IMG/VR virus record: IMGVR_UViG_3300028030_000010 | Location: 1-64,000 of that record | Strand: one strand, 5' to 3' | DNA length: 64,000 nt | DNA from: a virus | Shown: one piece after another, positions 1-64,000 of the stretch | Position numbering within the stretch: position 1 is the first letter of the stretch | How the letters are laid out: every line of letters begins with the position of its first letter | Made by a program: the position numbers and the translations under genes | The notes under the pieces: model-generated | Told to the model about the DNA's origin: nothing | What the model saw: only the letters and a program-made list of their open reading frames with translations | Database searches by the model: none

Positions 1-1237
1 CACAATTGATGCTACCGAAGAATCAATAAGCTATTATACTGATAGTATAAAAAATAATATTTACTATTTTGTTAGTATTTTAACAAGCCAAGATATAGGT
101 GGTTTTGATATGGAAATAGTTTTTAAAATTGATTCTAATTTGGAATATATAGGTTCTGAAATTGTTCAATGTGACTTTTCTTATACAAACAATTTTGTTT
201 CTAATAATGTTTTTATGTTAGGAGAATTTAAATACAAAACTCAACAAAATATTCTTTCTTCTATGTATAGATTATGTGATTTTAAATATACAAAAGTTTT
301 ATCTTTGATTAAAGGAATACTTTCTGCATATAGCCACAGTTTTACTCTAAATAAAGGAATTGAATCTATAGGGGGACATATTGATAAGTGGGCAACCACA
401 TGGATGCAATTATTTATTCCTACAGCTGCTGACATATCGGATATATCTATAAAAGTGTTTGAGTTAATACCTTCTTCTACTGAATGGACTTTAGATATCC
501 CTTTAGAATATAGATATGTTAATGATAAGTTGCAAGGTTTTTCAAAACCTATACCTAAAAAAGCAGATCCGAAAATACCTTCTATTTCACTTAAAGAAAT
601 AGAGGCAGACCCATTATACACAACAAAAACAAAAATTCCGAAAGAAGAACTTTGTAAAGAGTTTTACAAAATGTTAGACAATGACGGATTTACATATGAG
701 ATAGAATCAGATGATAAGCTATTAATAGGAAATTATGTTTACAAAATAAAAAAAGATTTTTATGGCGGAGACATTAAAGAAGTAGCATCTTCATTTGTTA
801 AAAACAGATATGCTTCTGATATAGATATCTTCAAAAACACGTTAATAGAAATATTAGAAGCCAAAACACAAGAACCTATAGATGAAAACTTTACTATTGA
901 CAAATTTGAATTAACTGCTAAAGATTTTAATAATCAAATATCAGAGGAAGCACTTGAAGCTATTCAAAACCAAATAGATGCAGCTCAACAAGAAGCACTT
1001 CAAGAACAAGAGAAAAAATCTGTTAGAATGTCGATAGATGAATATATAGCTCAACATCCAGAAATGGAAGCAGAAATAAAACAATATATAGATGACCTTA
1101 ACATGTTGGCAGATGCATACGTTTGGGAAGGCAATCCAGCAAGAACACCTATCGATGGAAAGTTATTTAAAAAAGTAAAGATGTCTCAAATAATGGAGAT
1201 AAAACCTCGAACTATACAAAAGGAAGAAGATGTTTAA
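1..1237 (+). CDS. Unknown virion-type protein, 5' end outside the window
   Basis: The reading frame is open from base 2, and the residues before the first ATG (base 110) look like the rest of the protein, so the gene very likely begins upstream and the ATG at 110 is internal. The product is hydrophilic. Its last third is helical and rich in Gln and Glu (IQNQIDAAQQEALQEQEKK), followed by a short acidic and aromatic segment. I recognise no domain. It overlaps the next gene by 8 bases, so the two are translationally coupled. Position among structural genes suggests a virion or baseplate component; that part is inference. Confidence 0.75.
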   Translation, partial: TIDATEESISYYTDSIKNNIYYFVSILTSQDIGGFDMEIVFKIDSNLEYIGSEIVQCDFSYTNNFVSNNVFMLGEFKYKTQQNILSSMYRLCDFKYTKVLSLIKGILSAYSHSFTLNKGIESIGGHIDKWATTWMQLFIPTAADISDISIKVFELIPSSTEWTLDIPLEYRYVNDKLQGFSKPIPKKADPKIPSISLKEIEADPLYTTKTKIPKEELCKEFYKMLDNDGFTYEIESDDKLLIGNYVYKIKKDFYGGDIKEVASSFVKNRYASDIDIFKNTLIEILEAKTQEPIDENFTIDKFELTAKDFNNQISEEALEAIQNQIDAAQQEALQEQEKKSVRMSIDEYIAQHPEMEAEIKQYIDDLNMLADAYVWEGNPARTPIDGKLFKKVKMSQIMEIKPRTIQKEEDV

Positions 1238-2027
1238 AAGAGTTGGAAATACTCTCGTTGTAGGAAATTCGTCAGTCCCTTTATTGGATGGGTCACATGA
1301 TATTTTTTTAGACAAAAATACATTGGCTGTTTCATTAGATGTTGAAAATCCTCCAGACAATTTAAAAAAAATAGCAACATATGATTTTAATGAAGAAAAA
1401 AATGAATTAACAATCACAAAAAACACTTTTGATTTTGAAAACAAAAAACCAAAGCTATATCTTTTTGCAAGGAGTATGACTAATAATATTAGAGTTCATA
1501 ACAATGCATTATATAATGAAGGCTCTGATTTTCCTGTCTCAGGATATATAGAAGGAATTCCTATAGATTTTAACTATACTAGCTTTTTTATGTCTACTAT
1601 GGCAATGGCAACTTATCCTTGGATAGGGGGAAGGAGTTGCTTTAAAACATTATTATTTGGTTCTATAAACAGCAATCCACCTAGATATACCGCTAAACCT
1701 ATGACATATTGTGCTGAATTTGACCCTAAATTTTGGATTATATTACAGTTTTCAGTAAGTGCAGTAGGATTGGTGTTAAATCCTGTTTCTTACGAGCTTT
1801 CTTTAGATTCTCAAAATTTGGCCTTTAATAGATGGTCGTTAATGTTTTCTTTTTACAATTTTAGAAGATATTCAGAAATTGTTATAAACAAAGAAAATAT
1901 GTTTAGTATTAATTTTGAAAACAATGATGTGCAAGATTTTTCGCCTGTTACAGAACTAAGTAGCGGCAGTTCTTATTCTATACCAAATTTTAATACTAAG
2001 TTTTCAATGTTTAACTTAACACAATAA
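1230..2027 (+). CDS. Unknown virion-type protein
   Basis: 265 residues. The start is supported by AAGGAAG a few bases upstream inside the end of the preceding gene. The sequence is rich in beta-prone and aromatic residues (for example FNYTSFFMSTMAMATYPWIG), with no signal peptide or catalytic motif. The C-terminus is Ser/Asn-rich. It lies in a tight operon with its neighbours and is probably a structural or assembly protein of the particle. I do not recognise the family. Confidence 0.7.
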   Translation: MFKRVGNTLVVGNSSVPLLDGSHDIFLDKNTLAVSLDVENPPDNLKKIATYDFNEEKNELTITKNTFDFENKKPKLYLFARSMTNNIRVHNNALYNEGSDFPVSGYIEGIPIDFNYTSFFMSTMAMATYPWIGGRSCFKTLLFGSINSNPPRYTAKPMTYCAEFDPKFWIILQFSVSAVGLVLNPVSYELSLDSQNLAFNRWSLMFSFYNFRRYSEIVINKENMFSINFENNDVQDFSPVTELSSGSSYSIPNFNTKFSMFNLTQ

Positions 2028-2036
2028 AGGAGAATA

Positions 2037-3329
2037 ATGGCTACTTTATATATACAAGCAGTTAATCATAAGCTTTACACTAATAATTATTTTTCAAATT
2101 TATCAGATGAAGAAAAAGATAAGATTTACTATAAAGTTTCTGGTACAGAAAAGCCTACACTTAATTATAAACAATTTATAATTGAACAACCAAAGATAAG
2201 ACTTCAATTAACAGATTATTTATTTAATCTAATAAAAGATGAAATGTTTTACGAAAATTACCACAATATCGTATACAAAAAAGTTGAAAACAAGGAGTTT
2301 TATAAAAGAATTAAAAATATAAAGTATCAAAAAATTAGGTTTTATTTTGAAGATAGATGGATAACTTATTATTTTAATGTAAAAAGCAAACACAAAGTTA
2401 CAGAGTCAGATTTTCCAGTTGCTTTAGCCCTTTACGCTGCTTATCCAGCTAAAGGGGTGTTTAACTTTTTGTTGCAACCTTGTACTAAAGAAGGAGGTAA
2501 TGGGTTTGTTAAATGTTGGAGCGATATGTGGAAAATATGTGCTTTTATAGAGGGATTAGAAAGCGAAGAAGATTATTGTGATATGAGTGATACTACATGT
2601 TACGATCCTCCTTATAGATTAAAGTTTGAAAATTATTTTTATACTTTTCCAGGAGAAAATGACTATCTTTTAGAAGCTTACACAATAGATTACGATAAAG
2701 GTATATATAAAGATAAATCTTCTGAGTATTATATTGTAGACAGAGAAGGGGATTATTTTAAAAAGGGGACAACTAAACTATCAGACTTAAAAGAATTGGT
2801 TCTTAAACGTTTCAACGAATCGCCAGAGAGGATAGAATTGTATATGGATAAAAAAGTAAAAAGAAAAATAATTGCTTACAAAACAAGTAACACTTTTAAA
2901 ACATTTGAAGATATGTTTAAATATTTAGGGCGTTCGTGGATTGGGAGACATAATGCTTTTTTCTTACAGTGGAATCAATACATGAAATATTTTAACGAAT
3001 CTAGCGATGGATATTATTGCCCTCCTTCGTCTCCACAATACATAAGTGAAACAGTTTCACAAGAAGAGCCTGTTCTTTCGCCATATGTTGATGTTCGTTT
3101 TTCCCAAAAATCAAGTGACTCTTTAATACAAGAAACAATTGAAGGTTATGTAAAAAAAGAATACAATATATCCATCCTGCAAGATATTAAGATATTAACC
3201 ATGTTTGATTATTTAAAGTTTACAATAAGTACAGACAAATGGTTAGAGCTTCTTGACATTAACGCAAAAACATCTGAGATATTAAAAGAGCACCTAATTA
3301 TAAATCATCAAACATTAGATGGTTATTGA
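2037..3329 (+). CDS. Unknown protein, 430 aa
   Basis: The start follows a strong AAAGGAGAATA ribosome-binding site, 9 bases after the previous stop. The protein is rich in Tyr, Phe and Lys. A cysteine-containing middle segment (residues about 150-195, including CTKEGG, KCWSDMWKIC and DYCDMSDTTCYD) could bind metal or form structural contacts. The C-terminal 100 residues are mixed helix and loop. No enzymatic motif is apparent. It is the last gene before a new promoter at 3332, so it closes the transcription unit entering from the left edge. Confidence 0.7.
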   Translation: MATLYIQAVNHKLYTNNYFSNLSDEEKDKIYYKVSGTEKPTLNYKQFIIEQPKIRLQLTDYLFNLIKDEMFYENYHNIVYKKVENKEFYKRIKNIKYQKIRFYFEDRWITYYFNVKSKHKVTESDFPVALALYAAYPAKGVFNFLLQPCTKEGGNGFVKCWSDMWKICAFIEGLESEEDYCDMSDTTCYDPPYRLKFENYFYTFPGENDYLLEAYTIDYDKGIYKDKSSEYYIVDREGDYFKKGTTKLSDLKELVLKRFNESPERIELYMDKKVKRKIIAYKTSNTFKTFEDMFKYLGRSWIGRHNAFFLQWNQYMKYFNESSDGYYCPPSSPQYISETVSQEEPVLSPYVDVRFSQKSSDSLIQETIEGYVKKEYNISILQDIKILTMFDYLKFTISTDKWLELLDINAKTSEILKEHLIINHQTLDGY

Positions 3330-3331
3330 AA

Positions 3332-3345
3332 TTTGTTATAATTAG
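3332..3345 (+). promoter_or_regulatory. Extended -10 promoter
   Basis: TTTGTTATAATTAG, with TATAAT at 3337-3342 and a start codon 22 bases after it. No TTGACA-like -35 box is visible. It is one of a recurrent set in this window. Confidence 0.7.
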
Positions 3346-3363
3346 CTAAAAAAGGATGTGATT

Positions 3364-4404
3364 ATGTTTGACATTACAAATGACATGGATTTAAGTTTCT
3401 TATCTCAAGCATTGCATGATGCCCCAATAAAACCTGTAGAGTTAATAAAACAAGCAAATGTAAATATTGATTATTCTCAATTACCTAATGATATTTTTGC
3501 AGATCCTGTAGAAAAAAAATTTCCTATACATACTCCAGCAGATGCCGCTATTAGTGCACTTTATATTTATAAACAAGCATCAGAGGTAGACGAAGATGTT
3601 AAGCAAAGAGTAGCAAATGCATTAGAAGAATATGGATTAAAAGAGCTGGAGCCCTTATTAGAGGGTGAAAAAGAAATGGTGAAAATTGCAAGTGAAGAAC
3701 ACTTTCTTCTACCATCTAAATTAAAATTCCCAGCTTTAGATCCTGATATGTTACTTAAATCAGCTTCAGCTGCTGAAACATACTTCCATGTAATGCCTTT
3801 AAGCGATAAGGTAGAGCTTGCTACTAATTTGGTTAAAACAGCAGAAGAATTTAATATTGAACCTGAAAAGTTGCCAAAATGGGCTTTTGTGTATGGGCAA
3901 CATGCACCATGTAATTTAGAAAAGTTAGCCCATGAATTAGGTGTTAGATATGCTTATACAAAACATGAAGGCTATCAAGATCTCTTTCAAGAACTTAAAG
4001 GATTATTTAAAACAGCAGGAGAAATTAGTTTTGATGCTGGAACTAATAGAAGTATAGTTGCTAAATTGATAAAATTAGACAAACAAGCAAATATTTCTTA
4101 TGATGAGCTTCCTGATCCTTTTATTATTGTATTTAATGAAATTGACGCTCAACCAGAAGAAATATCAAAAACAGCTTCTGACGAGTTAGTAACAATTGGG
4201 GGAGTTGATTTTTATAAAGACGATTTAGCTGAGTTAATAATGAGCTCAGATGGTCCTGCTATTATTGGTGAAGATTTATATAAGGCAGCTGAAGAACATT
4301 ATAATGTTTTAGATGCAGATGCTGTGATTTCAGAGTTACAATCTTTACCTAAAGAGGCACAAGAATTAATAGCTGAATATTTAGTTCAGTACATAAATGA
4401 GTAA
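3364..4404 (+). CDS. K-x-A motif-rich protein, 346 aa
   Basis: I prefer the ATG at 3364, which has AAGGA seven bases upstream, over a GTG at 3358. The protein is acidic and mostly helical. It carries about ten copies of a short motif of the form hydrophobic-x-Lys-x-Ala followed by Ser, Glu or Asn (LIKQAN, IYKQAS, MVKIAS, LLKSAS, LVKTAE, LEKLAH, LFKTAG, ISKTAS, LYKAAE, LPKEAQ), spaced by 15-50 residues. The segments QANVNIDYSQLPNDIF and QANISYDELPDPF suggest an internal duplication. The same motif occurs in many virion-type proteins of this window. The function is unknown; a scaffold, internal head protein or shared docking role is possible. Confidence 0.8.
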   Translation: MFDITNDMDLSFLSQALHDAPIKPVELIKQANVNIDYSQLPNDIFADPVEKKFPIHTPADAAISALYIYKQASEVDEDVKQRVANALEEYGLKELEPLLEGEKEMVKIASEEHFLLPSKLKFPALDPDMLLKSASAAETYFHVMPLSDKVELATNLVKTAEEFNIEPEKLPKWAFVYGQHAPCNLEKLAHELGVRYAYTKHEGYQDLFQELKGLFKTAGEISFDAGTNRSIVAKLIKLDKQANISYDELPDPFIIVFNEIDAQPEEISKTASDELVTIGGVDFYKDDLAELIMSSDGPAIIGEDLYKAAEEHYNVLDADAVISELQSLPKEAQELIAEYLVQYINE

Positions 4405-4928
4405 TGTCTAATATAAATATTATTTTTCCAAAGGAGAATGTTTTTTCTCCTGTTAACAATGTTGTTGTTTCTCAAAATGTTAACACTGATACAATTTATC
4501 TTCAGGTTGGAGAAAATATTATTACTCTTCAAACTAAAAAAGCAGATTATTTTATACCCGGTTTAGAGTATGCAGACATAAATGATTGTACAGATTTGGT
4601 AAGAAGCAGAAATATTGTAGATATTATATTGTTTGTAAACAAATTTGCTCCAAAAGGGATTATAGATAAGGGGAGTGGTCCTTTCAAATTTTCATATTCT
4701 AAAAAAGAATTGTTTGGGTTTGTCTATTCGTCTGAGTTGTTGGAAATAAACATCAAAATTTCAGGGGATTGTTTATTGATTTTGAATAATAAACTATTCT
4801 ATGAAAACGCTAAAGTTAGCATTCCAAAAAATATTTTCTTACCTATCAGAATGATATTTTGTAACGGAACAATTGAATTTGGTGTTAATCAGAATATTTT
4901 TTACCTTTTAAAGGAGAAAGATGAATAA
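4404..4928 (+). CDS. Unknown beta-rich protein, 174 aa
   Basis: The ATG overlaps the previous stop by one base (TAATG), which indicates translational coupling. The sequence alternates hydrophobic and polar residues as in beta-sandwich proteins (NVVVSQNVNTDTIYLQVGEN), with no membrane segment or catalytic motif. It overlaps the next gene by 8 bases. It is probably a small structural protein encoded just upstream of the packaging and capsid genes, but the family is not recognised. Confidence 0.65.
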   Translation: MSNINIIFPKENVFSPVNNVVVSQNVNTDTIYLQVGENIITLQTKKADYFIPGLEYADINDCTDLVRSRNIVDIILFVNKFAPKGIIDKGSGPFKFSYSKKELFGFVYSSELLEINIKISGDCLLILNNKLFYENAKVSIPKNIFLPIRMIFCNGTIEFGVNQNIFYLLKEKDE

Positions 4929-5667
4929 AGCGTCTAAAGAAATACTGCATTTTGCACATCAAGTAGATGATTTAAAAAATTATATTATGAGTAGAAAACT
5001 TGATGAAGAAACATATAAGATGGTGTTTTCAAATGAAAAAATTCAGGCTTTAATTTTGTATTATGTTTTTTTAAATTTAGCCAGAGAAGATGCTTTTAAA
5101 ATGGAGATAGAAACCATTGATAATTTGATTTCTCCATATTCTGAATATAATGCAGAAAGACTTAAAGCTATGACTTCAATTCTAAAAACTGAACAAGTTT
5201 TTACAAATCCTATAGCTTTTAACGCAATGATTGAATGTTTTAATGGTCATGAAATTACAGTTGGAACATTAGAACCTTACCCAGCATATGAAATAGCTTG
5301 GACTTGCGCTAATGTGTTGGGAATATGGGGAAGCGAAACTTTTGCGTTCAAAGGAAATGCTTTAAGGTATATCAGAGCGTGTCTTGATTGGGAATCTTGG
5401 GAATTGCCTCCAGTGTTTTTATCTTTTCCAGTTATATTAGACATGTATGAAACTAAAAAATTAGAAATGTATGCATCGATTATTAAATATATGCAAAATC
5501 TAACATTAAAAGAAATATCTGAATTAGCAAATGACAAAAATGCTATAAAAACTTTTGAAAAAACTCCTTTTTTACTAAATTATATGGTAAAATGTTCAAT
5601 GGAAAGCCTTGCCTTGGTGAGGCTTATCAATGAAACAAACCAACAATTAAAAACAATTTTTGAATGA
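4921..5667 (+). CDS. Unknown helical protein, 248 aa
   Basis: The start is preceded by AAAGGAGAAAG. The protein looks all-helical, with a Trp-rich middle (YEIAWTCANVLGIWG, DWESWELPP). No signal peptide or known motif is seen. The gene sits in a chain of overlapping genes leading to the terminase, so an assembly or head-morphogenesis role is possible but unproven. Confidence 0.65.
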   Translation: MNKASKEILHFAHQVDDLKNYIMSRKLDEETYKMVFSNEKIQALILYYVFLNLAREDAFKMEIETIDNLISPYSEYNAERLKAMTSILKTEQVFTNPIAFNAMIECFNGHEITVGTLEPYPAYEIAWTCANVLGIWGSETFAFKGNALRYIRACLDWESWELPPVFLSFPVILDMYETKKLEMYASIIKYMQNLTLKEISELANDKNAIKTFEKTPFLLNYMVKCSMESLALVRLINETNQQLKTIFE

Positions 5668-5678
5668 AAGGATTGCAA

Positions 5679-6218
5679 ATGTTTGGTGGAACTCTTTATG
5701 ATCTTTATAAAATGGCTGCAGAAGATAAAAGAGATTATTCTGGGGCAGAAGCTGCTGCAGGAGTAGGTTTAGCTGGTGCCGGAATTTATGGTGGAGTAAA
5801 AGCAAAACAAATGGCAGATAAACAAAAAAGAGCTGAAGGTGCTTTATATTTTGCTAAAAAAAGAAAAGCTGAATCAGAAAACGCTAAAGATATTAATGTT
5901 AAAAAATTAAAACAAGTAAATAATAGAATTAAAGAACTAGAAGATTACAAACCATCTTTATTTAGCGCTTTATTCCGTGATGCAACAGCAAATAAAGTTC
6001 GTGAATTAGAACAGTTAGGTGTAAAAAAATCTGAATTAGAAAAAGTTGTTGCTCATATGGAAGGAAGAGCAGCTTCTAGCGAAGAAAAAGCAAAAGCTCT
6101 TGAAGAGGTAGTTGGCAAAATTAAAAAAGGAAAAGGTGTTGCTGCAGCCGGAGGAGCTTTAGGTCTTCTAGGTGGTGGTGGTTTACTTTATGATGCATAC
6201 CACAAAAAAGACCAATAA
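5679..6218 (+). CDS. Small glycine-rich membrane-type protein with coiled coil
   Basis: An in-frame ATG at 5664 exists, but the ATG at 5679 has AAGGA at the right distance and starts MFGGTLYDLYKMAAED, the better choice. Order of segments: a K-x-A-type motif at the N-terminus (LYKMAAE), a Gly/Ala hydrophobic segment (AAAGVGLAGAGIYGG), a long charged coiled coil, then a second Gly/Ala hydrophobic hairpin (GVAAAGGALGLLGGGGLLY) and a short charged tail. This resembles small membrane-interacting virion proteins, for example ones ejected with DNA. The assignment is inference. Confidence 0.7.
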   Translation: MFGGTLYDLYKMAAEDKRDYSGAEAAAGVGLAGAGIYGGVKAKQMADKQKRAEGALYFAKKRKAESENAKDINVKKLKQVNNRIKELEDYKPSLFSALFRDATANKVRELEQLGVKKSELEKVVAHMEGRAASSEEKAKALEEVVGKIKKGKGVAAAGGALGLLGGGGLLYDAYHKKDQ

Positions 6219-6227
6219 GGAATAGAA

Positions 6228-6784
6228 ATGAGTCTTTTATTTAAAGTAGCTCAAAACCTTCATGAAGATTTCTCTTCTGAAGGTCTCTTGTATAAAATTG
6301 CAAAGAAAAAAAACAAAAAAGAAAAAAAGGGCCTGCTAAAAAGAGAAATATAGATACTCTTATTAGAGATATTGACACAGCGTATGTTTCAAATGCAGAA
6401 AAAGTTAAGGCTAACATGAGCTTTGGTTCAGAAACAAATGCTGTATGGCCTGGAGCGAGCACTACTACTACTACAAAAAGTTCAGCACCTAATTGGAGCG
6501 CAATGGGGCCTGGTTCTGCGTATAATTATGTAATACATGGCACTGAATGGGATGGAAAACTTCCTGGAAGTGAAACTCCTAAAACTTCAACAACTACTTC
6601 TGATGTTCCTAATTGGAGTGCAATGGGACCTGGTGATGAATACAAAGATACAAACAAGTTATTAGAACAACCATCATTCTTCAGTAAACACAAAGGTAAA
6701 CTTGCAGCTGGAGCATTAGGTTTAATTTTAGCTGGTTATGGTTATCATAGATATAGACAGAATAATCAACAACAGCAACAATAG
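6228..6784 (+). CDS. Small membrane-type protein made by -1 frameshift (or broken gene)
   Basis: An ATG at 6228 follows AAGGAAT and encodes MSLLFKVAQNLHEDF...LYKIAKKK, with the K-x-A motif twice, but stops at TAG after 42 codons. The -1 frame is open from 6296 to 6784 and reads on as GPAKKRNIDTLIRDIDTAY and beyond. The crossing region has a classic slippery heptamer A AAA AAG at 6323-6329, so a -1 slip gives a 185-residue protein. It contains two copies of PNWSAMGPG and ends in a hydrophobic segment (KLAAGALGLILAGYGY) with a poly-Gln tail. A single-base assembly or sequencing error in the A-tract is the main alternative. Confidence 0.6.
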
Positions 6785-6821
6785 TTATCTTCTTCTTTTT
6801 TTTAGATTCCCTTTTTCTTTT

Positions 6822-6835
6822 TTTGTTATAATTTG
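6822..6835 (+). promoter_or_regulatory. Extended -10 promoter for the terminase gene
   Basis: TTTGTTATAATTTG, with TATAAT at 6827-6832, 18 bases before the terminase ATG. It lies after a T-rich stretch that may also help end upstream transcription. Confidence 0.7.
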
Positions 6836-6849
6836 TAAAAAAGGTTATT

Positions 6850-8472
6850 ATGTCTAACATAGCACATTTCGGTAGAACCATAACCAGATCGCAATTTGCG
6901 CAAGCTGTTTTGTGGTTAAAAGGCAAAAGATTCAATTTTGAGTTACATCAGCCTTTTAGAGAAATATACGACTGGCCTAAAAAAAATCTATTATTAAAAA
7001 CAGCTAGACAGGTTGGTAAATCTACTATGCTAGCTGCAACCCTTGTAACCGACTCTATGTTAGAGCCAAACAAAAGAACCTTTTATGCTACAACTTCTGA
7101 AAAACAAGCTAGGGAATTTGCTAGAGTTAAATTAAACGAATTTTTAGCTCGTTCACCTCTAGTTAGGAGATATTTATTAAACAAACATTCTTATGATGTA
7201 AAAGATAGTTTGTTTGACAAGAACTTTGCAAATGGTTCAGGAGTAACTATTTCTTATATGAAAGACAATGCTGATAGAACTAGGGGTTATTCTGCAGACA
7301 CTCTTATGTTAGATGAGATTCAAGATATGGACCCAAACGAAATACCTGTTGCATTAGAAATTTTATCAGCATCATTAGATCCTAGAAAATTATTTGCTGG
7401 TACACCTAAAACAATAGATAACCCAATTGAAATAATGTGGCAAAGATCTACTCAGCACGAAATATTTTTTAAATGTGAAAAATGTGGCAGTTGGAATGAT
7501 ATAGGGTATAAAAACATTGGTAAAAAAGGACCTATATGCTCTAAGTGCGGCGGATTATTAAATATGGAAAAATTTGTAATTATTCCTACCGCACCTGAAC
7601 CAGAAAAAGCCTTTTATGTTGGAGTAAGAGTTCCTCAGCCTGCATTAAAACTTCATTATGGTTTTGAAAACAAATGGAAAGATCTACTTCAAAAGTATGA
7701 AGAATATGATGAAGCCAAATTCAACAATGAGGTTCTTGGGATTTCGTTTTCTAAAGGTGCTCGTTTTATTACAGAAGAAGATATATTGGCTTGCTGTAGA
7801 CCAGGTGTGCACATTATAACTAATCCTGATAGGAACATTTTAAGAAGAAATTTTCAAACAATTGTTGCAGGAATAGACTGGAGTGGAGGAGGAATTGATT
7901 ACAATTCAAGAACTGTTTTAACTATATATGGAGAATTAAGAGGAGATGCTTCTTTTAGAGGAAGAGGAAGATTACAATTGCTTTATTATAAAATATACCC
8001 TCAGCAAGATTATATGATAACAATTAGGGATATTAAAAGGCAAATAGCATTATTTGGATGTCAGATTGTTGGAGCAGACGCTGGAGAAGGGGCTTTAAAC
8101 AATTCATATCTTGCAGATGCTTTTGGTCCACAAATGATTATACCTTTTAGATATGGTAAATTTGATAAAATCATTAAAAGAAGTCCTGATGGTTGGACAA
8201 TTTATTTAGACAAAACATCTGTTATAGATGATTTTTTTAAAGCTCTTAAACCAGGAAAAGTAGGTGATATTAATAGAGGAGGGAGGTTTATTTTTCCGTC
8301 TCCCGAAGAAATGAGAGAACCTATATTACATTTATTGTCAGAACACGAGCATATTACCAAAAATGGATACAGAATTTGGCAAAGAGGAACTCATCCAGAT
8401 GACTTCTTGCATGCTTCAGTATTTGCCTACAATGCCTTCAAGATATTAACAGGAGAATTTAAAGTTTACTAA
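6850..8472 (+). CDS. terL: Terminase large subunit
   Basis: This is the ATPase-nuclease motor that packages phage DNA through the portal. Walker A is ARQVGKST near residue 53, and Walker B plus catalytic Glu is LMLDEIQD near 155. A four-cysteine zinc knuckle (CEKCG near 209, CSKCGG near 227) sits between the ATPase and nuclease domains. The RNase H-like nuclease shows GIDWSG (near 341), GADAGEG (near 408) and HPDDFLHA (near 515), which supply the expected acidic metal ligands. At 540 residues the length is normal. The gene has its own promoter and lies just upstream of the capsid genes, while the portal is about 50 kb away on the other strand. No small terminase subunit is recognised. Confidence 0.95.
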   Translation: MSNIAHFGRTITRSQFAQAVLWLKGKRFNFELHQPFREIYDWPKKNLLLKTARQVGKSTMLAATLVTDSMLEPNKRTFYATTSEKQAREFARVKLNEFLARSPLVRRYLLNKHSYDVKDSLFDKNFANGSGVTISYMKDNADRTRGYSADTLMLDEIQDMDPNEIPVALEILSASLDPRKLFAGTPKTIDNPIEIMWQRSTQHEIFFKCEKCGSWNDIGYKNIGKKGPICSKCGGLLNMEKFVIIPTAPEPEKAFYVGVRVPQPALKLHYGFENKWKDLLQKYEEYDEAKFNNEVLGISFSKGARFITEEDILACCRPGVHIITNPDRNILRRNFQTIVAGIDWSGGGIDYNSRTVLTIYGELRGDASFRGRGRLQLLYYKIYPQQDYMITIRDIKRQIALFGCQIVGADAGEGALNNSYLADAFGPQMIIPFRYGKFDKIIKRSPDGWTIYLDKTSVIDDFFKALKPGKVGDINRGGRFIFPSPEEMREPILHLLSEHEHITKNGYRIWQRGTHPDDFLHASVFAYNAFKILTGEFKVY

Positions 8473-8474
8473 TT

Positions 8475-8490
8475 ATTTGATATAATTAAC
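8475..8490 (+). promoter_or_regulatory. Extended -10 promoter
   Basis: ATTTGATATAATTAAC, with TATAAT at 8481-8486, 21 bases before the next start codon. Confidence 0.65.
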
Positions 8491-8506
8491 CAAAAAAGGA
8501 TTTAGT

Positions 8507-8797
8507 ATGAAACAATACACAGTTGAACACATTGCTTCTCTATTGGAAAAAGCAGCTGCGGAAATTGAGCTTAAAGATGCAAAAATTAAAGAATTAGAAG
8601 AAAAATTAAATCAATTAGAATCTAACCAAATTAATCAAGGCTTTGATTTCATGGAAAAAAATGCCTCTTATAACTCTATAGATGAGGAGTTCGGTAACTT
8701 AGAGGACTGGGGAAGCTTAGGTGAACCTTCTAACGTAAAACTGCCTTCAACTGATGCTAAAAAAGCCTTAGAAGATTTTTTGAGCTCTTTAGCTTAA
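8507..8797 (+). CDS. Small acidic coiled-coil protein
   Basis: 96 residues, with AAAAAGGA upstream. The N-terminal half is a heptad-like coiled coil (LEKAAAEIELKDAKIKELEEKLNQLE) that carries the LEKAAAE form of the recurrent K-x-A motif. A second form is MEKNASYN. The C-terminal half is acidic and probably disordered. It lies alone between terminase and capsid genes, the place where many phages encode a scaffold or head accessory protein; the role is inferred only from that. Confidence 0.65.
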   Translation: MKQYTVEHIASLLEKAAAEIELKDAKIKELEEKLNQLESNQINQGFDFMEKNASYNSIDEEFGNLEDWGSLGEPSNVKLPSTDAKKALEDFLSSLA

Positions 8798-8842
8798 AAC
8801 CTCTTTTTTTCTTCTCTTTTTACCCCCTATATAAAGTGCCCG

Positions 8843-8876
8843 AATTATCGCATTTTTTTGATAATTTGATTTTTTT
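8843..8876 (+). terminator. Possible intrinsic terminator
   Basis: A 7-bp stem AATTATC/GATAATT (8843-8849 with 8860-8866) with a 10-base loop is followed shortly by a T-tract at 8870-8876. It lies between the small coiled-coil gene and the capsid operon. The stem is AT-rich, so strength is uncertain. Confidence 0.45.
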
Positions 8877-8889
8877 ATATAAAATATAG
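8876..8889 (+). promoter_or_regulatory. Probable capsid operon promoter
   Basis: TATATAAAATATAG lies directly after the T-tract of the preceding hairpin. It is less like the consensus of the other promoters, but its distance to the AAAAGGA site of the decoration gene is similar. Confidence 0.4.
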
Positions 8890-8918
8890 CTGTTTAAAAC
8901 TTTAACAAAAGGATAGCT

Positions 8919-9308
8919 ATGAAAAATATCGACATTGTAAGAGGGTATAGAAGCTTCGGGCACGAAGATCTTTACACTAGCGACCCTAATGTTGCAGTTC
9001 AACCTGGTGACATCATCACTATGGATGGACAAAAGGCTACATTAACAGATACTCACATTGAATGTGGTGTAGCTGTAGAAAGCAATGTAAACCCTATGGG
9101 TCAACAAAAACCTTCTGGAAAAATTCCTGTATATGTTAGTAATTTTGTTGTTAGATTCTATCAACCAGCGCCTGATGGTGTAAATCTAAATGATCCTGTG
9201 ACTGTTGTTGATGGTAAAGTTGCACCTTTGGATGACACTCATAAAGTTGTTTGGGGATATGTGACTAGAATTACAGAAACATCTTTTGATGTTAGAGTAA
9301 ATTACTAA
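8919..9308 (+). CDS. Capsid decoration or head-fibre protein (probable)
   Basis: 129 residues, beta-rich, directly upstream of the major capsid gene with a 13-base gap. The pattern of short beta strands (NVAVQPGDIITMDGQKATL, DPVTVVDGKVAPL, ending FDVRVNY) resembles head decoration proteins found next to capsid genes. Use of C-ending codons is higher than in most neighbours, as expected for an abundant protein. The decoration role is inferred from size, fold type and position, not from a diagnostic motif. Confidence 0.6.
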   Translation: MKNIDIVRGYRSFGHEDLYTSDPNVAVQPGDIITMDGQKATLTDTHIECGVAVESNVNPMGQQKPSGKIPVYVSNFVVRFYQPAPDGVNLNDPVTVVDGKVAPLDDTHKVVWGYVTRITETSFDVRVNY

Positions 9309-9321
9309 AAAAGGATAGACA

Positions 9322-10260
9322 ATGAACATCAGAACTGAAGTTCCAACAATCAAAACTAATGCAGGACTTGTAAAAGCAGCAAGTGATGCTCAATTACTAA
9401 AGCAAGCAATGGATAACTCTACTTACTTCATTAGAGAAAGAGTAAGAGAGTTAGGATTTGCTAGAAAACTTATTGAACCTAAAATGGTAACACCGGCTGA
9501 CTTAGATAGAGTAAGCGGTTCAGAACAACCAGCAATCATCCTAGAAAAAGATATTGAAGCAACAGCGATGACTGTTCCATTCAGAGGACAAGGTGAAGCA
9601 AGATATTGGGAAAAAGAAAACCCAATTGTAGAATTCCAAAAAATTGAAACTGCAAAATTCCACAAATCAAAATTTGAGTTAATGAATTCTAAAACACCTT
9701 ACACAAAAATCTTAGAACAAAGATTTATCCAAGAAGCTCAAAAAGTTGAAGACGAAACTATGATTGAGGCTTTCAACAAAATCATCACAGATGCAAATGC
9801 TAAAGCTCCTGGAACTCAAGAGCAACATGTATCTGGAGGTCTAACAAAAGAAAACATTTCAATCCTTATCAAAATGTTAGCTAGACTAAGAATGATTCCT
9901 ACTGATCCTAAAGAAGGAAAACCTAAATTTCTTATGACTCAAACGTTAAAAGCAGACCTAGTAAATCTAGGAATGATTGAAATCGGTGATAAAAATGTTT
10001 CTAAAAACTGGGAAGAAGGCACTCTTGGTGTTGATAAACTTTTCGGTATCCCAGTTGTTACAACAATTAAAAACGATTTAGTAAAAGACAATGAAATGTA
10101 TATCGTTGCGCCACAAGACTACTTTGGTAGATTCTTTATTCTTCAAGATCACACTTTAGTAATCAAAACTGAAGCTGATATGATTGAAATGTGGACATAT
10201 GCAGCAATGGGGCTTGGACTAATCAATACTAAAGGTGTGTGCAGAATCGTGCTAGATTAA
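9322..10260 (+). CDS. Major capsid protein (HK97 fold)
   Basis: 312 residues. The sequence fits an HK97-type coat protein: a helical N-arm, a segment resembling the start of the core (FIRERVRELGFARKLIEP), an extended loop with RGQGEARYWEKENP, a long helix (TKILEQRFIQEAQKVEDETM) and a C-terminal A-domain. The N-terminus carries LVKAASDAQLLKQAMDN, matching the recurrent K-x-A motif. Codon choice is the most biased in the window (many ATC and TTC), consistent with very high expression. AAAAAGGA precedes the start. No protease or scaffold gene is recognised nearby. Confidence 0.85.
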   Translation: MNIRTEVPTIKTNAGLVKAASDAQLLKQAMDNSTYFIRERVRELGFARKLIEPKMVTPADLDRVSGSEQPAIILEKDIEATAMTVPFRGQGEARYWEKENPIVEFQKIETAKFHKSKFELMNSKTPYTKILEQRFIQEAQKVEDETMIEAFNKIITDANAKAPGTQEQHVSGGLTKENISILIKMLARLRMIPTDPKEGKPKFLMTQTLKADLVNLGMIEIGDKNVSKNWEEGTLGVDKLFGIPVVTTIKNDLVKDNEMYIVAPQDYFGRFFILQDHTLVIKTEADMIEMWTYAAMGLGLINTKGVCRIVLD

Positions 10261-10285
10261 TTCTAGCTCTTTTCTTCCCTTTTTA
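10251..10285 (+). terminator. Intrinsic terminator overlapping the capsid gene stop codon
   Basis: The 6-bp stem GCTAGA/TCTAGC (10251-10256 with 10262-10267) has a 5-base loop containing the TAA stop. It is followed by a pyrimidine-rich, T-rich tract to about 10285. It would end or attenuate capsid transcription before the next gene. Confidence 0.55.
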
Positions 10286-10332
10286 TAGTCTTATTGGATT
10301 AGTGATCTAATAAAACTGTAAAAAGGAAAATC

Positions 10333-11286
10333 ATGATATTCTTCGACCCAAACAGACAAAAAGTAACAGCTATAGCAAAAGAAGCATTGGAGCAAGTAAA
10401 CCAAAGTGGAGAGTCTCCTGATTTGGTTATAGAAAAGTTATGCGATAATTATGGGTTAAATGCTAATTGGAGACAAAGAATTGTTGAAGAATACAACATT
10501 CAAGCGTTTCTGCAAAAACTCCAAGAAGGAACTCAACACGAACACTATCAAGTAGCACAACCTGTGATTGATGAATGTAAGCAATGGCTAGGTATTGAGT
10601 GGTATGAACCTATCCCTGAAAACAATTCAAATGAGGGGATTAAAAAAACAGCTTCTTATGGAGATGCGGGAGTAGTTCCTTTGAATGCATTTGAATATGA
10701 TGTTAATGAAGAATTTAAACCTTTTGATCCGCTATATGTTTCAGGAGATAATTTTGATGATACTATTGAATTAGAAAAAGTGGCTTTTGAAAAACAACAA
10801 ATGCTTCAAGAGATGCAAAAAGAAGAACTGCAAAAAGAAGCTAGTTATTACATTCAGCAAGCAGAAGATAAAATTTTAGGTGAGCTAATTAAGATAGCAA
10901 ATATATCTCCTGGATTTGCTAAATCAATTATTCACGATTTATCAAAAACTGCTAGTAGGGTTTATGCAGAAGATGTTCTCATTGGATGCAAACATAAACC
11001 AGAAGAAATTTTAGAAGCAAGTATATACGATGATGTTGCTCCATATGAATTTGAAAAATTAGCTTCTGTAAAAGGTTTAATAGAAGAGCTATCGTATCTT
11101 ATTCCTTTAAAAAAAGGAGTTGCTGCTGGTAAAGAAAAATTCATCGCTATGGCAAGAAAATTGAAAAGCGACCCTGTTCGTGGTATAATTATACCCGCAG
11201 TAATAATAAAAAATCTTTACAAAGAAATAACAGAATCGCCTAGTAAAGAGATTGGATTGAATATTAAAGCTTTTGCTGACCAATAA
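10333..11286 (+). CDS. K-x-A motif-rich protein, 317 aa
   Basis: Good AAAAAGGA site. The N-terminal third looks globular and helical (NANWRQRIVEEYNIQAFLQKL). The middle has six forms of the recurrent motif (IKKTASYG, LEKVAFE, LQKEASYY, LIKIANI, LSKTASRV, FEKLASV). The last 60 residues are basic and helical (KKGVAAGKEKFIAMARKLK). It lies immediately after the capsid gene, so an internal head or head-tail connection role is plausible. No known family is recognised. Confidence 0.75.
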   Translation: MIFFDPNRQKVTAIAKEALEQVNQSGESPDLVIEKLCDNYGLNANWRQRIVEEYNIQAFLQKLQEGTQHEHYQVAQPVIDECKQWLGIEWYEPIPENNSNEGIKKTASYGDAGVVPLNAFEYDVNEEFKPFDPLYVSGDNFDDTIELEKVAFEKQQMLQEMQKEELQKEASYYIQQAEDKILGELIKIANISPGFAKSIIHDLSKTASRVYAEDVLIGCKHKPEEILEASIYDDVAPYEFEKLASVKGLIEELSYLIPLKKGVAAGKEKFIAMARKLKSDPVRGIIIPAVIIKNLYKEITESPSKEIGLNIKAFADQ

Positions 11287-11297
11287 GAGGAGATGCT

Positions 11298-11450
11298 ATG
11301 GATAAAGAAACAAGAGATTTTTTAATTAAAAAAGCCCAAGAATTAAAAGAAGAGGCTAAAAGATACTTTTTAAAAAAAGTAGCAGCAACTAAAATTGTAG
11401 AGCAATATTTGATTTTGAAAGAATTGGAGAAAAATGAGAAAGATTTTTAA
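11298..11450 (+). CDS. Short helical K-x-A protein, 50 aa
   Basis: A small gene starting at an ATG with GAGGAG upstream: MDKETRDFLIKKAQELKEEA..., ending EKNEKDF. It is a single amphipathic helix with two K-x-A motifs (LIKKAQE, LKKVAAT). It overlaps the next gene by 17 bases and follows the previous stop by 11, so it fits neatly in the operon. Function unknown. Confidence 0.65.
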   Translation: MDKETRDFLIKKAQELKEEAKRYFLKKVAATKIVEQYLILKELEKNEKDF

Positions 11451-12048
11451 TGCGATAAAAGATAAGTTAAAAAAAGAATATGTGTCGGCTCCACTTAATG
11501 CTAAATCGCTGCTACTTAAAGCTCAGAAAGATTCTTTCTTATTAAGAAAATCAGAGATAGTTAAACTAGGAAAAGATTTGGTTGCAAAGGTAAGTTCACC
11601 TATAAAATGTAAAGAAAAAGACATATTAGTATCTTTCTACGAAAATGACAAGAGATATTTTATTGATGATTTCAAAGTTATAGGACCGAATAAAATAAGA
11701 ATTTCTGACGAATATTATAAATTATGGTCAACAATAGATGTTAAAACTCCGTGGTTAAAAATGCTTAAAGTAAGCTACTTGACTGATGATAGAACAAAAG
11801 CAAGAAAATTAGTTGTTAAAAATGGAAAGTTATTCATAAAAGCTTCAATTGTTGATGGTGATGTAAACTGTTTATACTCTGAAACAAACTCTGATATCAA
11901 TGCAACAATATCTTTTTCAAGAAAGAAAATCATATACAGACAATGTAAACCAACTATTTTAAAAGACATTGAAACAAATGAATGTTATATTTTAGTGATG
12001 GATAATTTTCTAGATTTAAAATTACAAAAGGTAGAGGATGGCTGCTAA
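11434..12048 (+). CDS. Unknown protein, 204 aa
   Basis: The start lies inside the end of the preceding small gene, with GGAG upstream. After a basic helical N-terminus, the protein alternates strands (KDILVSFYENDKRYFIDDFKVI, KLFIKASIVDGDVNCLYS) as in beta-barrel or sandwich domains. No catalytic signature is seen. It overlaps the next gene by 11 bases. Probably a virion assembly protein from its position. Confidence 0.65.
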   Translation: MRKIFNAIKDKLKKEYVSAPLNAKSLLLKAQKDSFLLRKSEIVKLGKDLVAKVSSPIKCKEKDILVSFYENDKRYFIDDFKVIGPNKIRISDEYYKLWSTIDVKTPWLKMLKVSYLTDDRTKARKLVVKNGKLFIKASIVDGDVNCLYSETNSDINATISFSRKKIIYRQCKPTILKDIETNECYILVMDNFLDLKLQKVEDGC

Positions 12049-13498
12049 TAATTTAATTAATTTAGTAACAGATGTTTTTAATCCTGATGCTGTTAATGCT
12101 CTTAAGGATAATTTAGGTATTGACATATTCAGTGGGGAAGCTCCGTCGTTAGGGGATCTAACTGGCTCTGGATGGCTGTTTATAGCGGCAGTTAACTCTT
12201 TAGTGAGAACTGATTTGGGGTTTGATGCTGCTAAAGTAAAAAACACCCTTAAAGATATTTTAGGATCACAAGATTCTGGAGGAGAAATTTTAAAGTATCA
12301 AACTAATTCTAAAGGAGATAACCTTACTACTCAAGCTTTTGTTTACGCTAGAGATAATGACATACCTGCAGATATAGTTTTGAGTTTGTTAGAATATGTG
12401 TTTACTTCTGCAGAGTTAGAAAATCAATTAAAACATGTAAACTCAAGCGGAATTTCTGCAGCAATGATTATTGCTAGTAGTCAAAAACTTACTGAAGAAT
12501 TTTATGAAAGCGGGGCTTTTACTACTTATTATAAAACATTCTTAGATATTTCCTATGATAAAACCAACAAAAACTTATTACCTATAGGAAGATTACTTGT
12601 TTTAAACACGATATCTGGGGTAGATGCTGCTAAAGATGCGATTAACGCAATAATTGATTCCGTTGTTAGCGGGTCGCCGTCTTCTAAATGGGATTTTTTT
12701 AACAAAATCTTCTTTCCTTTTCCAGATGTGGTGGTTTCTAATGAAAGCAATTCGTTAGTAGATTTTATTTATTCGGTTGGAGCTGATACAGTAAATAATG
12801 CTTTAAGTGATGTGATGCAAACCATTGTTACTAAAACCATTTCAAGCAATGAAAATGATGGTTTAAACATTTTGGTTTCATCGGTAGCTACAGATAATTG
12901 TGTTGGTATAAAATATGGAGAAACTGGATTTAATTTAAACACATACAAAGCACAAATCTCAGACTATGAACCGTTAATAAATTTTCTTTATCATGTAGTT
13001 AAGAAGTTGGGGAATAAAGCAAAAATAGATAGTTTTTATTACAATTATTTATCACCTTTTTTGTTTCCAGTTCCAGCATCTGGAAATATAGAAGGTTATA
13101 CATTGTTGGCGCTAATGTGTGAAACTCTTGAATTTAATTCGAGCGGAGTGGTTGATTCCAATATTTTAGAAGCAGTTAAGTCTTTACTAAAAAAAGCAGC
13201 CAACAAAGTCTCAACCCAAACAGATAAACTTAAAAAATTTTTCTTGCTCAATGCCTATTTAGGAACTCCAAGGGATTTTTCCGGTGGAGCTACTATGAAT
13301 TTATATAGCCCAATCAATGTACTTTTAAATAAAATAAATAATATCCATAAACAATGGTGCACAGAAAATAACAAATCTTTTGATGATTATAAAACAACTT
13401 TTTCAAATATAATAGCAGACTTATTTGGAACTTCTGATGTAATAGATTTTGACACTGCATATAAATATTGGTGTAATGAGTATGAGAAAATGTTTTAA
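12038..13498 (+). CDS. Unknown protein, 486 aa
   Basis: Starts MAANNLINLVTDVFNPDAVNALKDNLGIDIFSG. The protein is Ala/Ser/Asp-rich with mixed helices and an LTGSGWLFIAAVNSLV hydrophobic stretch near residue 60. It has no catalytic motif, signal peptide or clear repeat. Its stop overlaps the stop of the convergent minus-strand gene by 4 bases, with no room for a separate terminator. It closes the operon that begins after the capsid gene. Structural protein by context only. Confidence 0.65.
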   Translation: MAANNLINLVTDVFNPDAVNALKDNLGIDIFSGEAPSLGDLTGSGWLFIAAVNSLVRTDLGFDAAKVKNTLKDILGSQDSGGEILKYQTNSKGDNLTTQAFVYARDNDIPADIVLSLLEYVFTSAELENQLKHVNSSGISAAMIIASSQKLTEEFYESGAFTTYYKTFLDISYDKTNKNLLPIGRLLVLNTISGVDAAKDAINAIIDSVVSGSPSSKWDFFNKIFFPFPDVVVSNESNSLVDFIYSVGADTVNNALSDVMQTIVTKTISSNENDGLNILVSSVATDNCVGIKYGETGFNLNTYKAQISDYEPLINFLYHVVKKLGNKAKIDSFYYNYLSPFLFPVPASGNIEGYTLLALMCETLEFNSSGVVDSNILEAVKSLLKKAANKVSTQTDKLKKFFLLNAYLGTPRDFSGGATMNLYSPINVLLNKINNIHKQWCTENNKSFDDYKTTFSNIIADLFGTSDVIDFDTAYKYWCNEYEKMF

Positions 13499-13791
13499 CT
13501 TTTTTCTAAATACTCTATAATTTTTATCAATTCTCCGCTTGGGGTCCAGTTTTCTTTTTCTCTTAGGATTAAATATTTGTCTTGATTTTGAATTAAAGTT
13601 GTCATAAAATTAGCATATTCATCAGCGGTAGTTTGTTCTGTTATAAAAAAATATTTAGCTTTCCATTTAATGTTTGAGGCTATGTTTTTGTTTTCATTTT
13701 GAAGTTTAGGAATGCCAGTAAAACGTGAGTATATTTTTTCTGCTGATTCATCTATCATTTTTCTTAATTCATTAAAATTTTCTGAAAACAT
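13495..13791 (-). CDS. Unknown protein, 98 aa
   Basis: Last gene of a four-gene minus-strand unit running from 14523 down to 13495. The product is helical and charged (FNELRKMIDESAEKIYSRF...IIEYLEKS) with an aromatic centre. It overlaps the convergent upstream operon by its stop codon. No family recognised. Confidence 0.6.
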   Translation of the reverse strand: MFSENFNELRKMIDESAEKIYSRFTGIPKLQNENKNIASNIKWKAKYFFITEQTTADEYANFMTTLIQNQDKYLILREKENWTPSGELIKIIEYLEKS

Positions 13792-13794
13792 TTA

Positions 13795-14040
13795 TTACCT
13801 TTGTATGTTTTTATTTCTTATTTTTTTACATAGTTCATAAACTAAATCTTTTTTTTCCAAAAGAGAAGAATCAACGCTTGTAAAACAATCTTCTTGTGAA
13901 TCATTGCAAATCATTTTTAAAGCACAAAACAATTGTTCATCGTTTTTAAAATTCTTTAAAAACATGATTTCTTCTATTGTCAATTCTCCATCTTCAAGGA
14001 GAAAAGCTAATTTTTTCTTAAAGAGCCTTAAATCCAACAT
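13795..14040 (-). CDS. Unknown protein, 81 aa
   Basis: Small helical protein (MLDLRLFKKKLAFLLEDGELTIEEIMFLKNF) with three Cys and an acidic centre. It starts 23 bases inside the end of the preceding gene, so expression probably depends on translational coupling; no clear ribosome-binding site is seen. Function unknown. Confidence 0.55.
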   Translation of the reverse strand: MLDLRLFKKKLAFLLEDGELTIEEIMFLKNFKNDEQLFCALKMICNDSQEDCFTSVDSSLLEKKDLVYELCKKIRNKNIQR

Positions 14041-14257
14041 CGTTAAAATATTTTGAGTTTGTAGAAAATATTTGAGAAGTTGCTTGTTTTGCTGAACCAG
14101 GTTTTATGTTGCTTAAACTTCCAGCTACAGTCAAAGCAGTCATAGCTTTTCCTATAGGAGTTTTTATAGGGTTTTGAAACCCAGTAAAAGCTGTTGATTT
14201 TAGAAAATTAACACCCTTACCAAGCCCTCTAGTTAATAAAGATAATGCACTACCCAT
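14018..14257 (-). CDS. Small hydrophobic protein, 79 aa
   Basis: GAGGATTAAAC precedes the start. The protein is Gly/Ala/Ser-rich with moderately hydrophobic segments (MGSALSLLTRGLGKGVNFL, IGKAMTALTVAGSLSNI) and no strong transmembrane helix. It starts two bases after the stop of the HU-like gene. Likely a small virion or membrane-associated protein; unproven. Confidence 0.55.
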   Translation of the reverse strand: MGSALSLLTRGLGKGVNFLKSTAFTGFQNPIKTPIGKAMTALTVAGSLSNIKPGSAKQATSQIFSTNSKYFNDVGFKAL

Positions 14258-14259
14258 GT

Positions 14260-14523
14260 TTAATCCTCGTGGTAAGTTACTTTAAATTTCAATTTGTTTC
14301 TATCTGGGATTTTTTCTACTTTATTATTAAGGGACACAAGTTTGCTTTTCATTTTTACAATTTCAAACTTACCTAACTTTCTTAAATAGATTTTATCTCC
14401 TACTTCTTTTAGAGATTTTATTTCTTCAATAAAACTATCCATTACAGATCTTACCTCTTTTTTAGTTAATCCAGTTTTCTCAGACAACATCTCAATTAAA
14501 GTTATATAATTAACTTTCTTCAT
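14260..14523 (-). CDS. HU/IHF-like DNA-binding protein
   Basis: 87 residues, the usual size of an HU or IHF subunit. The N-terminal helices (NYITLIEMLSEKTGLTKKEVRSVMDSFIEEI) and the following GDKIYLRKLGKFEI match the dimerisation core of the family, where GxFxxxxR is typical. The DNA-binding arm is present but divergent (VEKIPDRNKLKFKVTYHED). It probably bends or compacts DNA during replication or packaging. First gene of a minus-strand operon, with a promoter-like element at 14544-14549. Confidence 0.75.
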   Translation of the reverse strand: MKKVNYITLIEMLSEKTGLTKKEVRSVMDSFIEEIKSLKEVGDKIYLRKLGKFEIVKMKSKLVSLNNKVEKIPDRNKLKFKVTYHED

Positions 14524-14539
14524 TTATCGCCTTTTTTAT

Positions 14540-14554
14540 GTATATTTTAACAAA
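14540..14554 (-). promoter_or_regulatory. Promoter for the HU-like operon
   Basis: On the minus strand this reads TTTGTTAAAATATA, with -10 TAAAAT at 14544-14549. It fits the same extended -10 pattern and is divergent from the plus-strand promoter at 14571. Confidence 0.5.
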
Positions 14555-14565
14555 AAAAATAAACT

Positions 14566-14580
14566 TTTGCTATAATTAAG
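14566..14580 (+). promoter_or_regulatory. Extended -10 promoter
   Basis: TTTGCTATAATTAAG, with TATAAT at 14571-14576, 21 bases before the start codon at 14597. Confidence 0.7.
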
Positions 14581-14596
14581 AAAAAAAAGGAATAAA

Positions 14597-15007
14597 ATGG
14601 ATAGAAATGCTATTTTAAATCAAATCGTTGAAAGCGCTTCTAAAGAATTAAATGTGTTAGCTGCTGATGGAGAGTTACAAAAAGTTGCTTCTTCTATTCA
14701 AGAGGAAAATCATAAGCCTCAAATGCCTGATGCAATCAATGAAGAAGAAGGTCTCTTGCACAAAGTTGCAGAAGAACCTCAATTAACTCCAACTGAAGAA
14801 CAAATAGTTGCTCTTCTAAAAAAAGAAGCTCAAGAGTTGACAAAAACTGCTAGTGTAGTAGATGATGAAGAATTAGAGTTATTGTTAGAAAAAACGGCAA
14901 TGGAAGCTGGATTAGAATTAGTTGCTTTGGAAAAAACAGCAGAAGAATTTGGTAAAGCTGCAGCTCATGCTTTCTTAAGAGAATTAGGGATAGAAGCAGA
15001 GGTGTAG
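14597..15007 (+). CDS. Acidic K-x-A motif-rich protein, 136 aa
   Basis: The clearest example of the motif: LQKVASS, LHKVAEE, LKKEAQE, LTKTASV, LEKTAME, LEKTAEE and FGKAAAH occur within 136 residues, separated by acidic helical or disordered linkers. The whole protein is acidic and low in aromatic residues, so it may be an elongated chain of docking peptides and not a globular enzyme. It has its own promoter and AAAAAAGGA site. It is followed 4 bases later by another short motif-bearing gene. Function unknown. Confidence 0.7.
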   Translation: MDRNAILNQIVESASKELNVLAADGELQKVASSIQEENHKPQMPDAINEEEGLLHKVAEEPQLTPTEEQIVALLKKEAQELTKTASVVDDEELELLLEKTAMEAGLELVALEKTAEEFGKAAAHAFLRELGIEAEV

Positions 15008-15010
15008 AAA

Positions 15011-15166
15011 ATGAAACTACAACAAGAATTAAAAAAAATAGCTTCGGAATTAAAAAACAATGAAGCGACACTTGTTTCTAAAGAAATTAGACCAATAGAA
15101 CTTTTAAAAAAAGCTGCGTTTGTAAAAATTAAAACATGGGATAGCTTTTTGCCAAAAAAAAGGTAG
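15011..15166 (+). CDS. Short K-x-A protein, 51 aa
   Basis: ATG at 15011, product MKLQQELKKIASELKNNEA...DSFLPKKR. It has two forms of the recurrent motif (LKKIASE, LLKKAAF) and a basic tail. It sits between two structural-type genes with gaps of 3 bases on each side, which supports it as a real coupled gene. Function unknown. Confidence 0.6.
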   Translation: MKLQQELKKIASELKNNEATLVSKEIRPIELLKKAAFVKIKTWDSFLPKKR

Positions 15167-15169
15167 TTG

Positions 15170-16603
15170 ATGATAAAGGTTACCTCTACGTCAATATATA
15201 TTGACGATGGAAGTTATTCTTTTGAAGATGTCTATAGTTCTGTCCAAGAAAGCGCTTATGCTTATAAGGCTAAAAAATCAGGAGATAAAACTTTTTTTTT
15301 TGATTTTGATTTTTATATAGGAAAAGACACTCCTGCAATTTTAATAGATAAAAACAAAAATATAGAAATTAATGGAAGCTTATTTCAAATATATGAAGGT
15401 TCTGAATTTCAATTTGGGGAATTGAACAATAGTGAACCTATGGTTGGAGGTAGCTTTATCATAAACAACCCAGAGTTAGCTTATGGCTTTGGAAATCAAA
15501 CTAAAAATTCAAACGGAGAAACTTTATCCGGAAACTTGAAGTTGTATGGTAGCTATATAGAAATTCCTTGTTTTTGGGGTTTTTTTAATTCTCCCGAAAA
15601 GCAGAAAGTAGAAATTAAAAATTGCATCATAAAAGGATTTGGAAGAATTTCAGGAAAAGATTCTTATGTTGAAAACGTAACCTACCTTAACCCTGAAACT
15701 AAGTATGGCTCTATTTCAACAAAAGGTCAAATTAAGTATATTAAAAATGTAAATATTGTAAATGCAGATTCCGATGCTTATGCTTTATATTTTAACCCTT
15801 CTTTATCTGGTAACGCAACTTTAAATTCTATTTCTATAAAAAATTGCAATAACACCATTTATTGTGAAAAAGCCGACACGTCTACTACATTAACTTTAGT
15901 GGATTTAGCAACTGATAGTTTAAGTGTTTACTTTAAAGATTCAAATGTTAATATTGAAATAAAACACACAGTTAAGTTTTTAACAACTAAAGAAAATGTA
16001 AATGTAAAAATATACAGAAATGGAGAAATGATAGATGAACTTATTGTAGATAAAGCTGCATCTCTACCTTTAACAGAAAAAATTATAAACAACATCAATA
16101 CATCTTTTTTAAATGAATACGAGATAGTAATAAACAATTTACATAAAATCCCTTTAAAATTAAAAGAAAAGGTAACCATTGATATAGACATGTTTGAATT
16201 CCCTGTTGTTGAGAATGAAAATCAAGAAATATATCTTCTCCCTAAAAAGGAATATGAGTTAGAAGATGTGTTGGAATTTTTTGTGTCGTCTTTTTACCCA
16301 ATAGATAGTATCGAATTATGTAAAAGTAATTTTAATAAAATTGCTTCTCCTGTTCAAATAACTCAAATTTCAGAAAATTTATATAGGGTTGTTTTTTTTA
16401 TTGGTGAACTAGGAACAGAGGGAGAAAATGGAGAAAAATGGCAAGACGGTCCTTATTTGATAAAAACAAACATCAAATCAAAACAGTACCTATGCCCAAT
16501 TTATATTGCTAGACCTCAAGAGGAGGAATTTGAAGAAGTTGTAGAGGAAGTAATTCAAGAAGAAAAACCTACTATTTCCAATGGAGCTAAAATTTATTTG
16601 TAA
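15170..16603 (+). CDS. Beta-helix virion fibre/spike-type protein
   Basis: I choose the ATG at 15170, with AAAAGG upstream, over the TTG at 15167. Residues about 80-260 show the repeating short-strand pattern of a right-handed beta-helix (VEIKNCIIKGFGRI, YVENVTYLNPE, IKYIKNVNIVNADSD, LNSISIKNCNNTIYCEK), as in tailspikes and head fibres. The C-terminal third contains Ig-like beta segments and an acidic stretch (EEEFEEVVEEVIQEEKP), then ends SNGAKIYL. The last six residues GAKIYL are identical to the end of the next gene product, suggesting that both attach to the same partner. Particle fibre or spike is inferred; the receptor is unknown. Confidence 0.65.
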   Translation: MIKVTSTSIYIDDGSYSFEDVYSSVQESAYAYKAKKSGDKTFFFDFDFYIGKDTPAILIDKNKNIEINGSLFQIYEGSEFQFGELNNSEPMVGGSFIINNPELAYGFGNQTKNSNGETLSGNLKLYGSYIEIPCFWGFFNSPEKQKVEIKNCIIKGFGRISGKDSYVENVTYLNPETKYGSISTKGQIKYIKNVNIVNADSDAYALYFNPSLSGNATLNSISIKNCNNTIYCEKADTSTTLTLVDLATDSLSVYFKDSNVNIEIKHTVKFLTTKENVNVKIYRNGEMIDELIVDKAASLPLTEKIINNINTSFLNEYEIVINNLHKIPLKLKEKVTIDIDMFEFPVVENENQEIYLLPKKEYELEDVLEFFVSSFYPIDSIELCKSNFNKIASPVQITQISENLYRVVFFIGELGTEGENGEKWQDGPYLIKTNIKSKQYLCPIYIARPQEEEFEEVVEEVIQEEKPTISNGAKIYL

Positions 16604-16632
16604 AATCGATAAATTTTGAACTTTCTAAGCAA

Positions 16633-16647
16633 TAGGTTATAATAGAA
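16633..16647 (+). promoter_or_regulatory. -10 promoter element
   Basis: TAGGTTATAATAGAA, with TATAAT at 16638-16643, 31 bases before the ATG. The 5' leader here is slightly longer than in the other units. Confidence 0.6.
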
Positions 16648-16674
16648 ACGCAAAAAACAAAAAAAGGATTAAAC

Positions 16675-17328
16675 ATGGCAGCATTATGGACTGTTCCTGG
16701 TATTAACCATTTTGTAATTGGTACAGACAGAGATAAAATGGGGTTAACTGACTGGGTAATTAAAATTGTTGACCTATCTACAGGAAATGTAACTGATGAG
16801 ACTGCAAATGTTGAAGTAAGTGAAATCATTTACAATATTGATTCTCCAGCAACAGGAACTGTTGCAACAGATGTAGCAGCTGGTAGTAAGGTTTTACCTT
16901 TAAAAGAAGGTGACGGTGCGAATTTCTCAGCTGGAATGAAAGTAAAAATTAACACAGTGAATGGAGAAGAGTACAAAGAAATTAGAAAAGTTACAGGCGA
17001 CATTCTAACATTCTTCAAACCTCTAAAATCAGATGTTATTGCAGACACTGATAATGATGGTAAAGCTGACAACACTGTAACACAAGTAGGTAACTCAGGA
17101 GATTATAGAGTTGTAGTTGACACTGAAAAATTAAGCACAAATATTGTAGCTGGCGGTGACTATCAAGTGCAAGTTACAAGTGCAGCTGGAGAAATTGATG
17201 TAACTTCAGAAATCTTCCATGCTACTGATTACGATTATGATAACCTAAAAGGTGATATTGATTACCTAAAACAAGGTATTGATAATCTACTTAATGGAGG
17301 GCTTGGAGGAGCAAAAATTTACCTCTAA
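16675..17328 (+). CDS. Beta-rich virion protein ending GAKIYL
   Basis: 217 residues with biased codons like the capsid genes, suggesting high expression. The N-terminal domain alternates strands (NHFVIGTDRDKMGLTDWVIKIVDLSTGN). A central region with DTDNDGKADNT looks like a possible calcium-binding loop. A short helix (LKGDIDYLKQGIDNLLNGG) precedes the C-terminal GAKIYL shared with the preceding protein. It has its own promoter. Probably an abundant head or tail decoration or fibre protein; the exact role is unknown. Confidence 0.65.
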   Translation: MAALWTVPGINHFVIGTDRDKMGLTDWVIKIVDLSTGNVTDETANVEVSEIIYNIDSPATGTVATDVAAGSKVLPLKEGDGANFSAGMKVKINTVNGEEYKEIRKVTGDILTFFKPLKSDVIADTDNDGKADNTVTQVGNSGDYRVVVDTEKLSTNIVAGGDYQVQVTSAAGEIDVTSEIFHATDYDYDNLKGDIDYLKQGIDNLLNGGLGGAKIYL

Positions 17329-17345
17329 GTTCTTCTTTCTTTTTT

Positions 17346-17759
17346 TCATTCCACAAGAGCTTGTGTGGTAAAGTGTTTATTGCTCCAATCTATTTGAAAT
17401 TCTTCTGGATATTTTAATCCATCAATGTGTATTGTTAATTGACCTATTAACATAGTTCCTGATTTATCTATATTGCTTACCTCTATTTTTGTAATTCCAT
17501 ATTTATCAGCTATTTTATTTGCATTTTTTTCTAAATAAAAGCTAAATTTAGGAGGATTTATCACTTCTCCTAAATCTTCTATCAAAGTTGTTCCATAGCC
17601 TGGCTTTAAAGGAGGAGAGAATGTTGTTAACAATTCTTGAATAAAGTTTTTAGCTTTTACTTTAGCTCTACTTTCTTCTTTTTTTGTTTGCTGAGAGACA
17701 ACAATAGGATCTGTTGATTTTGCTATTTCCAATTTAGATTGAAAAATTTCATTGATCAT
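17346..17759 (-). CDS. Unknown protein, 137 aa
   Basis: Last gene of the minus-strand operon from 19017. AAAGG precedes the start. The N-terminal half is helical and charged; the C-terminal half is beta-rich (TMLIGQLTIHIDGLKYPEEFQIDW). A PGYG element occurs here (LKPGYGTTLIEDL) and also in the neighbouring sigma-like protein (NWNPGYGNLKTYL), which may be coincidence. Function unknown. Confidence 0.6.
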   Translation of the reverse strand: MINEIFQSKLEIAKSTDPIVVSQQTKKEESRAKVKAKNFIQELLTTFSPPLKPGYGTTLIEDLGEVINPPKFSFYLEKNANKIADKYGITKIEVSNIDKSGTMLIGQLTIHIDGLKYPEEFQIDWSNKHFTTQALVE

Positions 17760-17768
17760 ATTTAACCT

Positions 17769-18410
17769 TTACTCATAAGAATTTATAGCTTCTGCGTATT
17801 GAGATATATGGTTGTCTATTTCTTTCTTGATAGAATAAAATTTTGTTTGTTTAAAACCATATTTTTTAAACAGTTGCTCTTTTGATAGTTGTTTTAAATA
17901 CATGTCTTTAGCTATATTTCTTTTTGTAGGGTCTGGTATGCTATCTATAATTTCTTTAGGTGTAATTGAAATATTTTTTGCTTGAAGATATTCATCTGTT
18001 TCAAATTGAGCTTTTGCAACTCCTCCATATAATTGCAATAAATTTTTAGCTTTATTTTCTGTAATATTCATTTTTTTTGCTAGCCAGGTAGGATTAGGTA
18101 ATCCACCATATGTGTCTTTATAGTCATCTATAATTTTTTTAGCTTTATACATTAAAAGTTGTTGATTTTCTGGCACATAAACTGGTTGATTTTTGTAAAA
18201 TTCTCTACTCAATTGTTGCAGTTGCGAACTTAAGTATGTTTTAAGATTACCGTAACCAGGATTCCAGTTTCTTAAAGCTTTTCTAATTATTGCCTCAGCT
18301 TTTGCTCTTAACACATATTCGTTTTGATTTTGTTTAAATTTATTTACAAAATATTCTAATTGTTCGTTAGCAATTTTATTTTTTTCAGGGTCTGTAGTAA
18401 ACTCAATCAT
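17769..18410 (-). CDS. Sigma-factor-like protein (divergent)
   Basis: I place the start at the ATG ending at 18410, which has AAAGGA upstream and begins MIEFTTDPEK; an upstream in-frame ATG lacks such a site. Residues about 40-90 (IIRKALRNWNPGYGNLKTYLSSQLQQLSREF, then PVYVPEN) resemble sigma region 2 to 3.0, where a conserved FDP..G..F.TYA segment and VRxP occur. LPNPTWLAKKMNITENKAKNLL resembles the region 3 helix-turn-helix. The end (LSKEQLFKKYGFKQTKFYSIKKEIDNHI) looks like a region 4 helix-turn-helix. Region 2.1-2.2 is short and atypical. It may direct the phage or host RNA polymerase to the uniform phage promoters. Another HTH structural protein is the alternative. Confidence 0.55.
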   Translation of the reverse strand: MIEFTTDPEKNKIANEQLEYFVNKFKQNQNEYVLRAKAEAIIRKALRNWNPGYGNLKTYLSSQLQQLSREFYKNQPVYVPENQQLLMYKAKKIIDDYKDTYGGLPNPTWLAKKMNITENKAKNLLQLYGGVAKAQFETDEYLQAKNISITPKEIIDSIPDPTKRNIAKDMYLKQLSKEQLFKKYGFKQTKFYSIKKEIDNHISQYAEAINSYE

Positions 18411-19017
18411 TACAGTGTCCTTTAAATTGAGGTAAATCATAAATATTATCAATAGGAGAAGTTATTTTTCCTAAATCTATTATTTCATATTCATACGCAG
18501 GAAGCTTTCCACAATCTGTAACTATTGGTGCTCCACCAGCAACATCAACAACATAAACAGGCGGTTCACACAATCTTCCACAATCAAACACATAACCAAC
18601 AAAGCCAGTGATAGAGCCTAAATCATCTAAAGATGTATCTATTTTTGTGTAATGTCTTAATCCAGCATATTCAGTTTTTACTTTAAAAAAATCTATTTCA
18701 ATATTTTCTCCTGTAGCTGTAGAACCTAAATGTATAAACATATAAAAATATGGTAATTCTTCATATGAAGTTAAAGGAAGCAACATTGTTTCTTCTGGCG
18801 TTAAATAAATAGAAATAATTCCTGGCTTACTTAAATCTGGCTCTATTTTTTTTATCAAATACGATTCTTCATCGGGAGTGTTTCTATCTTTTTTAAACAC
18901 CACATAACAATCATCATATTTCGTTAAATCCACAGGTTCTTCTACACCATATTCATTTGTTTTGGAAACAAAAAGTTCTTTGTAGTATGAGTTTGTTATC
19001 CTTATTTTTTCAGCCAT
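18403..19017 (-). CDS. Virion protein, baseplate/receptor-binding type (tentative)
   Basis: The start is the ATG ending at 19017 (MAEKIRITNSYYKELF), preceded by AAGGATT; a longer frame has no ribosome-binding site. The N-terminal 120 residues alternate strands, and IISIYLTPEETMLLPLTSYEELPYFY resembles the N-terminal domain of phage baseplate upper (BppU-type) proteins. The C-terminus has paired cysteines (CGRLCEPP, DCGKL). It overlaps the sigma-like gene by 8 bases. Function tentative. Confidence 0.5.
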   Translation of the reverse strand: MAEKIRITNSYYKELFVSKTNEYGVEEPVDLTKYDDCYVVFKKDRNTPDEESYLIKKIEPDLSKPGIISIYLTPEETMLLPLTSYEELPYFYMFIHLGSTATGENIEIDFFKVKTEYAGLRHYTKIDTSLDDLGSITGFVGYVFDCGRLCEPPVYVVDVAGGAPIVTDCGKLPAYEYEIIDLGKITSPIDNIYDLPQFKGHCND

Positions 19018-19033
19018 ATTTTTTACAATCCTT

Positions 19034-19053
19034 TTTGTTATAATTATAGCAAA
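19034..19053. promoter_or_regulatory. Palindromic divergent promoter
   Basis: TTTGTTATAATTATAGCAAA is nearly its own reverse complement. It gives extended -10 elements on both strands: TATAAT at 19039-19044 on plus and at 19043-19048 on minus. The elements serve the genes starting at 19064 and 19017. Start codons lie about 20 and 26 bases away, so both starts of transcription fall very close together. Confidence 0.65.
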
Positions 19054-19063
19054 AAGGATTAAC

Positions 19064-19633
19064 ATGGGCACTCCGATAGCAAAACAACTATTAATTAGAT
19101 GGGCAGAATCTGAAAGTACATTAGAACAATATAGACCAGCGGTTAGAGAGTTTGTTTACACAATGGATACTGGTGCTGTATTTATGGGAACTCCAGAAGG
19201 GGCTAAAAAATTAGCCTATTGGATAGATGTAGAAAAATATATAGATAATCAAATTAAAGAATACAAACCCAAAGTTGGTAGTGGTGCAGAACTAGCAACT
19301 CAACAATTAGCTGGACAATTAGCATATAACACGGATGTAAAAAGGTTACAATATTTAGAGCCTTTAACAAATATTAGGCAAACATATGTTACAACATCAG
19401 ATTTAATGTTGAAAGACCCAGTAACAATTAAAATTACAAGTGACAACATCGATGAAAACGATAATAATAGTGTGACAATTGTGGATTTTAAAAGACCATT
19501 TAGAATGGTATTTGTAAATGGCAAACTTGTAACACAAAACACTTCTGGTGAAAGATATTACACATACGATAGTTCAACTTATACTTTGAAAATTTATAAA
19601 ATGGAAGATGGTGATTTAATTGCTTATTTCTAA
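19064..19633 (+). CDS. Fibre-type virion protein
   Basis: 189 residues. FVYTMDTGAVFMGTPEGAKKLAYW resembles the short N-terminal attachment repeats of phage fibres, where a phrase like DTDTGxVYMGT is common. A Gln/Ala-rich helical middle follows, then a beta-rich end (MVFVNGKLVTQNTSGERYYTYD...LIAYF). AAAAAGGATT precedes the start. Likely a tail fibre, collar or adaptor protein; no receptor-binding enzyme motif is visible. Confidence 0.55.
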   Translation: MGTPIAKQLLIRWAESESTLEQYRPAVREFVYTMDTGAVFMGTPEGAKKLAYWIDVEKYIDNQIKEYKPKVGSGAELATQQLAGQLAYNTDVKRLQYLEPLTNIRQTYVTTSDLMLKDPVTIKITSDNIDENDNNSVTIVDFKRPFRMVFVNGKLVTQNTSGERYYTYDSSTYTLKIYKMEDGDLIAYF

Positions 19634-19648
19634 TTTGATATAATTAAA
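19634..19648 (+). promoter_or_regulatory. Extended -10 promoter
   Basis: TTTGATATAATTAAA, with TATAAT at 19639-19644, 36 bases before the ATG at 19681. It heads the operon that runs to the beta' C-terminal gene. Confidence 0.65.
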
Positions 19649-19680
19649 AAGTTTAAAAAATCAACAAAAAAGGAAAAGAG

Positions 19681-20604
19681 ATGATCACAAAACAACAAGC
19701 TAAAACTTTCAATAGAATGTTAAACTCTCACAAAGTAGTTGGTGGTATGAAAGGTAAAGTTGCGTTAAAAGTGTATGACCCTCAAGGTAATTTAGTAGAC
19801 ATAGCAACTATGTGGGAAGGGTATGATATAGATGATATTATGTTCAACACATCATTAGAAACCGCAAAAAAAATCATGGCTCGTGTAATGGCTGGAGACA
19901 CAAATTACAAATTAGCAAAGGTTGCTTTTGGTAATTGTGGGCATAACTTTGATAATCCAAAACAAAAGGTTGACCCAACTCCATATGATGTAGAACTAAA
20001 AGCTGCTTCATTAATTAGACAATCATTAGAAGACGATTCTATTGATGATTACACATATACTTACAACGATGTTAAACATAGGATAGTTTATTTAGAAAAA
20101 GATATTCTTCCTGAAAACATTTCATTTGGTCCAGATGGAAAAGAATTTGTGGTAGAAGTGCCTATAACATATAATGATTTTAACTTAAGAAATGGAGCTG
20201 ATCAATCTGATGAAACTTTACCATTCGTTGATAGTATTGTTAGCTATGATATAATCATGTCTGATGGCACTTTAGCAAAACACAGAAATGTTAACTCTGA
20301 CGGAACAATTAAAGATGACGGAAATTACACAGAAGTTTTAAAAACAACTGATAGCGATGACAACACTGTTTATAGATTTAAAAACGGGTTAAATAGTAAT
20401 GGAGAAGTAGACACAGAAAATGGTGGCATCAGACCTCAAGAAATTTCAGAAATTTTATTATGTGCAAACATAACTGGTTCTGGAACAGAAGAAGACCCTT
20501 ATGAAAAATTAGCTAGCTCAAGAATTACTTCTGGTCTATTGGTATTCCCTGAGGGCTTTAATTTTGTTTATCAATGGACATTAAGTTGGAACTTGGTAGA
20601 TTAG
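19681..20604 (+). CDS. Virion structural protein, 307 aa
   Basis: Well-supported start (AAAAAAGGAAAAGAG). The N-terminal region (MLNSHKVVGGMKGKVALKVYDPQGN) and the C-terminal phrase LLVFPEGFNFVYQWTLSWNL resemble structural proteins encoded in baseplate or fibre clusters. The middle is beta-rich and acidic (SDGTIKDDGNYTEV). First gene of a long co-directional operon. I call it structural from composition and context; the exact position in the particle is unknown. Confidence 0.6.
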   Translation: MITKQQAKTFNRMLNSHKVVGGMKGKVALKVYDPQGNLVDIATMWEGYDIDDIMFNTSLETAKKIMARVMAGDTNYKLAKVAFGNCGHNFDNPKQKVDPTPYDVELKAASLIRQSLEDDSIDDYTYTYNDVKHRIVYLEKDILPENISFGPDGKEFVVEVPITYNDFNLRNGADQSDETLPFVDSIVSYDIIMSDGTLAKHRNVNSDGTIKDDGNYTEVLKTTDSDDNTVYRFKNGLNSNGEVDTENGGIRPQEISEILLCANITGSGTEEDPYEKLASSRITSGLLVFPEGFNFVYQWTLSWNLVD

Positions 20605-20605
20605 A

Positions 20606-21046
20606 ATGGTTTATTGCAATATAGAAACTATATTGTTTCCTAGTCGTCTAACATATTCAAAGTTAGACGACCTCATTATTAATGGAGATGATGTTGAATT
20701 TCTAAAAAAAATAGAACAAACTATTGATTTGCAAAAAGTTATTGCTGAAAGGTTAAATGTGAAAATAATCACTCCTCCTAAACCGTATTCAATGTTTAAT
20801 TTAGACGAGATCATAATGGCGATCAATTTTAATTTTCTGGAAATTGAAAAAAAAATAAACGATATTGAAGCTAACAACAGAGAAGATTACATAAATTTTG
20901 ATGAATTCAAAAAAATAGATCTATTTTTTAATGAGTATGGAAAAAATATTACTATCAACATAAATTCTGACTCTGTTTCCATAGAAACAAGTTCCAAGAA
21001 GTTTAAATTAAACATTGAAGATGAAACTATGGAAATAGAATCTTAA
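20606..21046 (+). CDS. Unknown protein, 146 aa
   Basis: Starts one base after the previous stop. Helical N-terminal half with basic and hydrophobic heptads; the C-terminal half alternates short strands (NITININSDSVSIETSSKKFKL). Probably a small baseplate or fibre-associated protein in the structural operon. Not recognised. Confidence 0.6.
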   Translation: MVYCNIETILFPSRLTYSKLDDLIINGDDVEFLKKIEQTIDLQKVIAERLNVKIITPPKPYSMFNLDEIIMAINFNFLEIEKKINDIEANNREDYINFDEFKKIDLFFNEYGKNITININSDSVSIETSSKKFKLNIEDETMEIES

Positions 21047-21054
21047 GGATAAAG

Positions 21055-22074
21055 ATGATTGACATCAATCAGTTTTGTGAAAAAATACAGACTACAAACA
21101 TTACAGATGTAGAAAATGAAAATTTATTTTTTGAAACAGTTTTTCAGGAACAAAAAAGAATATTAAACGATATTTATAAAAGCAAGGTTCTTTTAAAAGA
21201 AATTAAAGAGACATGGAAAGAGAATCCTAAATTAAGCTATAATTTTTTAGTTTACGATAAGAACATAAAACTAAAATCTAATAAATTAACTATCGTAATA
21301 GATTCTGAAATAAAAGAAGAAAATAACTTTGTTAATGAACAGTATTTAGAAGATGTGGTTCAAAATTTTTACCAAAATATCGAAAATGTTTCGAGCTTTA
21401 TTGAGCAAGAAGTAGTTTTATCTTCTAACGGCTCTCCGTTAGTTAACTTAAACTATTTTATCGATAATTATTTAACCATCAAAAAACCTGTTATAACAGA
21501 TTGTGTAATTGAACAACAAACAATAGAAGAAATTGGTGATAACAATTTAATAGGATTAATTGATTGTTACACATACATAATTCCAATTAAAACTATTATT
21601 GACCTTACTGACAAAAATATAAAAAACTTAGATAACACGATGTCCTTAACTAAGGACTCTTTTCGTTTTTTACGTCTAAAGATTATTGATTCGCCAGTAA
21701 CATCAATATATTTAACCCAATCATCATTATATCTTAATAATGCAACCACAAAAGAATTATACATAACTAATCAGAATAATTACATTTTAGATGAAATTGT
21801 TGTTTCGGATGAGCTTGAAGAAAAATCAAACTTTTTAAAAACCATTACACTTTTTAAAATTTTTGAGGAAACTAAAGCAAAAAAAAATTGGACTGTTCCT
21901 GAGTTAATTAAAACAGATTCAAATCAAACTGGATTATCAAATAAGATAATAGAAGCTGTAAGAAAAAATGAGACGTTAGATACAAATGAATTAGTTAGTT
22001 ATGAGGAATTAGAATTAGCTATGGAACATATTATATCTGAATTAACAACAATTACAGAGGTGTGCAATGAATAA
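21055..22074 (+). CDS. Unknown structural-operon protein, 339 aa
   Basis: AAGGATAAAG precedes the ATG. Rich in Asn, Ile, Glu and Lys, with helical ends and a beta-rich centre (SPVTSIYLTQSSLYLNNATTKELYI). Similar in composition and length to the next two genes (344 and 416 residues), so the three may form one fibre or baseplate assembly. No sequence identity obvious by eye. Overlaps the next gene by 8 bases. Confidence 0.6.
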   Translation: MIDINQFCEKIQTTNITDVENENLFFETVFQEQKRILNDIYKSKVLLKEIKETWKENPKLSYNFLVYDKNIKLKSNKLTIVIDSEIKEENNFVNEQYLEDVVQNFYQNIENVSSFIEQEVVLSSNGSPLVNLNYFIDNYLTIKKPVITDCVIEQQTIEEIGDNNLIGLIDCYTYIIPIKTIIDLTDKNIKNLDNTMSLTKDSFRFLRLKIIDSPVTSIYLTQSSLYLNNATTKELYITNQNNYILDEIVVSDELEEKSNFLKTITLFKIFEETKAKKNWTVPELIKTDSNQTGLSNKIIEAVRKNETLDTNELVSYEELELAMEHIISELTTITEVCNE

Positions 22075-23101
22075 AAAACTTCAACTTGTTATACAAGAGT
22101 ATGAGAAGCTTAAAAAGCAATTGATTCCTGTAACAAAAGTTACATTAGAAGGCGATAATTTAATTTTTTTTCAAAATCAGCCTTTAAAAGAACTAAAAGA
22201 CAATCAGTCTATAAATTTTGAAAATATAGGAGAAATGGTTGAGTATTTGATAAAGGATATTTTAGAGTATGTGGAAAGTATTAAAAATTTGTCTACTGCA
22301 ATAAATCGAGAAAACGACTTAAATAAGGAATACTTAATAATAAACACTAGCGATTCTACTTTCCTGAAATTAAATCCTATTTCTCCAGACACTTATTATG
22401 CGTACAATTTAATTAATTATAAAGATATAGCTGAATTTAGAACTTTAATTGATCAAGTAATGGTTAAAACAAACTTTATTTTACAAAGAGAAAATGGCAC
22501 TTCTGTAAATATAGAGCCAATCGTAATGTTACTAGATGCATCAAACAAAACAATTAAACGTTTTACCGAAAATTTGCCCTTTAGCATCACTTCTATTTTT
22601 AGCCTGATTTTAATAGGCATTAAAACAAAAGAAAAATTAACAAAAGATGAAAAACTAAAAATTGTTTCTGATTATTCTATAGAGCTTAGATTTAATTCTT
22701 TAAAAAAAGAAATTTACAATGGAAAGTTATATGATTTTGAAGTTATTCAAGTCCCTGAAACTATTAATGAAGAAGTAATATTTGTTTTTAACTTAATTGA
22801 TTTATTTAAAAACATTGTAGATGTTAAAACATTCAAAAATAAAGAATATAGTTTGAGTTCTAACAATCAGACATTTGGAGATGTAGAAAATGATTTTTTG
22901 AAGATTGTAAAAATAAATGAAGAAATTATTCCCGTATCTATCTGGGAAAGAATATTTGTTTATAAAGATTTCAACAGATACAAATTACCCTTTGATATGA
23001 AATTTCAGATTTACAAATCTCCATCTAAAGGAGAATATGTTTATTTTCCGTCTGGAGCAGACTTGGTAAAAAAACTCAAGGAGACAATAGATGAAATTTG
23101 A
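22067..23101 (+). CDS. Unknown structural-operon protein, 344 aa
   Basis: The start lies inside the end of the preceding gene, with GAGGTG upstream. The N-terminus is helical (KLQLVIQEYEKLKKQLIPV) and a long helical segment follows near residue 60 (IGEMVEYLIKDILEYVESIK). The C-terminus has a segment with GEYVYFPSGADLVKKL. No enzymatic motif. Overlaps the next gene by 11 bases. Confidence 0.6.
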   Translation: MNKKLQLVIQEYEKLKKQLIPVTKVTLEGDNLIFFQNQPLKELKDNQSINFENIGEMVEYLIKDILEYVESIKNLSTAINRENDLNKEYLIINTSDSTFLKLNPISPDTYYAYNLINYKDIAEFRTLIDQVMVKTNFILQRENGTSVNIEPIVMLLDASNKTIKRFTENLPFSITSIFSLILIGIKTKEKLTKDEKLKIVSDYSIELRFNSLKKEIYNGKLYDFEVIQVPETINEEVIFVFNLIDLFKNIVDVKTFKNKEYSLSSNNQTFGDVENDFLKIVKINEEIIPVSIWERIFVYKDFNRYKLPFDMKFQIYKSPSKGEYVYFPSGADLVKKLKETIDEI

Positions 23102-24341
23102 GATGAAATATATGTTTTATTTAGATGATTTTTGCATGTCTGCTCAATTTGTTGTTGAACAGTTAAATTATTTGGAAAACACTATCAGTTCCTTTCTATC
23201 AAAAAAAAAGCCAATTGTTTATATAGGAAACAAAACTAACAATATTTACATTTATCAGAGTTTATTCAACAGGCACGATAGTTCATTTGAATTTAGTGAA
23301 TTGCGTGTCGAGTTCAATAAAAACTTAAATATTTTAGTTAATTACAACCAAACTGTTTTAGAAGAATCTCTATTTTTAAAAGATTATACTTTTCATTTGT
23401 TTGAATCTTTAGACAAAGTTTTTATTAATAAAAATATAAACACTGCTTCTGTAAACTGGTTTTATACACACGATATCAAAACCAGTGACATTAAAGATAA
23501 TAGTTTCTTTTCTATTGAAATAGCTAATTTATTGTTTTACAAAAACAAAAATGAACTTTTCAAATCTGTCGAGGTAACTAAAGAAATAAATAATTTACCT
23601 ACAAAGAAAAATTTATCGGAACAATTTAATTTGTTAACAAGCAAAACTATTGTGTGTGAAATAAGAGGCTTCCAAGGGGATAATGCGTCTTTACAAGATA
23701 TAGATTTTAAAAGCAAAATTCCAATAGAAATAAACACAGAAGTCATAACATCAAATAATATAATAGAGGATTTGTCAAACATAGAAACAAATAATTCTTT
23801 TTTTATAAGAAGAGATTTAACAAATGTTGAACAATTGAAGATAAAAGACAAAGAAATATTAGAAGATGATGATGTTTTAAACACTAAAGAAATTAACAAT
23901 CTGTTAAAGAATTACAAGGATATAAATGATTATACAATTGATTCGTCTTATTCTGTAAAAAATTCTACAGAAAGTAATCATGCTGCAACAGCTAGCAAAG
24001 TTGTTTCTATTATTAAAACATATTTAGAAGAATTTTACTTTTCGACAATTGAGAAATCAATTGACAATCTACCCACAACTAATGTATTGAAATTGATAAA
24101 ATTTTACGAGGATAAAATTAAAGAAATAAAATCTGAATATCTTTTGTTAGAGGACTATTCTTTAACAGAATTTCATACTCACAATAACTATTGTTTAAAA
24201 ACAAGTAATCCTTTAACTTTTACTCTTCAAAAGAAATGTATAGATGCTAAAATTTCTATTGAAGATAGCAATAAAGTTATGACCAAAAATGTTTTAAAAT
24301 GTTGGCTAAAACAATGTTTAGATGAAAGGGCAAGCCTATGA
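23091..24341 (+). CDS. Unknown structural-operon protein, 416 aa
   Basis: Starts MKFEMKYMFYLDDFCMSAQF, with AAGGAGAC upstream. Strongly AT-rich codons, many Asn, Lys and Ile. The central region is acidic and probably flexible. The C-terminal 80 residues are helical and contain DARISIEDSNKVM-like charged stretches and two cysteines. Its stop overlaps the next start (ATGA). Unknown role in the same operon. Confidence 0.6.
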   Translation: MKFEMKYMFYLDDFCMSAQFVVEQLNYLENTISSFLSKKKPIVYIGNKTNNIYIYQSLFNRHDSSFEFSELRVEFNKNLNILVNYNQTVLEESLFLKDYTFHLFESLDKVFINKNINTASVNWFYTHDIKTSDIKDNSFFSIEIANLLFYKNKNELFKSVEVTKEINNLPTKKNLSEQFNLLTSKTIVCEIRGFQGDNASLQDIDFKSKIPIEINTEVITSNNIIEDLSNIETNNSFFIRRDLTNVEQLKIKDKEILEDDDVLNTKEINNLLKNYKDINDYTIDSSYSVKNSTESNHAATASKVVSIIKTYLEEFYFSTIEKSIDNLPTTNVLKLIKFYEDKIKEIKSEYLLLEDYSLTEFHTHNNYCLKTSNPLTFTLQKKCIDAKISIEDSNKVMTKNVLKCWLKQCLDERASL

Positions 24342-24757
24342 CATATATAGACTTTCATAACCTAAATCACATAAAACCAATGGCCATTTTTAAAGCCTTA
24401 CTTGATTTGTCAAATTTTAGACAAATTGCTAATACAAAATGCAAAGTGTATAAATACATTGCATTATCCTTTATATTACTATTTAAAAAAGATATCTTTT
24501 TTACAAAGGAAAAAAGTGATGAGGTTAATATAAATCTGCAAGAGTTGTTAAAATCGCTAAAAAGCAATCGCAATATTAGCAGAATAGTTTCTGAAATAAA
24601 AAAAACAAAAGAATGTGTTTTTCTTCCTGAATTAGTTGATCTCGTAGATCAAGACGATTGGTTGTCGTTGTTGCATATTTTAAAATCAGCAAACAAGTTA
24701 GATTGCGTAAAAGATGCATTGGATTATTTAAAAAGCAATTTTAAGGACTACGAATGA
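24338..24757 (+). CDS. Unknown helical protein, 139 aa
   Basis: ATGA overlap with both neighbours shows tight translational coupling. The product is basic and helical with a hydrophobic segment (YKYIALSFILLFKKDIFF) that could be a buried helix. No motif recognised. It sits directly before the acetyltransferase and beta' genes. Confidence 0.6.
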   Translation: MTYIDFHNLNHIKPMAIFKALLDLSNFRQIANTKCKVYKYIALSFILLFKKDIFFTKEKSDEVNINLQELLKSLKSNRNISRIVSEIKKTKECVFLPELVDLVDQDDWLSLLHILKSANKLDCVKDALDYLKSNFKDYE

Positions 24758-25194
24758 AAATAGAAATAGTTTCTCTTGATAAATATGTTTTTAATGATTC
24801 TGTAAAACTTTTGCAAAGATTTTATAAAGAATTTAAAGGTGAGCTTATACATAGGATAGAAGCAGAAGAGATTTTAAAAAATCCAAACAACCAAACATAT
24901 GTTTTATTAGTAGAAAATGAAGTAAGAGGATTATATGTTTTTCAACCATTCAATGAAGTGTATATAGTTAAAGCATTTATTTTACACCCATTGGTGAGAA
25001 GAACAAAAACTGGATATAGACTTTGGAAACATATGAAAGAGAAATTAAGCAAAAAACCTGCTATAATAGGAATTATTAGAAACAATAACCTTATTAAATC
25101 TATAATCAAAAAAAGAGGCCATTACATTGGAAGCGGTCTAGACAATGAGGGGCACGCATTAGATTTTTACAACTTATCTTTTAAAGGAATGTAA
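24754..25194 (+). CDS. GNAT-family acetyltransferase-like protein
   Basis: 146 residues, a normal size for a single GNAT domain. The acetyl-CoA binding region is recognisable: VYIVKAFILHPLVRRTKTGYRLWKHM has the beta4 strand followed by the R-x-x-x-G-x-R/G-x-L loop and helix, though the usual Q/RxxGxG/A is changed to RRTKTGY. The end (AIIGIIRNNNLIKSIIKKRGH) fits motif B. The substrate is unknown. It overlaps the preceding gene by ATGA and the beta' C-terminal gene by TAATG, so it is made together with the polymerase fragment. Confidence 0.65.
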   Translation: MKIEIVSLDKYVFNDSVKLLQRFYKEFKGELIHRIEAEEILKNPNNQTYVLLVENEVRGLYVFQPFNEVYIVKAFILHPLVRRTKTGYRLWKHMKEKLSKKPAIIGIIRNNNLIKSIIKKRGHYIGSGLDNEGHALDFYNLSFKGM

Positions 25195-26960
25195 TGCAAG
25201 GAACAGCTGGAGTAATTTTATTAAATTCATTAATGCCAAAAGATATCCAATTCGACCCTAAAAAACCAATAACAAAAAAAATATACACTCAAAAACTGTC
25301 GGAGTTTGCTTCAAAATACCCTGAACTCTACAAAGAAAGAATCCATGAAATTACAGCTTTGGCAGAAAAGATGGCATTTTATTTAGGAGCAAATGTTGGT
25401 ACAAAAGACTTAAAAATAGCTGAAAAAGAAGTTGAAAAACATATAAAGGAAATTGAGAAATCATTTAACAAAGCAAAATCTGTAAAAGAAAAAAAGAAAA
25501 TTCTAATGAAAGCTTTTAATGAAGCTCAAGAAACTATAAAAAAGATGGAAGATCCTAACAATGAAATGCTTTTACAAATCAAATCTTCCGCAAGAGGTAA
25601 ACCAGCTCAATTTGCAAGAATGTCTTGGGCACCTTTTTATGCAGTAGACATGGATCAAACCCCAAAGCCTATTTTGATTAAAAACAATTTCGTTAAAGGT
25701 TTAAATCCTCAAGAATATTTTGCTGTTGCAGCACAAGGAAGATTCTCAGCCGTTCAAACAGCAAATGCAACTTCAGAACCTGGAGAGTTTGGAAAAGTAT
25801 TAGTAGCAAACACAGATGACCAGGTCATCACAATGAAAGATTGTGGCACAAAAAATGGAATTTGCATGGATCCTCAAGACCATCATATAGTTGGTAGATT
25901 TGAAGCTGGAACCAATAAACTAATTGATGAAGAGTATTGGAAAAAACTTAAAAATGATAAAAACATTAAATGTGTAAAAGTTAGAAGCCCTATAACATGT
26001 GAAGCACCAAGAGGAATATGTGCGATGTGTTATGGACTAAAGCCTGACGGTAGACTTCCATCTATAGGAGAGGAAGTAGGTATAGTAGCTGCACAAAGCA
26101 TTGGCGAACCTTTAACTCAGATGGTTTTAAGCACTAAACATAGCGTAGGAGCAAAAGAAGAAGATCCTCATAAATTGCAAGGCATGGAAGGTTTTAAAAT
26201 AGTGGTTAATTCTCCTGATAGATTTAAACAAAAAGCCCCAGTAGCACCTAGATCTGGAATCGTTACCAAAATAGAAGCATCACCTCAAGGTGGTTATCTG
26301 ATTTATATAGGTGACGCCAAGAAACCTGTACACGTAGATGCTGGTAAGAAGATTTTGGTTAAAAAGGGGGATTATGTATACAAAGGGCAACAATTATCAG
26401 AAGGAGTCGCATCGGTAAAAGATGTACTACAAACTAGAGGTCTTGGTGCTGCACGTAAACATGAAGCCGATTTATTACATGAAACATTTTTAAATTCTAC
26501 AGGTAGAGACTTGAATAAAAAACATTTTGAAGTTATTGCTAGAGGACATTTATCTTTAGGTAAAGATGAATTAGGAGATATAGCTGATGTAAATGCTGCA
26601 CTAAAAAACTACCCAAGCATAAAAATGAAAAAGATGGTTTCTCCAGAATTAGCTAACGGAAAATATTATTTAGCAGAAAGTGTAGATGTGTTTTTAAAAG
26701 GAACTCCAATTGATGATTTTGTAATAAAAACCTTACAAATGCACAATATACACCAAATATATGTCACAGAACAAAAGCCTCCTGTAAAACCTATTTACAA
26801 AACATTAGTAATGCGCCCTAACTTTAACAGAAATCTATTTGCAAAACTTAACTATAGGTATCTACAAAAAGCTATGTTAGATGAAGTAAAAAGAGGCAAA
26901 GGATTTAAAACAGAAGATATTGTTTCTGGAAGAGAAAAACATACCGCCCATAAATTATAG
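25194..26960 (+). CDS. RNA polymerase beta' subunit, C-terminal part
   Basis: 588 residues colinear with the second half of bacterial beta'. GTAGVILLNSLMPKDI matches the segment just after the usual middle of beta'. SSARGKPAQFARMSWAPF is the bridge-helix region. All four second-zinc-site cysteines are kept (DCGTKNGIC near 216, and CEAPRGICAMC near 270-280). VGIVAAQSIGEPLTQMVLSTKHSVG is the trigger loop, keeping the catalytic His near residue 315, with the loop Met replaced by Leu. The large insert seen in E. coli is absent. It must combine with the beta-beta' fusion encoded at 51771-56084. Start TAATG-coupled to the GNAT gene. Confidence 0.93.
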   Translation: MQGTAGVILLNSLMPKDIQFDPKKPITKKIYTQKLSEFASKYPELYKERIHEITALAEKMAFYLGANVGTKDLKIAEKEVEKHIKEIEKSFNKAKSVKEKKKILMKAFNEAQETIKKMEDPNNEMLLQIKSSARGKPAQFARMSWAPFYAVDMDQTPKPILIKNNFVKGLNPQEYFAVAAQGRFSAVQTANATSEPGEFGKVLVANTDDQVITMKDCGTKNGICMDPQDHHIVGRFEAGTNKLIDEEYWKKLKNDKNIKCVKVRSPITCEAPRGICAMCYGLKPDGRLPSIGEEVGIVAAQSIGEPLTQMVLSTKHSVGAKEEDPHKLQGMEGFKIVVNSPDRFKQKAPVAPRSGIVTKIEASPQGGYLIYIGDAKKPVHVDAGKKILVKKGDYVYKGQQLSEGVASVKDVLQTRGLGAARKHEADLLHETFLNSTGRDLNKKHFEVIARGHLSLGKDELGDIADVNAALKNYPSIKMKKMVSPELANGKYYLAESVDVFLKGTPIDDFVIKTLQMHNIHQIYVTEQKPPVKPIYKTLVMRPNFNRNLFAKLNYRYLQKAMLDEVKRGKGFKTEDIVSGREKHTAHKL

Positions 26961-26968
26961 TATAATTC
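26955..26968 (+). promoter_or_regulatory. -10 promoter element
   Basis: TTATAGTATAATTC, with TATAAT at 26961-26966, overlapping the end of the beta' fragment gene. It lies 21 bases before the next start codon. Confidence 0.6.
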
Positions 26969-26987
26969 CTAAAAAAAGGATTGAAAA

Positions 26988-27686
26988 ATGGCGGTTTTTT
27001 TCTCTAACATCCCACTCACAAAAGAAACTCCTCAACCAACTATATTAGAATTGTTTGTTGCAAACGATAGTGCTTTCTCTATATTAGATAGAACTAATGA
27101 AGTTTATGAAAACAAATCCAAATTGATTAGAGATTTTGAGTTTGTTAAAAAGCCTTTCAATGAATATCAAATTCATTTGATACCTCCTGTAAAATCTGAT
27201 GGATTGATTTTAGGACTTTTTATAGCAGAAGGGTTTGATTTTGAAATACAAACACAAAAAGAGCCAATTTTTAAAATTGAAAAAAACAAGTTGGAACTTT
27301 CTCTAAAAGAATTTTATGACCCAAATGAAAAAATAAAAAAAGCAACAATTGGCTTGTTCTTTCCTGGTACTGTAATTAGATATAAAATAAATGGAATACC
27401 ATATAAAGATATATTAACTGAAAGAGGATGGACTTCTAAAAGAGAGACTAAATCTGTTAGTGAAGTAGCTAAGAGCTCTAAAAATGAAACCCTAGACGAA
27501 TTAGAAACAAAAGAAGCGATTAAATATGCTGAAGAGTTAATGAAGAAGGGAGAGATTAGTAAAGATTTATTTGAAAGATATAAGATTTTTAGATTAGGGT
27601 ATGATGAAGGCTCAAAAAATGGTAAAATACTTTTTAATGCTTTAACAAAAGATGAAGTTAAACTTTTAAAAGAGAAAGGGTTATAA
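26988..27686 (+). CDS. Unknown protein, 232 aa
   Basis: AAAAAAAGGATTG precedes the ATG. The N-terminal 150 residues are beta-rich (FEIQTQKEPIFKIEKNKLELSL). The C-terminal 80 are helical and charged (EAIKYAEELMKKGEISKDLFERY). No family is recognised. The stop overlaps the next ATG (TAATG), so it is coupled to the large motif-rich protein that follows. Confidence 0.65.
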   Translation: MAVFFSNIPLTKETPQPTILELFVANDSAFSILDRTNEVYENKSKLIRDFEFVKKPFNEYQIHLIPPVKSDGLILGLFIAEGFDFEIQTQKEPIFKIEKNKLELSLKEFYDPNEKIKKATIGLFFPGTVIRYKINGIPYKDILTERGWTSKRETKSVSEVAKSSKNETLDELETKEAIKYAEELMKKGEISKDLFERYKIFRLGYDEGSKNGKILFNALTKDEVKLLKEKGL

Positions 27687-29959
27687 TGAAAAGGAAAAAA
27701 TCTGAACAATTCAAAGAAGCGTTAAACCAAACATTTCTATACAAAAAAGCAGATGATGATGTTAATGCTAATATTGCAGAATTGGTTAATGAAGAGGCTT
27801 TTGCTCAGTTGTCAAAAAAATACTCGGATATAATTCCTTATATTATCGGGTTTAAAGAAGTTGAAAAAATAGATGATGGTACTTTATTGTCAAGTGCAGT
27901 AGTAAGCGATGGAGAGAACAGGTTAATTATTCCGATAATATATGCTGGTGGAAAAGTTGATGCCACTTCTTATATTTATAATCCTGATACAGACATAATT
28001 TTTGCCTTAACAAAAAAAGTTATCAACTTTCTTTTTAAAACTAATAAAGATTTAGGTGTAGCAATTGATGGTCAAAATAATAGCACTTTGGATGCTGGTA
28101 ATATTAGAAAGCTATTCATTCCTCCTAAAAATTGGTCTCCAAAGATAGCTAGTAGCAACTTGTTACCATATTTAGTAGAAACTCAACCAATCATTAAAGG
28201 GTTATTGTTAGAAAAAATAGCAACTGATGAAACATTTTCTCAAATATTTAAAATTTTCTACCATGATATGGCTGAAGAGCTAGAAAAAGAAGCACAACAA
28301 TTTAAAGCGTTTATAGAAACTCCTGAAATAGTTGCTTCTTCATTTGAAGAAGTAAGACATAATAACAATGTATTAAACAAAGAAGCAGCTGCTCAGGAAT
28401 ATGCAGAAAATGGAATATACATTCAACATGGAGAAAAATTACCTTCTAAAAGCTTAATTAAAGTTGCCAGTGGAGATGCTCCTATCAAACAAGCATTAAA
28501 TAGTGATGATATAGAAATTGTAGGAAAAAAAAGTGGATGTTTCAAAGTTGTCAACTCTTCTAATTTAACAGTTGATTTTGTGTTAAGTCTCCCTTTATTT
28601 AAGGGAGGGCCTAAAAACTATATTTTAGACTTCTTAGGTTCAGAATATTATAATGATTATTTTGATTTCATAGGAAAAGAAGATGAAAATTGTTTTGCTG
28701 CAAAAACAAACCTAATGGAAGTGTCACCACAAAATCTATTATCGCATTTACCAAATGTAGTAATTGTTTTAATGCAAAATCAAACAAGATTTTTAGGTTT
28801 CATTCCTGTTATTAAGAAAAACCTAACTGAAAACAATATCCAGTTAATTTATAGCAACTCTAATACAATCGTAATAAATGTTTCTTACGGAAGAATAAAA
28901 AGAATAGTTGTTGAAAAAAATTCTGACAAAAATCCTATGGAAGTTGGTAATGTGCTTATAGTAGGAGATAAGAATATAGGTCTATATCTGACAGATAAAG
29001 ACCCAAGAAAATATATGACATACGATGAATATGTTGCAAGAACTAAATACAACACTAATTCAAGCACTGAGATAATTAAAGTTGCATATGACGGTTCTCA
29101 TTATGTTTTCAACAATAGATTATTAACACAAAAAGAATTAGCATCTTTCTTGCTTAAAGAAGGATTTGATAAATACAGCATATATTCACTTTTAAAAGAA
29201 GCTAAATCAAATGGAGAAGCAGAAGCTAAAGCGATTTCTGCAAAAATAGACACATTAGCTCAATTAATTGCAACAACTCTTGGGGAGCTTAAAAAGTTAG
29301 AAGGTAAGGTTGAAGCACTTACTCAAGGAACTCAGTTTGTTGAAAACAATGATTTGTATCAGTATACAGAGCCTATTGCGAGCGAAGACAATTACAATGA
29401 AAGCGAAACAACTCAAGAATCTCCTCAATTAGACGAACAAACAGCAGCAGCTATACAAATGGATGCCATGAATGCACCTCAACAAGATGTTCCAACATTT
29501 TCTATGTATGATGAGGGGAAACAAATAGAAGACATTCCTGAAGAACCAGGTATAGAATATCCTCAAGCTCAAACTGAAGAAGATGCGAGCCAAGAAAATC
29601 AAGGATTAGTAAATGGTATGAATCCTTTGGCTAACCCTGATGTTATTCAAATGTTAGTGTCTTTAAAAGATACTCCAATAATGGATGTAAGCATCTTAAC
29701 ATTGCTTTTAGCTAACAAAAATGTATCGTTAGTTATTCAGGATCAATTAGCAAATATTTTAAATGGTATAAATGGTTTAGGTAAAATAACTTTCAATGTT
29801 CAACTAAATTACACATCTTTAAGTGAGTCAATGGGAGATAACAGATACAAATCTGTGTTAAACAATCTGAAAAGTCTATTTAAAAATATGACAGATTTAT
29901 ATGTTGACTTAGTTCAAAAAAGCGAACAATTTAAAACTCAGGAAGAAGATGAAGAATAA
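27686..29959 (+). CDS. Large K-x-A motif-rich protein, 757 aa
   Basis: The longest carrier of the recurrent motif: LYKKADD, LEKIATD, LEKEAQQ, LNKEAAAQ, LIKVASG, IIKVAYD, LLKEAKS. These lie mainly in linkers between a globular N-terminal part (residues 1-200), a middle beta-rich part (260-480) and a helical coiled coil (IDTLAQLIATTLGELKKLEGKVEAL, near 530). A Gln/Glu/Pro-rich disordered stretch follows, then a C-terminal helical domain. Likely a virion protein from context, perhaps internal. No enzymatic motif was found. Overlaps the next gene by 11 bases. Confidence 0.7.
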   Translation: MKRKKSEQFKEALNQTFLYKKADDDVNANIAELVNEEAFAQLSKKYSDIIPYIIGFKEVEKIDDGTLLSSAVVSDGENRLIIPIIYAGGKVDATSYIYNPDTDIIFALTKKVINFLFKTNKDLGVAIDGQNNSTLDAGNIRKLFIPPKNWSPKIASSNLLPYLVETQPIIKGLLLEKIATDETFSQIFKIFYHDMAEELEKEAQQFKAFIETPEIVASSFEEVRHNNNVLNKEAAAQEYAENGIYIQHGEKLPSKSLIKVASGDAPIKQALNSDDIEIVGKKSGCFKVVNSSNLTVDFVLSLPLFKGGPKNYILDFLGSEYYNDYFDFIGKEDENCFAAKTNLMEVSPQNLLSHLPNVVIVLMQNQTRFLGFIPVIKKNLTENNIQLIYSNSNTIVINVSYGRIKRIVVEKNSDKNPMEVGNVLIVGDKNIGLYLTDKDPRKYMTYDEYVARTKYNTNSSTEIIKVAYDGSHYVFNNRLLTQKELASFLLKEGFDKYSIYSLLKEAKSNGEAEAKAISAKIDTLAQLIATTLGELKKLEGKVEALTQGTQFVENNDLYQYTEPIASEDNYNESETTQESPQLDEQTAAAIQMDAMNAPQQDVPTFSMYDEGKQIEDIPEEPGIEYPQAQTEEDASQENQGLVNGMNPLANPDVIQMLVSLKDTPIMDVSILTLLLANKNVSLVIQDQLANILNGINGLGKITFNVQLNYTSLSESMGDNRYKSVLNNLKSLFKNMTDLYVDLVQKSEQFKTQEEDEE

Positions 29960-30731
29960 CTTCATCTCTTTTTTTGACCCCTATGGAAATATTGTTATTA
30001 AACCTTCTGATAAAGAAGATAAAAAAATATGCACTCTTTTTAGTAAAATATTAAAAGGTGAGCATAAAGCATATTCTAAGTTATCAGATTTACATAAAGA
30101 AGTAATTGATTATAGAATTAATTTTTTTGCAAAAGAAGCAATAGAGAGTTTTCTTTTTTGTGAAGATATTTCTTTATCAGAAATTGCTGAAATCTTGGAA
30201 ACACAGCAAGATGTTATAGAAGAATATGGATATTGGTTTTGCAATGTGGGAAAAATAAAAACATACTTTCAAAAAAAAATATGGATAGAAACACAATTAA
30301 AAGAAATAAAAGAAAAATTAGAGCTTACTGGCTATAGAGATGAAATTCTATTAAATGAACTAAAATCGATTTTATTTAAACGATGGGCTTTGTTGTTAGG
30401 TAAAGAATTTGTGATTTGGAAGTTTGGATTAAAAAAAATAACTGTCTCTCCCTCTAATTTTTTAGAAACAATAGCTAAAGAAGCTTTTTTCCACTACAAA
30501 GAAATATCTTTATCAGAGAAAGATTTAGAGCACAATGAATATGCAAAACTCATAAATAGTTTAGTAAAAACTATAAAAGAAATCAATAGTGTTATGTCAC
30601 AATCGGCTAATAATGATGATATTGTGACTTCAATCAAAGAAGCATTAGAAGTTGTATTAGTTGAAGAAGAACCTAAAAAGCAAATTCCACAATTAGATGG
30701 TGATATTGTTTGCAATTCAAAAATTAATTAA
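29949..30731 (+). CDS. Unknown helical protein, 260 aa
   Basis: Starts MKNNFISFFDPYGN inside the end of the preceding gene, with GGAAGAAG upstream. The protein is all-helical; SLSEIAEILETQQDVIEEYGYWF resembles a helix-turn-helix but lacks the spacing of a clear DNA-binding motif. C-terminal tail acidic, ending in QLDGDIVCNSKIN. Last gene before the promoter at 30761. Confidence 0.6.
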   Translation: MKNNFISFFDPYGNIVIKPSDKEDKKICTLFSKILKGEHKAYSKLSDLHKEVIDYRINFFAKEAIESFLFCEDISLSEIAEILETQQDVIEEYGYWFCNVGKIKTYFQKKIWIETQLKEIKEKLELTGYRDEILLNELKSILFKRWALLLGKEFVIWKFGLKKITVSPSNFLETIAKEAFFHYKEISLSEKDLEHNEYAKLINSLVKTIKEINSVMSQSANNDDIVTSIKEALEVVLVEEEPKKQIPQLDGDIVCNSKIN

Positions 30732-30754
30732 TTTTCTTTCAAAAAAATGTTGAT

Positions 30755-30769
30755 TTTTTGTATAATAGC
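30755..30769 (+). promoter_or_regulatory. -10 promoter element
   Basis: TTTTTGTATAATAGC, with TATAAT at 30761-30766. The TG touches the box directly instead of leaving one base. It heads the tail operon, 22 bases before the start codon. Confidence 0.65.
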
Positions 30770-30787
30770 ATAAAAAAAGGATGAAAC

Positions 30788-31297
30788 ATGAAACTACACA
30801 ACATTTCAAACGCTTTAATTAACTTTCAAGGTAGACTTATAGAGCCAGGAAGCAAAATTTATGTTAGCGAAGAAATTCTAGTTAAATATCAGCCATTATT
30901 ATATAGATATTATGAAGAAAACAAAGCAGTGATTGAAGATGTAAATGGAAAAAGGTTGTCTCTAGCTGAAGTTAAGAAAATAATCAATGGTTCTATTGTG
31001 CCGGATAAAAAAGTAGAAGAGCCAACTCCAAATTATTTAGATGTTGTTAATGAAGCTAACACAGAAAACGAAACGCCTGCAGAAAACGAAACACCTGCAG
31101 AAAACGAAACACCTGCAGAGAATGAAACGCCTGCAGAGAATGAAACGCCTGCAGAGAATGAAACGCCTGCAGAGAATGAAACACCTGCAGAGAATGAAAC
31201 GCCTGAGGTTAAAACTGAAGAAAACACTGAAGGCAAAGAGTCAGAAGAACCAAAAGTTAAAACAAAAACTACAAAAAGAAGAAATGTTAAAAAATGA
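30788..31297 (+). CDS. Virion-type protein with NETPAE tandem repeats
   Basis: 169 residues. N-terminal globular region (about 75 residues, FQGRLIEPGSKIYVSEEILVKY) resembling small tail or head accessory domains. An extended acidic linker of eight ENETPA-type hexapeptide repeats follows, then a strongly basic tail (KTKTTKRRNVKK). The layout globule - acidic linker - basic tail suggests a flexible tether. The repeat number could vary between isolates. It starts the tail operon and its stop overlaps the next ATG. Confidence 0.65.
   Translation: MKLHNISNALINFQGRLIEPGSKIYVSEEILVKYQPLLYRYYEENKAVIEDVNGKRLSLAEVKKIINGSIVPDKKVEEPTPNYLDVVNEANTENETPAENETPAENETPAENETPAENETPAENETPAENETPAENETPEVKTEENTEGKESEEPKVKTKTTKRRNVKK
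31064..31207 (+). repeat. Tandem repeat, 8 x 18 bp
   Basis: Eight in-frame 18-bp units encoding ENETPA (the last ENETPE). The first three units share AAAAC, the rest GAGAAT spellings. This pattern suggests expansion by unit duplication in at least two steps. Confidence 0.9.
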
Positions 31298-31779
31298 GTT
31301 TAAATTATCCAAAAATAGATATAGATAAAATCAGGGAGTTCTTACAGGACTACCCTGCTTTAAATATCCTAAAAGACAATATTGAACAATTTAAAGATGA
31401 ACTAATAGAGACTACTATTCCTATGGTTGTTCAAGAAGCCATAACGAAAAAACCAGCAATAAAAGGTTATATCAGTAAAATACCTGAAGTTGTTTGGATG
31501 TATGGCATAATTGCAAAATTACTCCAGTCTGAATCTTTTGTTCAATTAAGAAATTCTATATCAGTAGCGGACAACAACACACCTGGAGCTCAGTTGTTTG
31601 GTAAACATGGAGACTACTTACAAGTAAGCAATATGTTTCAACAACAATTTGAAATGATGTTAGATAATTTAGCTAAAAAGTTATGGTATGAAGGGCTATG
31701 GGGAAGCACTAGTTCTAACAGCATAGATGTTGAGCTAGGAGGATTGCTTGTTATTCCTAACGATTGGTGGCTTAGATGA
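31294..31779 (+). CDS. Head-tail connection candidate, 161 aa
   Basis: ATGA overlaps with both neighbours. Helical N-terminal half (KIREFLQDYPALNILKDNIEQFKDELIETTIP), then a segment with DNNTPGAQLFGKHGDYLQ and a Trp-rich end (LWYEGLWGSTSS, NDWWLR). It sits between the repeat protein and genes leading to the tail terminator and sheath, where head-completion or neck proteins are usually encoded. Assignment by position only. Confidence 0.5.
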   Translation: MSLNYPKIDIDKIREFLQDYPALNILKDNIEQFKDELIETTIPMVVQEAITKKPAIKGYISKIPEVVWMYGIIAKLLQSESFVQLRNSISVADNNTPGAQLFGKHGDYLQVSNMFQQQFEMMLDNLAKKLWYEGLWGSTSSNSIDVELGGLLVIPNDWWLR

Positions 31780-32588
31780 TAAAGCTAGTTAAAACAGATG
31801 TTGATTCTGTTGGAATCTTTGTGTACAAAGAACAATTTGAGTTTGATGTTTTTGATGTCTTTAGAAAAGAAGATGATGAGTGGGTAAAAATAGAAACTTT
31901 CAATTTTATTCCTGATGAAGTATTTTATCAAATAAAAGGAAGCAATAAGTTTCATAGAGAACCTGACTCTTATTTGTACAAAACAATTTTTTATAACAAA
32001 AATGAAAAAGTAAAAGAAGCTATACTTCAACCATTTGCATACAATGTTCCTCATTGGCAAAGAGGGATTATTAAAATGAAAAGGTATGAGTTTTTTATAA
32101 AAGCAAAAAAGATAAATGGTAACATGGTGTTAATTTTTAAACAGTTAGATGACAAAATACCCTGTCCTGAATGCTGGGATAGCGATCTTCAATCTAGCAC
32201 AAATTCAAATTGTTCTTTGTGTGGAGGAAGTGGATATATAAAAAAATACAGCAAACCAATATTTACTTGGGGCGGCCCTTATATGAACCAACCATCCGCT
32301 CCTCCTAAAGGAACTATAGATGGACTAGATAAGTTTAATCCTCATTATGGAGCTATAGCTTCAATAACATTATTGCCTGATGTTCCGATAGAAATGTATG
32401 ACCTAATTTATGTTATCAACTCTGGAGAATTAAACATTGTTCACTCGGTTTCTCAAACATACTTTCATAACCAATTAATGAGTCAGAATGTAACATGCGC
32501 TTCTTTACCTTCTGAAACAAGGGAATTTAAAGCAGTAGAAAAGGATATCGCAAAAAAAATAAAGGAAATAAATGGAATTCACCAATAA
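31776..32588 (+). CDS. Zinc-knuckle tail/neck protein, 270 aa
   Basis: Coupled by ATGA to the preceding gene. The middle has two CxxC pairs (CPEC near 129, CSLCGGSG near 147), a DnaJ-type zinc knuckle with the CxxCxGxG spelling. N-terminal region beta-rich; a loop with TWGGPYMNQPSAPPKG precedes the C-terminal domain. It sits where neck or tail-completion proteins are usually found. The zinc site is seen in sequence; the role is inferred from context. Confidence 0.6.
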   Translation: MIKLVKTDVDSVGIFVYKEQFEFDVFDVFRKEDDEWVKIETFNFIPDEVFYQIKGSNKFHREPDSYLYKTIFYNKNEKVKEAILQPFAYNVPHWQRGIIKMKRYEFFIKAKKINGNMVLIFKQLDDKIPCPECWDSDLQSSTNSNCSLCGGSGYIKKYSKPIFTWGGPYMNQPSAPPKGTIDGLDKFNPHYGAIASITLLPDVPIEMYDLIYVINSGELNIVHSVSQTYFHNQLMSQNVTCASLPSETREFKAVEKDIAKKIKEINGIHQ

Positions 32589-33258
32589 GGATATTTTTGA
32601 AATTACACAATCTGATTTTAATGATAAAAATAATGTGAGTCTCAATGGTCCTATTTTAGATTTAGACAATCAAAACAAAAATTTAACCCTTTCTCCAAAA
32701 GGGATATTAGGCTATTATTTAGCTATTCTTCAAAAGATGTTCGAAGAAAATAATAAAAATGTTATTGTGAAACCATTTTTTCAGGAGGATTTTACTCCTA
32801 ACAATTCTTCTCCAGTAATTTTTATAAACAGAGGCACATTGTCTCCGAGCCTAACAGCAGCACCTGGAGAAGCTTATCAAAACATAGATTTGAATATTCC
32901 ATTCGAAGGAATAAACCCTAACGAAACCAAAAGCGCAAGTTTTCTTTTAAACCAACAAATGCAAATAAGAATATATGCAGCTAATAGAGCTGAATTAGAA
33001 GTTATTGCATATGAAGTATATAAATTAATTTTAGCTACAAGCGATGATGTATTAAGTGAAATTTTTGAGAATATTGTACAGGTTACACCTCCTATAATGA
33101 GCAGTATACAACCCTCTCCTAAAAGCTCTGATTATTATTACATTGAATTAGACTGGCAAATAGTCTTTAAAGAATGCAATATTTTGATTTTCAAAGAAAA
33201 ATTGCTAAAATATAGTCGTTTAGTAGTGCATGACCACGATGCAAAAGAAATTCTATAA
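32572..33258 (+). CDS. Tail terminator-type protein (probable)
   Basis: 228 residues directly upstream of the sheath gene. AAGGAAATAA precedes the ATG. The sequence has the length and mixed alpha/beta layout of tail-end proteins (NQQMQIRIYAANRAELEVIAYEVYKLIL followed by YYYIELDWQIVFKE). In many myoviruses a protein of this kind caps the tail next to the sheath gene. No unique motif confirms it. Confidence 0.5.
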   Translation: MEFTNKDIFEITQSDFNDKNNVSLNGPILDLDNQNKNLTLSPKGILGYYLAILQKMFEENNKNVIVKPFFQEDFTPNNSSPVIFINRGTLSPSLTAAPGEAYQNIDLNIPFEGINPNETKSASFLLNQQMQIRIYAANRAELEVIAYEVYKLILATSDDVLSEIFENIVQVTPPIMSSIQPSPKSSDYYYIELDWQIVFKECNILIFKEKLLKYSRLVVHDHDAKEIL

Positions 33259-33269
33259 AAGGAAAGAAG

Positions 33270-35405
33270 ATGTCATTAAGAATAAGACCTTACGTAAGTG
33301 TAGCTGAGTCAATTGCTCAAACAGCTCCTAACTTACTTCAAGTTACAATGCCAACTATTATAGTTGGACCTGCGGTGGATGAAAAAACTGGTTTTGACGC
33401 AGAGTTGGATTTTACTGTTATAAACAACGCTAGAATTTCTGATTTGCTTGCATTAGATTCTACTGGTAAAGTATTTAAAATTGCTGGTATTAGACCTGGT
33501 GCTACTATAGACGTGTCTAGCTTAGAGTTTGGTGCTAAAGAATTAAGTAGCGTTGTTGATTTTGCTGGGAAAGAACTTCATTTTCATGTTAAATCTTCTA
33601 CAGAAAAACACATTCTTGTATTAGAAAGTGGAGATAATTATGTTACAGAGCAAGATCTATTAGATAAAGGTGTTTTAATTGGGGATGATTTAACTATAAA
33701 TCCTCCAACAGAAGATGATGCGCCATTTACATCTAAAATTAGAGACTTTGGTAGAGATGATGATGGAAATCTATTAGTGTATCTATGGGATGAAGTTCCT
33801 TATGATGTGGATGAGACCACTTCATTAACTGCAAGCATTACAAAATATTTTAATAATGTAGCTTTAACTAAATCAGGCTTCACAATAGAAAATGTGGTAG
33901 GTTTTAGTGATAGCGTACTAATTAAAGGACCTGGTAGTTTTTCATTTGATTATTTTGTGTATCAGCCTACAGATGTAACTCCAGACTTTTCAAATATAAA
34001 AGTTTCAATTACTCCTTTAGTATTACCTAACACAAATCAAATAAAAATAACAGCATCAGCAAAAGATGGAAGATTATTTAACTGGTTTGTTGCAAATAGA
34101 ACAGATATTGCAAATCAAATCATTGATGTAAATTATAATAACTATCAAACTATTATAGGTAAAGGAACAATTAAAAACAAATTAGGTAAAGCTCTTGAGC
34201 TAATAGCTAATGAAATTCCAGGATTTAATGTGAAAATTTTTGTAGTAGAAAATGATAGCGATGACGCTTATACAAAAGCTCTAAATATACTTTCAACATC
34301 TACTAAAGCTTATCAAGTTAGTTGCTTAAGTGATTCTGAAAATGTATTAAACGCTTTAATTGGTGCAATCAAAAAAGGTGAACAACCTGAAATTAGTGCA
34401 TACAAAATGGGAATCTTTGCTCCAAGATTGCCTTTAATTTCTAAAAAACTAACACTAACTGATGCAACTATTACTGACAACGGAGATGGTACATTTACTA
34501 TTGAAACTCCTACAGGTGGATTTAGTGTAAGTGGAATTAGAGAAGGTGATGTGATAATTGGTTCTGAAGATTTAAAAATCGCAGATGAAGAATATTACAA
34601 TACAGTAGGAGAACCGTATACTGCTAAAGCAGTTGCAACTGTAACTACAGTAATCACTGATAAAAAACTTATAGTTACTCCTATTATATCTAACGCTAAT
34701 GTTGCTGAGGCTTTAAGCGGTCAAAATATAGTATTTATTTCTATTAACAACAAAGATGTTGTTGCAGATAGAATTAAAAAATTAGCTGAAAGTATTAATA
34801 ATATGCATATGGTGCTTGTTTTTCCTGATAAATTCATTATAGATGAAGAATTAGTTCCTGGTTATTATGTTGCTAGCCTTCTAGCTGCTATAATGGGACA
34901 TTTGCCTCCTCAACAAGGTTTAAGCAATCTATCTGTCAGAACTGTTGATAGAGTAGTTGGGTCTTCTTTCTATTATACTGACACAGAATTAGATGAAATT
35001 GCGGCAAGTGGGGTTACTGTGTTAGCTCAATCAAGTTATGACACTCCTCCATTTATAATTAGACAACTTACAACAAACATGAATTCTCTGGAAGAAATGG
35101 AGATTAATAAAGTTAGATGTTTAGATTATGCTGCTTTATCTATTAAAAATGTTGTAGATGGTTATGTAGGAAAAAGAAACGTTACTCAAAGAAACGTTAG
35201 TGATATAGCAGAGACAATTAAAGCTACTTTAAACAATATTATTAGAACAACAGCAAATGACTTATTAGGAAGCGTGATTACTAGTTATAAAATAAACAAT
35301 ATTGCAATTCCTGAGGATGAGCCTGATGCTATCACAGGAGATATAGAGGTGTATACACCAACATCTCTAAATGCAATTAGATTGTTTGTTAAATCAAAAA
35401 GTTAA
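33270..35405 (+). CDS. Tail sheath protein
   Basis: 711 residues, at the long end for the family. N-terminal MSLRIRPYVSVAESIAQTAPN with TIIVGPAVDE and the C-terminal conserved part (GYYVASLLAAIMGHLPPQQGLSN, RTVDRVVGSSFYYTD, GVTVLAQSS, then LDYAALSIKNVVDGYVGKRN) match phage contractile-tail sheaths. It forms the outer contractile layer around the tube. Extra length lies in the middle beta domains. AAAAGGAAAGAAG precedes the start, and the tube gene follows after 10 bases. Confidence 0.9.
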   Translation: MSLRIRPYVSVAESIAQTAPNLLQVTMPTIIVGPAVDEKTGFDAELDFTVINNARISDLLALDSTGKVFKIAGIRPGATIDVSSLEFGAKELSSVVDFAGKELHFHVKSSTEKHILVLESGDNYVTEQDLLDKGVLIGDDLTINPPTEDDAPFTSKIRDFGRDDDGNLLVYLWDEVPYDVDETTSLTASITKYFNNVALTKSGFTIENVVGFSDSVLIKGPGSFSFDYFVYQPTDVTPDFSNIKVSITPLVLPNTNQIKITASAKDGRLFNWFVANRTDIANQIIDVNYNNYQTIIGKGTIKNKLGKALELIANEIPGFNVKIFVVENDSDDAYTKALNILSTSTKAYQVSCLSDSENVLNALIGAIKKGEQPEISAYKMGIFAPRLPLISKKLTLTDATITDNGDGTFTIETPTGGFSVSGIREGDVIIGSEDLKIADEEYYNTVGEPYTAKAVATVTTVITDKKLIVTPIISNANVAEALSGQNIVFISINNKDVVADRIKKLAESINNMHMVLVFPDKFIIDEELVPGYYVASLLAAIMGHLPPQQGLSNLSVRTVDRVVGSSFYYTDTELDEIAASGVTVLAQSSYDTPPFIIRQLTTNMNSLEEMEINKVRCLDYAALSIKNVVDGYVGKRNVTQRNVSDIAETIKATLNNIIRTTANDLLGSVITSYKINNIAIPEDEPDAITGDIEVYTPTSLNAIRLFVKSKS

Positions 35406-35415
35406 AGGATAAGCG

Positions 35416-35748
35416 ATGGCAACAATTTCAGTACAACAAAACACAGGTTCTTGTAACGCAGTAATTGTTGGGTTCAATATTTCTTATGGAAATGATGCTC
35501 AACCTATTTATGAAGCTGGTCAAAAAAATATTTCTTGTGTAGTTGAAATTGAAGCAATGGCTCAAGTTTCAATTCAAAAAGCCCTCTTTAAAGAGGGGCA
35601 ATATACTACGGAAGTTAGTGCTATAAATCTTGCAAAAGTACCTAGCTTAACTTTGCAAGATGCAGTGGTTAAATACGGATACAGTGCTTCATCAGGTCAA
35701 GCATATGTTGTTGAAGATTTAACAATCATAGGAAGAAAGAGCAATTAG
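35416..35748 (+). CDS. Tail tube protein
   Basis: 110 residues, beta-rich (MATISVQQNTGSCNAVIVGFNISYG...IIGRKSN), placed directly after the sheath gene as in most myoviruses. It probably stacks as hexamers to form the inner tube. Small for the family (usually 120-180), which makes the call probable but not certain. Codons are moderately biased, as expected for an abundant protein. Confidence 0.7.
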   Translation: MATISVQQNTGSCNAVIVGFNISYGNDAQPIYEAGQKNISCVVEIEAMAQVSIQKALFKEGQYTTEVSAINLAKVPSLTLQDAVVKYGYSASSGQAYVVEDLTIIGRKSN

Positions 35749-35751
35749 TTA

Positions 35752-37581
35752 ATGTTAGGATTCTTAAAAAGAAAAATTAAATTTCTTTCTTCCTCTTCTC
35801 ATTCTAATGAAGAATCACCTTTTTCTGCAAAATTAGACATAACAAAAGATAATATTTTTTTAGGTGTTGTTTTGGATGTTGATACAGAAAATGACTATAT
35901 AAGAGTTCATTTATTTCATTTAGATGACGATATATCTATTCCTAATCAACTAGATTTAGGGTTGAAACAAAATGATATGGTTTTAGTTGCTAGGGGCGAT
36001 GGAGTGTTCCATCTTTTAGGGAAAACCAACATTGAGCATAACAAAAGTTTTCAGCATGTGTTTTCTATAAAAGATGGAACTCTTACAAAAAAGCCTGTAG
36101 ATGGAAATGTAAGAAAATTTTATAAAGACATACATTTTGATGATTTTACTCCTGGTGAGATAATTAGGCATATTAAAGTAACTGGATACAGAATAAATGA
36201 AAAATTTATTGATATATTTTCTGGAATAGCTAGATTTACTTTAACATTTAGTCATGCTTTTATGAGAGCTTACAATATAATGTTTAAGCTTGTAGAAAAC
36301 GATTCATATATTCATTTCAAAGAAACTAAAGACAAAAAAGCATATCATTTCTTTTTTTGGTCCAATGAAGATAGTAAGCTAGATAAAAAATATTTTATAG
36401 AAATAAAAGGGGATGTGGAAACTTGTTTGAGTGAGAAAAACATCAAAATTAACAACCCTCCTTTTGATTTTGACAATGTTGTCTACATGAAAATAATTAT
36501 GTCATCAAAACCTTTTGCCAAAAAGAAATCTAAAATAGAACACGAATACATAGACAGAAAAAATAACTTCATTGGAGAAGGGGAAGATAAAATAAATTCG
36601 AATGTATATGACAAAATAAATTCATTCACAAACGCTGAAAATTTATTTGACAAAGAATTAAAGATAACTTTTAATTCTGTTGAGTTTTACCCAGCACTTA
36701 TAGAAATAAATGATATTTATGGACATAGAAAGATATTTTCTATTTCTGAAACTATTGTTGTCATGAATGAAAGCAATCACTATAAAGAAAAAAATTTAAT
36801 TATTACAGACAAAAATACACTAATATGGCAATCCTCTTATGAAGAATACAACAACCCTTATTCTGAGAATTCTTTTAAAATTACTAAAAACTATTCAAAC
36901 GAAGAATATCATAATTTTTATAACAGGCTAAATAAATTCTGGAGAGAGTATCAAGAGAGAAATCTATTTGTAAACATTCAAGCCGAACACTGTTCTAATT
37001 GTGATTTGAGAACAATGAAGATAGAATATAGTCCGATCTATTATTTTAAAGGCAATAATATAAATTACCATTTACAAAATCAATCTGACAATCCACCAAT
37101 ATATTCTATTAACCTAGATTCACCAAATGGAAAAATAAATAATATAATTTCTGTTGACAATGGTTTTATCTTAAATGGAAAAAAGGAAGGTGAAGATTTT
37201 GGTTTCTTATTAAATAAAACTTACTTTTTAAGTAAGGGTATTGAAAATGTTATTTTTAATGAAGCAAAATTCGCATCTTTTAAAGATGCAAATACTTTTG
37301 TTAACAATTTACTTATTAACGAGTCTATTTCTGCTAAAAAGAATTTTATATTATCTAGTGGAAATAGTTTTATAGTAAAAGCAAAAAACATTTATCTAGA
37401 AGGTGAACAAATTGCCAGTAAAGCTGAATATATCACCTCTATTGCATCTAAAAATATCGTTCTGTATGTATCTGACATTATTAGCGCAAGTCAACAAACT
37501 CAAACTTCTGCATTATTCCTAACTCCTAGTTTTATCAGCACAACTCCAAACATTTCTTTACCAGGATACTGCAAATGTTGA
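35752..37581 (+). CDS. Baseplate spike/OB-fold protein (probable)
   Basis: 609 residues. Residues about 35-95 (IFLGVVLDVDTENDYIRVHLFHLDDD, then DMVLVARGDGVFHLLG) fit an OB-fold like those of gpV/gp5-type spike proteins. The middle is a large beta-rich domain with CSNCDLRTMK. The last 90 residues alternate short strands (NFILSSGNSFIVKAKNIYLEGEQIAS) like a beta-helix spike tip, ending LPGYCKC, where a Cys pair might bind metal. No clear ribosome-binding site is seen 5' of the ATG. Likely the membrane-puncturing spike. Confidence 0.55.
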   Translation: MLGFLKRKIKFLSSSSHSNEESPFSAKLDITKDNIFLGVVLDVDTENDYIRVHLFHLDDDISIPNQLDLGLKQNDMVLVARGDGVFHLLGKTNIEHNKSFQHVFSIKDGTLTKKPVDGNVRKFYKDIHFDDFTPGEIIRHIKVTGYRINEKFIDIFSGIARFTLTFSHAFMRAYNIMFKLVENDSYIHFKETKDKKAYHFFFWSNEDSKLDKKYFIEIKGDVETCLSEKNIKINNPPFDFDNVVYMKIIMSSKPFAKKKSKIEHEYIDRKNNFIGEGEDKINSNVYDKINSFTNAENLFDKELKITFNSVEFYPALIEINDIYGHRKIFSISETIVVMNESNHYKEKNLIITDKNTLIWQSSYEEYNNPYSENSFKITKNYSNEEYHNFYNRLNKFWREYQERNLFVNIQAEHCSNCDLRTMKIEYSPIYYFKGNNINYHLQNQSDNPPIYSINLDSPNGKINNIISVDNGFILNGKKEGEDFGFLLNKTYFLSKGIENVIFNEAKFASFKDANTFVNNLLINESISAKKNFILSSGNSFIVKAKNIYLEGEQIASKAEYITSIASKNIVLYVSDIISASQQTQTSALFLTPSFISTTPNISLPGYCKC

Positions 37582-37994
37582 TTAGTTATTATGATTCTAA
37601 TGTAAATTTAGCATATAACCATTATTACACATTTCACGATTTAAAAACAAAGGACAGTTTAACTATATTAAAAGACCTTGAAGAAACATTAAATTTAAGC
37701 GAGAATAAATTTAAAGTTGCCAAAAGTGTATGTGGGGCCACATTGATAGATGGAAAACTTTCATACATTTCATTAAGCGATTTGAAATACAAATATCCAG
37801 ACAAATATAACAATTTAATTGAAGTATACACAAATTTATACAATGTTTCTCTTAGTTCTATAAAATATGGAGACATGATTATTTCATACGATGAAAAATT
37901 TTATGTATCAGGCAATTCTCCAATTGAAAACATACGAAATATTGTGTATAATGTGTTATCAGTTTCTATACTAGAAGATTATAAAAAACTATAA
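37575..37994 (+). CDS. Unknown tail protein, 139 aa
   Basis: Overlaps the previous gene by 7 bases. Mixed helical and beta, with YYDSNVNLAYNHYYTF at the start and KYGDMIISYDEKFYVSGNSP near the end. Located between spike and tail-chaperone genes. Not recognised; tail assembly role by context. Confidence 0.55.
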   Translation: MLISYYDSNVNLAYNHYYTFHDLKTKDSLTILKDLEETLNLSENKFKVAKSVCGATLIDGKLSYISLSDLKYKYPDKYNNLIEVYTNLYNVSLSSIKYGDMIISYDEKFYVSGNSPIENIRNIVYNVLSVSILEDYKKL

Positions 37995-38003
37995 AGGTAA
38001 AAC

Positions 38004-38612
38004 ATGGAAAAAGACATTGTAACAACAGTAAAAGAAGATCTATTTAAGAAAGAATCAGAAACTAAAACTCAACACGTAGATAATGATAAAATTCAAAACC
38101 AAACATTAAAAAACAAACCAAATGATGATTCGGAAAAATCAATTGAACAAATTTTATCAGAGCTTGAAAGAACAAAAGACGATTTGAAACAAGCGTTATT
38201 AGAATTAGCGGAAAACGATACCTATAAAGAAGAATTCAGTCTTTTAAATAAAATTCCTATTATTCTAGAAGTTCAAAAACCAATTACTGCAGATGCCTTT
38301 TATGAAATAATAGCTGAATTATCTGATGTAAGTATAAACAAATTTGAATTTATATATGGAATATACACAGTTGCTGCAACTTTAAAAAAATATAAAAACG
38401 TTGAGCTCAACGAACATTGTAAAAAACAATTGGAAGAAAAACTTAGCAAAATAGATGATTTAGAAAAAGAGAAATTAATTTTAAAATGTAAAGCTGATTT
38501 TATAGAAAAAAATATTCCTTTACCTATTCTTTCTGCTTTAGAAAAAGAAGTTATCAGGTTTAATAGATTTGTTAATCTTTTTTCACGTAAGGAGATTCTG
38601 GATTTTTTATAG
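38004..38612 (+). CDS. Tail assembly chaperone G
   Basis: 202 residues directly upstream of the tape measure gene, overlapping the frameshifted GT product. N-terminal part is charged and disordered; the C-terminal 130 residues are helical (DAFYEIIAELSDVSINKFEFIYGIYTVAATL). G-type chaperones bind the tape measure and guide tube polymerisation. The frame ends at TAG (38610-38612), directly after the slippery heptamer T TTT TTA, so most ribosomes stop here. Confidence 0.8.
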   Translation: MEKDIVTTVKEDLFKKESETKTQHVDNDKIQNQTLKNKPNDDSEKSIEQILSELERTKDDLKQALLELAENDTYKEEFSLLNKIPIILEVQKPITADAFYEIIAELSDVSINKFEFIYGIYTVAATLKKYKNVELNEHCKKQLEEKLSKIDDLEKEKLILKCKADFIEKNIPLPILSALEKEVIRFNRFVNLFSRKEILDFL

Positions 38613-38914
38613 AAGAAGAGTATATAGCTGACTATATACTCTTTTTTGGTAATAAAAAATCTATTTATCCGTTTATTAGAAAACTTATCTTTTTAGCCTA
38701 CCAAGTTAAACAATCTCAGGAAAAGAAAAGGAGATTTTTAGAAACAAGCATACTTTCTACATCTATTTTGCTTACTAAAACAAAAAACAATAATTTTGAT
38801 ATAATATTTGACATGATGAAAGAATATGAAATTACTCTTTTCGGAAAAGATAAAAATGATGAACAAAATTTAGATATTGATGAGATTGTTGAATTTTTAA
38901 ATAGAGGAAAGTAA
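38004..38914 (+). CDS. Tail assembly chaperone GT, -1 frameshift product
   Basis: A -1 slip at T TTT TTA (38603-38609) continues into the only open frame of the gap and adds 101 residues (IEEEYIADYILFFGNKK...EFLNRGK) before TAA at 38912, one base before the tape measure ATG. Total 303 residues. Three signals are visible: an internal AAGGAG at 38589-38594, eight bases before the heptamer; the heptamer itself; and a perfect 12-bp hairpin (38616-38627 with 38632-38643) six bases after it. This matches the G/GT arrangement of lambda and many other phages, with unusually complete signals. Confidence 0.85.
38589..38643 (+). promoter_or_regulatory. Programmed -1 frameshift signal
   Basis: AAGGAG, an 8-base gap, slippery T TTT TTA, a 6-base spacer and a 12-bp stem with a CTGA loop. 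Distances match those known to stimulate dnaX-type frameshifting. Confidence 0.85.
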
Positions 38915-41900
38915 ATGTTTGCATATGATTCTAATTTTGATTTAAACAATCCGTTTTATTTATATTTGTTAATGAAAGCTAAAAACAATCAACATATTTT
39001 TAATCATGCGATAGGATACAATCCATTTTTGATGCAAGATGATGATAGTTATGGATTCGACATCATAAACCATGTACCTTATTTGAATAGTCCATTTGTT
39101 GAACACGATTTTGGGTTAAAAGACATTTGGCTTCAAAAATGGGGAGCTTCTAGACAATTAGGGTTAAACAATATTTATGCTAATTTAGCTGCACAACAAC
39201 AATATGAATTAGAAGCTGAAAGCTTAAAAATAGGACTTTTCTCGACAGGTTTACAAGTAGGAAGTTTGGCTTTAGGTGGATGGATTGGAATACCTATTGG
39301 AATGGGAATAGATTATTTAACAGACAAGTATAAAGAAAATATCCACAAAATATATGCTCAAAATCAAAAAGTAAATATATTAACTTCTGGTTTATTAGGA
39401 GAAACAGGGGTTGATACTGGTTTATCTGCAAAAGAAGTCAAAGGTATTTCTAGATATATTAGAAAACTAGCTGTAGATGATGATTTGTTTAGTGCAGACG
39501 ATATTCAAGACATGATGCTTAAATTAACGAAAACAGGATTTTTAAACAATGTTAATTCTTCGCAAGAATTTAAAAAGATAACAAGAATTCTTAAAGATAG
39601 AGTTAAAGACTTAGCTGAATTTTTAGGAGAAACAGACCCTTCAAAATTATTAAACGATTTAGCTAAATATAAGAGTTTAGGATTTAACGCAAAACAATCA
39701 TTTGATATGATTAAATCGATAAAGATAGCATCTGATTTAAGTGGGATTAACAAAGAATTAATAGGACAAATGATTGGATTAGCAACATCTCAAGAAAACC
39801 CTCTATCAATAGATAGAAGATTAGTAGCTAAACAGCTAACCACTCAATTGTATCAAATAAACTATTTATCTAGAGGACCTTTTCAATCACATTATTTAAC
39901 AAACAGAAAAGAATATATGAATGCATATATGACCGCAAACCAAAAAGCAGAAGTTGCTCTAAATACTCAATTTGGATTTGATACAAATAAAGATGTGTAT
40001 TTAGCTATGGTATATGCTCAAAAGCATAAAATTAGCTTGCAAAAAGCATTCGACATAATTCAAAATATGAACACTACACAAAAAAGCGAATTAGTTAATA
40101 AATTTTCTACAGAAATAAAAGACTTTAGTAGAATATTTTTTGATAAAAATGCTTTAGCTACAGTAGTTCAAGAAAACCCTGAAGTAGGTAACTTGCATAT
40201 AAAAAGAACTCCTTTACAGAGATTGATAGATAGGGCTATAGAACAATTAGGTGGAAAAGCAACTGTCGAACAAATAGTTTCATTTTTGTCTCTAAATGGC
40301 TTTAATTCTAGAGAGATCTCGGCTGCAGTCCCTCTTATTGAAAACAGATTAAAGTTTGGCAATTGGAAAATGTTAGATTTACAAACAGAATCAGCTGAAT
40401 TCAAAAAACAAACATTAGACATACTTAACGAAAGGATAAAATATAAACAAAGACATGGATTTATTAACACTGTCGGCAGATGGATAAGAGGTGCAGAAAA
40501 CTGGATCACAGAATTTTTTGGTGGAGGCACTGGAGAAGATTTATTTAGCGAAGAGAAGCTCAGAGAAATGGCATTAAAATATAAAGCATCTGACAATAAT
40601 GAATATAGCCTCTATTTTAGAAGTCAAAACTTTAAAGAATTAACCGGAGCAAAAACATTTAAACAATATTTAAAAAATTTGGTTACCTATGGCAAAAAAT
40701 ACAAACACCCTCAGCTAACAGACGATAAAATAGAAGAAAACTTGGAAGAAGTGTCTGATTTTGCTGACAAAACAGGCTTAGATAAATATTTTGACAAAGA
40801 CTTTATTAGATATTCTTTTAAAAAAGAATGGTTAAAAGAAAATGTTTCTAATCCTTATCAATACTTCAAGCATTTATATAAAGAAAAATATAAAATGTTA
40901 AAATCTGATGATATGTTTAACAGCTTCTTAAATCCTTCAATAGAAGTGTTTACTCAATTAAGGACTCCTACAAAAAAAGTTGCCGAGTTTTTAGAGGAAC
41001 ACCCTGAATATGGTCAGTTTATTTCAAATAAAGGTTTAAGAGGTAGATTCCAAGTTGAATTAATGGCGTCTCTTTATGATAAGAATTTGTTACCTGAACC
41101 GGCTAAAACAGCAAAAATAATGAAAGCAGCTAATTTATATTTTGATTTAGCTAAATCAGGCAAACAAAATCAGTTTGAGGAAGAACTAAAAAAAAGAAAC
41201 ATTGTTCTAAATGAAGAGAGTATTAAAACCATAAAAGAAACATATTCTGCTTATGCAGACAAAACAACTCAAAAATCAAAATTAATAGAAGCAGCAATAA
41301 AAGGAGATGCAGAAGAATTTAAAGCGCAATTATTTAAAAGTTATGCGTTAGATAATACAGATATTGAATCATTAAAAAGAGAATTCAAAGATTTAGGGGT
41401 TGATGAAGATTTTATCAACATTTTAAATAAAAGAGAATTTGGAAATTTATCAAATATTTTTAAATCTAGAAAAGAAAAAGAAGGTTTAAAGGCGGCAGAA
41501 AAATTTTTAGGGGTATTAAATAGTGTAAATATATCTAAAAATGTTAGAAGTAAAATTGAAAAAGCCATAGAAAGTGGCGATAAAGAAGCTCTAGCTAAGG
41601 CAATAGACCTAATCAAAGATAAAAATGTAAAATACAAAGTAGCAAAAGGGGCTTTAGCTTTTACCCAATCAATGAAAGAACAAGATATTGATGAAGACGA
41701 ATGGGGGAAACTATTTAAAATAGCAAAAATAGACACCAGAAAAAAAGCATGGAAAAACATAGAAAACATTACTCACTTATTAGGAATAGATTACGCATCT
41801 AATGAAGAAAAATTAAAAATTATCCAAAAATGGAGTCAATCTCCTATAGAAGCTTTAGAGGAAATTAACAAAATAAGAAAAGCGCATCATCAGTCAAGTT

Positions 41901-42109
41901 TAGATTTGTCAGATTTAGATAGAATTGCTAAAATAACTTCAACTCAAAAACTTTTAGGATTGAAAGATAAATCAACTTTAAGTTTTATGGAAAAAGCGAG
42001 TCAATTAGATACTAAAAATCTTGAAGTAATGCAAGTAACAATACAAAAAGAAATGTTAAAAGAAATGAGTGAATCAAGAAAATTATTGAAAAAAATTGCA
42101 GAATCTTAA
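38915..42109 (+). CDS. Tape measure protein
   Basis: 1064 residues, the longest gene of the tail block, following the chaperone pair. It is mostly helical with a hydrophobic Gly-rich segment near residues 110-140 (GLFSTGLQVGSLALGGWIGIPIGMGI) as in tape measures that line the tube and are ejected. At about 1.5 A per residue it would set a tail of roughly 160 nm, an estimate from length only. The C-terminus ends RKLLKKIAES, again a K-x-A motif. Confidence 0.85.
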   Translation: MFAYDSNFDLNNPFYLYLLMKAKNNQHIFNHAIGYNPFLMQDDDSYGFDIINHVPYLNSPFVEHDFGLKDIWLQKWGASRQLGLNNIYANLAAQQQYELEAESLKIGLFSTGLQVGSLALGGWIGIPIGMGIDYLTDKYKENIHKIYAQNQKVNILTSGLLGETGVDTGLSAKEVKGISRYIRKLAVDDDLFSADDIQDMMLKLTKTGFLNNVNSSQEFKKITRILKDRVKDLAEFLGETDPSKLLNDLAKYKSLGFNAKQSFDMIKSIKIASDLSGINKELIGQMIGLATSQENPLSIDRRLVAKQLTTQLYQINYLSRGPFQSHYLTNRKEYMNAYMTANQKAEVALNTQFGFDTNKDVYLAMVYAQKHKISLQKAFDIIQNMNTTQKSELVNKFSTEIKDFSRIFFDKNALATVVQENPEVGNLHIKRTPLQRLIDRAIEQLGGKATVEQIVSFLSLNGFNSREISAAVPLIENRLKFGNWKMLDLQTESAEFKKQTLDILNERIKYKQRHGFINTVGRWIRGAENWITEFFGGGTGEDLFSEEKLREMALKYKASDNNEYSLYFRSQNFKELTGAKTFKQYLKNLVTYGKKYKHPQLTDDKIEENLEEVSDFADKTGLDKYFDKDFIRYSFKKEWLKENVSNPYQYFKHLYKEKYKMLKSDDMFNSFLNPSIEVFTQLRTPTKKVAEFLEEHPEYGQFISNKGLRGRFQVELMASLYDKNLLPEPAKTAKIMKAANLYFDLAKSGKQNQFEEELKKRNIVLNEESIKTIKETYSAYADKTTQKSKLIEAAIKGDAEEFKAQLFKSYALDNTDIESLKREFKDLGVDEDFINILNKREFGNLSNIFKSRKEKEGLKAAEKFLGVLNSVNISKNVRSKIEKAIESGDKEALAKAIDLIKDKNVKYKVAKGALAFTQSMKEQDIDEDEWGKLFKIAKIDTRKKAWKNIENITHLLGIDYASNEEKLKIIQKWSQSPIEALEEINKIRKAHHQSSLDLSDLDRIAKITSTQKLLGLKDKSTLSFMEKASQLDTKNLEVMQVTIQKEMLKEMSESRKLLKKIAES

Positions 42110-42119
42110 AGGAATATAA

Positions 42120-42410
42120 ATGGCGAAATGCAAGGTAGTTTTAAGTAGAAACATTACTAAAACATATGAAGTTCCTATAGATAGTCCTATTAATGGCAAT
42201 CAAAAAATACGAAAAGACATTGAGGTTAAAGGTGGCATAATTGAAGCTTCAATATTAGAAACAAACGAGACATATCCTGTTACAGGTATGCTTTTTTCGT
42301 CTGTATTTACAGGTCCTTATATTGTGTCTTCACAAGGAGTTGTAAAAGAGGGTGGAGAATCACCTAACCCTAACTTGTTATCTACAACTACTATTTTAGG
42401 TGTAATGTAA
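42120..42410 (+). CDS. Unknown beta-rich tail protein, 96 aa
   Basis: Follows the tape measure by 10 bases with AAAGGAATATAA. Short beta strands (CKVVLSRNITKTYEVPIDSPI; GMLFSSVFTGPYIVSS). Stop overlaps the next ATG (TAATG). Small distal-tail or hub-adaptor protein by position; no diagnostic motif. Confidence 0.6.
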   Translation: MAKCKVVLSRNITKTYEVPIDSPINGNQKIRKDIEVKGGIIEASILETNETYPVTGMLFSSVFTGPYIVSSQGVVKEGGESPNPNLLSTTTILGVM

Positions 42411-44125
42411 TGGGCAACATTAACATACAAAAACTAGACCCAGGTAGACCTATAAATATAGTTACAAGAAGCGAATCAGTTTCAAAGAGAGGAATTCAGG
42501 TTGTATCTCCTATAGATGGACAAAAGAAAATTATAGATTTTGGTTTAGACTTAAAAGAGTTAAATTTAACAGTTTATACAAATCAAATAGAAACTTTTAA
42601 AGAAAAAAACTTTTTACAACTTTTCAGTGATGATTTTATTGGGGAAATAAAAACTGAAAACATTACAATTTCAGAATACTCATCTTTACCATATGCTATT
42701 GTAAATATAAATGCTATAGGAGAAGATTCTAGCAATACTTACCCAAGCAATTATGCGAAAAATATAATAGCTATCACTGGATTAGATAATTTCTACAACA
42801 TAACATATAGCACTACTCATATAGAAAACATAGGAACATCTATATCAATCGCTGTATCAACAAAAGAAGGACAAGTTAATTTACCTATTGCTTTTAATTT
42901 TGGAAGTAAAAATATCAAATGGGGAGATTCTAAATTTAAACTTATAGGAGTAGGGAAAAACCTAACAAGAACAACTTCATCATATACATATTCTTTTACT
43001 GATCCATTAAACATTATTTTACAGAAAACCGTTATTATTAGTAATATATCCCGACAAAATTCTCAATTTATGAACATTGTTCAAAGTAGCGATAAAGTAA
43101 CTTTTTTTTCAAAAGAAAAATTTCAGGAGCTCGTATTAAACACCTTAGTAAAAGGGAAAATAGGTGAATTTTTAAATAACTTAATTTCAGATACTTCTAT
43201 AACTCTAAACTCAAATAGAGAAACTCTATCTCCTATTGTTAGGATTTTACAAAACCATGCTTCTGATTTTTCTGGTAGCTTTGCCAATATGTTTTATCAA
43301 AATATTGCAGAACCTTTATTGAGAGGCGGGATATTTTCAGTTGGAAGCATAATGGCTCAGTTGTTGCCAATCTTTGGCCTTGAACTTTATTACAATGATG
43401 GAATATATTCACTTGAACCTCCTCGTTTCTTATTTAAAGATAGCTACACAAATGCCGGAATTGTTTTAAAAGAAAGTGATGTTATAAGTATTACCGTAGA
43501 ACAACCAAAAATAAACATACCTTCTATAATTATTCCAAGAATAGATTTTGAAAACATGGCTTTAGCTAAATATGCTTCTAAATGTTCAGAAGCATTTGCT
43601 ACTTTAATTTTAAAAGAACTCTCATCAATACAAGAGTTGCCATTATTTAAAATCAAAACATACGACATTCCAAATATATTGGTGCCTCATAGCTTTCAAA
43701 GCAACACTCAAGCACTTTTTGATAGAGTTAATGAAAATTTTAGAGAAGTATGGAAATACTACTCGGCTTTCGCTTTTAAAAGCGCATTTAATGAAATGAA
43801 CATAGGCACCATTGAATTAGTATTTAACCCTCAAATTACAGAGCCTTTTAAATGGTATAATATAGCAGGCAAAGACTATTTTGTTACTTCTATAAATCAT
43901 TCCATAACAAGAAACAATGCTTTAACTACACTAGGGTTTGGGGGGATATATGATGAAAAATTATATAATTTACTAGATGATGTTATTAGCAAAATCGTTA
44001 ATAATAGCAAAAACTGTGGTGATTTATTAAAAGAACAATTAGCTAAAAAAAATGTCTCAACTCCTCTAAATACAAAGAAAAAAGATCCTGAACAAATAAA
44101 ACTTGATGAAGAAGTGGAGCCATGA
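42410..44125 (+). CDS. Baseplate hub protein (probable)
   Basis: 571 residues. The C-terminal region (EPFKWYNIAGKDYFVTSINHSITRNNALTTLGF) is the typical end of gp27/gpD-like hub proteins, where a beta barrel precedes a phrase like YYVTxVxHxI. Earlier parts are beta-rich. Located after the tape measure, the usual hub place. The last 40 residues are basic and disordered. No lysozyme motif in this protein. Confidence 0.6.
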   Translation: MGNINIQKLDPGRPINIVTRSESVSKRGIQVVSPIDGQKKIIDFGLDLKELNLTVYTNQIETFKEKNFLQLFSDDFIGEIKTENITISEYSSLPYAIVNINAIGEDSSNTYPSNYAKNIIAITGLDNFYNITYSTTHIENIGTSISIAVSTKEGQVNLPIAFNFGSKNIKWGDSKFKLIGVGKNLTRTTSSYTYSFTDPLNIILQKTVIISNISRQNSQFMNIVQSSDKVTFFSKEKFQELVLNTLVKGKIGEFLNNLISDTSITLNSNRETLSPIVRILQNHASDFSGSFANMFYQNIAEPLLRGGIFSVGSIMAQLLPIFGLELYYNDGIYSLEPPRFLFKDSYTNAGIVLKESDVISITVEQPKINIPSIIIPRIDFENMALAKYASKCSEAFATLILKELSSIQELPLFKIKTYDIPNILVPHSFQSNTQALFDRVNENFREVWKYYSAFAFKSAFNEMNIGTIELVFNPQITEPFKWYNIAGKDYFVTSINHSITRNNALTTLGFGGIYDEKLYNLLDDVISKIVNNSKNCGDLLKEQLAKKNVSTPLNTKKKDPEQIKLDEEVEP

Positions 44126-44919
44126 TTTTTTTAGATTGCAATAAAACAGTACAAGTTGGGATTGATAAATCTTTTTGGGTAGATGCAAGCAATGAGTCTA
44201 ATATTGATGTGTTTTTATATTATGTAGATATGGAATTTTCTTTATTAGAGGAAATGAAAGTAGATATTCAGTATCTTGAAAATAATTTATGGAAAGGCAC
44301 AATTCCTTCCCCCACTTCCAAAGGGTTTGTAATAGGTAAAGTTATTACGGATGGCAAAAATTCATTTTTTGTTGTAAATTATGATATGTATGGTAGTTTT
44401 ATATACCAATCAGCAGGATTGAAAGAGGGGTTAAAGTTAGAATGGCTTCAATTAGGTGAAAAAGCGCAAGTGATTGATTATGGAAATCTGAAAGAAATAG
44501 GGATGGGGTTTTATGGAGGAACATTAAATAATAAAATTCCTAGTATAGTTTGTATAGATGATATATGTAATGTATTTAGAGTTAAAGAAATAGTGGATTG
44601 TTCTGATGCTCAAACAGAAGAAGAGTTGAAAGAATGTTTAAAACAAAATGAAGAATTATTGCAAAAATATTTGCTTTTAGAAAAAGAATTAGAAAAATGC
44701 AATCAAAATAAAACTATTGTAGCAGGACAACCTATAATACATGGCGCAAATATAGCTAGTTCAACTGAAATAAAACATGTAAATACCCAACAAACAAAAG
44801 AAATTCCTCAACCTTCTCCAAGAGTAGTTACACATATAAAAACTTCCCTTAAAACCTCAATAGAAACTTCAAGCACTACTAATATCTCTAATAGCCAAGT
44901 TAAAACAACTTTGAAATAA
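44122..44919 (+). CDS. Unknown tail-tip protein with coiled coil, 265 aa
   Basis: ATGA overlap with the hub gene. N-terminal beta-rich region (residues 1-150), then a short coiled coil (EELKECLKQNEELLQKYLLLEKELEKC) with regularly spaced Cys, then a Ser/Thr/Gln-rich disordered tail. Last gene of the plus-strand tail operon. Probably a baseplate or tip component; not recognised. Confidence 0.6.
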   Translation: MIFLDCNKTVQVGIDKSFWVDASNESNIDVFLYYVDMEFSLLEEMKVDIQYLENNLWKGTIPSPTSKGFVIGKVITDGKNSFFVVNYDMYGSFIYQSAGLKEGLKLEWLQLGEKAQVIDYGNLKEIGMGFYGGTLNNKIPSIVCIDDICNVFRVKEIVDCSDAQTEEELKECLKQNEELLQKYLLLEKELEKCNQNKTIVAGQPIIHGANIASSTEIKHVNTQQTKEIPQPSPRVVTHIKTSLKTSIETSSTTNISNSQVKTTLK

Positions 44920-44920
44920 A

Positions 44921-44941
44921 ACTTATAATTGTGTTATATAT
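44921..44941 (+). promoter_or_regulatory. Promoter candidates for the structured RNA
   Basis: Two -10-like elements occur: TATAAT at 44924-44929 and TATATA at 44935-44940 preceded by TG at 44932-44933. Transcription would begin near 44936-44947, at the base of the long stem that starts at 44945. Confidence 0.5.
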
Positions 44942-44996
44942 TTAAGTAGTTGAGTCGCCAAGGAGGGCTTCTGCCCTAAAAAATAAAAGGTTTTTT

Positions 44997-45107
44997 ATGA
45001 GAATTGTTATTTTTTTATTAAAATTTTTACCCCTCTTTGCAGGGGAGGCGGCTCAACTGCTAATCATAAAGGCGATTAGGATTATAAGCGCAATTAAGCG
45101 CTCTTGA
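44997..45107 (+). CDS. Hydrophobic mini-protein, 36 aa (tentative)
   Basis: ATG with AAAGG six bases upstream, product MRIVIFLLKFLPLFAG... ending ISAIKRS. A hydrophobic first half followed by an amphipathic basic helix gives the look of a type I toxin or other membrane peptide. The whole reading frame lies inside the structured RNA, whose 5' end pairs into the coding region; this could hold translation in check, as in known toxin mRNAs whose ends pair. The frame may instead be chance within a non-coding RNA. Confidence 0.35.
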   Translation: MRIVIFLLKFLPLFAGEAAQLLIIKAIRIISAIKRS

Positions 45108-45123
45108 TCGCTTTTCTTTTTTT
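45072..45123 (+). terminator. Intrinsic terminator ending the RNA
   Basis: Nested pairs GCGAT/ATCGC (45072-45076 with 45107-45111) and AGCGC/GCGCT (45087-45091 with 45098-45102) are followed by TTTTCTTTTTTT. It lies between convergent gene sets. Confidence 0.65.
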
Positions 45124-45169
45124 AGATTATATTTATACATAAGGAGAAAAAGAGGAGGGTGTCAAGAAA

Positions 45170-45832
45170 TTATTGTCCTTCTTGATCTTTTTTATTTTTT
45201 GCGTAAAGATATGCTCCTGCTCCTACAGGAATTCCATAAGCAACACCAGATGCTGCAACGCCTTTTCCTAATTGTTTCCAATCTACATTAAGTTTATCAC
45301 CTTCTTTTTTAAATGCTCCTCTGATGCCTCTTAACATGTAAGCATCTTTTGTCCCTTGCCAACCTTTGCTTAAAATTTCTTTAATTTTATTAGCTGCCTC
45401 AGCTCCTTCTTTTGCAGCTTCTTCTTTTGCTCCAGCTTCTTTTGCTAGTTCAGGATATGCTGATGCGAAAATATAATCAACATCTTGTTGATCAAATCCT
45501 AAAGCTTCTCCAATTCCATAAACTTGTTCTGGTTCTAATGCTCCAGCTGCAAATAAATCAACCGCTGCTGCAACTTTTACAAGTGGTAAAGTGTTTTCAT
45601 CAGTAACCACAGAAGCTAATTTTTGAAGCTCATCCTCAGCCGCTTCTTTCTCTAAATCAGCAGCTCCAAAAAGATTTGCTCCTAAAACAATTTCATCTGG
45701 ATGAATGCCTTGCTCAGCTGCAAACGCAATTACTTCTTCAGGGTTGTATCCTTCATTAATAGCCTCAATTGCTGCTGCAATTTTTTCTAATCTTGAGCTT
45801 TCTTGTGAAGCTAATTTAGTTAAAACGTTCAT
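45170..45832 (-). CDS. K-x-A motif-rich protein with C-terminal membrane segment
   Basis: 220 residues. Motifs LTKLASQ, LEKIAAA, LEKEAAE, LQKLASV, LVKVAAA and LAKEAGA recur every 25-40 residues. Two related segments (YNPEEVIAFAAEQGIHPDEIVLGA and LEPEQVYGIGEALGFDQQDVDYIF) suggest an internal duplication. The C-terminus has a Gly/Ala membrane-like stretch (GVAASGVAYGIPVGAGAYLY) and a charged end. Own promoter-like element at 45870. Function unknown. Confidence 0.7.
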   Translation of the reverse strand: MNVLTKLASQESSRLEKIAAAIEAINEGYNPEEVIAFAAEQGIHPDEIVLGANLFGAADLEKEAAEDELQKLASVVTDENTLPLVKVAAAVDLFAAGALEPEQVYGIGEALGFDQQDVDYIFASAYPELAKEAGAKEEAAKEGAEAANKIKEILSKGWQGTKDAYMLRGIRGAFKKEGDKLNVDWKQLGKGVAASGVAYGIPVGAGAYLYAKNKKDQEGQ

Positions 45833-45865
45833 GTTCTTTCCTTTTTATAGGTTTTTTGTTTCACA

Positions 45866-45882
45866 ATAAATTGTAGCATATA
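45866..45882 (-). promoter_or_regulatory. Extended -10 promoter (minus strand)
   Basis: On minus this reads TATGCTACAATTTATTG, with TACAAT at 45870-45875, about 38 bases before the start codon of the 220-residue protein. Confidence 0.5.
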
Positions 45883-45894
45883 ATTTTTCTTTTA

Positions 45895-46908
45895 TCAAGT
45901 TTTTTCTTTTTTGCTTAATAATTTTTCTAATGCTTTACCCATTCCATAACCAATCAATCCTCCCCATAGAGCCTTACCGGCCATATGCCCTATTAATTGT
46001 TTATCAAAAAGTTTTTTATTAGCACCTCTTATTATATCTATATTGTCACTATCATAGTGATTTTTTAGTTTGCCTGCTATATTAGGTAATAAATAATGTT
46101 TTAGCTTTGTAGTTAATTTTGTTCCTTTAAAATTATGAAGCCTATCAGCTTTTACAGCTTCTTTATACTCATCATCAAGAAGTTGCAGTATCTTGTCACC
46201 ACCCAGTCTACCTATGCCTCTATAAATAATTGGCTCTGTAGCACTTGAAATAGCCATAGTAGCTGCTAATTGGGTAGATGGGTCCATAATGTGTTTTTTC
46301 TTTAATTCATCTTCCAATTCTTCTCCCACTCCTGTTTGAACAGCACCCAAAACTCCACCACTTATTGCACCTCTAATAATTCTTTTAGGCCCTCCTAAAA
46401 GCCCCATTGCAGCTCCAATAACTCCTCCATTTACTCCGCCTAACAAACTATCTTTAAAAACACTTTTCTTTTTTTTCTCTTCGTGTTTTATAGGGTTTAT
46501 TTCTATACCCGCCTCCTCCATTATTTTTTGTTTAGCATCTTCAGAAAGGGCTGCACTTTTTGCTAAAACACTTTCTTCTTTTGCGAATTTGCCATCTAAT
46601 TTTTTATTTATCAAAAATCTTCTGGCTCTTCTCGCTTTCTCCACATTTCTTTTATTGTTTAAATAACCTATTACTCCGCCTATTGTACTTCCTATACCAT
46701 AATATCCTATTACACCCTTAGGAGATAGCCTACCTCCTTTAAAAGATTCGTGAATAGTTTTTGGAATTCCTATAGCTAAAGCACCTTTCCATGCGCCATC
46801 GGCAATTGGCTCTATACTATGTTCAGTGTAAGGATATAAGGCATTTGCTTTTGCTTCTTCTTCTAAAAGATATTCTTTTATTTGCTCATCTCTCGTTTTT
46901 TTTGACAT
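45895..46908 (-). CDS. Glycine-rich membrane-type protein, 337 aa
   Basis: Good AAAAGGTAATA site. Alternating Gly-rich hydrophobic segments (GVIGYYGIGSTIGGVIGYL near 65, LLGGVNGGVIGAAMGLLGG near 150, AISGGVLGAVQTGVG near 180, ALWGGLIGYGMGKAL near 320) with basic linkers. This glycine-zipper pattern resembles proteins that insert in membranes during DNA entry. One K-x-A motif (LAKSAAL). Membrane or internal virion protein by inference. Confidence 0.65.
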   Translation of the reverse strand: MSKKTRDEQIKEYLLEEEAKANALYPYTEHSIEPIADGAWKGALAIGIPKTIHESFKGGRLSPKGVIGYYGIGSTIGGVIGYLNNKRNVEKARRARRFLINKKLDGKFAKEESVLAKSAALSEDAKQKIMEEAGIEINPIKHEEKKKKSVFKDSLLGGVNGGVIGAAMGLLGGPKRIIRGAISGGVLGAVQTGVGEELEDELKKKHIMDPSTQLAATMAISSATEPIIYRGIGRLGGDKILQLLDDEYKEAVKADRLHNFKGTKLTTKLKHYLLPNIAGKLKNHYDSDNIDIIRGANKKLFDKQLIGHMAGKALWGGLIGYGMGKALEKLLSKKEKT

Positions 46909-46911
46909 TTA

Positions 46912-47352
46912 TTACCTTTTGCTTATGGCATTTCCTGTAGTTAAATAAGACACATTATCGCCGCTTACACCTTTGTTTATGTCTGCAATAATTTTTGCAG
47001 TTGCTAAATCAAAGTTCCCTCCATATTGGTATATTTGATATAAAGCGTCAGCTGCTAGCTCTTGATTTGAAGCGATTTTAGGAGAAAGAGTATATAAAGC
47101 CATTAACCATTGTTTTAGTTTACTTTCACCTACATCTTGTAATTCAGGATGTTTTTTAATCGCATATCTCATTATAGTAGGAATTTTAGCTTTATACATT
47201 TGCGCACCAGCTAAATCAATAGCTTTATCTGCTAACAATACTCCTGTAGTAGCAATACCTATGCTACCAGCTAATCTAGCCGCATCTTTAATCACACTTT
47301 CTTCTTTAGGAGTTCCGCTAGCTTCTTTTACAAGATGTAATAGTCCAGCCAT
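46912..47352 (-). CDS. Unknown protein, 146 aa
   Basis: Begins MAGLLHLVKEASG, with a K-x-A motif, and has a moderately hydrophobic helix (SIGIATTGVLLADKAIDLAGA). The rest is helical (YAIKKHPELQDVGESKLKQWLMALYTL). Forms an operon with the following glycine-rich protein (3-base gap). Function unknown. Confidence 0.6.
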   Translation of the reverse strand: MAGLLHLVKEASGTPKEESVIKDAARLAGSIGIATTGVLLADKAIDLAGAQMYKAKIPTIMRYAIKKHPELQDVGESKLKQWLMALYTLSPKIASNQELAADALYQIYQYGGNFDLATAKIIADINKGVSGDNVSYLTTGNAISKR

Positions 47353-47369
47353 AGTAAATCCTTTTTTTT

Positions 47370-47384
47370 ATTAATGATACCATA
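47370..47384 (-). promoter_or_regulatory. Extended -10 promoter (minus strand)
   Basis: On minus this reads TATGGTATCATTAAT, with TATCAT at 47374-47379, 21 bases before the start codon at 47352. Confidence 0.55.
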
Positions 47385-47422
47385 AAAAAACAATAAAAAA
47401 AAGAAAGAAAAAAGAAGAAAAA

Positions 47423-48445
47423 TTAAAGAGCTGAAGAATCGCTGCTAGAATCTGAGTTGTTAGAAGTAGTTGTTGTATCTTCTCCGTTAAGAGCTTTTAC
47501 GAAAACATTAACGATTACATCAATTTCTAAATCTTCAGCTTTTAATGTGTTAGCATCAGTATAAGCTTTTGCTTGAGCTAGCACTTGCTCGTCAGCTGCT
47601 TGTCTATCAGAAATTTCTTTTGCAATTTTAGCTTCGTTATCTGATACTCTACTAATTAAACCTTTTTGAAGCTCTCCATTTTCGTCAGTTGTATCGTTTA
47701 ATACATTTTCAATGTCTTCAACTTTTGCTTTTAGATCTTGAACAGTTTGATCTGAAGCAACATCTAAATTATCAATAGCTTCTTTTACTTTTTGGTCAGT
47801 ATAAGTTTTAGCTTGTTCTACAGCTTCAGATACAGCTTCAGTTTTTGCTGTTTCGATAGCTTTAGATAAAGCAGATTCTGCAGCTTTAGCTCTATCAGCT
47901 TCTTGTTTTACAAGATTAGCAACAGAACCTTCAACAGTTTCATCGCCAGTTAAAACATTTACAGTTTGCTCAACTGAACTAATTTTTTCTTCAAGACCAG
48001 CAACTTCTTCATTTACTTTTTTGTTTAAATCAGATACGCTAGTTTTTAAAGAAGCAATGTCTGTTTCGTTAGTAGTTACTCTTGTTTTAAGAGCTTCAAT
48101 CGCATCGCTGATTAATTTGAATTTATTGTCTACATTGCTTTGTAAATCAGTAACAGCTTGTTCATTTTTAGTTAATCTATCAAGAATTTCTTGTACAACA
48201 CCTTCTTCTGAATTTAGAAGATCTTGGATAGCATTAATTTTTTCAGCTAAACTTTCTACACCGTCATTTTCATCAATTTTTGTGATCGCATCAATTTTTG
48301 CTAAAACTTCATTAATTCTAGCTTGAACATCAGCTTCTTTTGCAAAACCTTGAGACTGGATGTATTCTCTTACAGATTTACCTTGCGCTGCAGCTAATTG
48401 TTCTAAAGCTTTTTGTAGTTGCTCTGTAGTTACGTTTTGTGCCAT
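47423..48445 (-). CDS. Long coiled-coil virion fibre protein
   Basis: 340 residues, nearly all heptad-type coiled coil, with repeats such as RAKAAESALSKAIETAK and SDRQAADEQVLAQAKAYTDA that are common in phage tail fibres. Short polar N-terminus with FAKEADV, and a Thr/Ser/Asn-rich disordered C-terminus (TTTTSNNSDSSSDSSAL). Codon bias suggests high expression. Own promoter at 48490. Probably a trimeric fibre shaft or whisker. Confidence 0.65.
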   Translation of the reverse strand: MAQNVTTEQLQKALEQLAAAQGKSVREYIQSQGFAKEADVQARINEVLAKIDAITKIDENDGVESLAEKINAIQDLLNSEEGVVQEILDRLTKNEQAVTDLQSNVDNKFKLISDAIEALKTRVTTNETDIASLKTSVSDLNKKVNEEVAGLEEKISSVEQTVNVLTGDETVEGSVANLVKQEADRAKAAESALSKAIETAKTEAVSEAVEQAKTYTDQKVKEAIDNLDVASDQTVQDLKAKVEDIENVLNDTTDENGELQKGLISRVSDNEAKIAKEISDRQAADEQVLAQAKAYTDANTLKAEDLEIDVIVNVFVKALNGEDTTTTSNNSDSSSDSSAL

Positions 48446-48483
48446 GATTGCCCCTTTTTTTTGGATTTTTAAAGCCTTGCGGC

Positions 48484-48501
48484 AATCAAATTATATTATT
48501 T
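48484..48501 (-). promoter_or_regulatory. -10 promoter (minus strand)
   Basis: On minus this reads AATAATATAATTTGATTG, with TATAAT at 48490-48495. The leader to the fibre gene ATG is about 40 bases and contains a GGGGC site. Confidence 0.5.
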
Positions 48502-48531
48502 TTTAATAAAAAAACAAAAAAAAACAAAAAA

Positions 48532-49551
48532 TCACTTAATTTTGTTAGCTTTAACTTTTAATTCAAAAATTGTACCTTGATTGTTTGTTTTTATAAGCCT
48601 TATATTCCCTCCAGAAGTTTTTAAGATAGATAAATTAATATATAAACCATTTCCTCTAATATCAAGCACCTTTGTTTTTGTGGAAATGTTAGGAATGAAA
48701 ATTTTCGGTATAAACTCTTTCGGAATACCTGTTCCATTATCAGAAATAAACATATACACATATGGGTCGCTATATCTAATAAATTTAGCTTCTATCAAGG
48801 TTGAATTGGCTTCTAAAGAATTTTTTATATGATTAATTAATATGTTTAAAAAGTCAGCGTTCGATATGCAATTTTTACAGTCTAAGTTGTATTCTTTAAA
48901 CTTAACATCTATGTTCCATTTAAAATCTTTATGGGAAATTGTCATTATTTTAAACGCAGTCTCTATAACATCATAGAGTGTTTTGTTGCCATTTGAATAC
49001 TTAATCGATTTAAAACCTTTCATTTTGTTTAAAATATTGCTTATTTGTTCTATTGATGATTCCACATAAGTAAAATCTTCTCTAATATCATATAATCTTC
49101 TTAAACATGGGTTTTTATCAGGATCTGGACATTCTACTCGTCTCTGTATATCTTTTATCATTAAATCTATAAAATTCATAATTTTATACATTTTGAAAGT
49201 AATAACTTCTAAGGGAGTGCTTAGTTCGTGAGAAATGTTTTCTGTTATATTCATCAATGATTTATTTGCAGAAATGGAACTAAGATTTAAAACATTTAAT
49301 AAATATTTTTTTCTATAATTAATATAATCGATTAACAAATTACTCACAAAAACAATTAGAAAAACAATTACTACTATGTAAAAATATGAATTGGAAGCCG
49401 ACTTCCAGTCATAATGCATAAAAAAATCTAATTTTAAATGTTTGTTTTGTTGTAAAATATCATTAGATACAAGAATTAAAAATACAATTGCAGAAAAAAA
49501 CACTGAAACAAATAATTTTAAAATAGCATCTTTAATTATTTCTTTAATCAT
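48532..49551 (-). CDS. Membrane sensor histidine kinase
   Basis: 339 residues, a complete kinase. Two transmembrane helices (about 12-29 and 56-75) flank a short outside loop of about 26 residues, so sensing is likely within the membrane or at its surface. H-box NISHELSTPLEVI with phospho-accepting His108, N-box HIKNSLEAN (241-249), G1 DNGTGIP (271-277) and G2 RGNGLYI (299-305) are all intact, so it should autophosphorylate. Its start overlaps the end of the response regulator gene by 4 bases. It is last in the operon that begins with the holin, which points to control of lysis or sensing of host state. A cargo role unrelated to lysis is possible. Confidence 0.9.
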   Translation of the reverse strand: MIKEIIKDAILKLFVSVFFSAIVFLILVSNDILQQNKHLKLDFFMHYDWKSASNSYFYIVVIVFLIVFVSNLLIDYINYRKKYLLNVLNLSSISANKSLMNITENISHELSTPLEVITFKMYKIMNFIDLMIKDIQRRVECPDPDKNPCLRRLYDIREDFTYVESSIEQISNILNKMKGFKSIKYSNGNKTLYDVIETAFKIMTISHKDFKWNIDVKFKEYNLDCKNCISNADFLNILINHIKNSLEANSTLIEAKFIRYSDPYVYMFISDNGTGIPKEFIPKIFIPNISTKTKVLDIRGNGLYINLSILKTSGGNIRLIKTNNQGTIFELKVKANKIK

Positions 49552-50264
49552 TGCTCTTCTTTCTTATTGCTTAAAATATTAGAAATAATTTCTATTAACT
49601 GAGAAGGCGGATATTGATTTTTAAAAATTGTATACTTAAAAATATCCTCTCCTGTTATTTCTTTAAAAGATTCAATTATTTTTTTTGAACTATAAACATA
49701 AGGATTTAAGTTGTTTCCTGTGTAGAAGAAAAATTTTAAGTCAGGGTTATGTTTGTATATTTCCTTAAACACCATAATGCCTTCATATTTAACATTTCCT
49801 TTTTCTGGATGAAACATTACTCCGCCATAAGTTATATCTATAACAGCATAATCTATCTTTATTTTTCCAAAGCGTTTTTCTAAAATTTTAAAAATAAATC
49901 CCGCATAACTAGAATATATTTTTAACACATTTATTTTGTTTTCTAACCCATGAATTTCAATTATATCTTCAATAAGAGAAATTAAGCCTATATTATCATC
50001 TATAATAAGTAAAATTGGTTTATCATTTTTAAGCATTTTTTCATACTCTGCTATTATTTTATCTACTTCCTTTTTTATAGAATCTGGAAGTTGTCTAATG
50101 ATGTCATCTTCTGACATTTTTTCAAAAATTTTTTCACAAGAAGCAATTTCTTTTTTGGAAATATTTTTTATATCCTCATCGTAAGTCGAACGACAAATTT
50201 GTTGCAAAGAACTCCACTTGAGTAGTTTTTTTAAAAAGTTTCTTATTTTTTCTAAAACATCCAT
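49548..50264 (-). CDS. Response regulator without DNA-binding domain
   Basis: 238 residues. The first 80 are charged and helical with no recognised domain. The REC domain starts near 84: ILLIIDDN (acidic pair D89, D90), phospho-acceptor D143 in YAVIDITYGG, T182 in FFYTGNN, K215 in FKNQYPP. All key residues are present. An insert of about 14 residues follows the phospho-acceptor. There is no C-terminal output domain, so signalling would act through protein contact, perhaps via the N-terminal helices. Coupled to the kinase gene, 11 bases after the membrane protein gene. Confidence 0.85.
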   Translation of the reverse strand: MDVLEKIRNFLKKLLKWSSLQQICRSTYDEDIKNISKKEIASCEKIFEKMSEDDIIRQLPDSIKKEVDKIIAEYEKMLKNDKPILLIIDDNIGLISLIEDIIEIHGLENKINVLKIYSSYAGFIFKILEKRFGKIKIDYAVIDITYGGVMFHPEKGNVKYEGIMVFKEIYKHNPDLKFFFYTGNNLNPYVYSSKKIIESFKEITGEDIFKYTIFKNQYPPSQLIEIISNILSNKKEEQ

Positions 50265-50275
50265 TTCAATTCCTT

Positions 50276-50740
50276 TTATTTTAATATTAATCCTAATTTA
50301 GGTAAGATATTTTCAAAAAAATCTTTACATTGATCGGGAAATATTAGATATAGCACAAAAATGCCAAATACAATCCCTAAAGGAATAACTAATTTACTGA
50401 GAATTAATTGTTTTACTGTATTTAAGGCGCTTTTTATTCTTGTTGAAGTAGATATTTTTTTATTATTTACTTCTTCTATCTTATCTAAAGTAGCTATCTT
50501 ATAATGCAGCCACAAATCTATTGCTTCATGAAGTACATTTTTGATGTTCTTATTATCTCTCATCATATAATCATGCATAATAACAACAAATTCTACTAAT
50601 TCTTTCTCTTCTGGATATTTGCTAGTAATATCAACAATTTTTTTATACATTTCACTTAAATCAGGATCTGAATTTTGTAATTCTTTTTTTAAATCATTAA
50701 CCAGTTTTTCAAGTCTATCTCTCATTTCTTTACAAGTCAT
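50276..50740 (-). CDS. Membrane-anchored protein between holin and signalling genes
   Basis: 154 residues. Charged helical N-terminal part (residues 1-105), one transmembrane helix near 115-135 (KLVIPLGIVFGIFVLYLIF) and a short tail. No signal peptide or lipobox, so it is not an obvious spanin. GGATAAC precedes the start, 13 bases after the holin stop. It may link the response regulator to the membrane or to the holin, which is inference from operon position. Confidence 0.65.
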   Translation of the reverse strand: MTCKEMRDRLEKLVNDLKKELQNSDPDLSEMYKKIVDITSKYPEEKELVEFVVIMHDYMMRDNKNIKNVLHEAIDLWLHYKIATLDKIEEVNNKKISTSTRIKSALNTVKQLILSKLVIPLGIVFGIFVLYLIFPDQCKDFFENILPKLGLILK

Positions 50741-50753
50741 TTGTTATCCTTTA

Positions 50754-51164
50754 CTAAGAAGATTTACCCTTCAATTCTTTTGCTATTTTCTCTGCACTTC
50801 TTCCTACCACATAACCACCTATACCTATTTTAAGCAAATCCCACATTTGATCTGTTAACTCTAATGTAGGCACATGTAAACCAAATGCCTGAGCATATGG
50901 AACTATTATATAATTATTAGCAATGATAGTTACAAAAGTAAGCATTGTAATTGGTCTCCATGTAGAAGTTAGCCAATGTTCACTTTTAGCTTCAGCTTCT
51001 ACAATTTTTGCCTGCATTTGAAAAGTAGTTTTTTCTAATTCGCTTATTTTAGATAATAATTCTAACTTTTTATTGGGGTCATCGATAGCTTTTCCTGTAA
51101 TAGCTTCTCTTATGTCTTTAAATAAATTACCTACATCACTTAAATTAAAATCAACCAATCCCAT
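50754..51164 (-). CDS. Holin (three-TM family)
   Basis: 136 residues. The middle WLTSTWRPITMLTFVTIIANNYIIVPY and the end MWDLLKIGIGGYVVGRSAEKIAKEL match the three-transmembrane holins first known from gene-transfer agents, where WRP and GGYVxGRSxEK are characteristic. An N-terminal coiled coil precedes. It should form the pore that releases the endolysin, encoded divergently at 51215. First gene of an operon containing a two-component system. Confidence 0.85.
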   Translation of the reverse strand: MGLVDFNLSDVGNLFKDIREAITGKAIDDPNKKLELLSKISELEKTTFQMQAKIVEAEAKSEHWLTSTWRPITMLTFVTIIANNYIIVPYAQAFGLHVPTLELTDQMWDLLKIGIGGYVVGRSAEKIAKELKGKSS

Positions 51165-51181
51165 TTATTGTTCCTTTTTGG

Positions 51182-51198
51182 TAAGATTATATCAAAAA
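51182..51198 (-). promoter_or_regulatory. Extended -10 promoter for the lysis-signalling operon
   Basis: On minus this reads TTTTTGATATAATCTTA, with TATAAT at 51186-51191, 21 bases before the holin start. The same DNA lies in the leader of the divergent endolysin gene. Confidence 0.7.
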
Positions 51199-51214
51199 AA
51201 CAAAAGGACAAACA

Positions 51215-51784
51215 ATGAATGAAAAATTTTTAAATGCGTATAAAAACTTAATTGGTGCTGAAGGCGGTTATGTGGATAGACCTGAAGATGCAGGAGGAGA
51301 AACTTATAAAGGTATATCTAGAAAGTTTCATCCTGATTGGGAAGGCTGGACAATTATAGATAAATACAAAGATAAACCAGATTTTAAAAGCAAAATAAAA
51401 AAAGATAAAGAATTGGAAAAACTGGTGCAAAAATTTTATTATGAAAATTACTGGGAAAAATTTAATGGCGACAAACTTCCTTATTTAATCGCTGAAGAAC
51501 TGCTAGAACAAAGCGTAGTTTTAGGGACATGGAAAACAGCTGGAAAAAATCTTCAGAAAGCTCTTAACTTATTAAATTTAAACAATAAATTATTCTCAGA
51601 TCTAATTGAAGATGGAATTGTAGGGCCTAAAACATTAGCAGCAGTAAATAAAGTAAATCAAAGAAGATTGTTGACTGTATTAAATGGATTAGAATTTTGT
51701 AGGTTTAAAGAAAGCATGGAAAAAAGACCTATAAATGAAATATTTAGGGGATGGTTTGATAGGGTAAACTTTATTCTAAAATAA
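51215..51784 (+). CDS. Endolysin, GH108-type muramidase
   Basis: 189 residues. N-terminal GAEGGYVDRPEDAGGETYKGIS is the signature of glycoside hydrolase family 108, with the catalytic Glu in EGGY and the conserved D.GG.T..GI. The C-terminal part (GIVGPKTLAAVNKVN) is the peptidoglycan-binding end of the family. It cuts the glycan chain of the cell wall at lysis. It has no signal peptide, so release depends on the holin encoded divergently. Its 3' end overlaps the convergent polymerase gene by 14 bases. Confidence 0.9.
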   Translation: MNEKFLNAYKNLIGAEGGYVDRPEDAGGETYKGISRKFHPDWEGWTIIDKYKDKPDFKSKIKKDKELEKLVQKFYYENYWEKFNGDKLPYLIAEELLEQSVVLGTWKTAGKNLQKALNLLNLNNKLFSDLIEDGIVGPKTLAAVNKVNQRRLLTVLNGLEFCRFKESMEKRPINEIFRGWFDRVNFILK

Positions 51785-54700
51785 CAGGGTCGTTATAATT
51801 TAACTTCCCTTCTCTTATTAGTTTTTTTATTTCAGCTATACTGTGAACTTTTATAGGTTTTTTCTTTGATGGAATAGAAGCTTTATACGCCCCTATAACA
51901 GCATCCTGATCTGTTATCATTAGCAAGTCTTTATGAGTAAGCGTTCCTTGATCAGTGAACAATTGCTTAGAAGCAAGCATTTTTTCTTTTACATCTTTTA
52001 TACCTTCAGGAGTTACTGGTACATGCACAGCAATTTGGTCACCATCATAGTCAGCTGCCAAAGCCCTTTCTACCATTGGAGGTAATGATATAGAGTGACC
52101 AGGAACAAATTTTGGATATGCACCAATAAGGTTATGTTTCCATAAAGATGGAGCCCTGTTGTAGACTACAGGTATTTCTTTACCTAATCTGTGTAAAAGC
52201 TTGATTACTTTTTCATCCTTATTTTTGATCATTTCTTTTATTTGCAATTGAGTGTATCCCATTTTAGCCATTTCTCTACTAATGTGAGGCTCATACATTT
52301 TAAGCCCCATTTCTTCTGGTAACTCTATTTCATCTAATTTTAAATCCCCTCTTGAGGGTGTAATTACAGCCCTTCCTGACATAAATTGATTTTTTCTAAG
52401 CAACTGTTCTTGAACAAATGAGTCTTTCGGTCTATTTCCTCCTAAAACATCTAGTATCCCTTTTACTTGCTTATTTGCAATTGCTGGATTGTTACTAGGA
52501 TACAATCCATACATAGCGCCTATAGCATGTTGCAGAGAAAGTTTTAGATCATTTATTGTTTTTTTAGATAATTTGTTTTGTTTTGCTTCTTTTAAAGTGT
52601 TGTTTAAATTAATTATTTCTTGATAATGTAGATTTAGGTCTGAAACTCCATATTTACCGGTATGGTCTTTGATAATTGGCCTATAAACAGGCGGAATTAC
52701 TGGAACTGTTTTTAATACAGCTACATCTTTTAGAGATAAGTTGTTGTTTTTTAGTTTTTCTAAAAACTTAATGATTTTTAAATTTCTATCTTTTAGTTGC
52801 TCATTTGATGTTTTTTTATTTTCATCTTTCAGTTTTTTTATTTCTTTATTTATATCTATAGCAGATAATTTCTTAATTATACTATCTACACCATCTTCAA
52901 CCATCATTTCTTTTAATTTTTTTTCAGGGATACCTAACAAGAAAGCAATTTCATATGAATAAATTGGGTTAATTAATGGTTCGTTTAATTTTATATGAGC
53001 ATACCTATTACCTAATTCTCCGAAAATAGAAGGATCAAAAAGCCCTCCTTTTCTAGGAGAACCATCAGTTGCGTTTATAGTTTCTGCACTTTTAACTTCT
53101 TTAGGCCCCTTTTTGATAATATCCTTATCTGTTGCGGGAACCAGATTGAAGCTATTTGGGTCATCTTCAACATTTACATTTAGTTGACTTAATAGAGCTT
53201 TAAATTTTTCATAGGCAAAATTTTCAGCCGGTTTAGGTAGTGGTTGTCCTTTTCTAAAGGCTTCAAACCAAGCATCATTTTTTTGGCCTTTTATTTTTCT
53301 AGCCTCTCTTAGTAAATCTTTCGCATTATGTGCTAATAACGCATTTATTTCCATATTTGAAAAAGATGAAGCCGAAGTTTTGCCACCTTTTGCTGGTTGT
53401 TCATTAATATTAACCCTATCAGTAGCAGTAGCACTCATTCCAGATTCAGAATCTTTAAAAAGCTTATAAGTGTATGGTTCTCCTACAAAAACTTTTTGAG
53501 GAAAAGGTTTGCCTGTTTCTGGATTGATTAGCGTTTCATATTGTTCAACCCCATGTTTCTTAGCTTCTTCCTCTGCAAATTTTAAATTATCAGTTAAAGA
53601 ATATTGATCTAGCACATAAGATTTGTCAGTTTTTTTTCCTACTTTACCTAGAGTTGCTTCTATTAATTGCCCAGGATTGATCCTTGAAATAACCCCAGCA
53701 GATGTAACTATAATATGTACTGGTTCACCTTTCTCATTTTTTGGCATTTTATCATCAGGTAAAATCAAAGAAATAGAACCTTTGTTACCATATCTCCCTG
53801 ATAACTTGTCACCTATTTGGGCCTTAGATTTTGTTTTTACAAAAACCCTAATATTGTTCCCTGATTTGTTTACAGACACCACTTTACCATCATGATGATG
53901 AGTCCATGTTTCTAATTTCAATTTGTATGGTTTAAATAAAGTTTTTTCTAAAGAAGTTATAGGTTTATCTTTATTTACGACTAATTTAATCACTAAAGGT
54001 TCATTAAATTTAACGGTTGCGCCTTTTTTTATAACTCCGTGCTCATCATACTTTGATAAATCATATTTAGATAAAGTAAGAGGAAATAAAGCCTTAGCCT
54101 TTTTTAAATCTAATACATCATCTCTATCTATATGAATTTCTTCTTTATACATATGAAGAGAAGTTAAGTTTTTGGCTGCAGTTTCAGATACAATGATTGC
54201 ATCATTTCTGTTGCCAGGCATCGACATCCAAGCTGTTCTTAAATGCACTCCATTTGCAAAATAACCATCTTTAGCATAGTTACTTTCTGCTATCACTTCT
54301 CCTTTTTTTACTCTATCTCCTACCTTAACCTTAGGCTCCATAGATATGTATGTTTTTCTAGCTAATGGAAGGTCTTTTATGTATTTAATTTTATGACCAT
54401 CTATTTGAATGTAATCATCAGTTATTTTTTCAACTTTACCAGAAACAGGACTTTTCACAACTTGGTTTGTTTTTTCTGCTATTTTTTTATAAAAATCTTC
54501 ATTTTTATCTTTTGTTCTAACAATTGGAGCTTCTCTATGTTCTAGCGATAAAGCTTGTTGAGCGTGCTTTTGAGCCATTGTAGCTCTCATGCCATCCATT
54601 GAATTAATAAGAGGCAATGTTTTTGTTGATGAAGTGTGTATATCGCTTGAGCTTTCTATCGCATAATCTACATCTTTTAGAGACTTTACTGTATATTCTT

Positions 54701-56084
54701 TTTCTCCATCTCTAATTGGAATTCCTTCTTTTTTAGCTCTCTCTTTTGATGCAGGATAAGCTACTTTTTTGTTCCACAATTCTTTTATTGTTTTTATTTC
54801 TTTTTTTCCTGTTTTTACATTTAAAACTTCTATTGCAGGCTCTCCATTTTCATCAACATATGCATTATTTGTTACTGCCAATGTAATCCCTGTCTTTGCT
54901 CCTTCCGGAGACACAACTGGGTCAATAAAACCTAATTGAGAAGAATGAATTGCTTTATCATCTTCTGTTAAAGCTCTATCTGTTTCTATTCCACCTTCTC
55001 CTAAAGGAGTTAACAATTTTGTTGCCATATGTGTTTGAATAGGGTTGTATTCTTCTGGCATTCTGGATATCTTTGAAACAGTTAAAAAACTTTTTAGTGT
55101 ATCAGTTAAATAATTGTGATTAAATACATCATTTAACGAATTAAGTGCTGGATTGTTTAATTTTTGTTTTATTTTAAAAATTTCTTTTACTGAATTTTTT
55201 GCAAAATATTCAGGCATAAGATGTATAGCGTTTAACACTTTTCTATTAGCTAAGTTGTTTTTCTGTTTTAAATCTACTTCTTCTCCTCTGTAAGCTTTCA
55301 ATATTTGCTTAATGTTTGCGAAAATCAATTCGGGAGTTAATTTGCTTGTCTCAACTCCAAAGTTTCTTTTGTTAACATCTGGGTCCAATTCCATATGATC
55401 AAAAATATACTTTATCTGTTCTGTTAATGGCTTTTGTTTTATATCATTTGGCAAAGAGTATGATTTTTTTATAAATTTTTCTAAATCAGTTGGATTTGTT
55501 TTATTTATATTGATTTCATATAGCTTTTTCCCTAATTTTCTTTTAATTTCTTCATCAGAAACACCTAACGCTTTCAATATGCTAACAACAGACACATTAG
55601 AATTTCCTATGTTAAAATAAATTACACCAGTATCTGGGTTAAGTGTTATTTTGAATTGTCTGTTTCCTATTGGATTAACTATTGTAACAATTTCTCCATT
55701 TTTTCTTTCGAACAAATAAGTACCAGGTTTTAATCTTTGCTGATTAGGTATAGCATACGAATTCCCATCTATTATGAAAGTTTCTTTAGGTGAGAATTTA
55801 GGAACTTTAGCTATCAAAATGTTTTTTTTACATTCTATTTTTTTATTATCCTTTTTTCTAATTAAACAAACATCTCCTCTAATTTCATTAAATAAACTTT
55901 TGCCTTTTAAAATAGCATTCTTAACATCTTCTAAGTCCACTTCTTTTTGTATTCCTTTAACATTGGAAACTTCTATTTTGTAAAAGTTCCCTTCTATGGG
56001 AAAGGTTTTTTCAACTTCCTTAACAACATTATTTAATATGTGTTTATCAATTTTTTCTGGAGAATCATCTATTTTGTAAAACAT
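51771..56084 (-). CDS. RNA polymerase beta subunit fused to N-terminal beta'
   Basis: 1437 residues. Residues about 1-970 are a complete bacterial-type beta: the GFIDPVVSPEGAKTGITLAV segment, NSMDGMRATMAQKHAQQAL, PGNRNDAIIVSE near 623, GRYGNKG near 761, and GGKTSASSFSNMEINALLAH near the end of beta. From about 980, LVPATDKDI and GGLFDPSIFG open beta'. The first zinc finger is missing. The catalytic metal motif is AADYDGDQIAVHVP near 1340 (canonical NADFDGDQ). It ends where the other phage chain (25194-26960) begins. TAGGAG precedes the start. No alpha or omega gene is seen. Helicobacter has a natural beta-beta' fusion, but there beta' is complete. Confidence 0.95.
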   Translation of the reverse strand: MFYKIDDSPEKIDKHILNNVVKEVEKTFPIEGNFYKIEVSNVKGIQKEVDLEDVKNAILKGKSLFNEIRGDVCLIRKKDNKKIECKKNILIAKVPKFSPKETFIIDGNSYAIPNQQRLKPGTYLFERKNGEIVTIVNPIGNRQFKITLNPDTGVIYFNIGNSNVSVVSILKALGVSDEEIKRKLGKKLYEININKTNPTDLEKFIKKSYSLPNDIKQKPLTEQIKYIFDHMELDPDVNKRNFGVETSKLTPELIFANIKQILKAYRGEEVDLKQKNNLANRKVLNAIHLMPEYFAKNSVKEIFKIKQKLNNPALNSLNDVFNHNYLTDTLKSFLTVSKISRMPEEYNPIQTHMATKLLTPLGEGGIETDRALTEDDKAIHSSQLGFIDPVVSPEGAKTGITLAVTNNAYVDENGEPAIEVLNVKTGKKEIKTIKELWNKKVAYPASKERAKKEGIPIRDGEKEYTVKSLKDVDYAIESSSDIHTSSTKTLPLINSMDGMRATMAQKHAQQALSLEHREAPIVRTKDKNEDFYKKIAEKTNQVVKSPVSGKVEKITDDYIQIDGHKIKYIKDLPLARKTYISMEPKVKVGDRVKKGEVIAESNYAKDGYFANGVHLRTAWMSMPGNRNDAIIVSETAAKNLTSLHMYKEEIHIDRDDVLDLKKAKALFPLTLSKYDLSKYDEHGVIKKGATVKFNEPLVIKLVVNKDKPITSLEKTLFKPYKLKLETWTHHHDGKVVSVNKSGNNIRVFVKTKSKAQIGDKLSGRYGNKGSISLILPDDKMPKNEKGEPVHIIVTSAGVISRINPGQLIEATLGKVGKKTDKSYVLDQYSLTDNLKFAEEEAKKHGVEQYETLINPETGKPFPQKVFVGEPYTYKLFKDSESGMSATATDRVNINEQPAKGGKTSASSFSNMEINALLAHNAKDLLREARKIKGQKNDAWFEAFRKGQPLPKPAENFAYEKFKALLSQLNVNVEDDPNSFNLVPATDKDIIKKGPKEVKSAETINATDGSPRKGGLFDPSIFGELGNRYAHIKLNEPLINPIYSYEIAFLLGIPEKKLKEMMVEDGVDSIIKKLSAIDINKEIKKLKDENKKTSNEQLKDRNLKIIKFLEKLKNNNLSLKDVAVLKTVPVIPPVYRPIIKDHTGKYGVSDLNLHYQEIINLNNTLKEAKQNKLSKKTINDLKLSLQHAIGAMYGLYPSNNPAIANKQVKGILDVLGGNRPKDSFVQEQLLRKNQFMSGRAVITPSRGDLKLDEIELPEEMGLKMYEPHISREMAKMGYTQLQIKEMIKNKDEKVIKLLHRLGKEIPVVYNRAPSLWKHNLIGAYPKFVPGHSISLPPMVERALAADYDGDQIAVHVPVTPEGIKDVKEKMLASKQLFTDQGTLTHKDLLMITDQDAVIGAYKASIPSKKKPIKVHSIAEIKKLIREGKLNYNDPVILE

Positions 56085-56306
56085 TTACGCTCCTAAAACA
56101 AATATTTTTCCCATTTCCTCCATTCTTCTTAATAACTCTTGATATTGTTCTTCTGTTAAAGAAGCTTCTATAACTTCATTGTCTGATTTTTTTATTGTTA
56201 AATTCACTCTTGTTTCATCATTTGGATCTTTATGTGCCTCAAACTCAGCATTTTCTAAATTAACAGCTTTATCAAAACCTTCTTTAGTTTTTACTAATAC
56301 CAACAT
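56085..56306 (-). CDS. Small unknown protein, 73 aa
   Basis: Directly upstream of and touching the polymerase start. Beta-rich with an acidic character (VLVKTKEGFDKAVNLENAEF..., ITKKSDNEVIEASL) and a short helical end (EEQYQELLRRMEEMGKIFVLGA). AAAGGAGAT precedes the start. It might assist the polymerase, but nothing in the sequence shows this. Confidence 0.6.
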   Translation of the reverse strand: MLVLVKTKEGFDKAVNLENAEFEAHKDPNDETRVNLTIKKSDNEVIEASLTEEQYQELLRRMEEMGKIFVLGA

Positions 56307-56317
56307 TTTAATCTCCT

Positions 56318-56764
56318 TTATTTTTGTAATTTTAAAAAATAATCTTTTGCATTTTTAATATATCCGTTTAATTTTAGTACATCTATTTTTTTATTTTCTT
56401 CATAAAATGAAGTAACCAACTGGTAACTATTTAACCCTAAATCCATTACAATAAATTTTACAAGTTCACCTAACTTTTCATACATTTTATTGCTTAAATC
56501 AGGGGCATCAAACAGTACTAAAATCCCAACCCCTTTTGGCGAAATAAAAGCATCTCTAATTAGACCATTATTCATAGACAATGGTCTACCTCTTGTAACC
56601 AATTCATTTAAAGACATGTCTATACTAACTTCATCTAATTTACTTAAATCTAAAAGATAATGAAAAGGAACATATTCAAAATTAGCATCTTTCCATTTTT
56701 TTATTTCTTTTTGATAATCTGATAATGTTACCTTCTCTATGTACACAAAGTTAACATGTCTCAT
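56318..56764 (-). CDS. Unknown protein, 148 aa
   Basis: Mixed alpha/beta (MRHVNFVYIEKVTLSDYQKEIKKW; GVGILVLFDAPDLSNKM; SYQLVTSFYEEN). Similar in length and style to the next upstream gene product (231 aa), with which it overlaps by 4 bases. Part of the operon ending in the polymerase fusion. Not recognised. Confidence 0.55.
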   Translation of the reverse strand: MRHVNFVYIEKVTLSDYQKEIKKWKDANFEYVPFHYLLDLSKLDEVSIDMSLNELVTRGRPLSMNNGLIRDAFISPKGVGILVLFDAPDLSNKMYEKLGELVKFIVMDLGLNSYQLVTSFYEENKKIDVLKLNGYIKNAKDYFLKLQK

Positions 56765-57456
56765 TCTTTATTCCCCTCAAACAATTGAGACAATTCATCA
56801 GATACACCAAGTATCATACTTGTAGCTAACTTTTGTATTTTATCTAAATTATGCCTAAAGATACAAACAAATCCTGAAAATTTATCCCCTTTTTCATAAC
56901 TTCCATACAACCTATAAGTTGTATATACATATGATAAGTCGTTTAATAGATCCCACGTTTCTCTATGCGCTTTCCCTATTATCAAAAATATTTCTTCATC
57001 TATTTGAAATATTTTTAATGGTTCTTTCAACATATGAACAAGATGTTTTTCTTCTACATTTTTCACAATATCATCAAATTTGTTAGACAAGTTTTCTATA
57101 TTTTTAAGATTTTCTGTCTTATGTAGAATTTCCAGAATTCTATAAGAAAAGAATAAAATCGGTTTTTTATCCTGGTCATAAATAACATGAACTTCTTTTA
57201 CAGGAGAAACCAAAGATGATGCGATAGCGCATATAGATTTAAAAAAATCATCTAACTCAGGGACTAAATCAAGCTTTACAAAACATCCGGAATGAGATAA
57301 GGGAATTAAATCTTCAGAAAATTCAACTTTTTTTAAAATATCTTCTTCTTTTAAAGAATCAATATCTTGTTGAGGCAACTTTCTTATAACATCTATTAAA
57401 ACTAAAGCGTCTGGATTTAAAATTTTAACCATTAAATTTGTTTGTTTATTTTCCAT
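56761..57456 (-). CDS. Unknown protein, 231 aa
   Basis: First gene of the polymerase operon, with promoter at 57480. Alpha/beta sequence (KILNPDALVLIDVIRKLPQQDI; KEVHVIYDQDKKPILFFSYRIL; GDKFSGFVCIFRHNL). No catalytic motif. Function unknown. Confidence 0.6.
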   Translation of the reverse strand: MENKQTNLMVKILNPDALVLIDVIRKLPQQDIDSLKEEDILKKVEFSEDLIPLSHSGCFVKLDLVPELDDFFKSICAIASSLVSPVKEVHVIYDQDKKPILFFSYRILEILHKTENLKNIENLSNKFDDIVKNVEEKHLVHMLKEPLKIFQIDEEIFLIIGKAHRETWDLLNDLSYVYTTYRLYGSYEKGDKFSGFVCIFRHNLDKIQKLATSMILGVSDELSQLFEGNKE

Positions 57457-57475
57457 TCTGCTATCCTTTTTTTTT

Positions 57476-57490
57476 GAAAATTATAACATA
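57476..57490 (-). promoter_or_regulatory. Extended -10 promoter for the polymerase operon
   Basis: On minus this reads TATGTTATAATTTTC, with TATAAT at 57480-57485, 23 bases before the ATG. It lies between the end of the portal gene and this operon. Confidence 0.65.
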
Positions 57491-59314
57491 TTATTGTTGG
57501 TTTTGCTCCAGAGCTTCTTTACCCGTCATATATATTGTTTTTCTTTCTTTCATTTCTAATAACGATTTAACTGTTGCATATAAGATATAGTTGGTTTTTG
57601 CCATTTCATCCAACATGCTTCTTCTTTGACCTTCATCCATTTGCATCAATTGTTCAACATATTGTTGAGCCTCTTGCAATAATGCTTGTGTGTTTAAGTT
57701 TTGGAATTTAGATTGATTTAATATATCTTTTTCTCTAGCTTTTTCTTCTATGCTTTGTTGAATTTCTTGTTGATAATGTTGCATTTCTAGCTGTTGTTTA
57801 ATTTGTTCTTTTTGTTCTTCTGCAGTTCTTCTTCTTTCAGTATTTGCATCCATATTAAACAATTCGAGTAATGTACCTGTAGAAATAAGCCCTCCGCCTT
57901 GAGCTGCTAATTGAACAATAGTAGCTTTTTCTTGTAAATCATCAATAATCTTGAATGGTAATAATGTTACTTGTATAGGTTTTTTGTTTGCAATATGAGA
58001 AACTTTAGAAATAATAAAATCAATAATCATATTCAAATCATATTGATTTTTTGCCATTTGATTTTCAAGTAGCCTTAATGCTGGTCCTTGAGAAGCATAA
58101 CTTAAACCTCCTTTTATAAATTCAACAGGTACTCCCAGTGCGTTCGCTATGTTAATTTCTTTGTTAGATAGCTCTTGATCTAAGTTTAATATTTTCCCGT
58201 CTCCTAAAATTTGTTGCACACCAACAGGGAAAGGGGTAACTTGCACTGCAGATGGATCAAGCTTCCACTTATTTATCATCTCTTTCAGTTTTTCGGCTAC
58301 ACTTTCGCCACTCATAAATGAATACATTTCTTGTCCATTAGCAGTAGGAAATACCGTTCTTAACGGAACTAAATAATCCATGGCAATTTTTTCATTTGCT
58401 TTATTATAAATTAAATAAGTTAACACAGTCGGGATTGCTGCTACTAATCTAGGAATACCCCATATTGTAGAAACTCCTGCTATAGCACTTCTTTTCCCAT
58501 GATACAAACTATTATTATTGAATCTAAATTTTTTATTAGTTAAAACTGAAATAATCATTTCTTTTGGAGTTGTTTCTAAAAAAAGTTTAGAGTTGTTTTT
58601 AATCCCTTGTTTAATATTATCTTCTATATCATAGTAGTAAACTGCACTTCCAGACACAGGATTATATTCAATGTCTATATTGTTTGGATTCCAAATAATG
58701 ATATTAGCTTTTGATACATCATTAACCGTCATATCTATTACTTCATGTTCAGTTACAGCTTTACATTTAGTGCAAAATGTTTCAACATATAAAACATCGT
58801 GTACTTGATTTCCAGCGTTTAATTTTGTAGTGTAGTCATAATCTTTTTTTTCATTGTTTTGAATTTTTAATTCTTTTTTAGTTTTGAGTTTTATGTTTCC
58901 ATAAGCTTGAATCGGCAACATTTTTTTACATTGTTTACATTTTAGCATTCTATTAAACGGTTTATAGATCGACACAAAAACATTTCCATATGTTTCCAAA
59001 TTATAACTAATTTCTAATAATTTAGGCTTAAGCCCTAAATCTTGCTCTAAAATTTGCTTCCACGAATCTTTTAGGGTTATATTTGTTTCATTAAAATCAT
59101 CGCCAACATGATATTTAAAATTCGTTACAGTGGTTTCTGATATTTTTTTTACACCAGCTGCTGCAACAGGAACATTACTAACTATAAATTCACACCATTT
59201 AAAAATATCCTTTATATTTGACGGCAGGTAACTAGAAAACGATGATAAAATAGGGTTTCTAGCAAATGCATTTCTTAAATCTAAATTTGAATAAATTACT
59301 GATTCATCAGCCAT
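57491..59314 (-). CDS. Portal protein with zinc knuckle
   Basis: 607 residues. Portal features: a wing region (KLLEISYNLETYGNVFVSIYKP), LYHGKRSAIAGVSTIWGIPRL, a long helix with ISNALGVPVEFIKGG-type sequence (NIANALGVPVEFIKGGLSYASQGPALRLLENQ), and a Gln-rich C-terminal coiled coil. Two CxxC pairs (CKQCKK near 124, CTKCKA near 181) form a likely zinc knuckle, unusual for a portal. It forms the ring at one capsid vertex through which DNA is packaged by TerL. Second gene of its operon, 11 bases after the preceding gene. Confidence 0.85.
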   Translation of the reverse strand: MADESVIYSNLDLRNAFARNPILSSFSSYLPSNIKDIFKWCEFIVSNVPVAAAGVKKISETTVTNFKYHVGDDFNETNITLKDSWKQILEQDLGLKPKLLEISYNLETYGNVFVSIYKPFNRMLKCKQCKKMLPIQAYGNIKLKTKKELKIQNNEKKDYDYTTKLNAGNQVHDVLYVETFCTKCKAVTEHEVIDMTVNDVSKANIIIWNPNNIDIEYNPVSGSAVYYYDIEDNIKQGIKNNSKLFLETTPKEMIISVLTNKKFRFNNNSLYHGKRSAIAGVSTIWGIPRLVAAIPTVLTYLIYNKANEKIAMDYLVPLRTVFPTANGQEMYSFMSGESVAEKLKEMINKWKLDPSAVQVTPFPVGVQQILGDGKILNLDQELSNKEINIANALGVPVEFIKGGLSYASQGPALRLLENQMAKNQYDLNMIIDFIISKVSHIANKKPIQVTLLPFKIIDDLQEKATIVQLAAQGGGLISTGTLLELFNMDANTERRRTAEEQKEQIKQQLEMQHYQQEIQQSIEEKAREKDILNQSKFQNLNTQALLQEAQQYVEQLMQMDEGQRRSMLDEMAKTNYILYATVKSLLEMKERKTIYMTGKEALEQNQQ

Positions 59315-59325
59315 ACGATTCCTTT

Positions 59326-62300
59326 CTATTGTTCGTTAAATATAAGTTTTACTCCTGTATTATACAATACATCAGGGGTTATTCGTAATACAACTTGCTT
59401 ATTAGATGCATCTATGTAATAATGGTTATTATATCCCGAATTAGAACTATCAGTTCTGTAAATTTTGAAACCATCTCCTAAAACGGATGCAACAGGATAG
59501 TGTTTGTTTTTTGTTACAGCTTTAGCTTTTACTTCAAAAGGCTCTATTTTGTAATTAGTGATATATACACCTTTATCAAAATAATTTTCAGCACCTATTA
59601 TCAACTCTAAGTCATTAACTCCAATAGGTGAGCCATTAGCATCATACAAATCAAGCTTTGTTCCGTCCGCTTTTCTAATAGCATTTTTTAACTGTTCTAA
59701 TTCTATTTTAAAATCTATAGGATTACCTAATCCAGAAGAACTCACCGTAACAGGTAATTCTTTTGTATCTGGATTTACATAAATTTTATTATAAAAATTA
59801 TGGTTTTGTTTTAATTCATCCACTTCTTCTTTCGTAAATGCATTTGCCAATAACTCTCCCAATGAGTCGTCATATAAGCCATCTATTACCCCATACTTAT
59901 AAATTAAAGTCTTTTTAAATCTAAAACCTGTTTTTATTTTGTTTGCAGTATAAGCAACAATTGCTCCCTCTAAGTCCACAGCTAAACTAATGCTTCCAGG
60001 AATAAAATCTTCACCAGGGTTAGCAGCTTCAATACATACAGGTGAAGCGATAGAACCAGGGCTATCAAGAGGAGCACCGCTTTTACTTACACCTTGTTGA
60101 CCTAAATTAAATTGTGAGCTGTCAATCGAAATGTCTAAATCAACAAAATCAAAATCTAAATTTAACTGTTGAGTAGCCATAGTTAGAGGATTTGGGAAAA
60201 AACTAGTTAAAGGAATACTTACTGAAGGTTGCCCAACAGATGAATTTGGCTTAGAAGTTAATGATTTTGCTAACGCTCCAAATTTCAATTCATATATAAA
60301 GCTGAAATCAAAATTATCTACATTTGTATCGATTTTTTTATTGCTTATGTTATCTAATTTTGTATCCACTTTTATCTTTAATTTATTTACTTTAATGTAA
60401 TATTCTTGTTTATCATCGTTATTATCAACCGAAGCCGTTAAACCTGTAGTGGTATAAAATGCTTTGTTTTCTAGATCAATAAAAGATATATCTGTTTCTT
60501 CATATAAAGTAGCAATATAACCTTTTTCTTTTTTATAAAACACCGGCAAATCATTTATATCTACAGTTATATCTAAGTCAGTTATATCGGGAACTAAGTA
60601 ATAAAATCCTACTACATCTGAAGACAACCCTTCCTGTTGAGTTTTTGAATCAACAGGTTTGTCCCCACTATTTCCTGGAACATAAATAAAAGTCCAAAAA
60701 GCATTATTTTTCAAAAACTCATTATCACATTTAACATTATCTCTGGTACCAATGTTGCTGTTATCGAACAAATCAAAAGCATATCTCATGTCAATACCTT
60801 TGTCAACAAGGGAACCATCGCTAGTAAACACCTTTCTAAAACTAGATATGTCAATTGACTTAGATGCATCAAAGTTTCTATCCATAAAAGTGTATTCTTT
60901 GTCAGAATAATAATCATCTATAGCTGATTGTAATTGACTTATCGCATCATCTAGAATTATGTTTTTTAATATAAATTCATCACTAATGCTGATAGACATA
61001 GAATTGAGGATCTCACTATTCCCGCAATTAGAAAATTTTATTATTGTTTCAGAAAGCAAAACATTGTGTATTTTTTTTATTTCATCCAAAATATTTGAGC
61101 TAGATGTTGCACTACAAGGATTGTGTTCAGTTATAGTAGCTATCATATCATTTGATAAATTTTTAATTTCTACAGCTTCTATAATTTGAGAGATATCTAC
61201 ATAAATAGGCCTATCTTTTATTCCTTTTAAAAGACTTAAAGTTATTATAACAGACGCTAAATCTTTAGAAATCATACAATCATTACACACATAATATCTC
61301 TTTGTTAAAGAACCTAATATTTTTTGATAAATAAATAGAAATTCTTTATTATTAACAGCTCTATTTGAAGAAAATACAGAATATTGTTCTATGTCATTTT
61401 TTAATCCTTTTAATTTCACAGCAATATCTTCAAATAAATTTACAATAGGTTCTATGTTTTGGATGCACTTACCAGCATACACAGGAAAAGACATCATATA
61501 TTCTCTCTTTTCTCTATTACTTACCATAAACATTGGAGAAAATAATGTAAGTTGTGATTCTAAATCCATATAAACAGGGATAATTAAATTGTATTGATAA
61601 TTAGTTTTAAACGTATAATAAAAATTAGGTGAATTCAACAAAAATATTTCTTTAAGGCGAACATATGTTGGAATTGTTAAATAATATTTTGCATTTATTT
61701 TAGTTGGAGCAAACAAAGACGGGGAAAGCAAAATAAATTGATTAATAGATACAGGTTGAGATTTTTTAATGTTTATGATGTTCTGTAAAAAATCTATAGT
61801 TGGATATTCAATCAAATTAACAAGTTTACATATTTTTTCAAAAACCCTACCAAATGAGTCTTTTTTGAAATCTATGATAATTCCAGCAACATTTGCTATT
61901 TGCAAAAATTCCTCTTTCTCGGCAGGAGATAAAATTTTGTGAAAATAATTTTTTGCTAACAAAGCAGCATCTAGCTCTTGATTAGTTACGTTAGTAGTTA
62001 TAAGCTTTTTAAATGCATAATGATTAACTACAGATTTAGTGCTACCATAAAAAGATTCAGAATAACCATATTCTGATTCAATCATTAAATCATTTTTTAA
62101 ATAAGCATTTAGATCACACAATGTTTTGTAAAGTTTTTCAAAATCATCAAAATTTGATAAATCTAAGCTATTTATTTTTAGTATTCTATTTTTTACAATC
62201 GTTTCAACTTCTTTAATCGTGAGCACAGAATTGTCAGTTATTTCACTTTCTCTATTTATTGTAATAGAAGTTGCATTTTTTTCTGTTAAAGAAATAAACT

Positions 62301-63105
62301 CGTTTCCTTTTTTAACCAAAGATGCTTTGTTGATAGGAGAATTTAAAGATGGATTTTTGATTTTCAATTTTACGCTTTCTGTTTTTAACGGCAAATAATC
62401 TTTTAAGCTTAATACAGTAGACACCAATTTTTCTTTATTAAAATCATTTTGATATTCTTCCAACATAAGATCATCAAAAGTTAGCTCTTGCAAATATAAA
62501 GCTTTAATTTCATCTTTTGAGATGCTTAAAACATAACTTTTGTTTTTATTTATAAAAAAGGTTGATAGCTCTTCTATATTTATTAGACCATTTACTGATG
62601 TGTTTATCGTTGTGTTTTTTACATCAAGTTCATCTATAACGACATCACTTCCTTTCTCAAAACCAATCTTGCTTGCTTCTTCTTTTGTCAACAAGTTGGT
62701 ATTAGGGATGCTTGCTTTATCTAAAACAATAGAGAAAAAATGTTTATATTTAATATATTTATTGTCTTCTAACCATTGTTTTATCTCCTGAAAAGATAAA
62801 GGAGTATATTCAGTTGTTTCTGCATTTTGTAGTTTGTTAATATTATCGAAAACAAATTCAACATGTTCGAAATTAAAAATTTCACATATAATAGCGTTAT
62901 TGATTTTTCTTACTTTAAAATAACCAGAAACTCCATTAGAGTTTATGTTTTTTTTATCTAAGGCATCAAAATTTGTATTTATGTTTTCTGATATTTCAAT
63001 ACTTAAATTAAGCAAGAAATTGTTGTTATAAAACAAGTTTTCAAAAGGAGCATTTATAGAATGAAAACTAACAGTATCCTCATACTTTAGAGGAGTTCTT
63101 AACAT
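59326..63105 (-). CDS. Large unknown virion-type protein, 1259 aa
   Basis: I place the start at the ATG ending at 63105 (MLRTPLKYEDT), with AAAAAAGGATCC upstream; a longer frame has no such site. The protein is rich in Asn, Lys, Ser and Ile. The first 800 residues are mixed helix and strand, and the last 400 are beta-rich with DFDFVDLDISIDSS and Ig-like segments, ending LIFNEQ. Two transposed phrases (TYVRLKEIFLLNSPNFYYTFKT and PVYMDLESQLTLFSPMFMVS) suggest a tandem repeat. Large baseplate or fibre protein by size and place; not recognised. Confidence 0.6.
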   Translation of the reverse strand: MLRTPLKYEDTVSFHSINAPFENLFYNNNFLLNLSIEISENINTNFDALDKKNINSNGVSGYFKVRKINNAIICEIFNFEHVEFVFDNINKLQNAETTEYTPLSFQEIKQWLEDNKYIKYKHFFSIVLDKASIPNTNLLTKEEASKIGFEKGSDVVIDELDVKNTTINTSVNGLINIEELSTFFINKNKSYVLSISKDEIKALYLQELTFDDLMLEEYQNDFNKEKLVSTVLSLKDYLPLKTESVKLKIKNPSLNSPINKASLVKKGNEFISLTEKNATSITINRESEITDNSVLTIKEVETIVKNRILKINSLDLSNFDDFEKLYKTLCDLNAYLKNDLMIESEYGYSESFYGSTKSVVNHYAFKKLITTNVTNQELDAALLAKNYFHKILSPAEKEEFLQIANVAGIIIDFKKDSFGRVFEKICKLVNLIEYPTIDFLQNIINIKKSQPVSINQFILLSPSLFAPTKINAKYYLTIPTYVRLKEIFLLNSPNFYYTFKTNYQYNLIIPVYMDLESQLTLFSPMFMVSNREKREYMMSFPVYAGKCIQNIEPIVNLFEDIAVKLKGLKNDIEQYSVFSSNRAVNNKEFLFIYQKILGSLTKRYYVCNDCMISKDLASVIITLSLLKGIKDRPIYVDISQIIEAVEIKNLSNDMIATITEHNPCSATSSSNILDEIKKIHNVLLSETIIKFSNCGNSEILNSMSISISDEFILKNIILDDAISQLQSAIDDYYSDKEYTFMDRNFDASKSIDISSFRKVFTSDGSLVDKGIDMRYAFDLFDNSNIGTRDNVKCDNEFLKNNAFWTFIYVPGNSGDKPVDSKTQQEGLSSDVVGFYYLVPDITDLDITVDINDLPVFYKKEKGYIATLYEETDISFIDLENKAFYTTTGLTASVDNNDDKQEYYIKVNKLKIKVDTKLDNISNKKIDTNVDNFDFSFIYELKFGALAKSLTSKPNSSVGQPSVSIPLTSFFPNPLTMATQQLNLDFDFVDLDISIDSSQFNLGQQGVSKSGAPLDSPGSIASPVCIEAANPGEDFIPGSISLAVDLEGAIVAYTANKIKTGFRFKKTLIYKYGVIDGLYDDSLGELLANAFTKEEVDELKQNHNFYNKIYVNPDTKELPVTVSSSGLGNPIDFKIELEQLKNAIRKADGTKLDLYDANGSPIGVNDLELIIGAENYFDKGVYITNYKIEPFEVKAKAVTKNKHYPVASVLGDGFKIYRTDSSNSGYNNHYYIDASNKQVVLRITPDVLYNTGVKLIFNEQ

Positions 63106-63121
63106 AAAGGATCCTTTTTTG

Positions 63122-63136
63122 TCTAATTTTAACATA
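63122..63136 (-). promoter_or_regulatory. Extended -10 promoter (minus strand)
   Basis: On minus this reads TATGTTAAAATTAGA, with TAAAAT at 63126-63131, 20 bases before the ATG of the 1259-residue protein. It is divergent from the promoter at 63152. Confidence 0.6.
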
Positions 63137-63143
63137 TTTGAAT

Positions 63144-63160
63144 GTTTTTGATATAATTTA
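63144..63160 (+). promoter_or_regulatory. Extended -10 promoter
   Basis: GTTTTTGATATAATTTA, with TATAAT at 63152-63157, 20 bases before the start codon at 63178. Confidence 0.7.
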
Positions 63161-63177
63161 CAAAAAAAAGAGAGCGC

Positions 63178-64000
63178 ATGTATACAATAAGTCAAATAAT
63201 AGATTTGTACAAAAGCATTGATCCTTTCGTTATAAAAGAAACAGAAAAAAAAGTAAAAGAAGAATTATTTAATGATATAGAAGAAATTTCATCACTAAAT
63301 GAACAAGAAATAGATTTTATAATTAGACCTGTAGTAGCTTCTCTTTTAATGTCAGAAATAACAAAAAACAATATTCAAAGCATTAGTTCTATTAATGGAA
63401 TAATAGAGAGCAAACTGTCAGATAATGACAAATATTTGGCTCTAAAAAAATATGCTATTAACTTAGGGTTGACTCCCGTATCAAGAACATGGCAATCTTT
63501 GCTTAAAGAAATTGTTTACTTTATAAAAAACAATTGGAGCTCATTAAAAACGCCTATAATAAACGAAATATTTAATGCCAGTGAAGTCCCAATTTATAAA
63601 ATATATATCGCAGATTCAAACTCTAATGAAATGATTAGAAACAAATTACCTTTAACGAGATTTCCAAGTAATCTTTTAAATAATTTCACAAAAGGGTCTA
63701 ACAATAGAAGTTCTCTTTTAAATAATGCATATTCTAGAAAGGATGTAGAAGAGTTTTTGTTAGCAAAAAATGCTACCACTGTGTCTTTACCAAATTTTAT
63801 AGATGTTTATATGTTATTTGATGTGGTTAATAAAACAATCAAAGTAAAAAAAACAAACAATTTTTACCTTTTGCCAGAAGATATGTATATAAACGTAAAA
63901 CACAAACAAAAACAAATTGGAATACAAAATCAAGATAATGATTTTTTTTATGGCATTACAAATAGACCTGTCAATATTTATGTAGTTGACGGAGAAGAAG
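63178..64000 (+). CDS. Unknown virion-type protein, 3' end outside the window
   Basis: Open from ATG at 63178 to the right edge (274 codons), with own promoter. The start is MYTISQIIDLYKSIDPFVIKE; helical for the first 100 residues (IIRPVVASLLMSEITKNNIQ, LKEIVYFIKNNW), then mixed. The layout of a helical start and a later beta-rich part resembles baseplate wedge proteins, but no motif confirms this. The end of the gene is not visible. Confidence 0.65.
   Translation, partial: MYTISQIIDLYKSIDPFVIKETEKKVKEELFNDIEEISSLNEQEIDFIIRPVVASLLMSEITKNNIQSISSINGIIESKLSDNDKYLALKKYAINLGLTPVSRTWQSLLKEIVYFIKNNWSSLKTPIINEIFNASEVPIYKIYIADSNSNEMIRNKLPLTRFPSNLLNNFTKGSNNRSSLLNNAYSRKDVEEFLLAKNATTVSLPNFIDVYMLFDVVNKTIKVKKTNNFYLLPEDMYINVKHKQKQIGIQNQDNDFFYGITNRPVNIYVVDGEE

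Follow-up and report, generated by a model that had tools for sequence, protein, structure and literature searches.

Salmonella phage Arash and Vibrio phage D69 each encode a two-chain multisubunit RNA polymerase, a short sigma factor of PHROG 351 within the structural gene cluster (Gp10 and VPHD69_0011, respectively) and an additional, canonical sigma factor (Gp196 in Arash). In the available part of the Arash report, the virion list comprises 116 proteins, with the polymerase protein Gp206 giving the highest spectral count of all (3516), the polymerase protein Gp216 giving 1210 and Gp10 giving 467, the latter with 24 unique peptides and 100% coverage; Gp196 is absent from the virion table, and the authors' explanations are early transcription or carry-over (PMC10585845). 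The unique-peptide count of Gp10 resembles those of structural proteins in the same part of the report (30 for the capsid and 32 for the portal protein), and some of the listed proteins were probably carried over. Since this listing is published, the presence of Gp10 in Arash virions is already in print; it hints that phages of this kind may bring all the parts needed to read promoters and transcribe into the cell with them.

Other phages provide their promoter specificity differently. T4 gp55, comparable as a small phage sigma factor serving late genes, acts on the host core together with the sliding clamp and is not known to have sigma3 and sigma4 domains. In the non-virion polymerases of AR9 and phiKZ, which have four or five core chains, gp226 and gp68 are the promoter-specificity subunits; the sequence of AR9 gp226, as described in the available part of its report, shows no similarity to sigma factors that could be detected, whereas its structure is sigma-like, with N- and C-terminal folds that are unique (PMC9209446). 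The accessible sections of reviews describe polymerase-bearing jumbo phages as having no recognisable sigma factor (PMC7824862; PMC13282480), and sigma homologues as usual in jumbo phages without a polymerase of their own (PMC7598289).

Here we analyse a stretch of viral DNA of 64,000 nucleotides (hereafter the window), which is most of an IMG/VR virus record of 76,440 bases, IMGVR_UViG_3300028030_000010. It resembles Arash and D69 in encoding a short sigma factor of similar length in a structural cluster, together with the same two-chain polymerase. The window protein is about 20% identical to Gp10 and VPHD69_0011; Arash and D69 differ from the window's subclade in their additional canonical sigma factor and in their promoters, which read GnTATAAGnAA as opposed to TTTGnTATAATT in the window. 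The role that we propose is like that of gp226 and gp68, but the window protein, unlike gp226, is recognised as a sigma factor by sequence profile and not by structural likeness alone, and its polymerase core has two chains where the AR9 and phiKZ type has at least four. With its sigma3- and sigma4-like domains it also departs from the sigma2-only type of T4 gp55. Compared with the bacterial sigma-70 factors SigA, RpoS and WhiG, it has sigma2, sigma3 and sigma4 folds in the same order, but no region 1, a divergent region 2.1-2.2 and a replaced RpoD W433/W434 pair, and it belongs to a phage with its own polymerase.

As the available review sections associate an own polymerase with the lack of a recognisable sigma, this lineage is an exception. 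Our literature search, thin on subscription papers, found, apart from the Arash listing, no paper that describes a sigma in virions alongside a multisubunit polymerase. What is new here is the conservation of the pairing across the lineage, the member in the window and the promoter classes.

A divergent sigma-70-family factor among structural genes

The sigma gene is the middle one of a tight run of three genes:

18403..19017, minus strand: gene of 204 aa, function not assigned, first of the operon; its last bases overlap the beginning of the sigma gene
17769..18410, minus strand: short sigma-70-family factor of 213 aa (reading frame, profiles, predicted fold)
17346..17759, minus strand: gene of 137 aa, perhaps baseplate gp25-like (by eye only), 9 nt past the sigma gene

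The sigma frame opens with an ATG at 18410, with an AAAGGA (by eye) 7 nt upstream of it; a longer form starting at a TTG at 18452 is possible. The 204-aa protein is kept at 69% identity in a related 161 kb record, G001. We also considered the 137-aa neighbour as gp25-like, with a sigma-gp25 order common to Arash; profile comparisons with the neighbouring genes of Arash and D69 were not significant, and we keep the resemblance as a lead seen by eye. A large terminase (6850-8472), a tail sheath (33270-35405) and an endolysin (51215-51784) are encoded around the sigma gene, and its earlier placement beside structural genes therefore holds. In the same profile scan, 7 of 10 further neighbour genes had no match, and no portal or capsid protein was identified in the window.

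Several further features were noted. An HU-like DNA-binding protein (14260-14523; Pfam Bac_DNA_binding, E 2.5e-13) is encoded amid the structural genes, and a protein with about eight tandem ENETPA repeats (30788-31297) adjoins the tail genes. Two adjacent genes at 48532-50264 resemble, by eye, a membrane histidine kinase (HELSTP) and a response-regulator-like protein, a pair that is unusual for a phage. Three relatives have GroEL-like chaperonin genes, recognised by eye from ATKDGVSVIRAL and GDGTTT, near their structural genes:

L174 11767-13203, minus strand: GroEL-like chaperonin gene
L177 1372-2808, plus strand: GroEL-like chaperonin gene
L178 11181-12602, minus strand: GroEL-like chaperonin gene

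A preliminary description had proposed a candidate sigma factor from a segment like region 2.3-2.4, followed by VPEN and two helix-turn-helix-like segments. All of these can be seen in the sequence. The top PHROG match of the window protein is phrog_351, 'RNA polymerase sigma factor' (E 2.2e-4), and the same family is matched independently by its 65%-identical relative in G001 (E 6.5e-4). Taken alone, the window protein gave no sigma match in Pfam, Sigma70_r3 included, and seven weak, unrelated matches with no sigma factor among them in the PDB sequence search; neither tblastn against the phage collection, with E values as high as 10 admitted, nor a peptide pattern search of viral contigs retrieved relatives. 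After these single-sequence searches had given nothing, the lineage was reached via the neighbouring beta' C-terminal (beta'C) gene of the phage polymerase. This route yielded five more relatives, which share 15-23% identity with the window protein; their profile and that of the window pair align across 177 columns with an E of 1.1e-8 and a probability of 95.6.

We then compared a subclade profile, made of the window protein and six uncultured relatives with the Arash-type members left out, to the PDB sequences. Sigma factors accounted for 59 among the best 60 of 67 distinct matches up to E 10, the best being SigA (E 4e-9), covering regions 2.3 to 3. Of the 15 family members, 12 match PHROG 351 and 13 match Pfam Sigma70_r3, the window protein not being one of the 13. 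L34, T58 and R69 are invariant in the 15 sequences and E81 almost so. Homology to sigma factors is thus found via the subclade profile and PHROG 351; the window protein by itself stays below the Pfam thresholds.

The structure predicted in an AlphaFold run on 15 sequences (mean pLDDT 76.7, pTM 0.39) has three groups of helices, at residues 8-73, 81-129 and 151-211. The domains were assigned as follows:

18180..18398, minus strand: sigma2-like domain, residues 5-77, with a divergent region 2.1-2.2 and then 2.3-2.4 (model, structural match)
18024..18170, minus strand: sigma3-like domain, residues 81-129, beginning at VPEN (profile, model, structural match)
17778..17969, minus strand: sigma4-like helix-turn-helix domain, residues 148-211 (structural match to WhiG 6pfj)

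The model thus has putative sigma2 and sigma4 domains in the canonical order, and the helices at 81-129 provide a sigma3 domain, which is absent from ECF sigma factors. All of the best 50 Foldseek rows are sigma factors (top E 2e-4), with whole-chain TM-scores below 0.4, as expected if the placement of the domains differs. Sigma entries were likewise all 50 among the matches listed by VIA-align, which superposed residues 5-128 on SigA 8x6f (Z 8.9, 5.7 A, 124 residues), residues 148-208 on WhiG 6pfj (Z 8.9, 1.5 A, 60 residues) and residues 6-78 on the N-terminal domain of SigE 8b3z (Z 8.7, 2.7 A, 73 residues), although by the program's own warning a Z of such size is not decisive for helical proteins.

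The shortness of region 2.1-2.2 had left two options, a very divergent sigma factor or no true one. The model has two helices (residues 8-25 and 31-48) ahead of region 2.3 and, since residues 5-77 align to solved sigma2 domains, the region is present but divergent, and not missing. A fold unlike sigma domains had been named as evidence against the assignment; the model instead shows sigma2-, sigma3- and sigma4-like domains. Region 2.3 differs in one respect. The RpoD tryptophan pair W433/W434 opens DNA, and an aromatic pair at this place is not universal in the sigma-70 family. The window protein, aligned by eye, has S62 and Q63 at the places of W433/W434, and strand opening would therefore differ in detail. 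From profiles, predicted fold and relatives, we conclude that the gene encodes a real but very divergent, small sigma-70-family initiation factor.

Extended -10 promoters in the window and its relatives

The sigma operon is headed by one of a set of promoter-like sites:

19030..19057, both directions: near-palindromic two-way extended -10 promoter, heading the sigma operon (minus) and a 189-aa gene (plus)
3332..3343, plus strand: TTTGnTATAATT promoter-like site, exact match
6822, 8476, 14566, 19634 and 63147, plus strand: other TTTGnTATAATT sites, exact matches

In the two-way promoter, CCTTTTTGyTATAATTATArCAAAAAGG, which includes the previously proposed promoter at 19034-19053, the -10 elements overlap on both strands, and the arrangement is kept in G001 (L182 11037-11056), that is, between two viruses. 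The window has eight exact matches to TTTGnTATAATT, all of them 26-47 nt before an ORF start on the same strand. In the 76.4-kb record there are nine (0.57 expected; the largest of 40 simulations gave 3). The uniform promoter motif of the preliminary description is real as a set of exact matches; with one mismatch allowed, the excess in the window is not significant (18 vs. 13.8, a count of 18 being reached by 13 of 100 shuffles). Among 18 aligned TTTGnTATAAT sites there was no conserved -35 element; an A-run and a G follow 6-13 nt after TATAAT, which suggests that transcription probably starts within this A-run or close to it, upstream of the ribosome site.

The motif was also recovered by expectation maximization (EM) on 106 upstream regions drawn from the window and from the structural half of G001 (ttTTtTGnTATAATT, 39 sites, score 135 vs. 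51-57 for shuffles); in a first k-mer enrichment run it was not among the strongest k-mers. G001 contains six exact TTTGnTATAATT sites in its first 80 kb (0.53 expected) and one in its second (0.45 expected). In G004, EM gave tttTnTGnTATAATA (score 79 vs. 50-57), but TGnTATAAT is only modestly enriched there, in several separate stretches, so that G001 is the one record for which we can show that the motif keeps to the structural half. A search for host-type promoters (TTGACA-N16-18-TATAAT) gave no site in G000 or in the structural half of G001. Only a Shine-Dalgarno-like sequence stood out in the non-structural half of that record, with no other motif and no early promoter class; this part (80-160 kb, L184-L187), which lacks TTTGnTATAATT enrichment, favours AAAGGAG ribosome sites, and the structural half has AAAAAAGGA leaders.

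Arash and D69 have a strong element, GnTATAAGnAA, ahead of their non-structural genes, which departs from the TATAAT consensus and was located upstream of genes in these loci:

L003, L020, L022, L195-L199 (Arash): GnTATAAGnAA (upstream motif)
L004, L021, L200-L204 (D69): GnTATAAGnAA (upstream motif)

EM on the non-structural genes returned tGGTATAAGnAA for Arash (score 145 vs. 51-58 for shuffles) and TGtTATAAGtAAtAT for D69 (166 vs. 53-55). Arash has 33 G[GT]TATAAG sites (4.1 expected), 31 of them on the minus strand, home of most of its non-structural genes. The G at the position where TATAAT has its final T suggests that the reader is specific to the phage. The structural sets of both phages gave no clear motif by EM; Arash shows a weak CTAAAATA signal (5 vs. 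1.8).

Whether the window sigma targets the TTTGnTATAATT promoters of the structural half is, in our judgement, evenly balanced. The host polymerase with a host sigma may read them instead, leaving the packaged phage sigma to serve other promoters, a reading that we consider possible rather than probable. TGnTATAAT agrees with the consensus for extended -10 elements read by primary sigma factors of bacteria, and the different element used by Arash and D69 in non-structural genes is consistent with such a division of labour; the absence of a -35 element and, in G001, the confinement of the motif to the structural half argue against it.

Co-inheritance of the sigma factor and a two-chain phage polymerase

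The window that encodes the sigma factor also encodes a multisubunit RNA polymerase of two chains:

51771..56084, minus strand: fused beta / beta' N-terminal chain, 1437 aa (Rpb2_3, Rpb2_6, Rpb1_1, Rpb1_2)
25194..26960, plus strand: beta' C-terminal chain, 588 aa (Pfam RNA_pol_Rpb1_5, E 3.4e-25)

Aligned to E. coli RpoC, the fused chain retains both the ADYDGD motif of catalysis and the clamp-helix region (DLNLHYQEIINLNNTLKEA in the window against DLNDLYRRVINRNNRLKRL); a short conserved stretch relative to RpoB marks the flap tip (TSLEKTLFKPY in the window). In the E. coli subunits, the clamp helices and the flap tip contact sigma; their counterparts in the fused chain are putative docking elements. 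Exactly one Rpb1_2 match was found in 11 of 13 records and none in the other two, both of about 80 kb.

We kept 80 of 90 polymerase relatives and searched 50 of the 80, picked by length and closeness, for the sigma factor. A short sigma was found in 33 of these 50 polymerase-bearing IMG/VR records (E 0.1 or better), and in all 15 that reach at least 150 kb, six of which (G001, G030, G032, G033, G037 and G040) had contributed rows to the search model. In ten of these 15, a second sigma, of the canonical type, is encoded elsewhere; G001, G004, G009, G048 and G049 have none. A Sigma70_r2 search of G000 and G001 found no second, canonical sigma, and a phrog_351 search of G001, G004, G005, G006, G007 and G009 gave at most one match in each, with none in G004 and G007; for G000, G005, G006 and G007 the absence of a second sigma is weak evidence, because each is shorter than 100 kb. 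Pairwise distances of sigma and beta'C are strongly correlated (r 0.894 over 35 records, against a highest value of 0.223 in 2000 permutations), G013 having been dropped by a length filter as open-frame picking gave an over-long sigma. This correlation speaks for co-inheritance, not for contact. Sigma factor and phage polymerase are thus co-inherited across the lineage, and we consider it likely that the short sigma is the sigma of the phage's own two-chain polymerase.

An improbable alternative is that the phage sigma redirects the host core to phage promoters, the phage polymerase using something else. Most known phage sigma factors do act on the host core, according to the available part of one review (PMC7598289), and the TGnTATAAT motif is host-like, but the sigma accompanies the phage polymerase in all 15 long records and matches it in pairwise distances, the docking elements are kept in the phage chains, and the Arash homologue is found in virions together with the polymerase in the published listing. 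That the protein is a helix-turn-helix structural or regulatory protein merely resembling a sigma factor, as the weak matches of the window protein alone and its lack of a Pfam sigma match might suggest, is very improbable indeed given the sigma entries that dominate the PDB matches of the subclade profile and fill the best 50 rows of both structural searches, and given a domain order identical to that of sigma factors.

Proposed packaging and its significance

Arash has the same polymerase as the window, with a beta'C chain 30% identical to that of the window. The Gp10-type profile aligns with the window pair over 139 columns (hhalign, E 1.1e-4, with a probability of only 56), and the search model reached intermediates between the two. 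The window sigma is thus related by profile to Gp10 and VPHD69_0011, and is encoded together with both polymerase chains. By analogy with Gp10, it would probably be produced alongside the structural proteins, enter the particle together with the polymerase and be injected.

The explanation that we favour overall is a divergent sigma factor of the phage polymerase that is probably packaged and reads extended -10 promoters. The beta' clamp helices would be the docking site of its sigma2 domain and the flap tip that of sigma4, while sigma2 and sigma3 would recognise an extended -10 element that has no -35 partner. Synthesis of the sigma with the structural proteins would be followed by packaging with the polymerase and then by injection. 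If TTTGnTATAATT is not the target, the packaged holoenzyme would start early genes from other promoters. More tentatively, at somewhat below even confidence, we propose that this phage lineage packages and injects a complete sigma-dependent holoenzyme, consisting of the two-chain polymerase and a true sigma-70-family factor, with promoters of the extended -10-only type; the window's subclade would manage with a single sigma, to which Arash-like members add a second, canonical one.

The two strategies that the available review sections present as separate, an own polymerase or a sigma homologue, are combined and co-inherited in this lineage. With no more than two core chains and a single small sigma, it offers a simple setting in which to study sigma dependence and promoter opening, and their evolution outside cells; it also allows one to ask whether a whole holoenzyme enters the cell with the DNA.

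Follow-up and report, generated by a model that had tools for sequence, protein, structure and literature searches.

Positions 44921-45123 of the window (the whole 64,000-nt stretch of DNA that was analysed, part of a 76,440-base virus record) most likely encode a small, structured mRNA that specifies a membrane peptide; the layout of this mRNA was conserved in the one close relative that the searches returned, the 161-kb viral contig L003. That a conserved structured transcript exists at this locus is considered very probable, and the mini-ORF that it carries is probably translated. The further step, to a silenced peptide that is membrane-active and toxin-like, falls a little short of an even chance. 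The locus had been presented in a preliminary description as either a silenced membrane peptide mRNA or a non-coding RNA. The results tilted this choice towards coding because a Shine-Dalgarno (SD) sequence, a start codon and a hydrophobic cationic ORF recur in L003 though the sequence does not; silencing by pairing of the two ends was not supported.

Setting and folding of the locus

The tail operon (+ strand) ends at 44919 and a convergent gene lies on the 3' side of the locus (45170-45832, - strand). Other genes in the window encode a holin-like protein, a glycosyl hydrolase 108 endolysin and a two-piece multi-subunit RNA polymerase. The structured locus adjoins the end of the tail operon directly, with no intervening terminator, and the holin and endolysin genes are about 6 kb away. 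The structured RNA may be read through from the upstream operon. The split of the RNA polymerase is unusual: beta is fused to the N-terminal part of beta' (window 51771-56084, - strand), and the C-terminal part of beta' is encoded separately, about 25 kb away (window 25194-26960, + strand).

The fold energy of 44921-45123 (+ strand) was -72.2 kcal/mol, against -42.9 +/- 4.1 kcal/mol for 200 shuffles (z -7.2). The opposite strand gave a z of -4.8. For the gap 44920-45169, z was -8.7 in the sense and -5.4 in the antisense orientation, and this gap shared the lowest z with one other among 102 intergenic gaps (110-500 bases) from three phage records, the window's own and two others. The folding of the proposed compact RNA is thus far beyond chance.

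The closing stem (5' arm 44945-44959, 3' arm 45047-45061, + strand) is formed by 15 consecutive pairs, the length given in the preliminary description. Thirteen are Watson-Crick and two are U-G on the sense strand. The U-G pairs become A-C mismatches on the other strand, so the pairing fits a + strand RNA. The two inner hairpins expected were present on the same strand: a GC hairpin, H1 (AGGGC TTCT GCCCT, 44964-44977), whose position in L003 is taken by another GC hairpin, and H2 (CCCCT...AGGGG, 45029-45044), part of the fold in the window and missing from L003. The outer terminator was also found (45067-45123, + strand), with a hairpin at 45067-45114 followed by a T-run. Its 3' arm contains the TGA stop of the ORF. 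The stretch of about 180 bases had been called GC-rich, which holds for the stems but not elsewhere.

Promoter region and 5' end

The promoter claimed in front of the RNA has plausible candidates in the region 44924-44945 (+ strand), but they are ambiguous: a TATAAT (44924-44929), to which the promoter scan assigned a weak -35, stands beside a TGTTATATAT box (44932-44941). The 5' end of the RNA is predicted at about 44936 or 44946. The window locus and L003 share the TGTTATATAT box, and in both it precedes the closing stem by a similar short interval. With two mismatches allowed, the TGTTATATAWATA box was not enriched in the window, and the box therefore counts as a clue, not as proof of a promoter class. 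Promoter-boxed transcripts that start with a stem were found elsewhere too in both phages; none had an SD-led ORF inside the closing stem.

A second TGTTATATATATA-boxed structured RNA was observed at another convergent junction (L006:7307-7420, record bases 70307-70420, beyond the window). A hydrophobic ORF of 34 aa overlaps it, and no clear SD precedes this ORF. In L003, a further TGTTATATAAATA box (17750-17990, - strand) precedes a structured RNA that carries a 47-aa ORF led by AAGGAG, MYKFKIGRYISAEKFKSADAARRAAAKWVSTVVSTAIPISAISVFRV; the matching gap in the window measures only 86 bases.

Mini-ORF and its peptide

An ORF of 36 aa, MRIVIFLLKFLPLFAGEAAQLLIIKAIRIISAIKRS, is present at 44997-45107 (+ strand). 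It had been placed inside the structure, but it is not wholly enclosed by the closing stem: it crosses the 3' arm at about codons 17-22 (approximately E17-L22) and ends in the 3' arm of the terminator. The SD AAAGG (44986-44990, + strand) lies 6 nt before the ATG and is locally paired with a U-run at about 45020-45028. These phages most often place AAAGG 6-7 nt ahead of the ATG, and a 6-nt spacing ranks among the most frequent in the genes of both.

The window peptide is hydrophobic with a net charge of +5, and its L003 counterpart (27 aa, MKKKFFLTIFNYIKVSVMVVVLERWRR) has a net charge of +6. The maximum hydropathy over 17 residues was 1.93 and 2.05, respectively, and both C-termini are basic (KRS and RWRR). 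Membrane-associated type I toxins have comparable hydropathy, charge and basic C-termini (PMC8309996). Judged by sequence, both peptides resemble the products of type I systems, which are hydrophobic, usually cationic membrane peptides of less than 60 aa. The amphipathicity of the two peptides was not above that of their own shuffles. No family match of the peptides or the RNA was found in Rfam, Pfam, NCBIfam, the PDB or by phage tblastn.

In shuffles that kept dinucleotides, an ORF of at least 25 codons arose in about 13%, such an ORF with an SD in 0.5-0.7%, and the combination of SD, ORF and hydrophobic stretch in 0.05% (about 0.0005) for each locus; the criteria of the shuffles and of the layout scan were fixed after both loci had been seen, so these figures are a measure of specificity and should not be taken as formal P values.

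The syntenic locus in L003

L003 was found through its RNA polymerase protein (71% identity over the polymerase), and its synteny extends over almost all of the window record. The proteins that flank the junction are 36% and 60% identical to those of the window. The DNA of the window locus showed no similarity to the L003 junction; the contig gave only short AT-rich matches, at other places. The layout of L003 on the corresponding strand of this convergent junction matches that of the window locus. The order is TGTTATATATATA, a long stem (GGCAACCATCATTACAG/CTGTAATGGTGGTTG, 17 bp with GU allowed), a GC hairpin, AAAGG, 6 nt, ATG, an ORF of 27 aa and a terminator. The hydrophobic, cationic ORF crosses the 3' arm of the stem and its stop codon sits in the loop of the GC-rich terminator. 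The L003 locus folded with a z of -6.3 to -6.6, more strongly than the opposite strand.

The layout was kept while the sequence turned over between the two loci. Conservation of pairing in relatives had been named beforehand as a test of the structure, and the pairing was kept in one relative, L003. This conservation rests on two genomes whose locus sequences are unalignable, and the two examples fit either common ancestry or separate acquisition of both RNAs.

Other folded elements were seen in these phages. About 1 kb of GC-rich, strongly folded and apparently non-coding sequence (L011:14300-15340, - strand) lies beside six tRNA genes of the L003 phage. It gave no Rfam match at the gathering threshold and could be a large phage non-coding RNA. 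A leader element made of a CCA..GGTGGGTT(C/T) hairpin, then A-rich sequence and AAAGGAG, is repeated at L011:15590-15690, 16390-16590 and about 14300-14350 (- strand), and two of the copies immediately precede a gene. In the window's record, in-frame GACCGTTTTGGTCAT-type repeats inside a gene (NGHDQNGNDRNGHDQNG; L006:10380-10600, record 73380-73600) cause both strands to fold strongly, and the L003 phage has a similar repeat near 155.8-156.0 kb.

Searches for further relatives

Both strands were scanned for an SD-led hydrophobic ORF of 22-65 codons inside a stem of at least 12 bp. Exactly two loci, those of the window and L003, were returned from five records (482 kb), and none from ten shuffles of the two genomes. 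When the scan was relaxed, the five records still gave only these two loci. The relaxed settings also gave nine weak matches in 684 kb from four more phages whose RNA polymerases are distantly related (Salmonella phage Arash, Vibrio phage D69, Yersinia phage YerA41 and Cobetia phage Carin-5). The best of these, in Arash, was rejected; it sits in an operon beside annotated small genes. A profile search of the four phages, run without a positive control, found no homologue of the flanking protein.

The locus gave no credible match in Rfam at gathering or relaxed thresholds, and only chance-level matches in a nucleotide search against known phages. Direct protein searches of the viral collection with both window flanking proteins returned nothing. 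The RNA polymerase query also found a distant phage contig (L004). Profile searches and searches with a large-terminase-like protein added only two sequences, a partial copy of the L003 phage (99.997% identical) and a distant fragment of 24.5 kb without the flanking genes. Four HEARO RNAs (L017:740-948, L021:5506-5734, L022:14324-14548 and L023:14840-15049) and a tmRNA match (L022:876-948) were noted in L004. The shared layout and the specificity of the scan for two loci indicate that the locus is probably a conserved structured small mRNA.

Access to the start site

The cost of opening the SD-ATG region, a thermodynamic prediction on AT-rich sequence, was 5.9 kcal/mol in the full window RNA, 6.0 kcal/mol without the 5' arm and 5.9 kcal/mol without the terminator. 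According to these energies, a U-rich local helix keeps the start region closed with or without the closing stem. Early in transcription it is predicted to be more open (1.9-2.6 kcal/mol). In L003 the predicted cost was 3.3 kcal/mol for the full RNA, 2.5 kcal/mol without the 5' arm and 3.3 kcal/mol without the terminator, the SD being paired with a CCUUU that lies upstream. In nascent L003 RNA the 5' arm is predicted to pair with the start region, including the start codon (8.7 kcal/mol), until the complete closing stem brings the cost down to 3.3 kcal/mol.

The costs with and without the closing stem indicate that pairing of the ends does not hide the start site. The silencing by paired ends put forward at the outset was not retained, the window cost being unchanged by removal of the 5' arm. 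More likely, the closing stem would protect the RNA and close the domain, and in L003 it would also end the nascent block.

A consensus scan, which phage-type promoters could escape, detected no minus-strand promoter in window 44800-45300 or L003 21250-21700. No antisense RNA antitoxin was found at either locus by this weak scan, and the locus was therefore not classed as a type I system.

Comparison with known systems

The locus was compared with aapA/IsoA of Helicobacter pylori (PMC6733600). Common to both are a short stable mRNA, paired 5' and 3' regions, a start site in hairpins and a membrane peptide of about 30 aa with a basic C-terminus. A long-distance interaction between the 5' and 3' regions was found at both loci (15 bp in the window, 17 bp in L003). 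Occlusion of the SD by this interaction, with opening upon truncation, was seen in neither the window nor L003. Blocking of the start site in the nascent RNA is predicted in L003 only, where the helix recalls aapA3, for which metastable hairpins are known (PMC6733600); in the window the early nascent site is largely open. The locus differs from aapA/IsoA in that no antisense RNA was found, the SD lies outside the long-distance stem, the ORF extends across the 3' arm and into the terminator, and the element is phage-borne. No peptide or RNA homology with aapA/IsoA was found in the libraries searched, which may hold no usable AapA model.

A folded inactive mRNA, a small membrane peptide and a phage-borne example are features of hok/Sok, including the prophage hokW-sokW (PMC8621323). 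In contrast with hok/Sok, no overlapping leader ORF or Sok-like RNA was identified and the peptide is unrelated. The sense strand of the window locus has only one ORF of at least 20 aa, hence no hok-type leader frame, and neither peptide matched the Hok family in Pfam or NCBIfam. The timP/TimR system (PMC11228461) also combines a structured message, a sequestered start site and a small membrane peptide, toxic in timP, and timP was first annotated as a non-coding RNA (PMC11228461). It differs in that no trans-encoded antitoxin and no homology were found here. More generally, phage small RNAs and structured 5' leaders share a promoter-boxed transcript beginning with a stem; those in these two phages differ by the SD-led ORF, which they do not have inside the closing stem.

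Interpretation

Overall, the locus is best read, tentatively, as a type-I-toxin-like silenced membrane-peptide mRNA, a resemblance and not a proof. A short mRNA of about 180 nt would be made from its own promoter. The long stem, a predicted pairing in two phages, would lock the 5' end to the segment just before the terminator. The hydrophobic, cationic peptide (36 or 27 aa) would be encoded with its start site in weak local helices. The folded RNA may be stable and poorly translated, and the peptide would be made once the fold has changed, be it through processing, through refolding or because a repressor is lost. The peptide would then insert into the inner membrane, like type I toxins. Its likely purpose would be a membrane effect on the infected host, such as helping lysis, host arrest or excluding other phages.

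A translated membrane peptide that is not a toxin, made late for accessory lysis, superinfection exclusion or virion assembly, with a fold that serves message stability only, is a somewhat unlikely alternative. The place at the end of the tail operon, about 6 kb from the holin and endolysin genes, the recurrence of SD and ORF in L003 and a start-site access independent of the closing stem in the window are all consistent with it, and a prophage type I toxin that aids lysis and phage release, hokW, is known (PMC8621323). Strong folding through the coding region would, however, be unusual for a freely translated gene. The toxin-message reading itself is weakened by the fact that T-rich sequence favours hydrophobic codons. 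It is quite unlikely that the ORF is incidental and the RNA non-coding (regulatory, a sponge or a stable 3'-UTR product of the tail operon), even though the compact closed structure has its own promoter-like box and terminator, the tail operon lies immediately upstream with no terminator between, and another structured RNA of the same record has a promoter box but no SD-led ORF (L006:7307-7420). An SD, a 6-nt spacing, an ATG and a hydrophobic cationic ORF are placed together in two sequence-unrelated RNAs, at a chance of about 0.0005 each by the specificity figures above, which argues against this alternative.

Terminators are frequent at convergent junctions, and chance or ordinary bidirectional termination might be invoked. 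This explanation, already disfavoured, is very improbable: in L003 a separate terminator-like hairpin lies at the stop codon of the convergent gene, the closing stems of 15-17 bp enclose about 85-90 nt and are not terminators, and the gap-fold and layout scans were specific genome-wide.

A stronger form of the type-I-like reading is unlikely. The two RNAs would then belong to a phage-specific, self-contained class of mRNA in which the closing stem, partly encoded by the ORF, encloses a membrane-peptide gene in a stable, protected domain. Layout would be strict and sequence would turn over, and RNA refolding would be the sole control, type-I-like but with no antisense antitoxin.

Plasmids, prophages and bacterial chromosomes are known to carry silenced small-peptide messages. 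Should the peptide be made and prove membrane-active, phages that encode an RNA polymerase would carry such messages, apparently without an antisense RNA. Elements of this kind can escape sequence searches because only their layout is kept, and a layout scan like the one used here could reveal more of them.

Follow-up and report, generated by a model that had tools for sequence, protein, structure and literature searches.

Phages are usually described as timing lysis by a clock intrinsic to the holin; the classic signal-dependent exception is lysis inhibition in T4, in which RI and RIII act on the holin T. SaeS and GraS, two bacterial histidine kinases, have DNA-binding regulators as partners, and in the two-component defense system Detocs the regulator is fused to a nucleotide-cleaving effector. 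Both kinases are examples of the intramembrane-sensing type (PMC4388633, PMC10581149). A phage histidine kinase gene in a locus that adjoins the endolysin gene has been described in the Clostridium difficile phage phiCDHM1, namely agrC, which is part of an AgrB-AgrD-AgrC set from the host quorum system and for which no phage regulator was found (PMC3901668). Divergent phage receivers (cREC) described in a survey of jumbo phages were never found with histidine kinases and are associated with NAD/ADP-ribose enzymes (PMC7824862). In the open literature (most subscription papers being outside this coverage), we found no phage-encoded kinase module of the type analyzed here, which consists of a protein with one transmembrane segment (TM), a response regulator (RR) and a histidine kinase (HK), hereinafter the trio.

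The trio shares with orthodox bacterial two-component systems the HELSTP H-box, the N, G1 and G2 boxes, and a receiver fold with the DD, D, T and K residues, but differs from them in being phage-encoded, in having an RR without a DNA-binding or enzymatic domain, in the constant presence of the one-TM gene, and in the DITxGG motif and insertion of the RR. The partner genes of phiCDHM1 agrC are unrelated to those of the trio. By description, T4 lysis inhibition works alike, in that a membrane signal adjusts holin triggering, but T4 employs neither a kinase nor phosphotransfer. A receiver-only regulator is also encoded in the endolysin-holin cluster of the Alteromonas phages PB15 and XX1924 (L013:3113-3490 and L015:2044-2457), within one or two genes of the endolysin and a GTA-type holin and, in PB15, with a one-TM coiled-coil protein upstream; unlike the trio RR, however, this is an ordinary PF00072 receiver of another family, with no phage kinase seen beside it. 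The 'histidine kinase-like ATPase' encoded beside the holin gene of Vibrio phage 1.122 was rejected as a kinase given that reading of the sequence places the ATPase domain at the N-terminus and shows no phospho-histidine helix.

Two-component genes in the lysis cluster of an uncultured virus

The window (the entire stretch of 64,000 nucleotides that was analyzed) is part of a 76,440-bp IMG/VR virus record with a GC content of about 30%. The features relevant here are as follows:

48532..49551, minus strand: histidine kinase (HK), 339 aa, two TMs; HATPase_c match and motif boxes
49548..50264, minus strand: receiver-only response regulator (RR), 238 aa, with N-terminal helices; predicted receiver fold
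50276..50740, minus strand: one-TM protein, 154 aa, helical N-terminal part and C-terminal TM; no family, constant member of the module
50754..51164, minus strand: GTA-type 3-TM holin; PF11351 and phrog_3427
51165..51214: 50 bp of intergenic DNA separating the holin cluster from the divergent endolysin gene
51215..51784, plus strand: GH108 endolysin with a peptidoglycan-binding domain; GH108 and PG_binding_3

The genes for the holin, the one-TM protein, the RR and the HK are arranged head to tail and, because the gaps between them are only 13, 11 and -4 bp, co-transcription is plausible; a promoter scan of the 50-bp intergenic region yielded promoter-like matches at chance level. The holin assignment is based on PF11351 (GTA_holin_3TM, E-value 3.5e-12, 47.4 bits against a cut-off of 24.8) and phrog_3427 (holin, 7.2e-29), the protein being a putative pore former. 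The endolysin matches GH108 (1.5e-18), in addition to PG_binding_3.

The virus encodes its own RNA polymerase, and a single ORF (51771-56084, minus strand, 1437 aa; PF00562, 1.1e-38; PF04997, 9e-19; PF00623, 3.7e-13) combines parts of beta and beta-prime. This ORF stops shortly past the catalytic DYDGDQ motif, and the remainder of beta-prime must be encoded at another place. A weak sigma-factor match (17769-18404, minus strand; phrog_351, 1.8e-4) points to a possible partner of the polymerase. Elsewhere, a 2611-aa RNA polymerase ORF (L003:9980-17815) contains an apparent intein (LAGLIDADG-like) just after the catalytic NADYDGD motif. The cultured relatives are distant, being about 30% identical in RNA polymerase and terminase; they are Salmonella phage Arash and Vibrio phages D69, D148 and D181; the whole genomes of Arash and D69 gave no PF02518 or PF00072 match. 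In another relative, with 68% portal identity (L009:2739-7807), the gene after the RNA polymerase is related to window ORF 4921-5667, so that the lysis block is not located at the RNA polymerase site.

The HK matches HATPase_c above the curated cut-off (1.1e-8) and HisKA below it; the best NCBIfam match is AtoS-like (8.5e-12). The putative phospho-acceptor H108 (codon 49228-49230) lies within ENISHELSTP and is accompanied by N240/N244 of the N-box, DNGTG (G1), RGNG (G2) and the family motif KYSNGNKTL. Hydropathy places the TMs at residues ~10-28 and 56-74, with a periplasmic loop of about 27 residues. In the closest relative (L002) this outside loop has 31 residues; in their two TMs and very short loop, the two kinases come near the SaeS/GraS type, the definition of which calls for a loop of about 25 residues or less. 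In the other full-length kinases of the family, which are the majority, the loop is 57-121 residues long and contains a C-x4-C motif. The phospho-histidine occurs throughout the family, and most kinases also have a [KR]YSNGNK-like motif and a TENIHHE-like box; conservation extends to the ATP-site boxes, with L126 reading DKGTG and L130 ending before G2.

The RR has no significant family match in sequence libraries, none of the RRs scanned reaches the curated PF00072 cut-off, and an hhalign comparison of the RR family with CheY-like proteins is weak (probability 4%). Nevertheless, the AlphaFold model (mean pLDDT 76) has the (beta-alpha)5 topology of a receiver, with D89/D90 after beta-1, the putative phospho-acceptor D143 (codon 49836-49838) ending beta-3, T182 ending beta-4, and K215 after beta-5. 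The best match of the model among solved structures is CheY (E-value 3.9e-4, probability 1.00), with other receivers also on top, and among viral structures a response regulator and receiver-bearing kinases rank highest. Four of the five key residues (D89, D90, D143 and K215) do not vary among 14 RRs, and the fifth, T182, is replaced by S once; the family further features an insertion behind D143 and an unusual motif, DITxGG. The RR belongs to a receiver family that standard profiles miss. By their parts, the HK and the RR are a two-component system, with phosphotransfer from one to the other predicted. PADLOC defense models matched neither the HK nor the one-TM protein and gave only a weak Cas2a match for the RR (E-value 0.016); identity with Detocs was rejected, no effector domain being detected in the RRs scanned.

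For the one-TM protein, with the TM at residues ~117-135, we found no family match, and its structure model is of low confidence, too poor for a structure search.

The preliminary description of this DNA had listed the same five genes, with the endolysin divergent from the holin cluster, a two-TM kinase with intact H, N, G1 and G2 boxes, and an RR with intact D89/D90, D143, T182 and K215 but without a DNA-binding domain. All five ORFs are present at the positions given there, the boxes are in place, the RR residues are correctly positioned on the predicted fold, and no output domain of any kind was detected in the 14 RRs.

A conserved three-gene unit

The complete gene block of the window, from the endolysin through the holin, one-TM protein and RR to the HK, recurs with unchanged order in a 161-kb viral contig (L002), next to an RNA polymerase that is 71% identical to that of the window. 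The identity is 65% for the endolysin, 69% for the holin, 50% for the one-TM protein, 46% for the RR and 52% for the HK, and every catalytic residue is kept. A more distant pair, in G028, was identified with the RR and HK profiles (E-values 2.1e-7 for the RR and 1.1e-26 for the HK, A1 profile); the gene before it encodes a one-TM protein of equal size. The profile match of that protein is weak (probability 7%) and, accordingly, the most distant homology of the one-TM family rests on position, size and topology.

A search with an alignment of three kinases retrieved 15 loci, giving, with the window, 16 kinases, all from IMG/VR viral contigs. Searches with one or two RR or HK sequences against viral contigs and species genomes found either L002 only or nothing, and the two species-genome scans relied on poor patterns, so that they do not imply absence from bacterial genomes. 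Among 50,697 phage records, searches of the given sensitivity detected no trio. The order one-TM protein, RR, HK is present in 14 of the 16 loci, that is, in the window and at least 13 other uncultured viral contigs, with the one-TM gene always directly upstream of the RR gene and, in L118, two small genes between RR and HK. The two exceptions are L120, where the contig breaks off within the kinase gene, and L126, which has the kinase alone with no RR in the record; each record with an RR contains exactly one. The conserved unit therefore consists of the one-TM protein, the RR and the HK, without the holin. The kinase tree comprises seven lineages with several long branches, the order of which is unsure.

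Comparison of L108 and L128 yields dN/dS values of 0.13 for the one-TM protein, 0.26 for the RR and 0.19 for the HK (dS 0.6-0.8); in the window-L002 comparison, dS is near saturation. With dN/dS well below 1 in three pairs, the trio genes are under purifying selection, which, like the retention of all motifs in a relative at 46-52% identity, shows that the observation is more than chance.

Genomic context and the link to lysis genes

The trio adjoins recognizable lysis genes in three separate lineages, namely the window/L002 lineage, the only one in which it adjoins the holin, and those of L122 and L129. In L122, the neighbors are an Rz-like spanin (phrog_214, 1.6e-5) and a lipoprotein with a weak match to a spanin family; in L129, the neighbor is an M15 endolysin (phrog_894, 1.7e-27). 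In addition, L127 encodes an endolysin two genes upstream of the trio (phrog_465, 4.7e-34), and in L130 the trio diverges from two genes, one for a lipoprotein and one for a TM protein, which resemble a spanin pair, without family support. No recognized lysis genes were found beside the trio in L117, L118, L119 and L121, most of which have, by reading, ClpX-like or DNA polymerase neighbors, in L123, where the neighbor is a secreted Endonuclease_NS, or in L108, L128 and L125, which have head or other genes there. The trio is thus remote from recognizable lysis genes in two clades at least, L117/L118/L119/L121 and L108/L128/L125.

The preliminary description had proposed to look for the same gene order in other phages, and had held that finding the pair unlinked in relatives which keep holin and endolysin would speak against the link. 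The shared order is borne out for the trio and fails for the holin, the linkage of which is confined to the window and L002: in G028, the trio lies at 153-156 kb, about 95 kb from a PF11351 holin at 58 kb. L019 and L020, conversely, carry similar holins with no trio adjacent. The lysis link of the trio is thus recurrent but not obligatory. The interpretation offered in that description, namely lysis timed by a sensed signal with the RR acting on the one-TM protein or the holin, is supported in part: kinase and regulator are intact and the one-TM protein is their constant companion, but the trio is not bound to the holin. When the window lineage, chosen for its linkage, is set aside, lysis adjacency holds for 2 of 6 lineages (p ~0.006-0.046 under a null of 2-6% per lineage that was assumed, not measured), so that an excess over chance is suggestive only.

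A general tie between GTA-type holins and two-component proteins was considered and rejected because only three of 50 records, all from one group, had a receiver above the cut-off. CheY-like receivers are encoded 2-3 kb upstream of the PF11351 holin in L042:3086-3499, L044:3679-4092 and L046:3022-3438; G028 (L044) thus has such a receiver near the holin as well as the trio far away. Directly after the holin, the same contigs encode a secreted non-specific endonuclease, recognized by sequence likeness only (L044:6339-7043, L046:6344-7027, L042:6448-7149), and a secreted DNA/RNA non-specific endonuclease is also found near the trio at L123:7783-8427 (Pfam, 8.4e-22).

In several relatives, the kinase gene is directly followed by genes for a small secreted protein and an outer-membrane barrel (L117:10764-12310, L119:10807-12347, L122:10939-12311, L108:11752-13306, L125:10862-12294 and L126:8558-10047, with a remnant in L128), and two of the barrels match PF11853. 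These proteins possibly form the outer arm of the sensor; they are absent from the window and from the searched stretches of L002. An extra protein between RR and HK (L118:9008-9604), with a TM at each end and a periplasmic part in between, is perhaps a split sensor. In L127:8174-8978, two further receiver-like proteins (PF00072, 2.1e-9 and 8.8e-5) follow the kinase.

Functional prediction

We propose, with a probability of about 0.48, that the trio is a self-contained envelope-sensing relay, with the one-TM protein as the output, which in the window lineage is wired to lysis. The kinase would sense the state of the envelope via its two membrane helices in this lineage and, in most relatives, via a periplasmic domain of about 100 residues; it would then be phosphorylated at H108 and pass the phosphate to D143 of the RR, so that the RR would then make a different contact with the helical portion of the one-TM protein. 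Given that the RR has no output domain and that the one-TM protein is the only other constant neighbor, output by protein contact at the membrane is most likely, and this particular contact is our best guess. The nearest membrane target in this phage is the holin, the triggering of which the one-TM protein may promote or delay, so that lysis would depend on a signal from the envelope. In phages with no lysis genes beside the trio, the relay may serve another envelope process.

Nearly as likely, because in several phages the trio is encoded away from lysis genes, although still a minority view on our part, is the possibility that the relay is a general sensor of the envelope or of superinfection, involved for example in superinfection exclusion or envelope remodeling, and that its place in the lysis cluster is incidental, reflecting for instance shared late expression. 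The varied genomic locations of the trio, its separation from the holin in G028, and the envelope-facing secreted protein and barrel encoded after the kinase in L117, L119, L122, L108, L125 and L126 are in line with this explanation, whereas the immediate adjacency of lysis genes in three separate lineages and the lack of the secreted protein and barrel in the window and the searched stretches of L002 favor the link to lysis.

It is unlikely that the trio rewires host two-component networks, with the HK phosphorylating host regulators or the RR draining host kinases such that host transcription is altered. The catalytic domain of the HK is indeed of the ordinary, AtoS-like type, and CheY-like proteins occur in other phages, but the window RR is far removed from ordinary receivers, and the retention of HK and RR together with the one-TM gene over a large divergence argues for a circuit of the phage itself. 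Highly improbable is the use of the RR as a nucleotide-processing enzyme, as suggested for cREC, rather than as a phosphorylated signaling protein: the DITxGG motif, the insertion after D143 and the distance from ordinary receivers would fit, but every RR is encoded beside a kinase, the phosphorylation switch retains T182 and K215, and no NAD/ADP-ribose enzyme was noticed beside the trio, so that identity with cREC was rejected. Least credible of all is that these genes are functionless passengers, which their rarity in sequence collections might suggest, including the lack of hits among the phage records searched, but which the low dN/dS and the invariant catalytic residues of the 14 RRs disfavor.

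Implications

Given the presence of the trio in no fewer than 13 further contigs, some phages appear to run a membrane signaling circuit of their own. More broadly, and slightly more tentatively than the reading preferred for the window, these trios might represent an undescribed family of non-transcriptional two-component relays by which large phages, once infection has begun, would sense conditions in the envelope or outside and set lysis or the response to superinfection accordingly; in some phages, such relays would include a secreted protein and an outer-membrane barrel that reach the cell surface. The interest of the system lies in the combination of a phage-owned kinase with an RR that lacks a DNA-binding domain, both retained alongside a membrane protein despite great divergence and repeatedly encoded beside holin, spanin or endolysin genes. 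If the prediction is correct, signal-dependent lysis or envelope control by phosphotransfer would become directly testable in phages.
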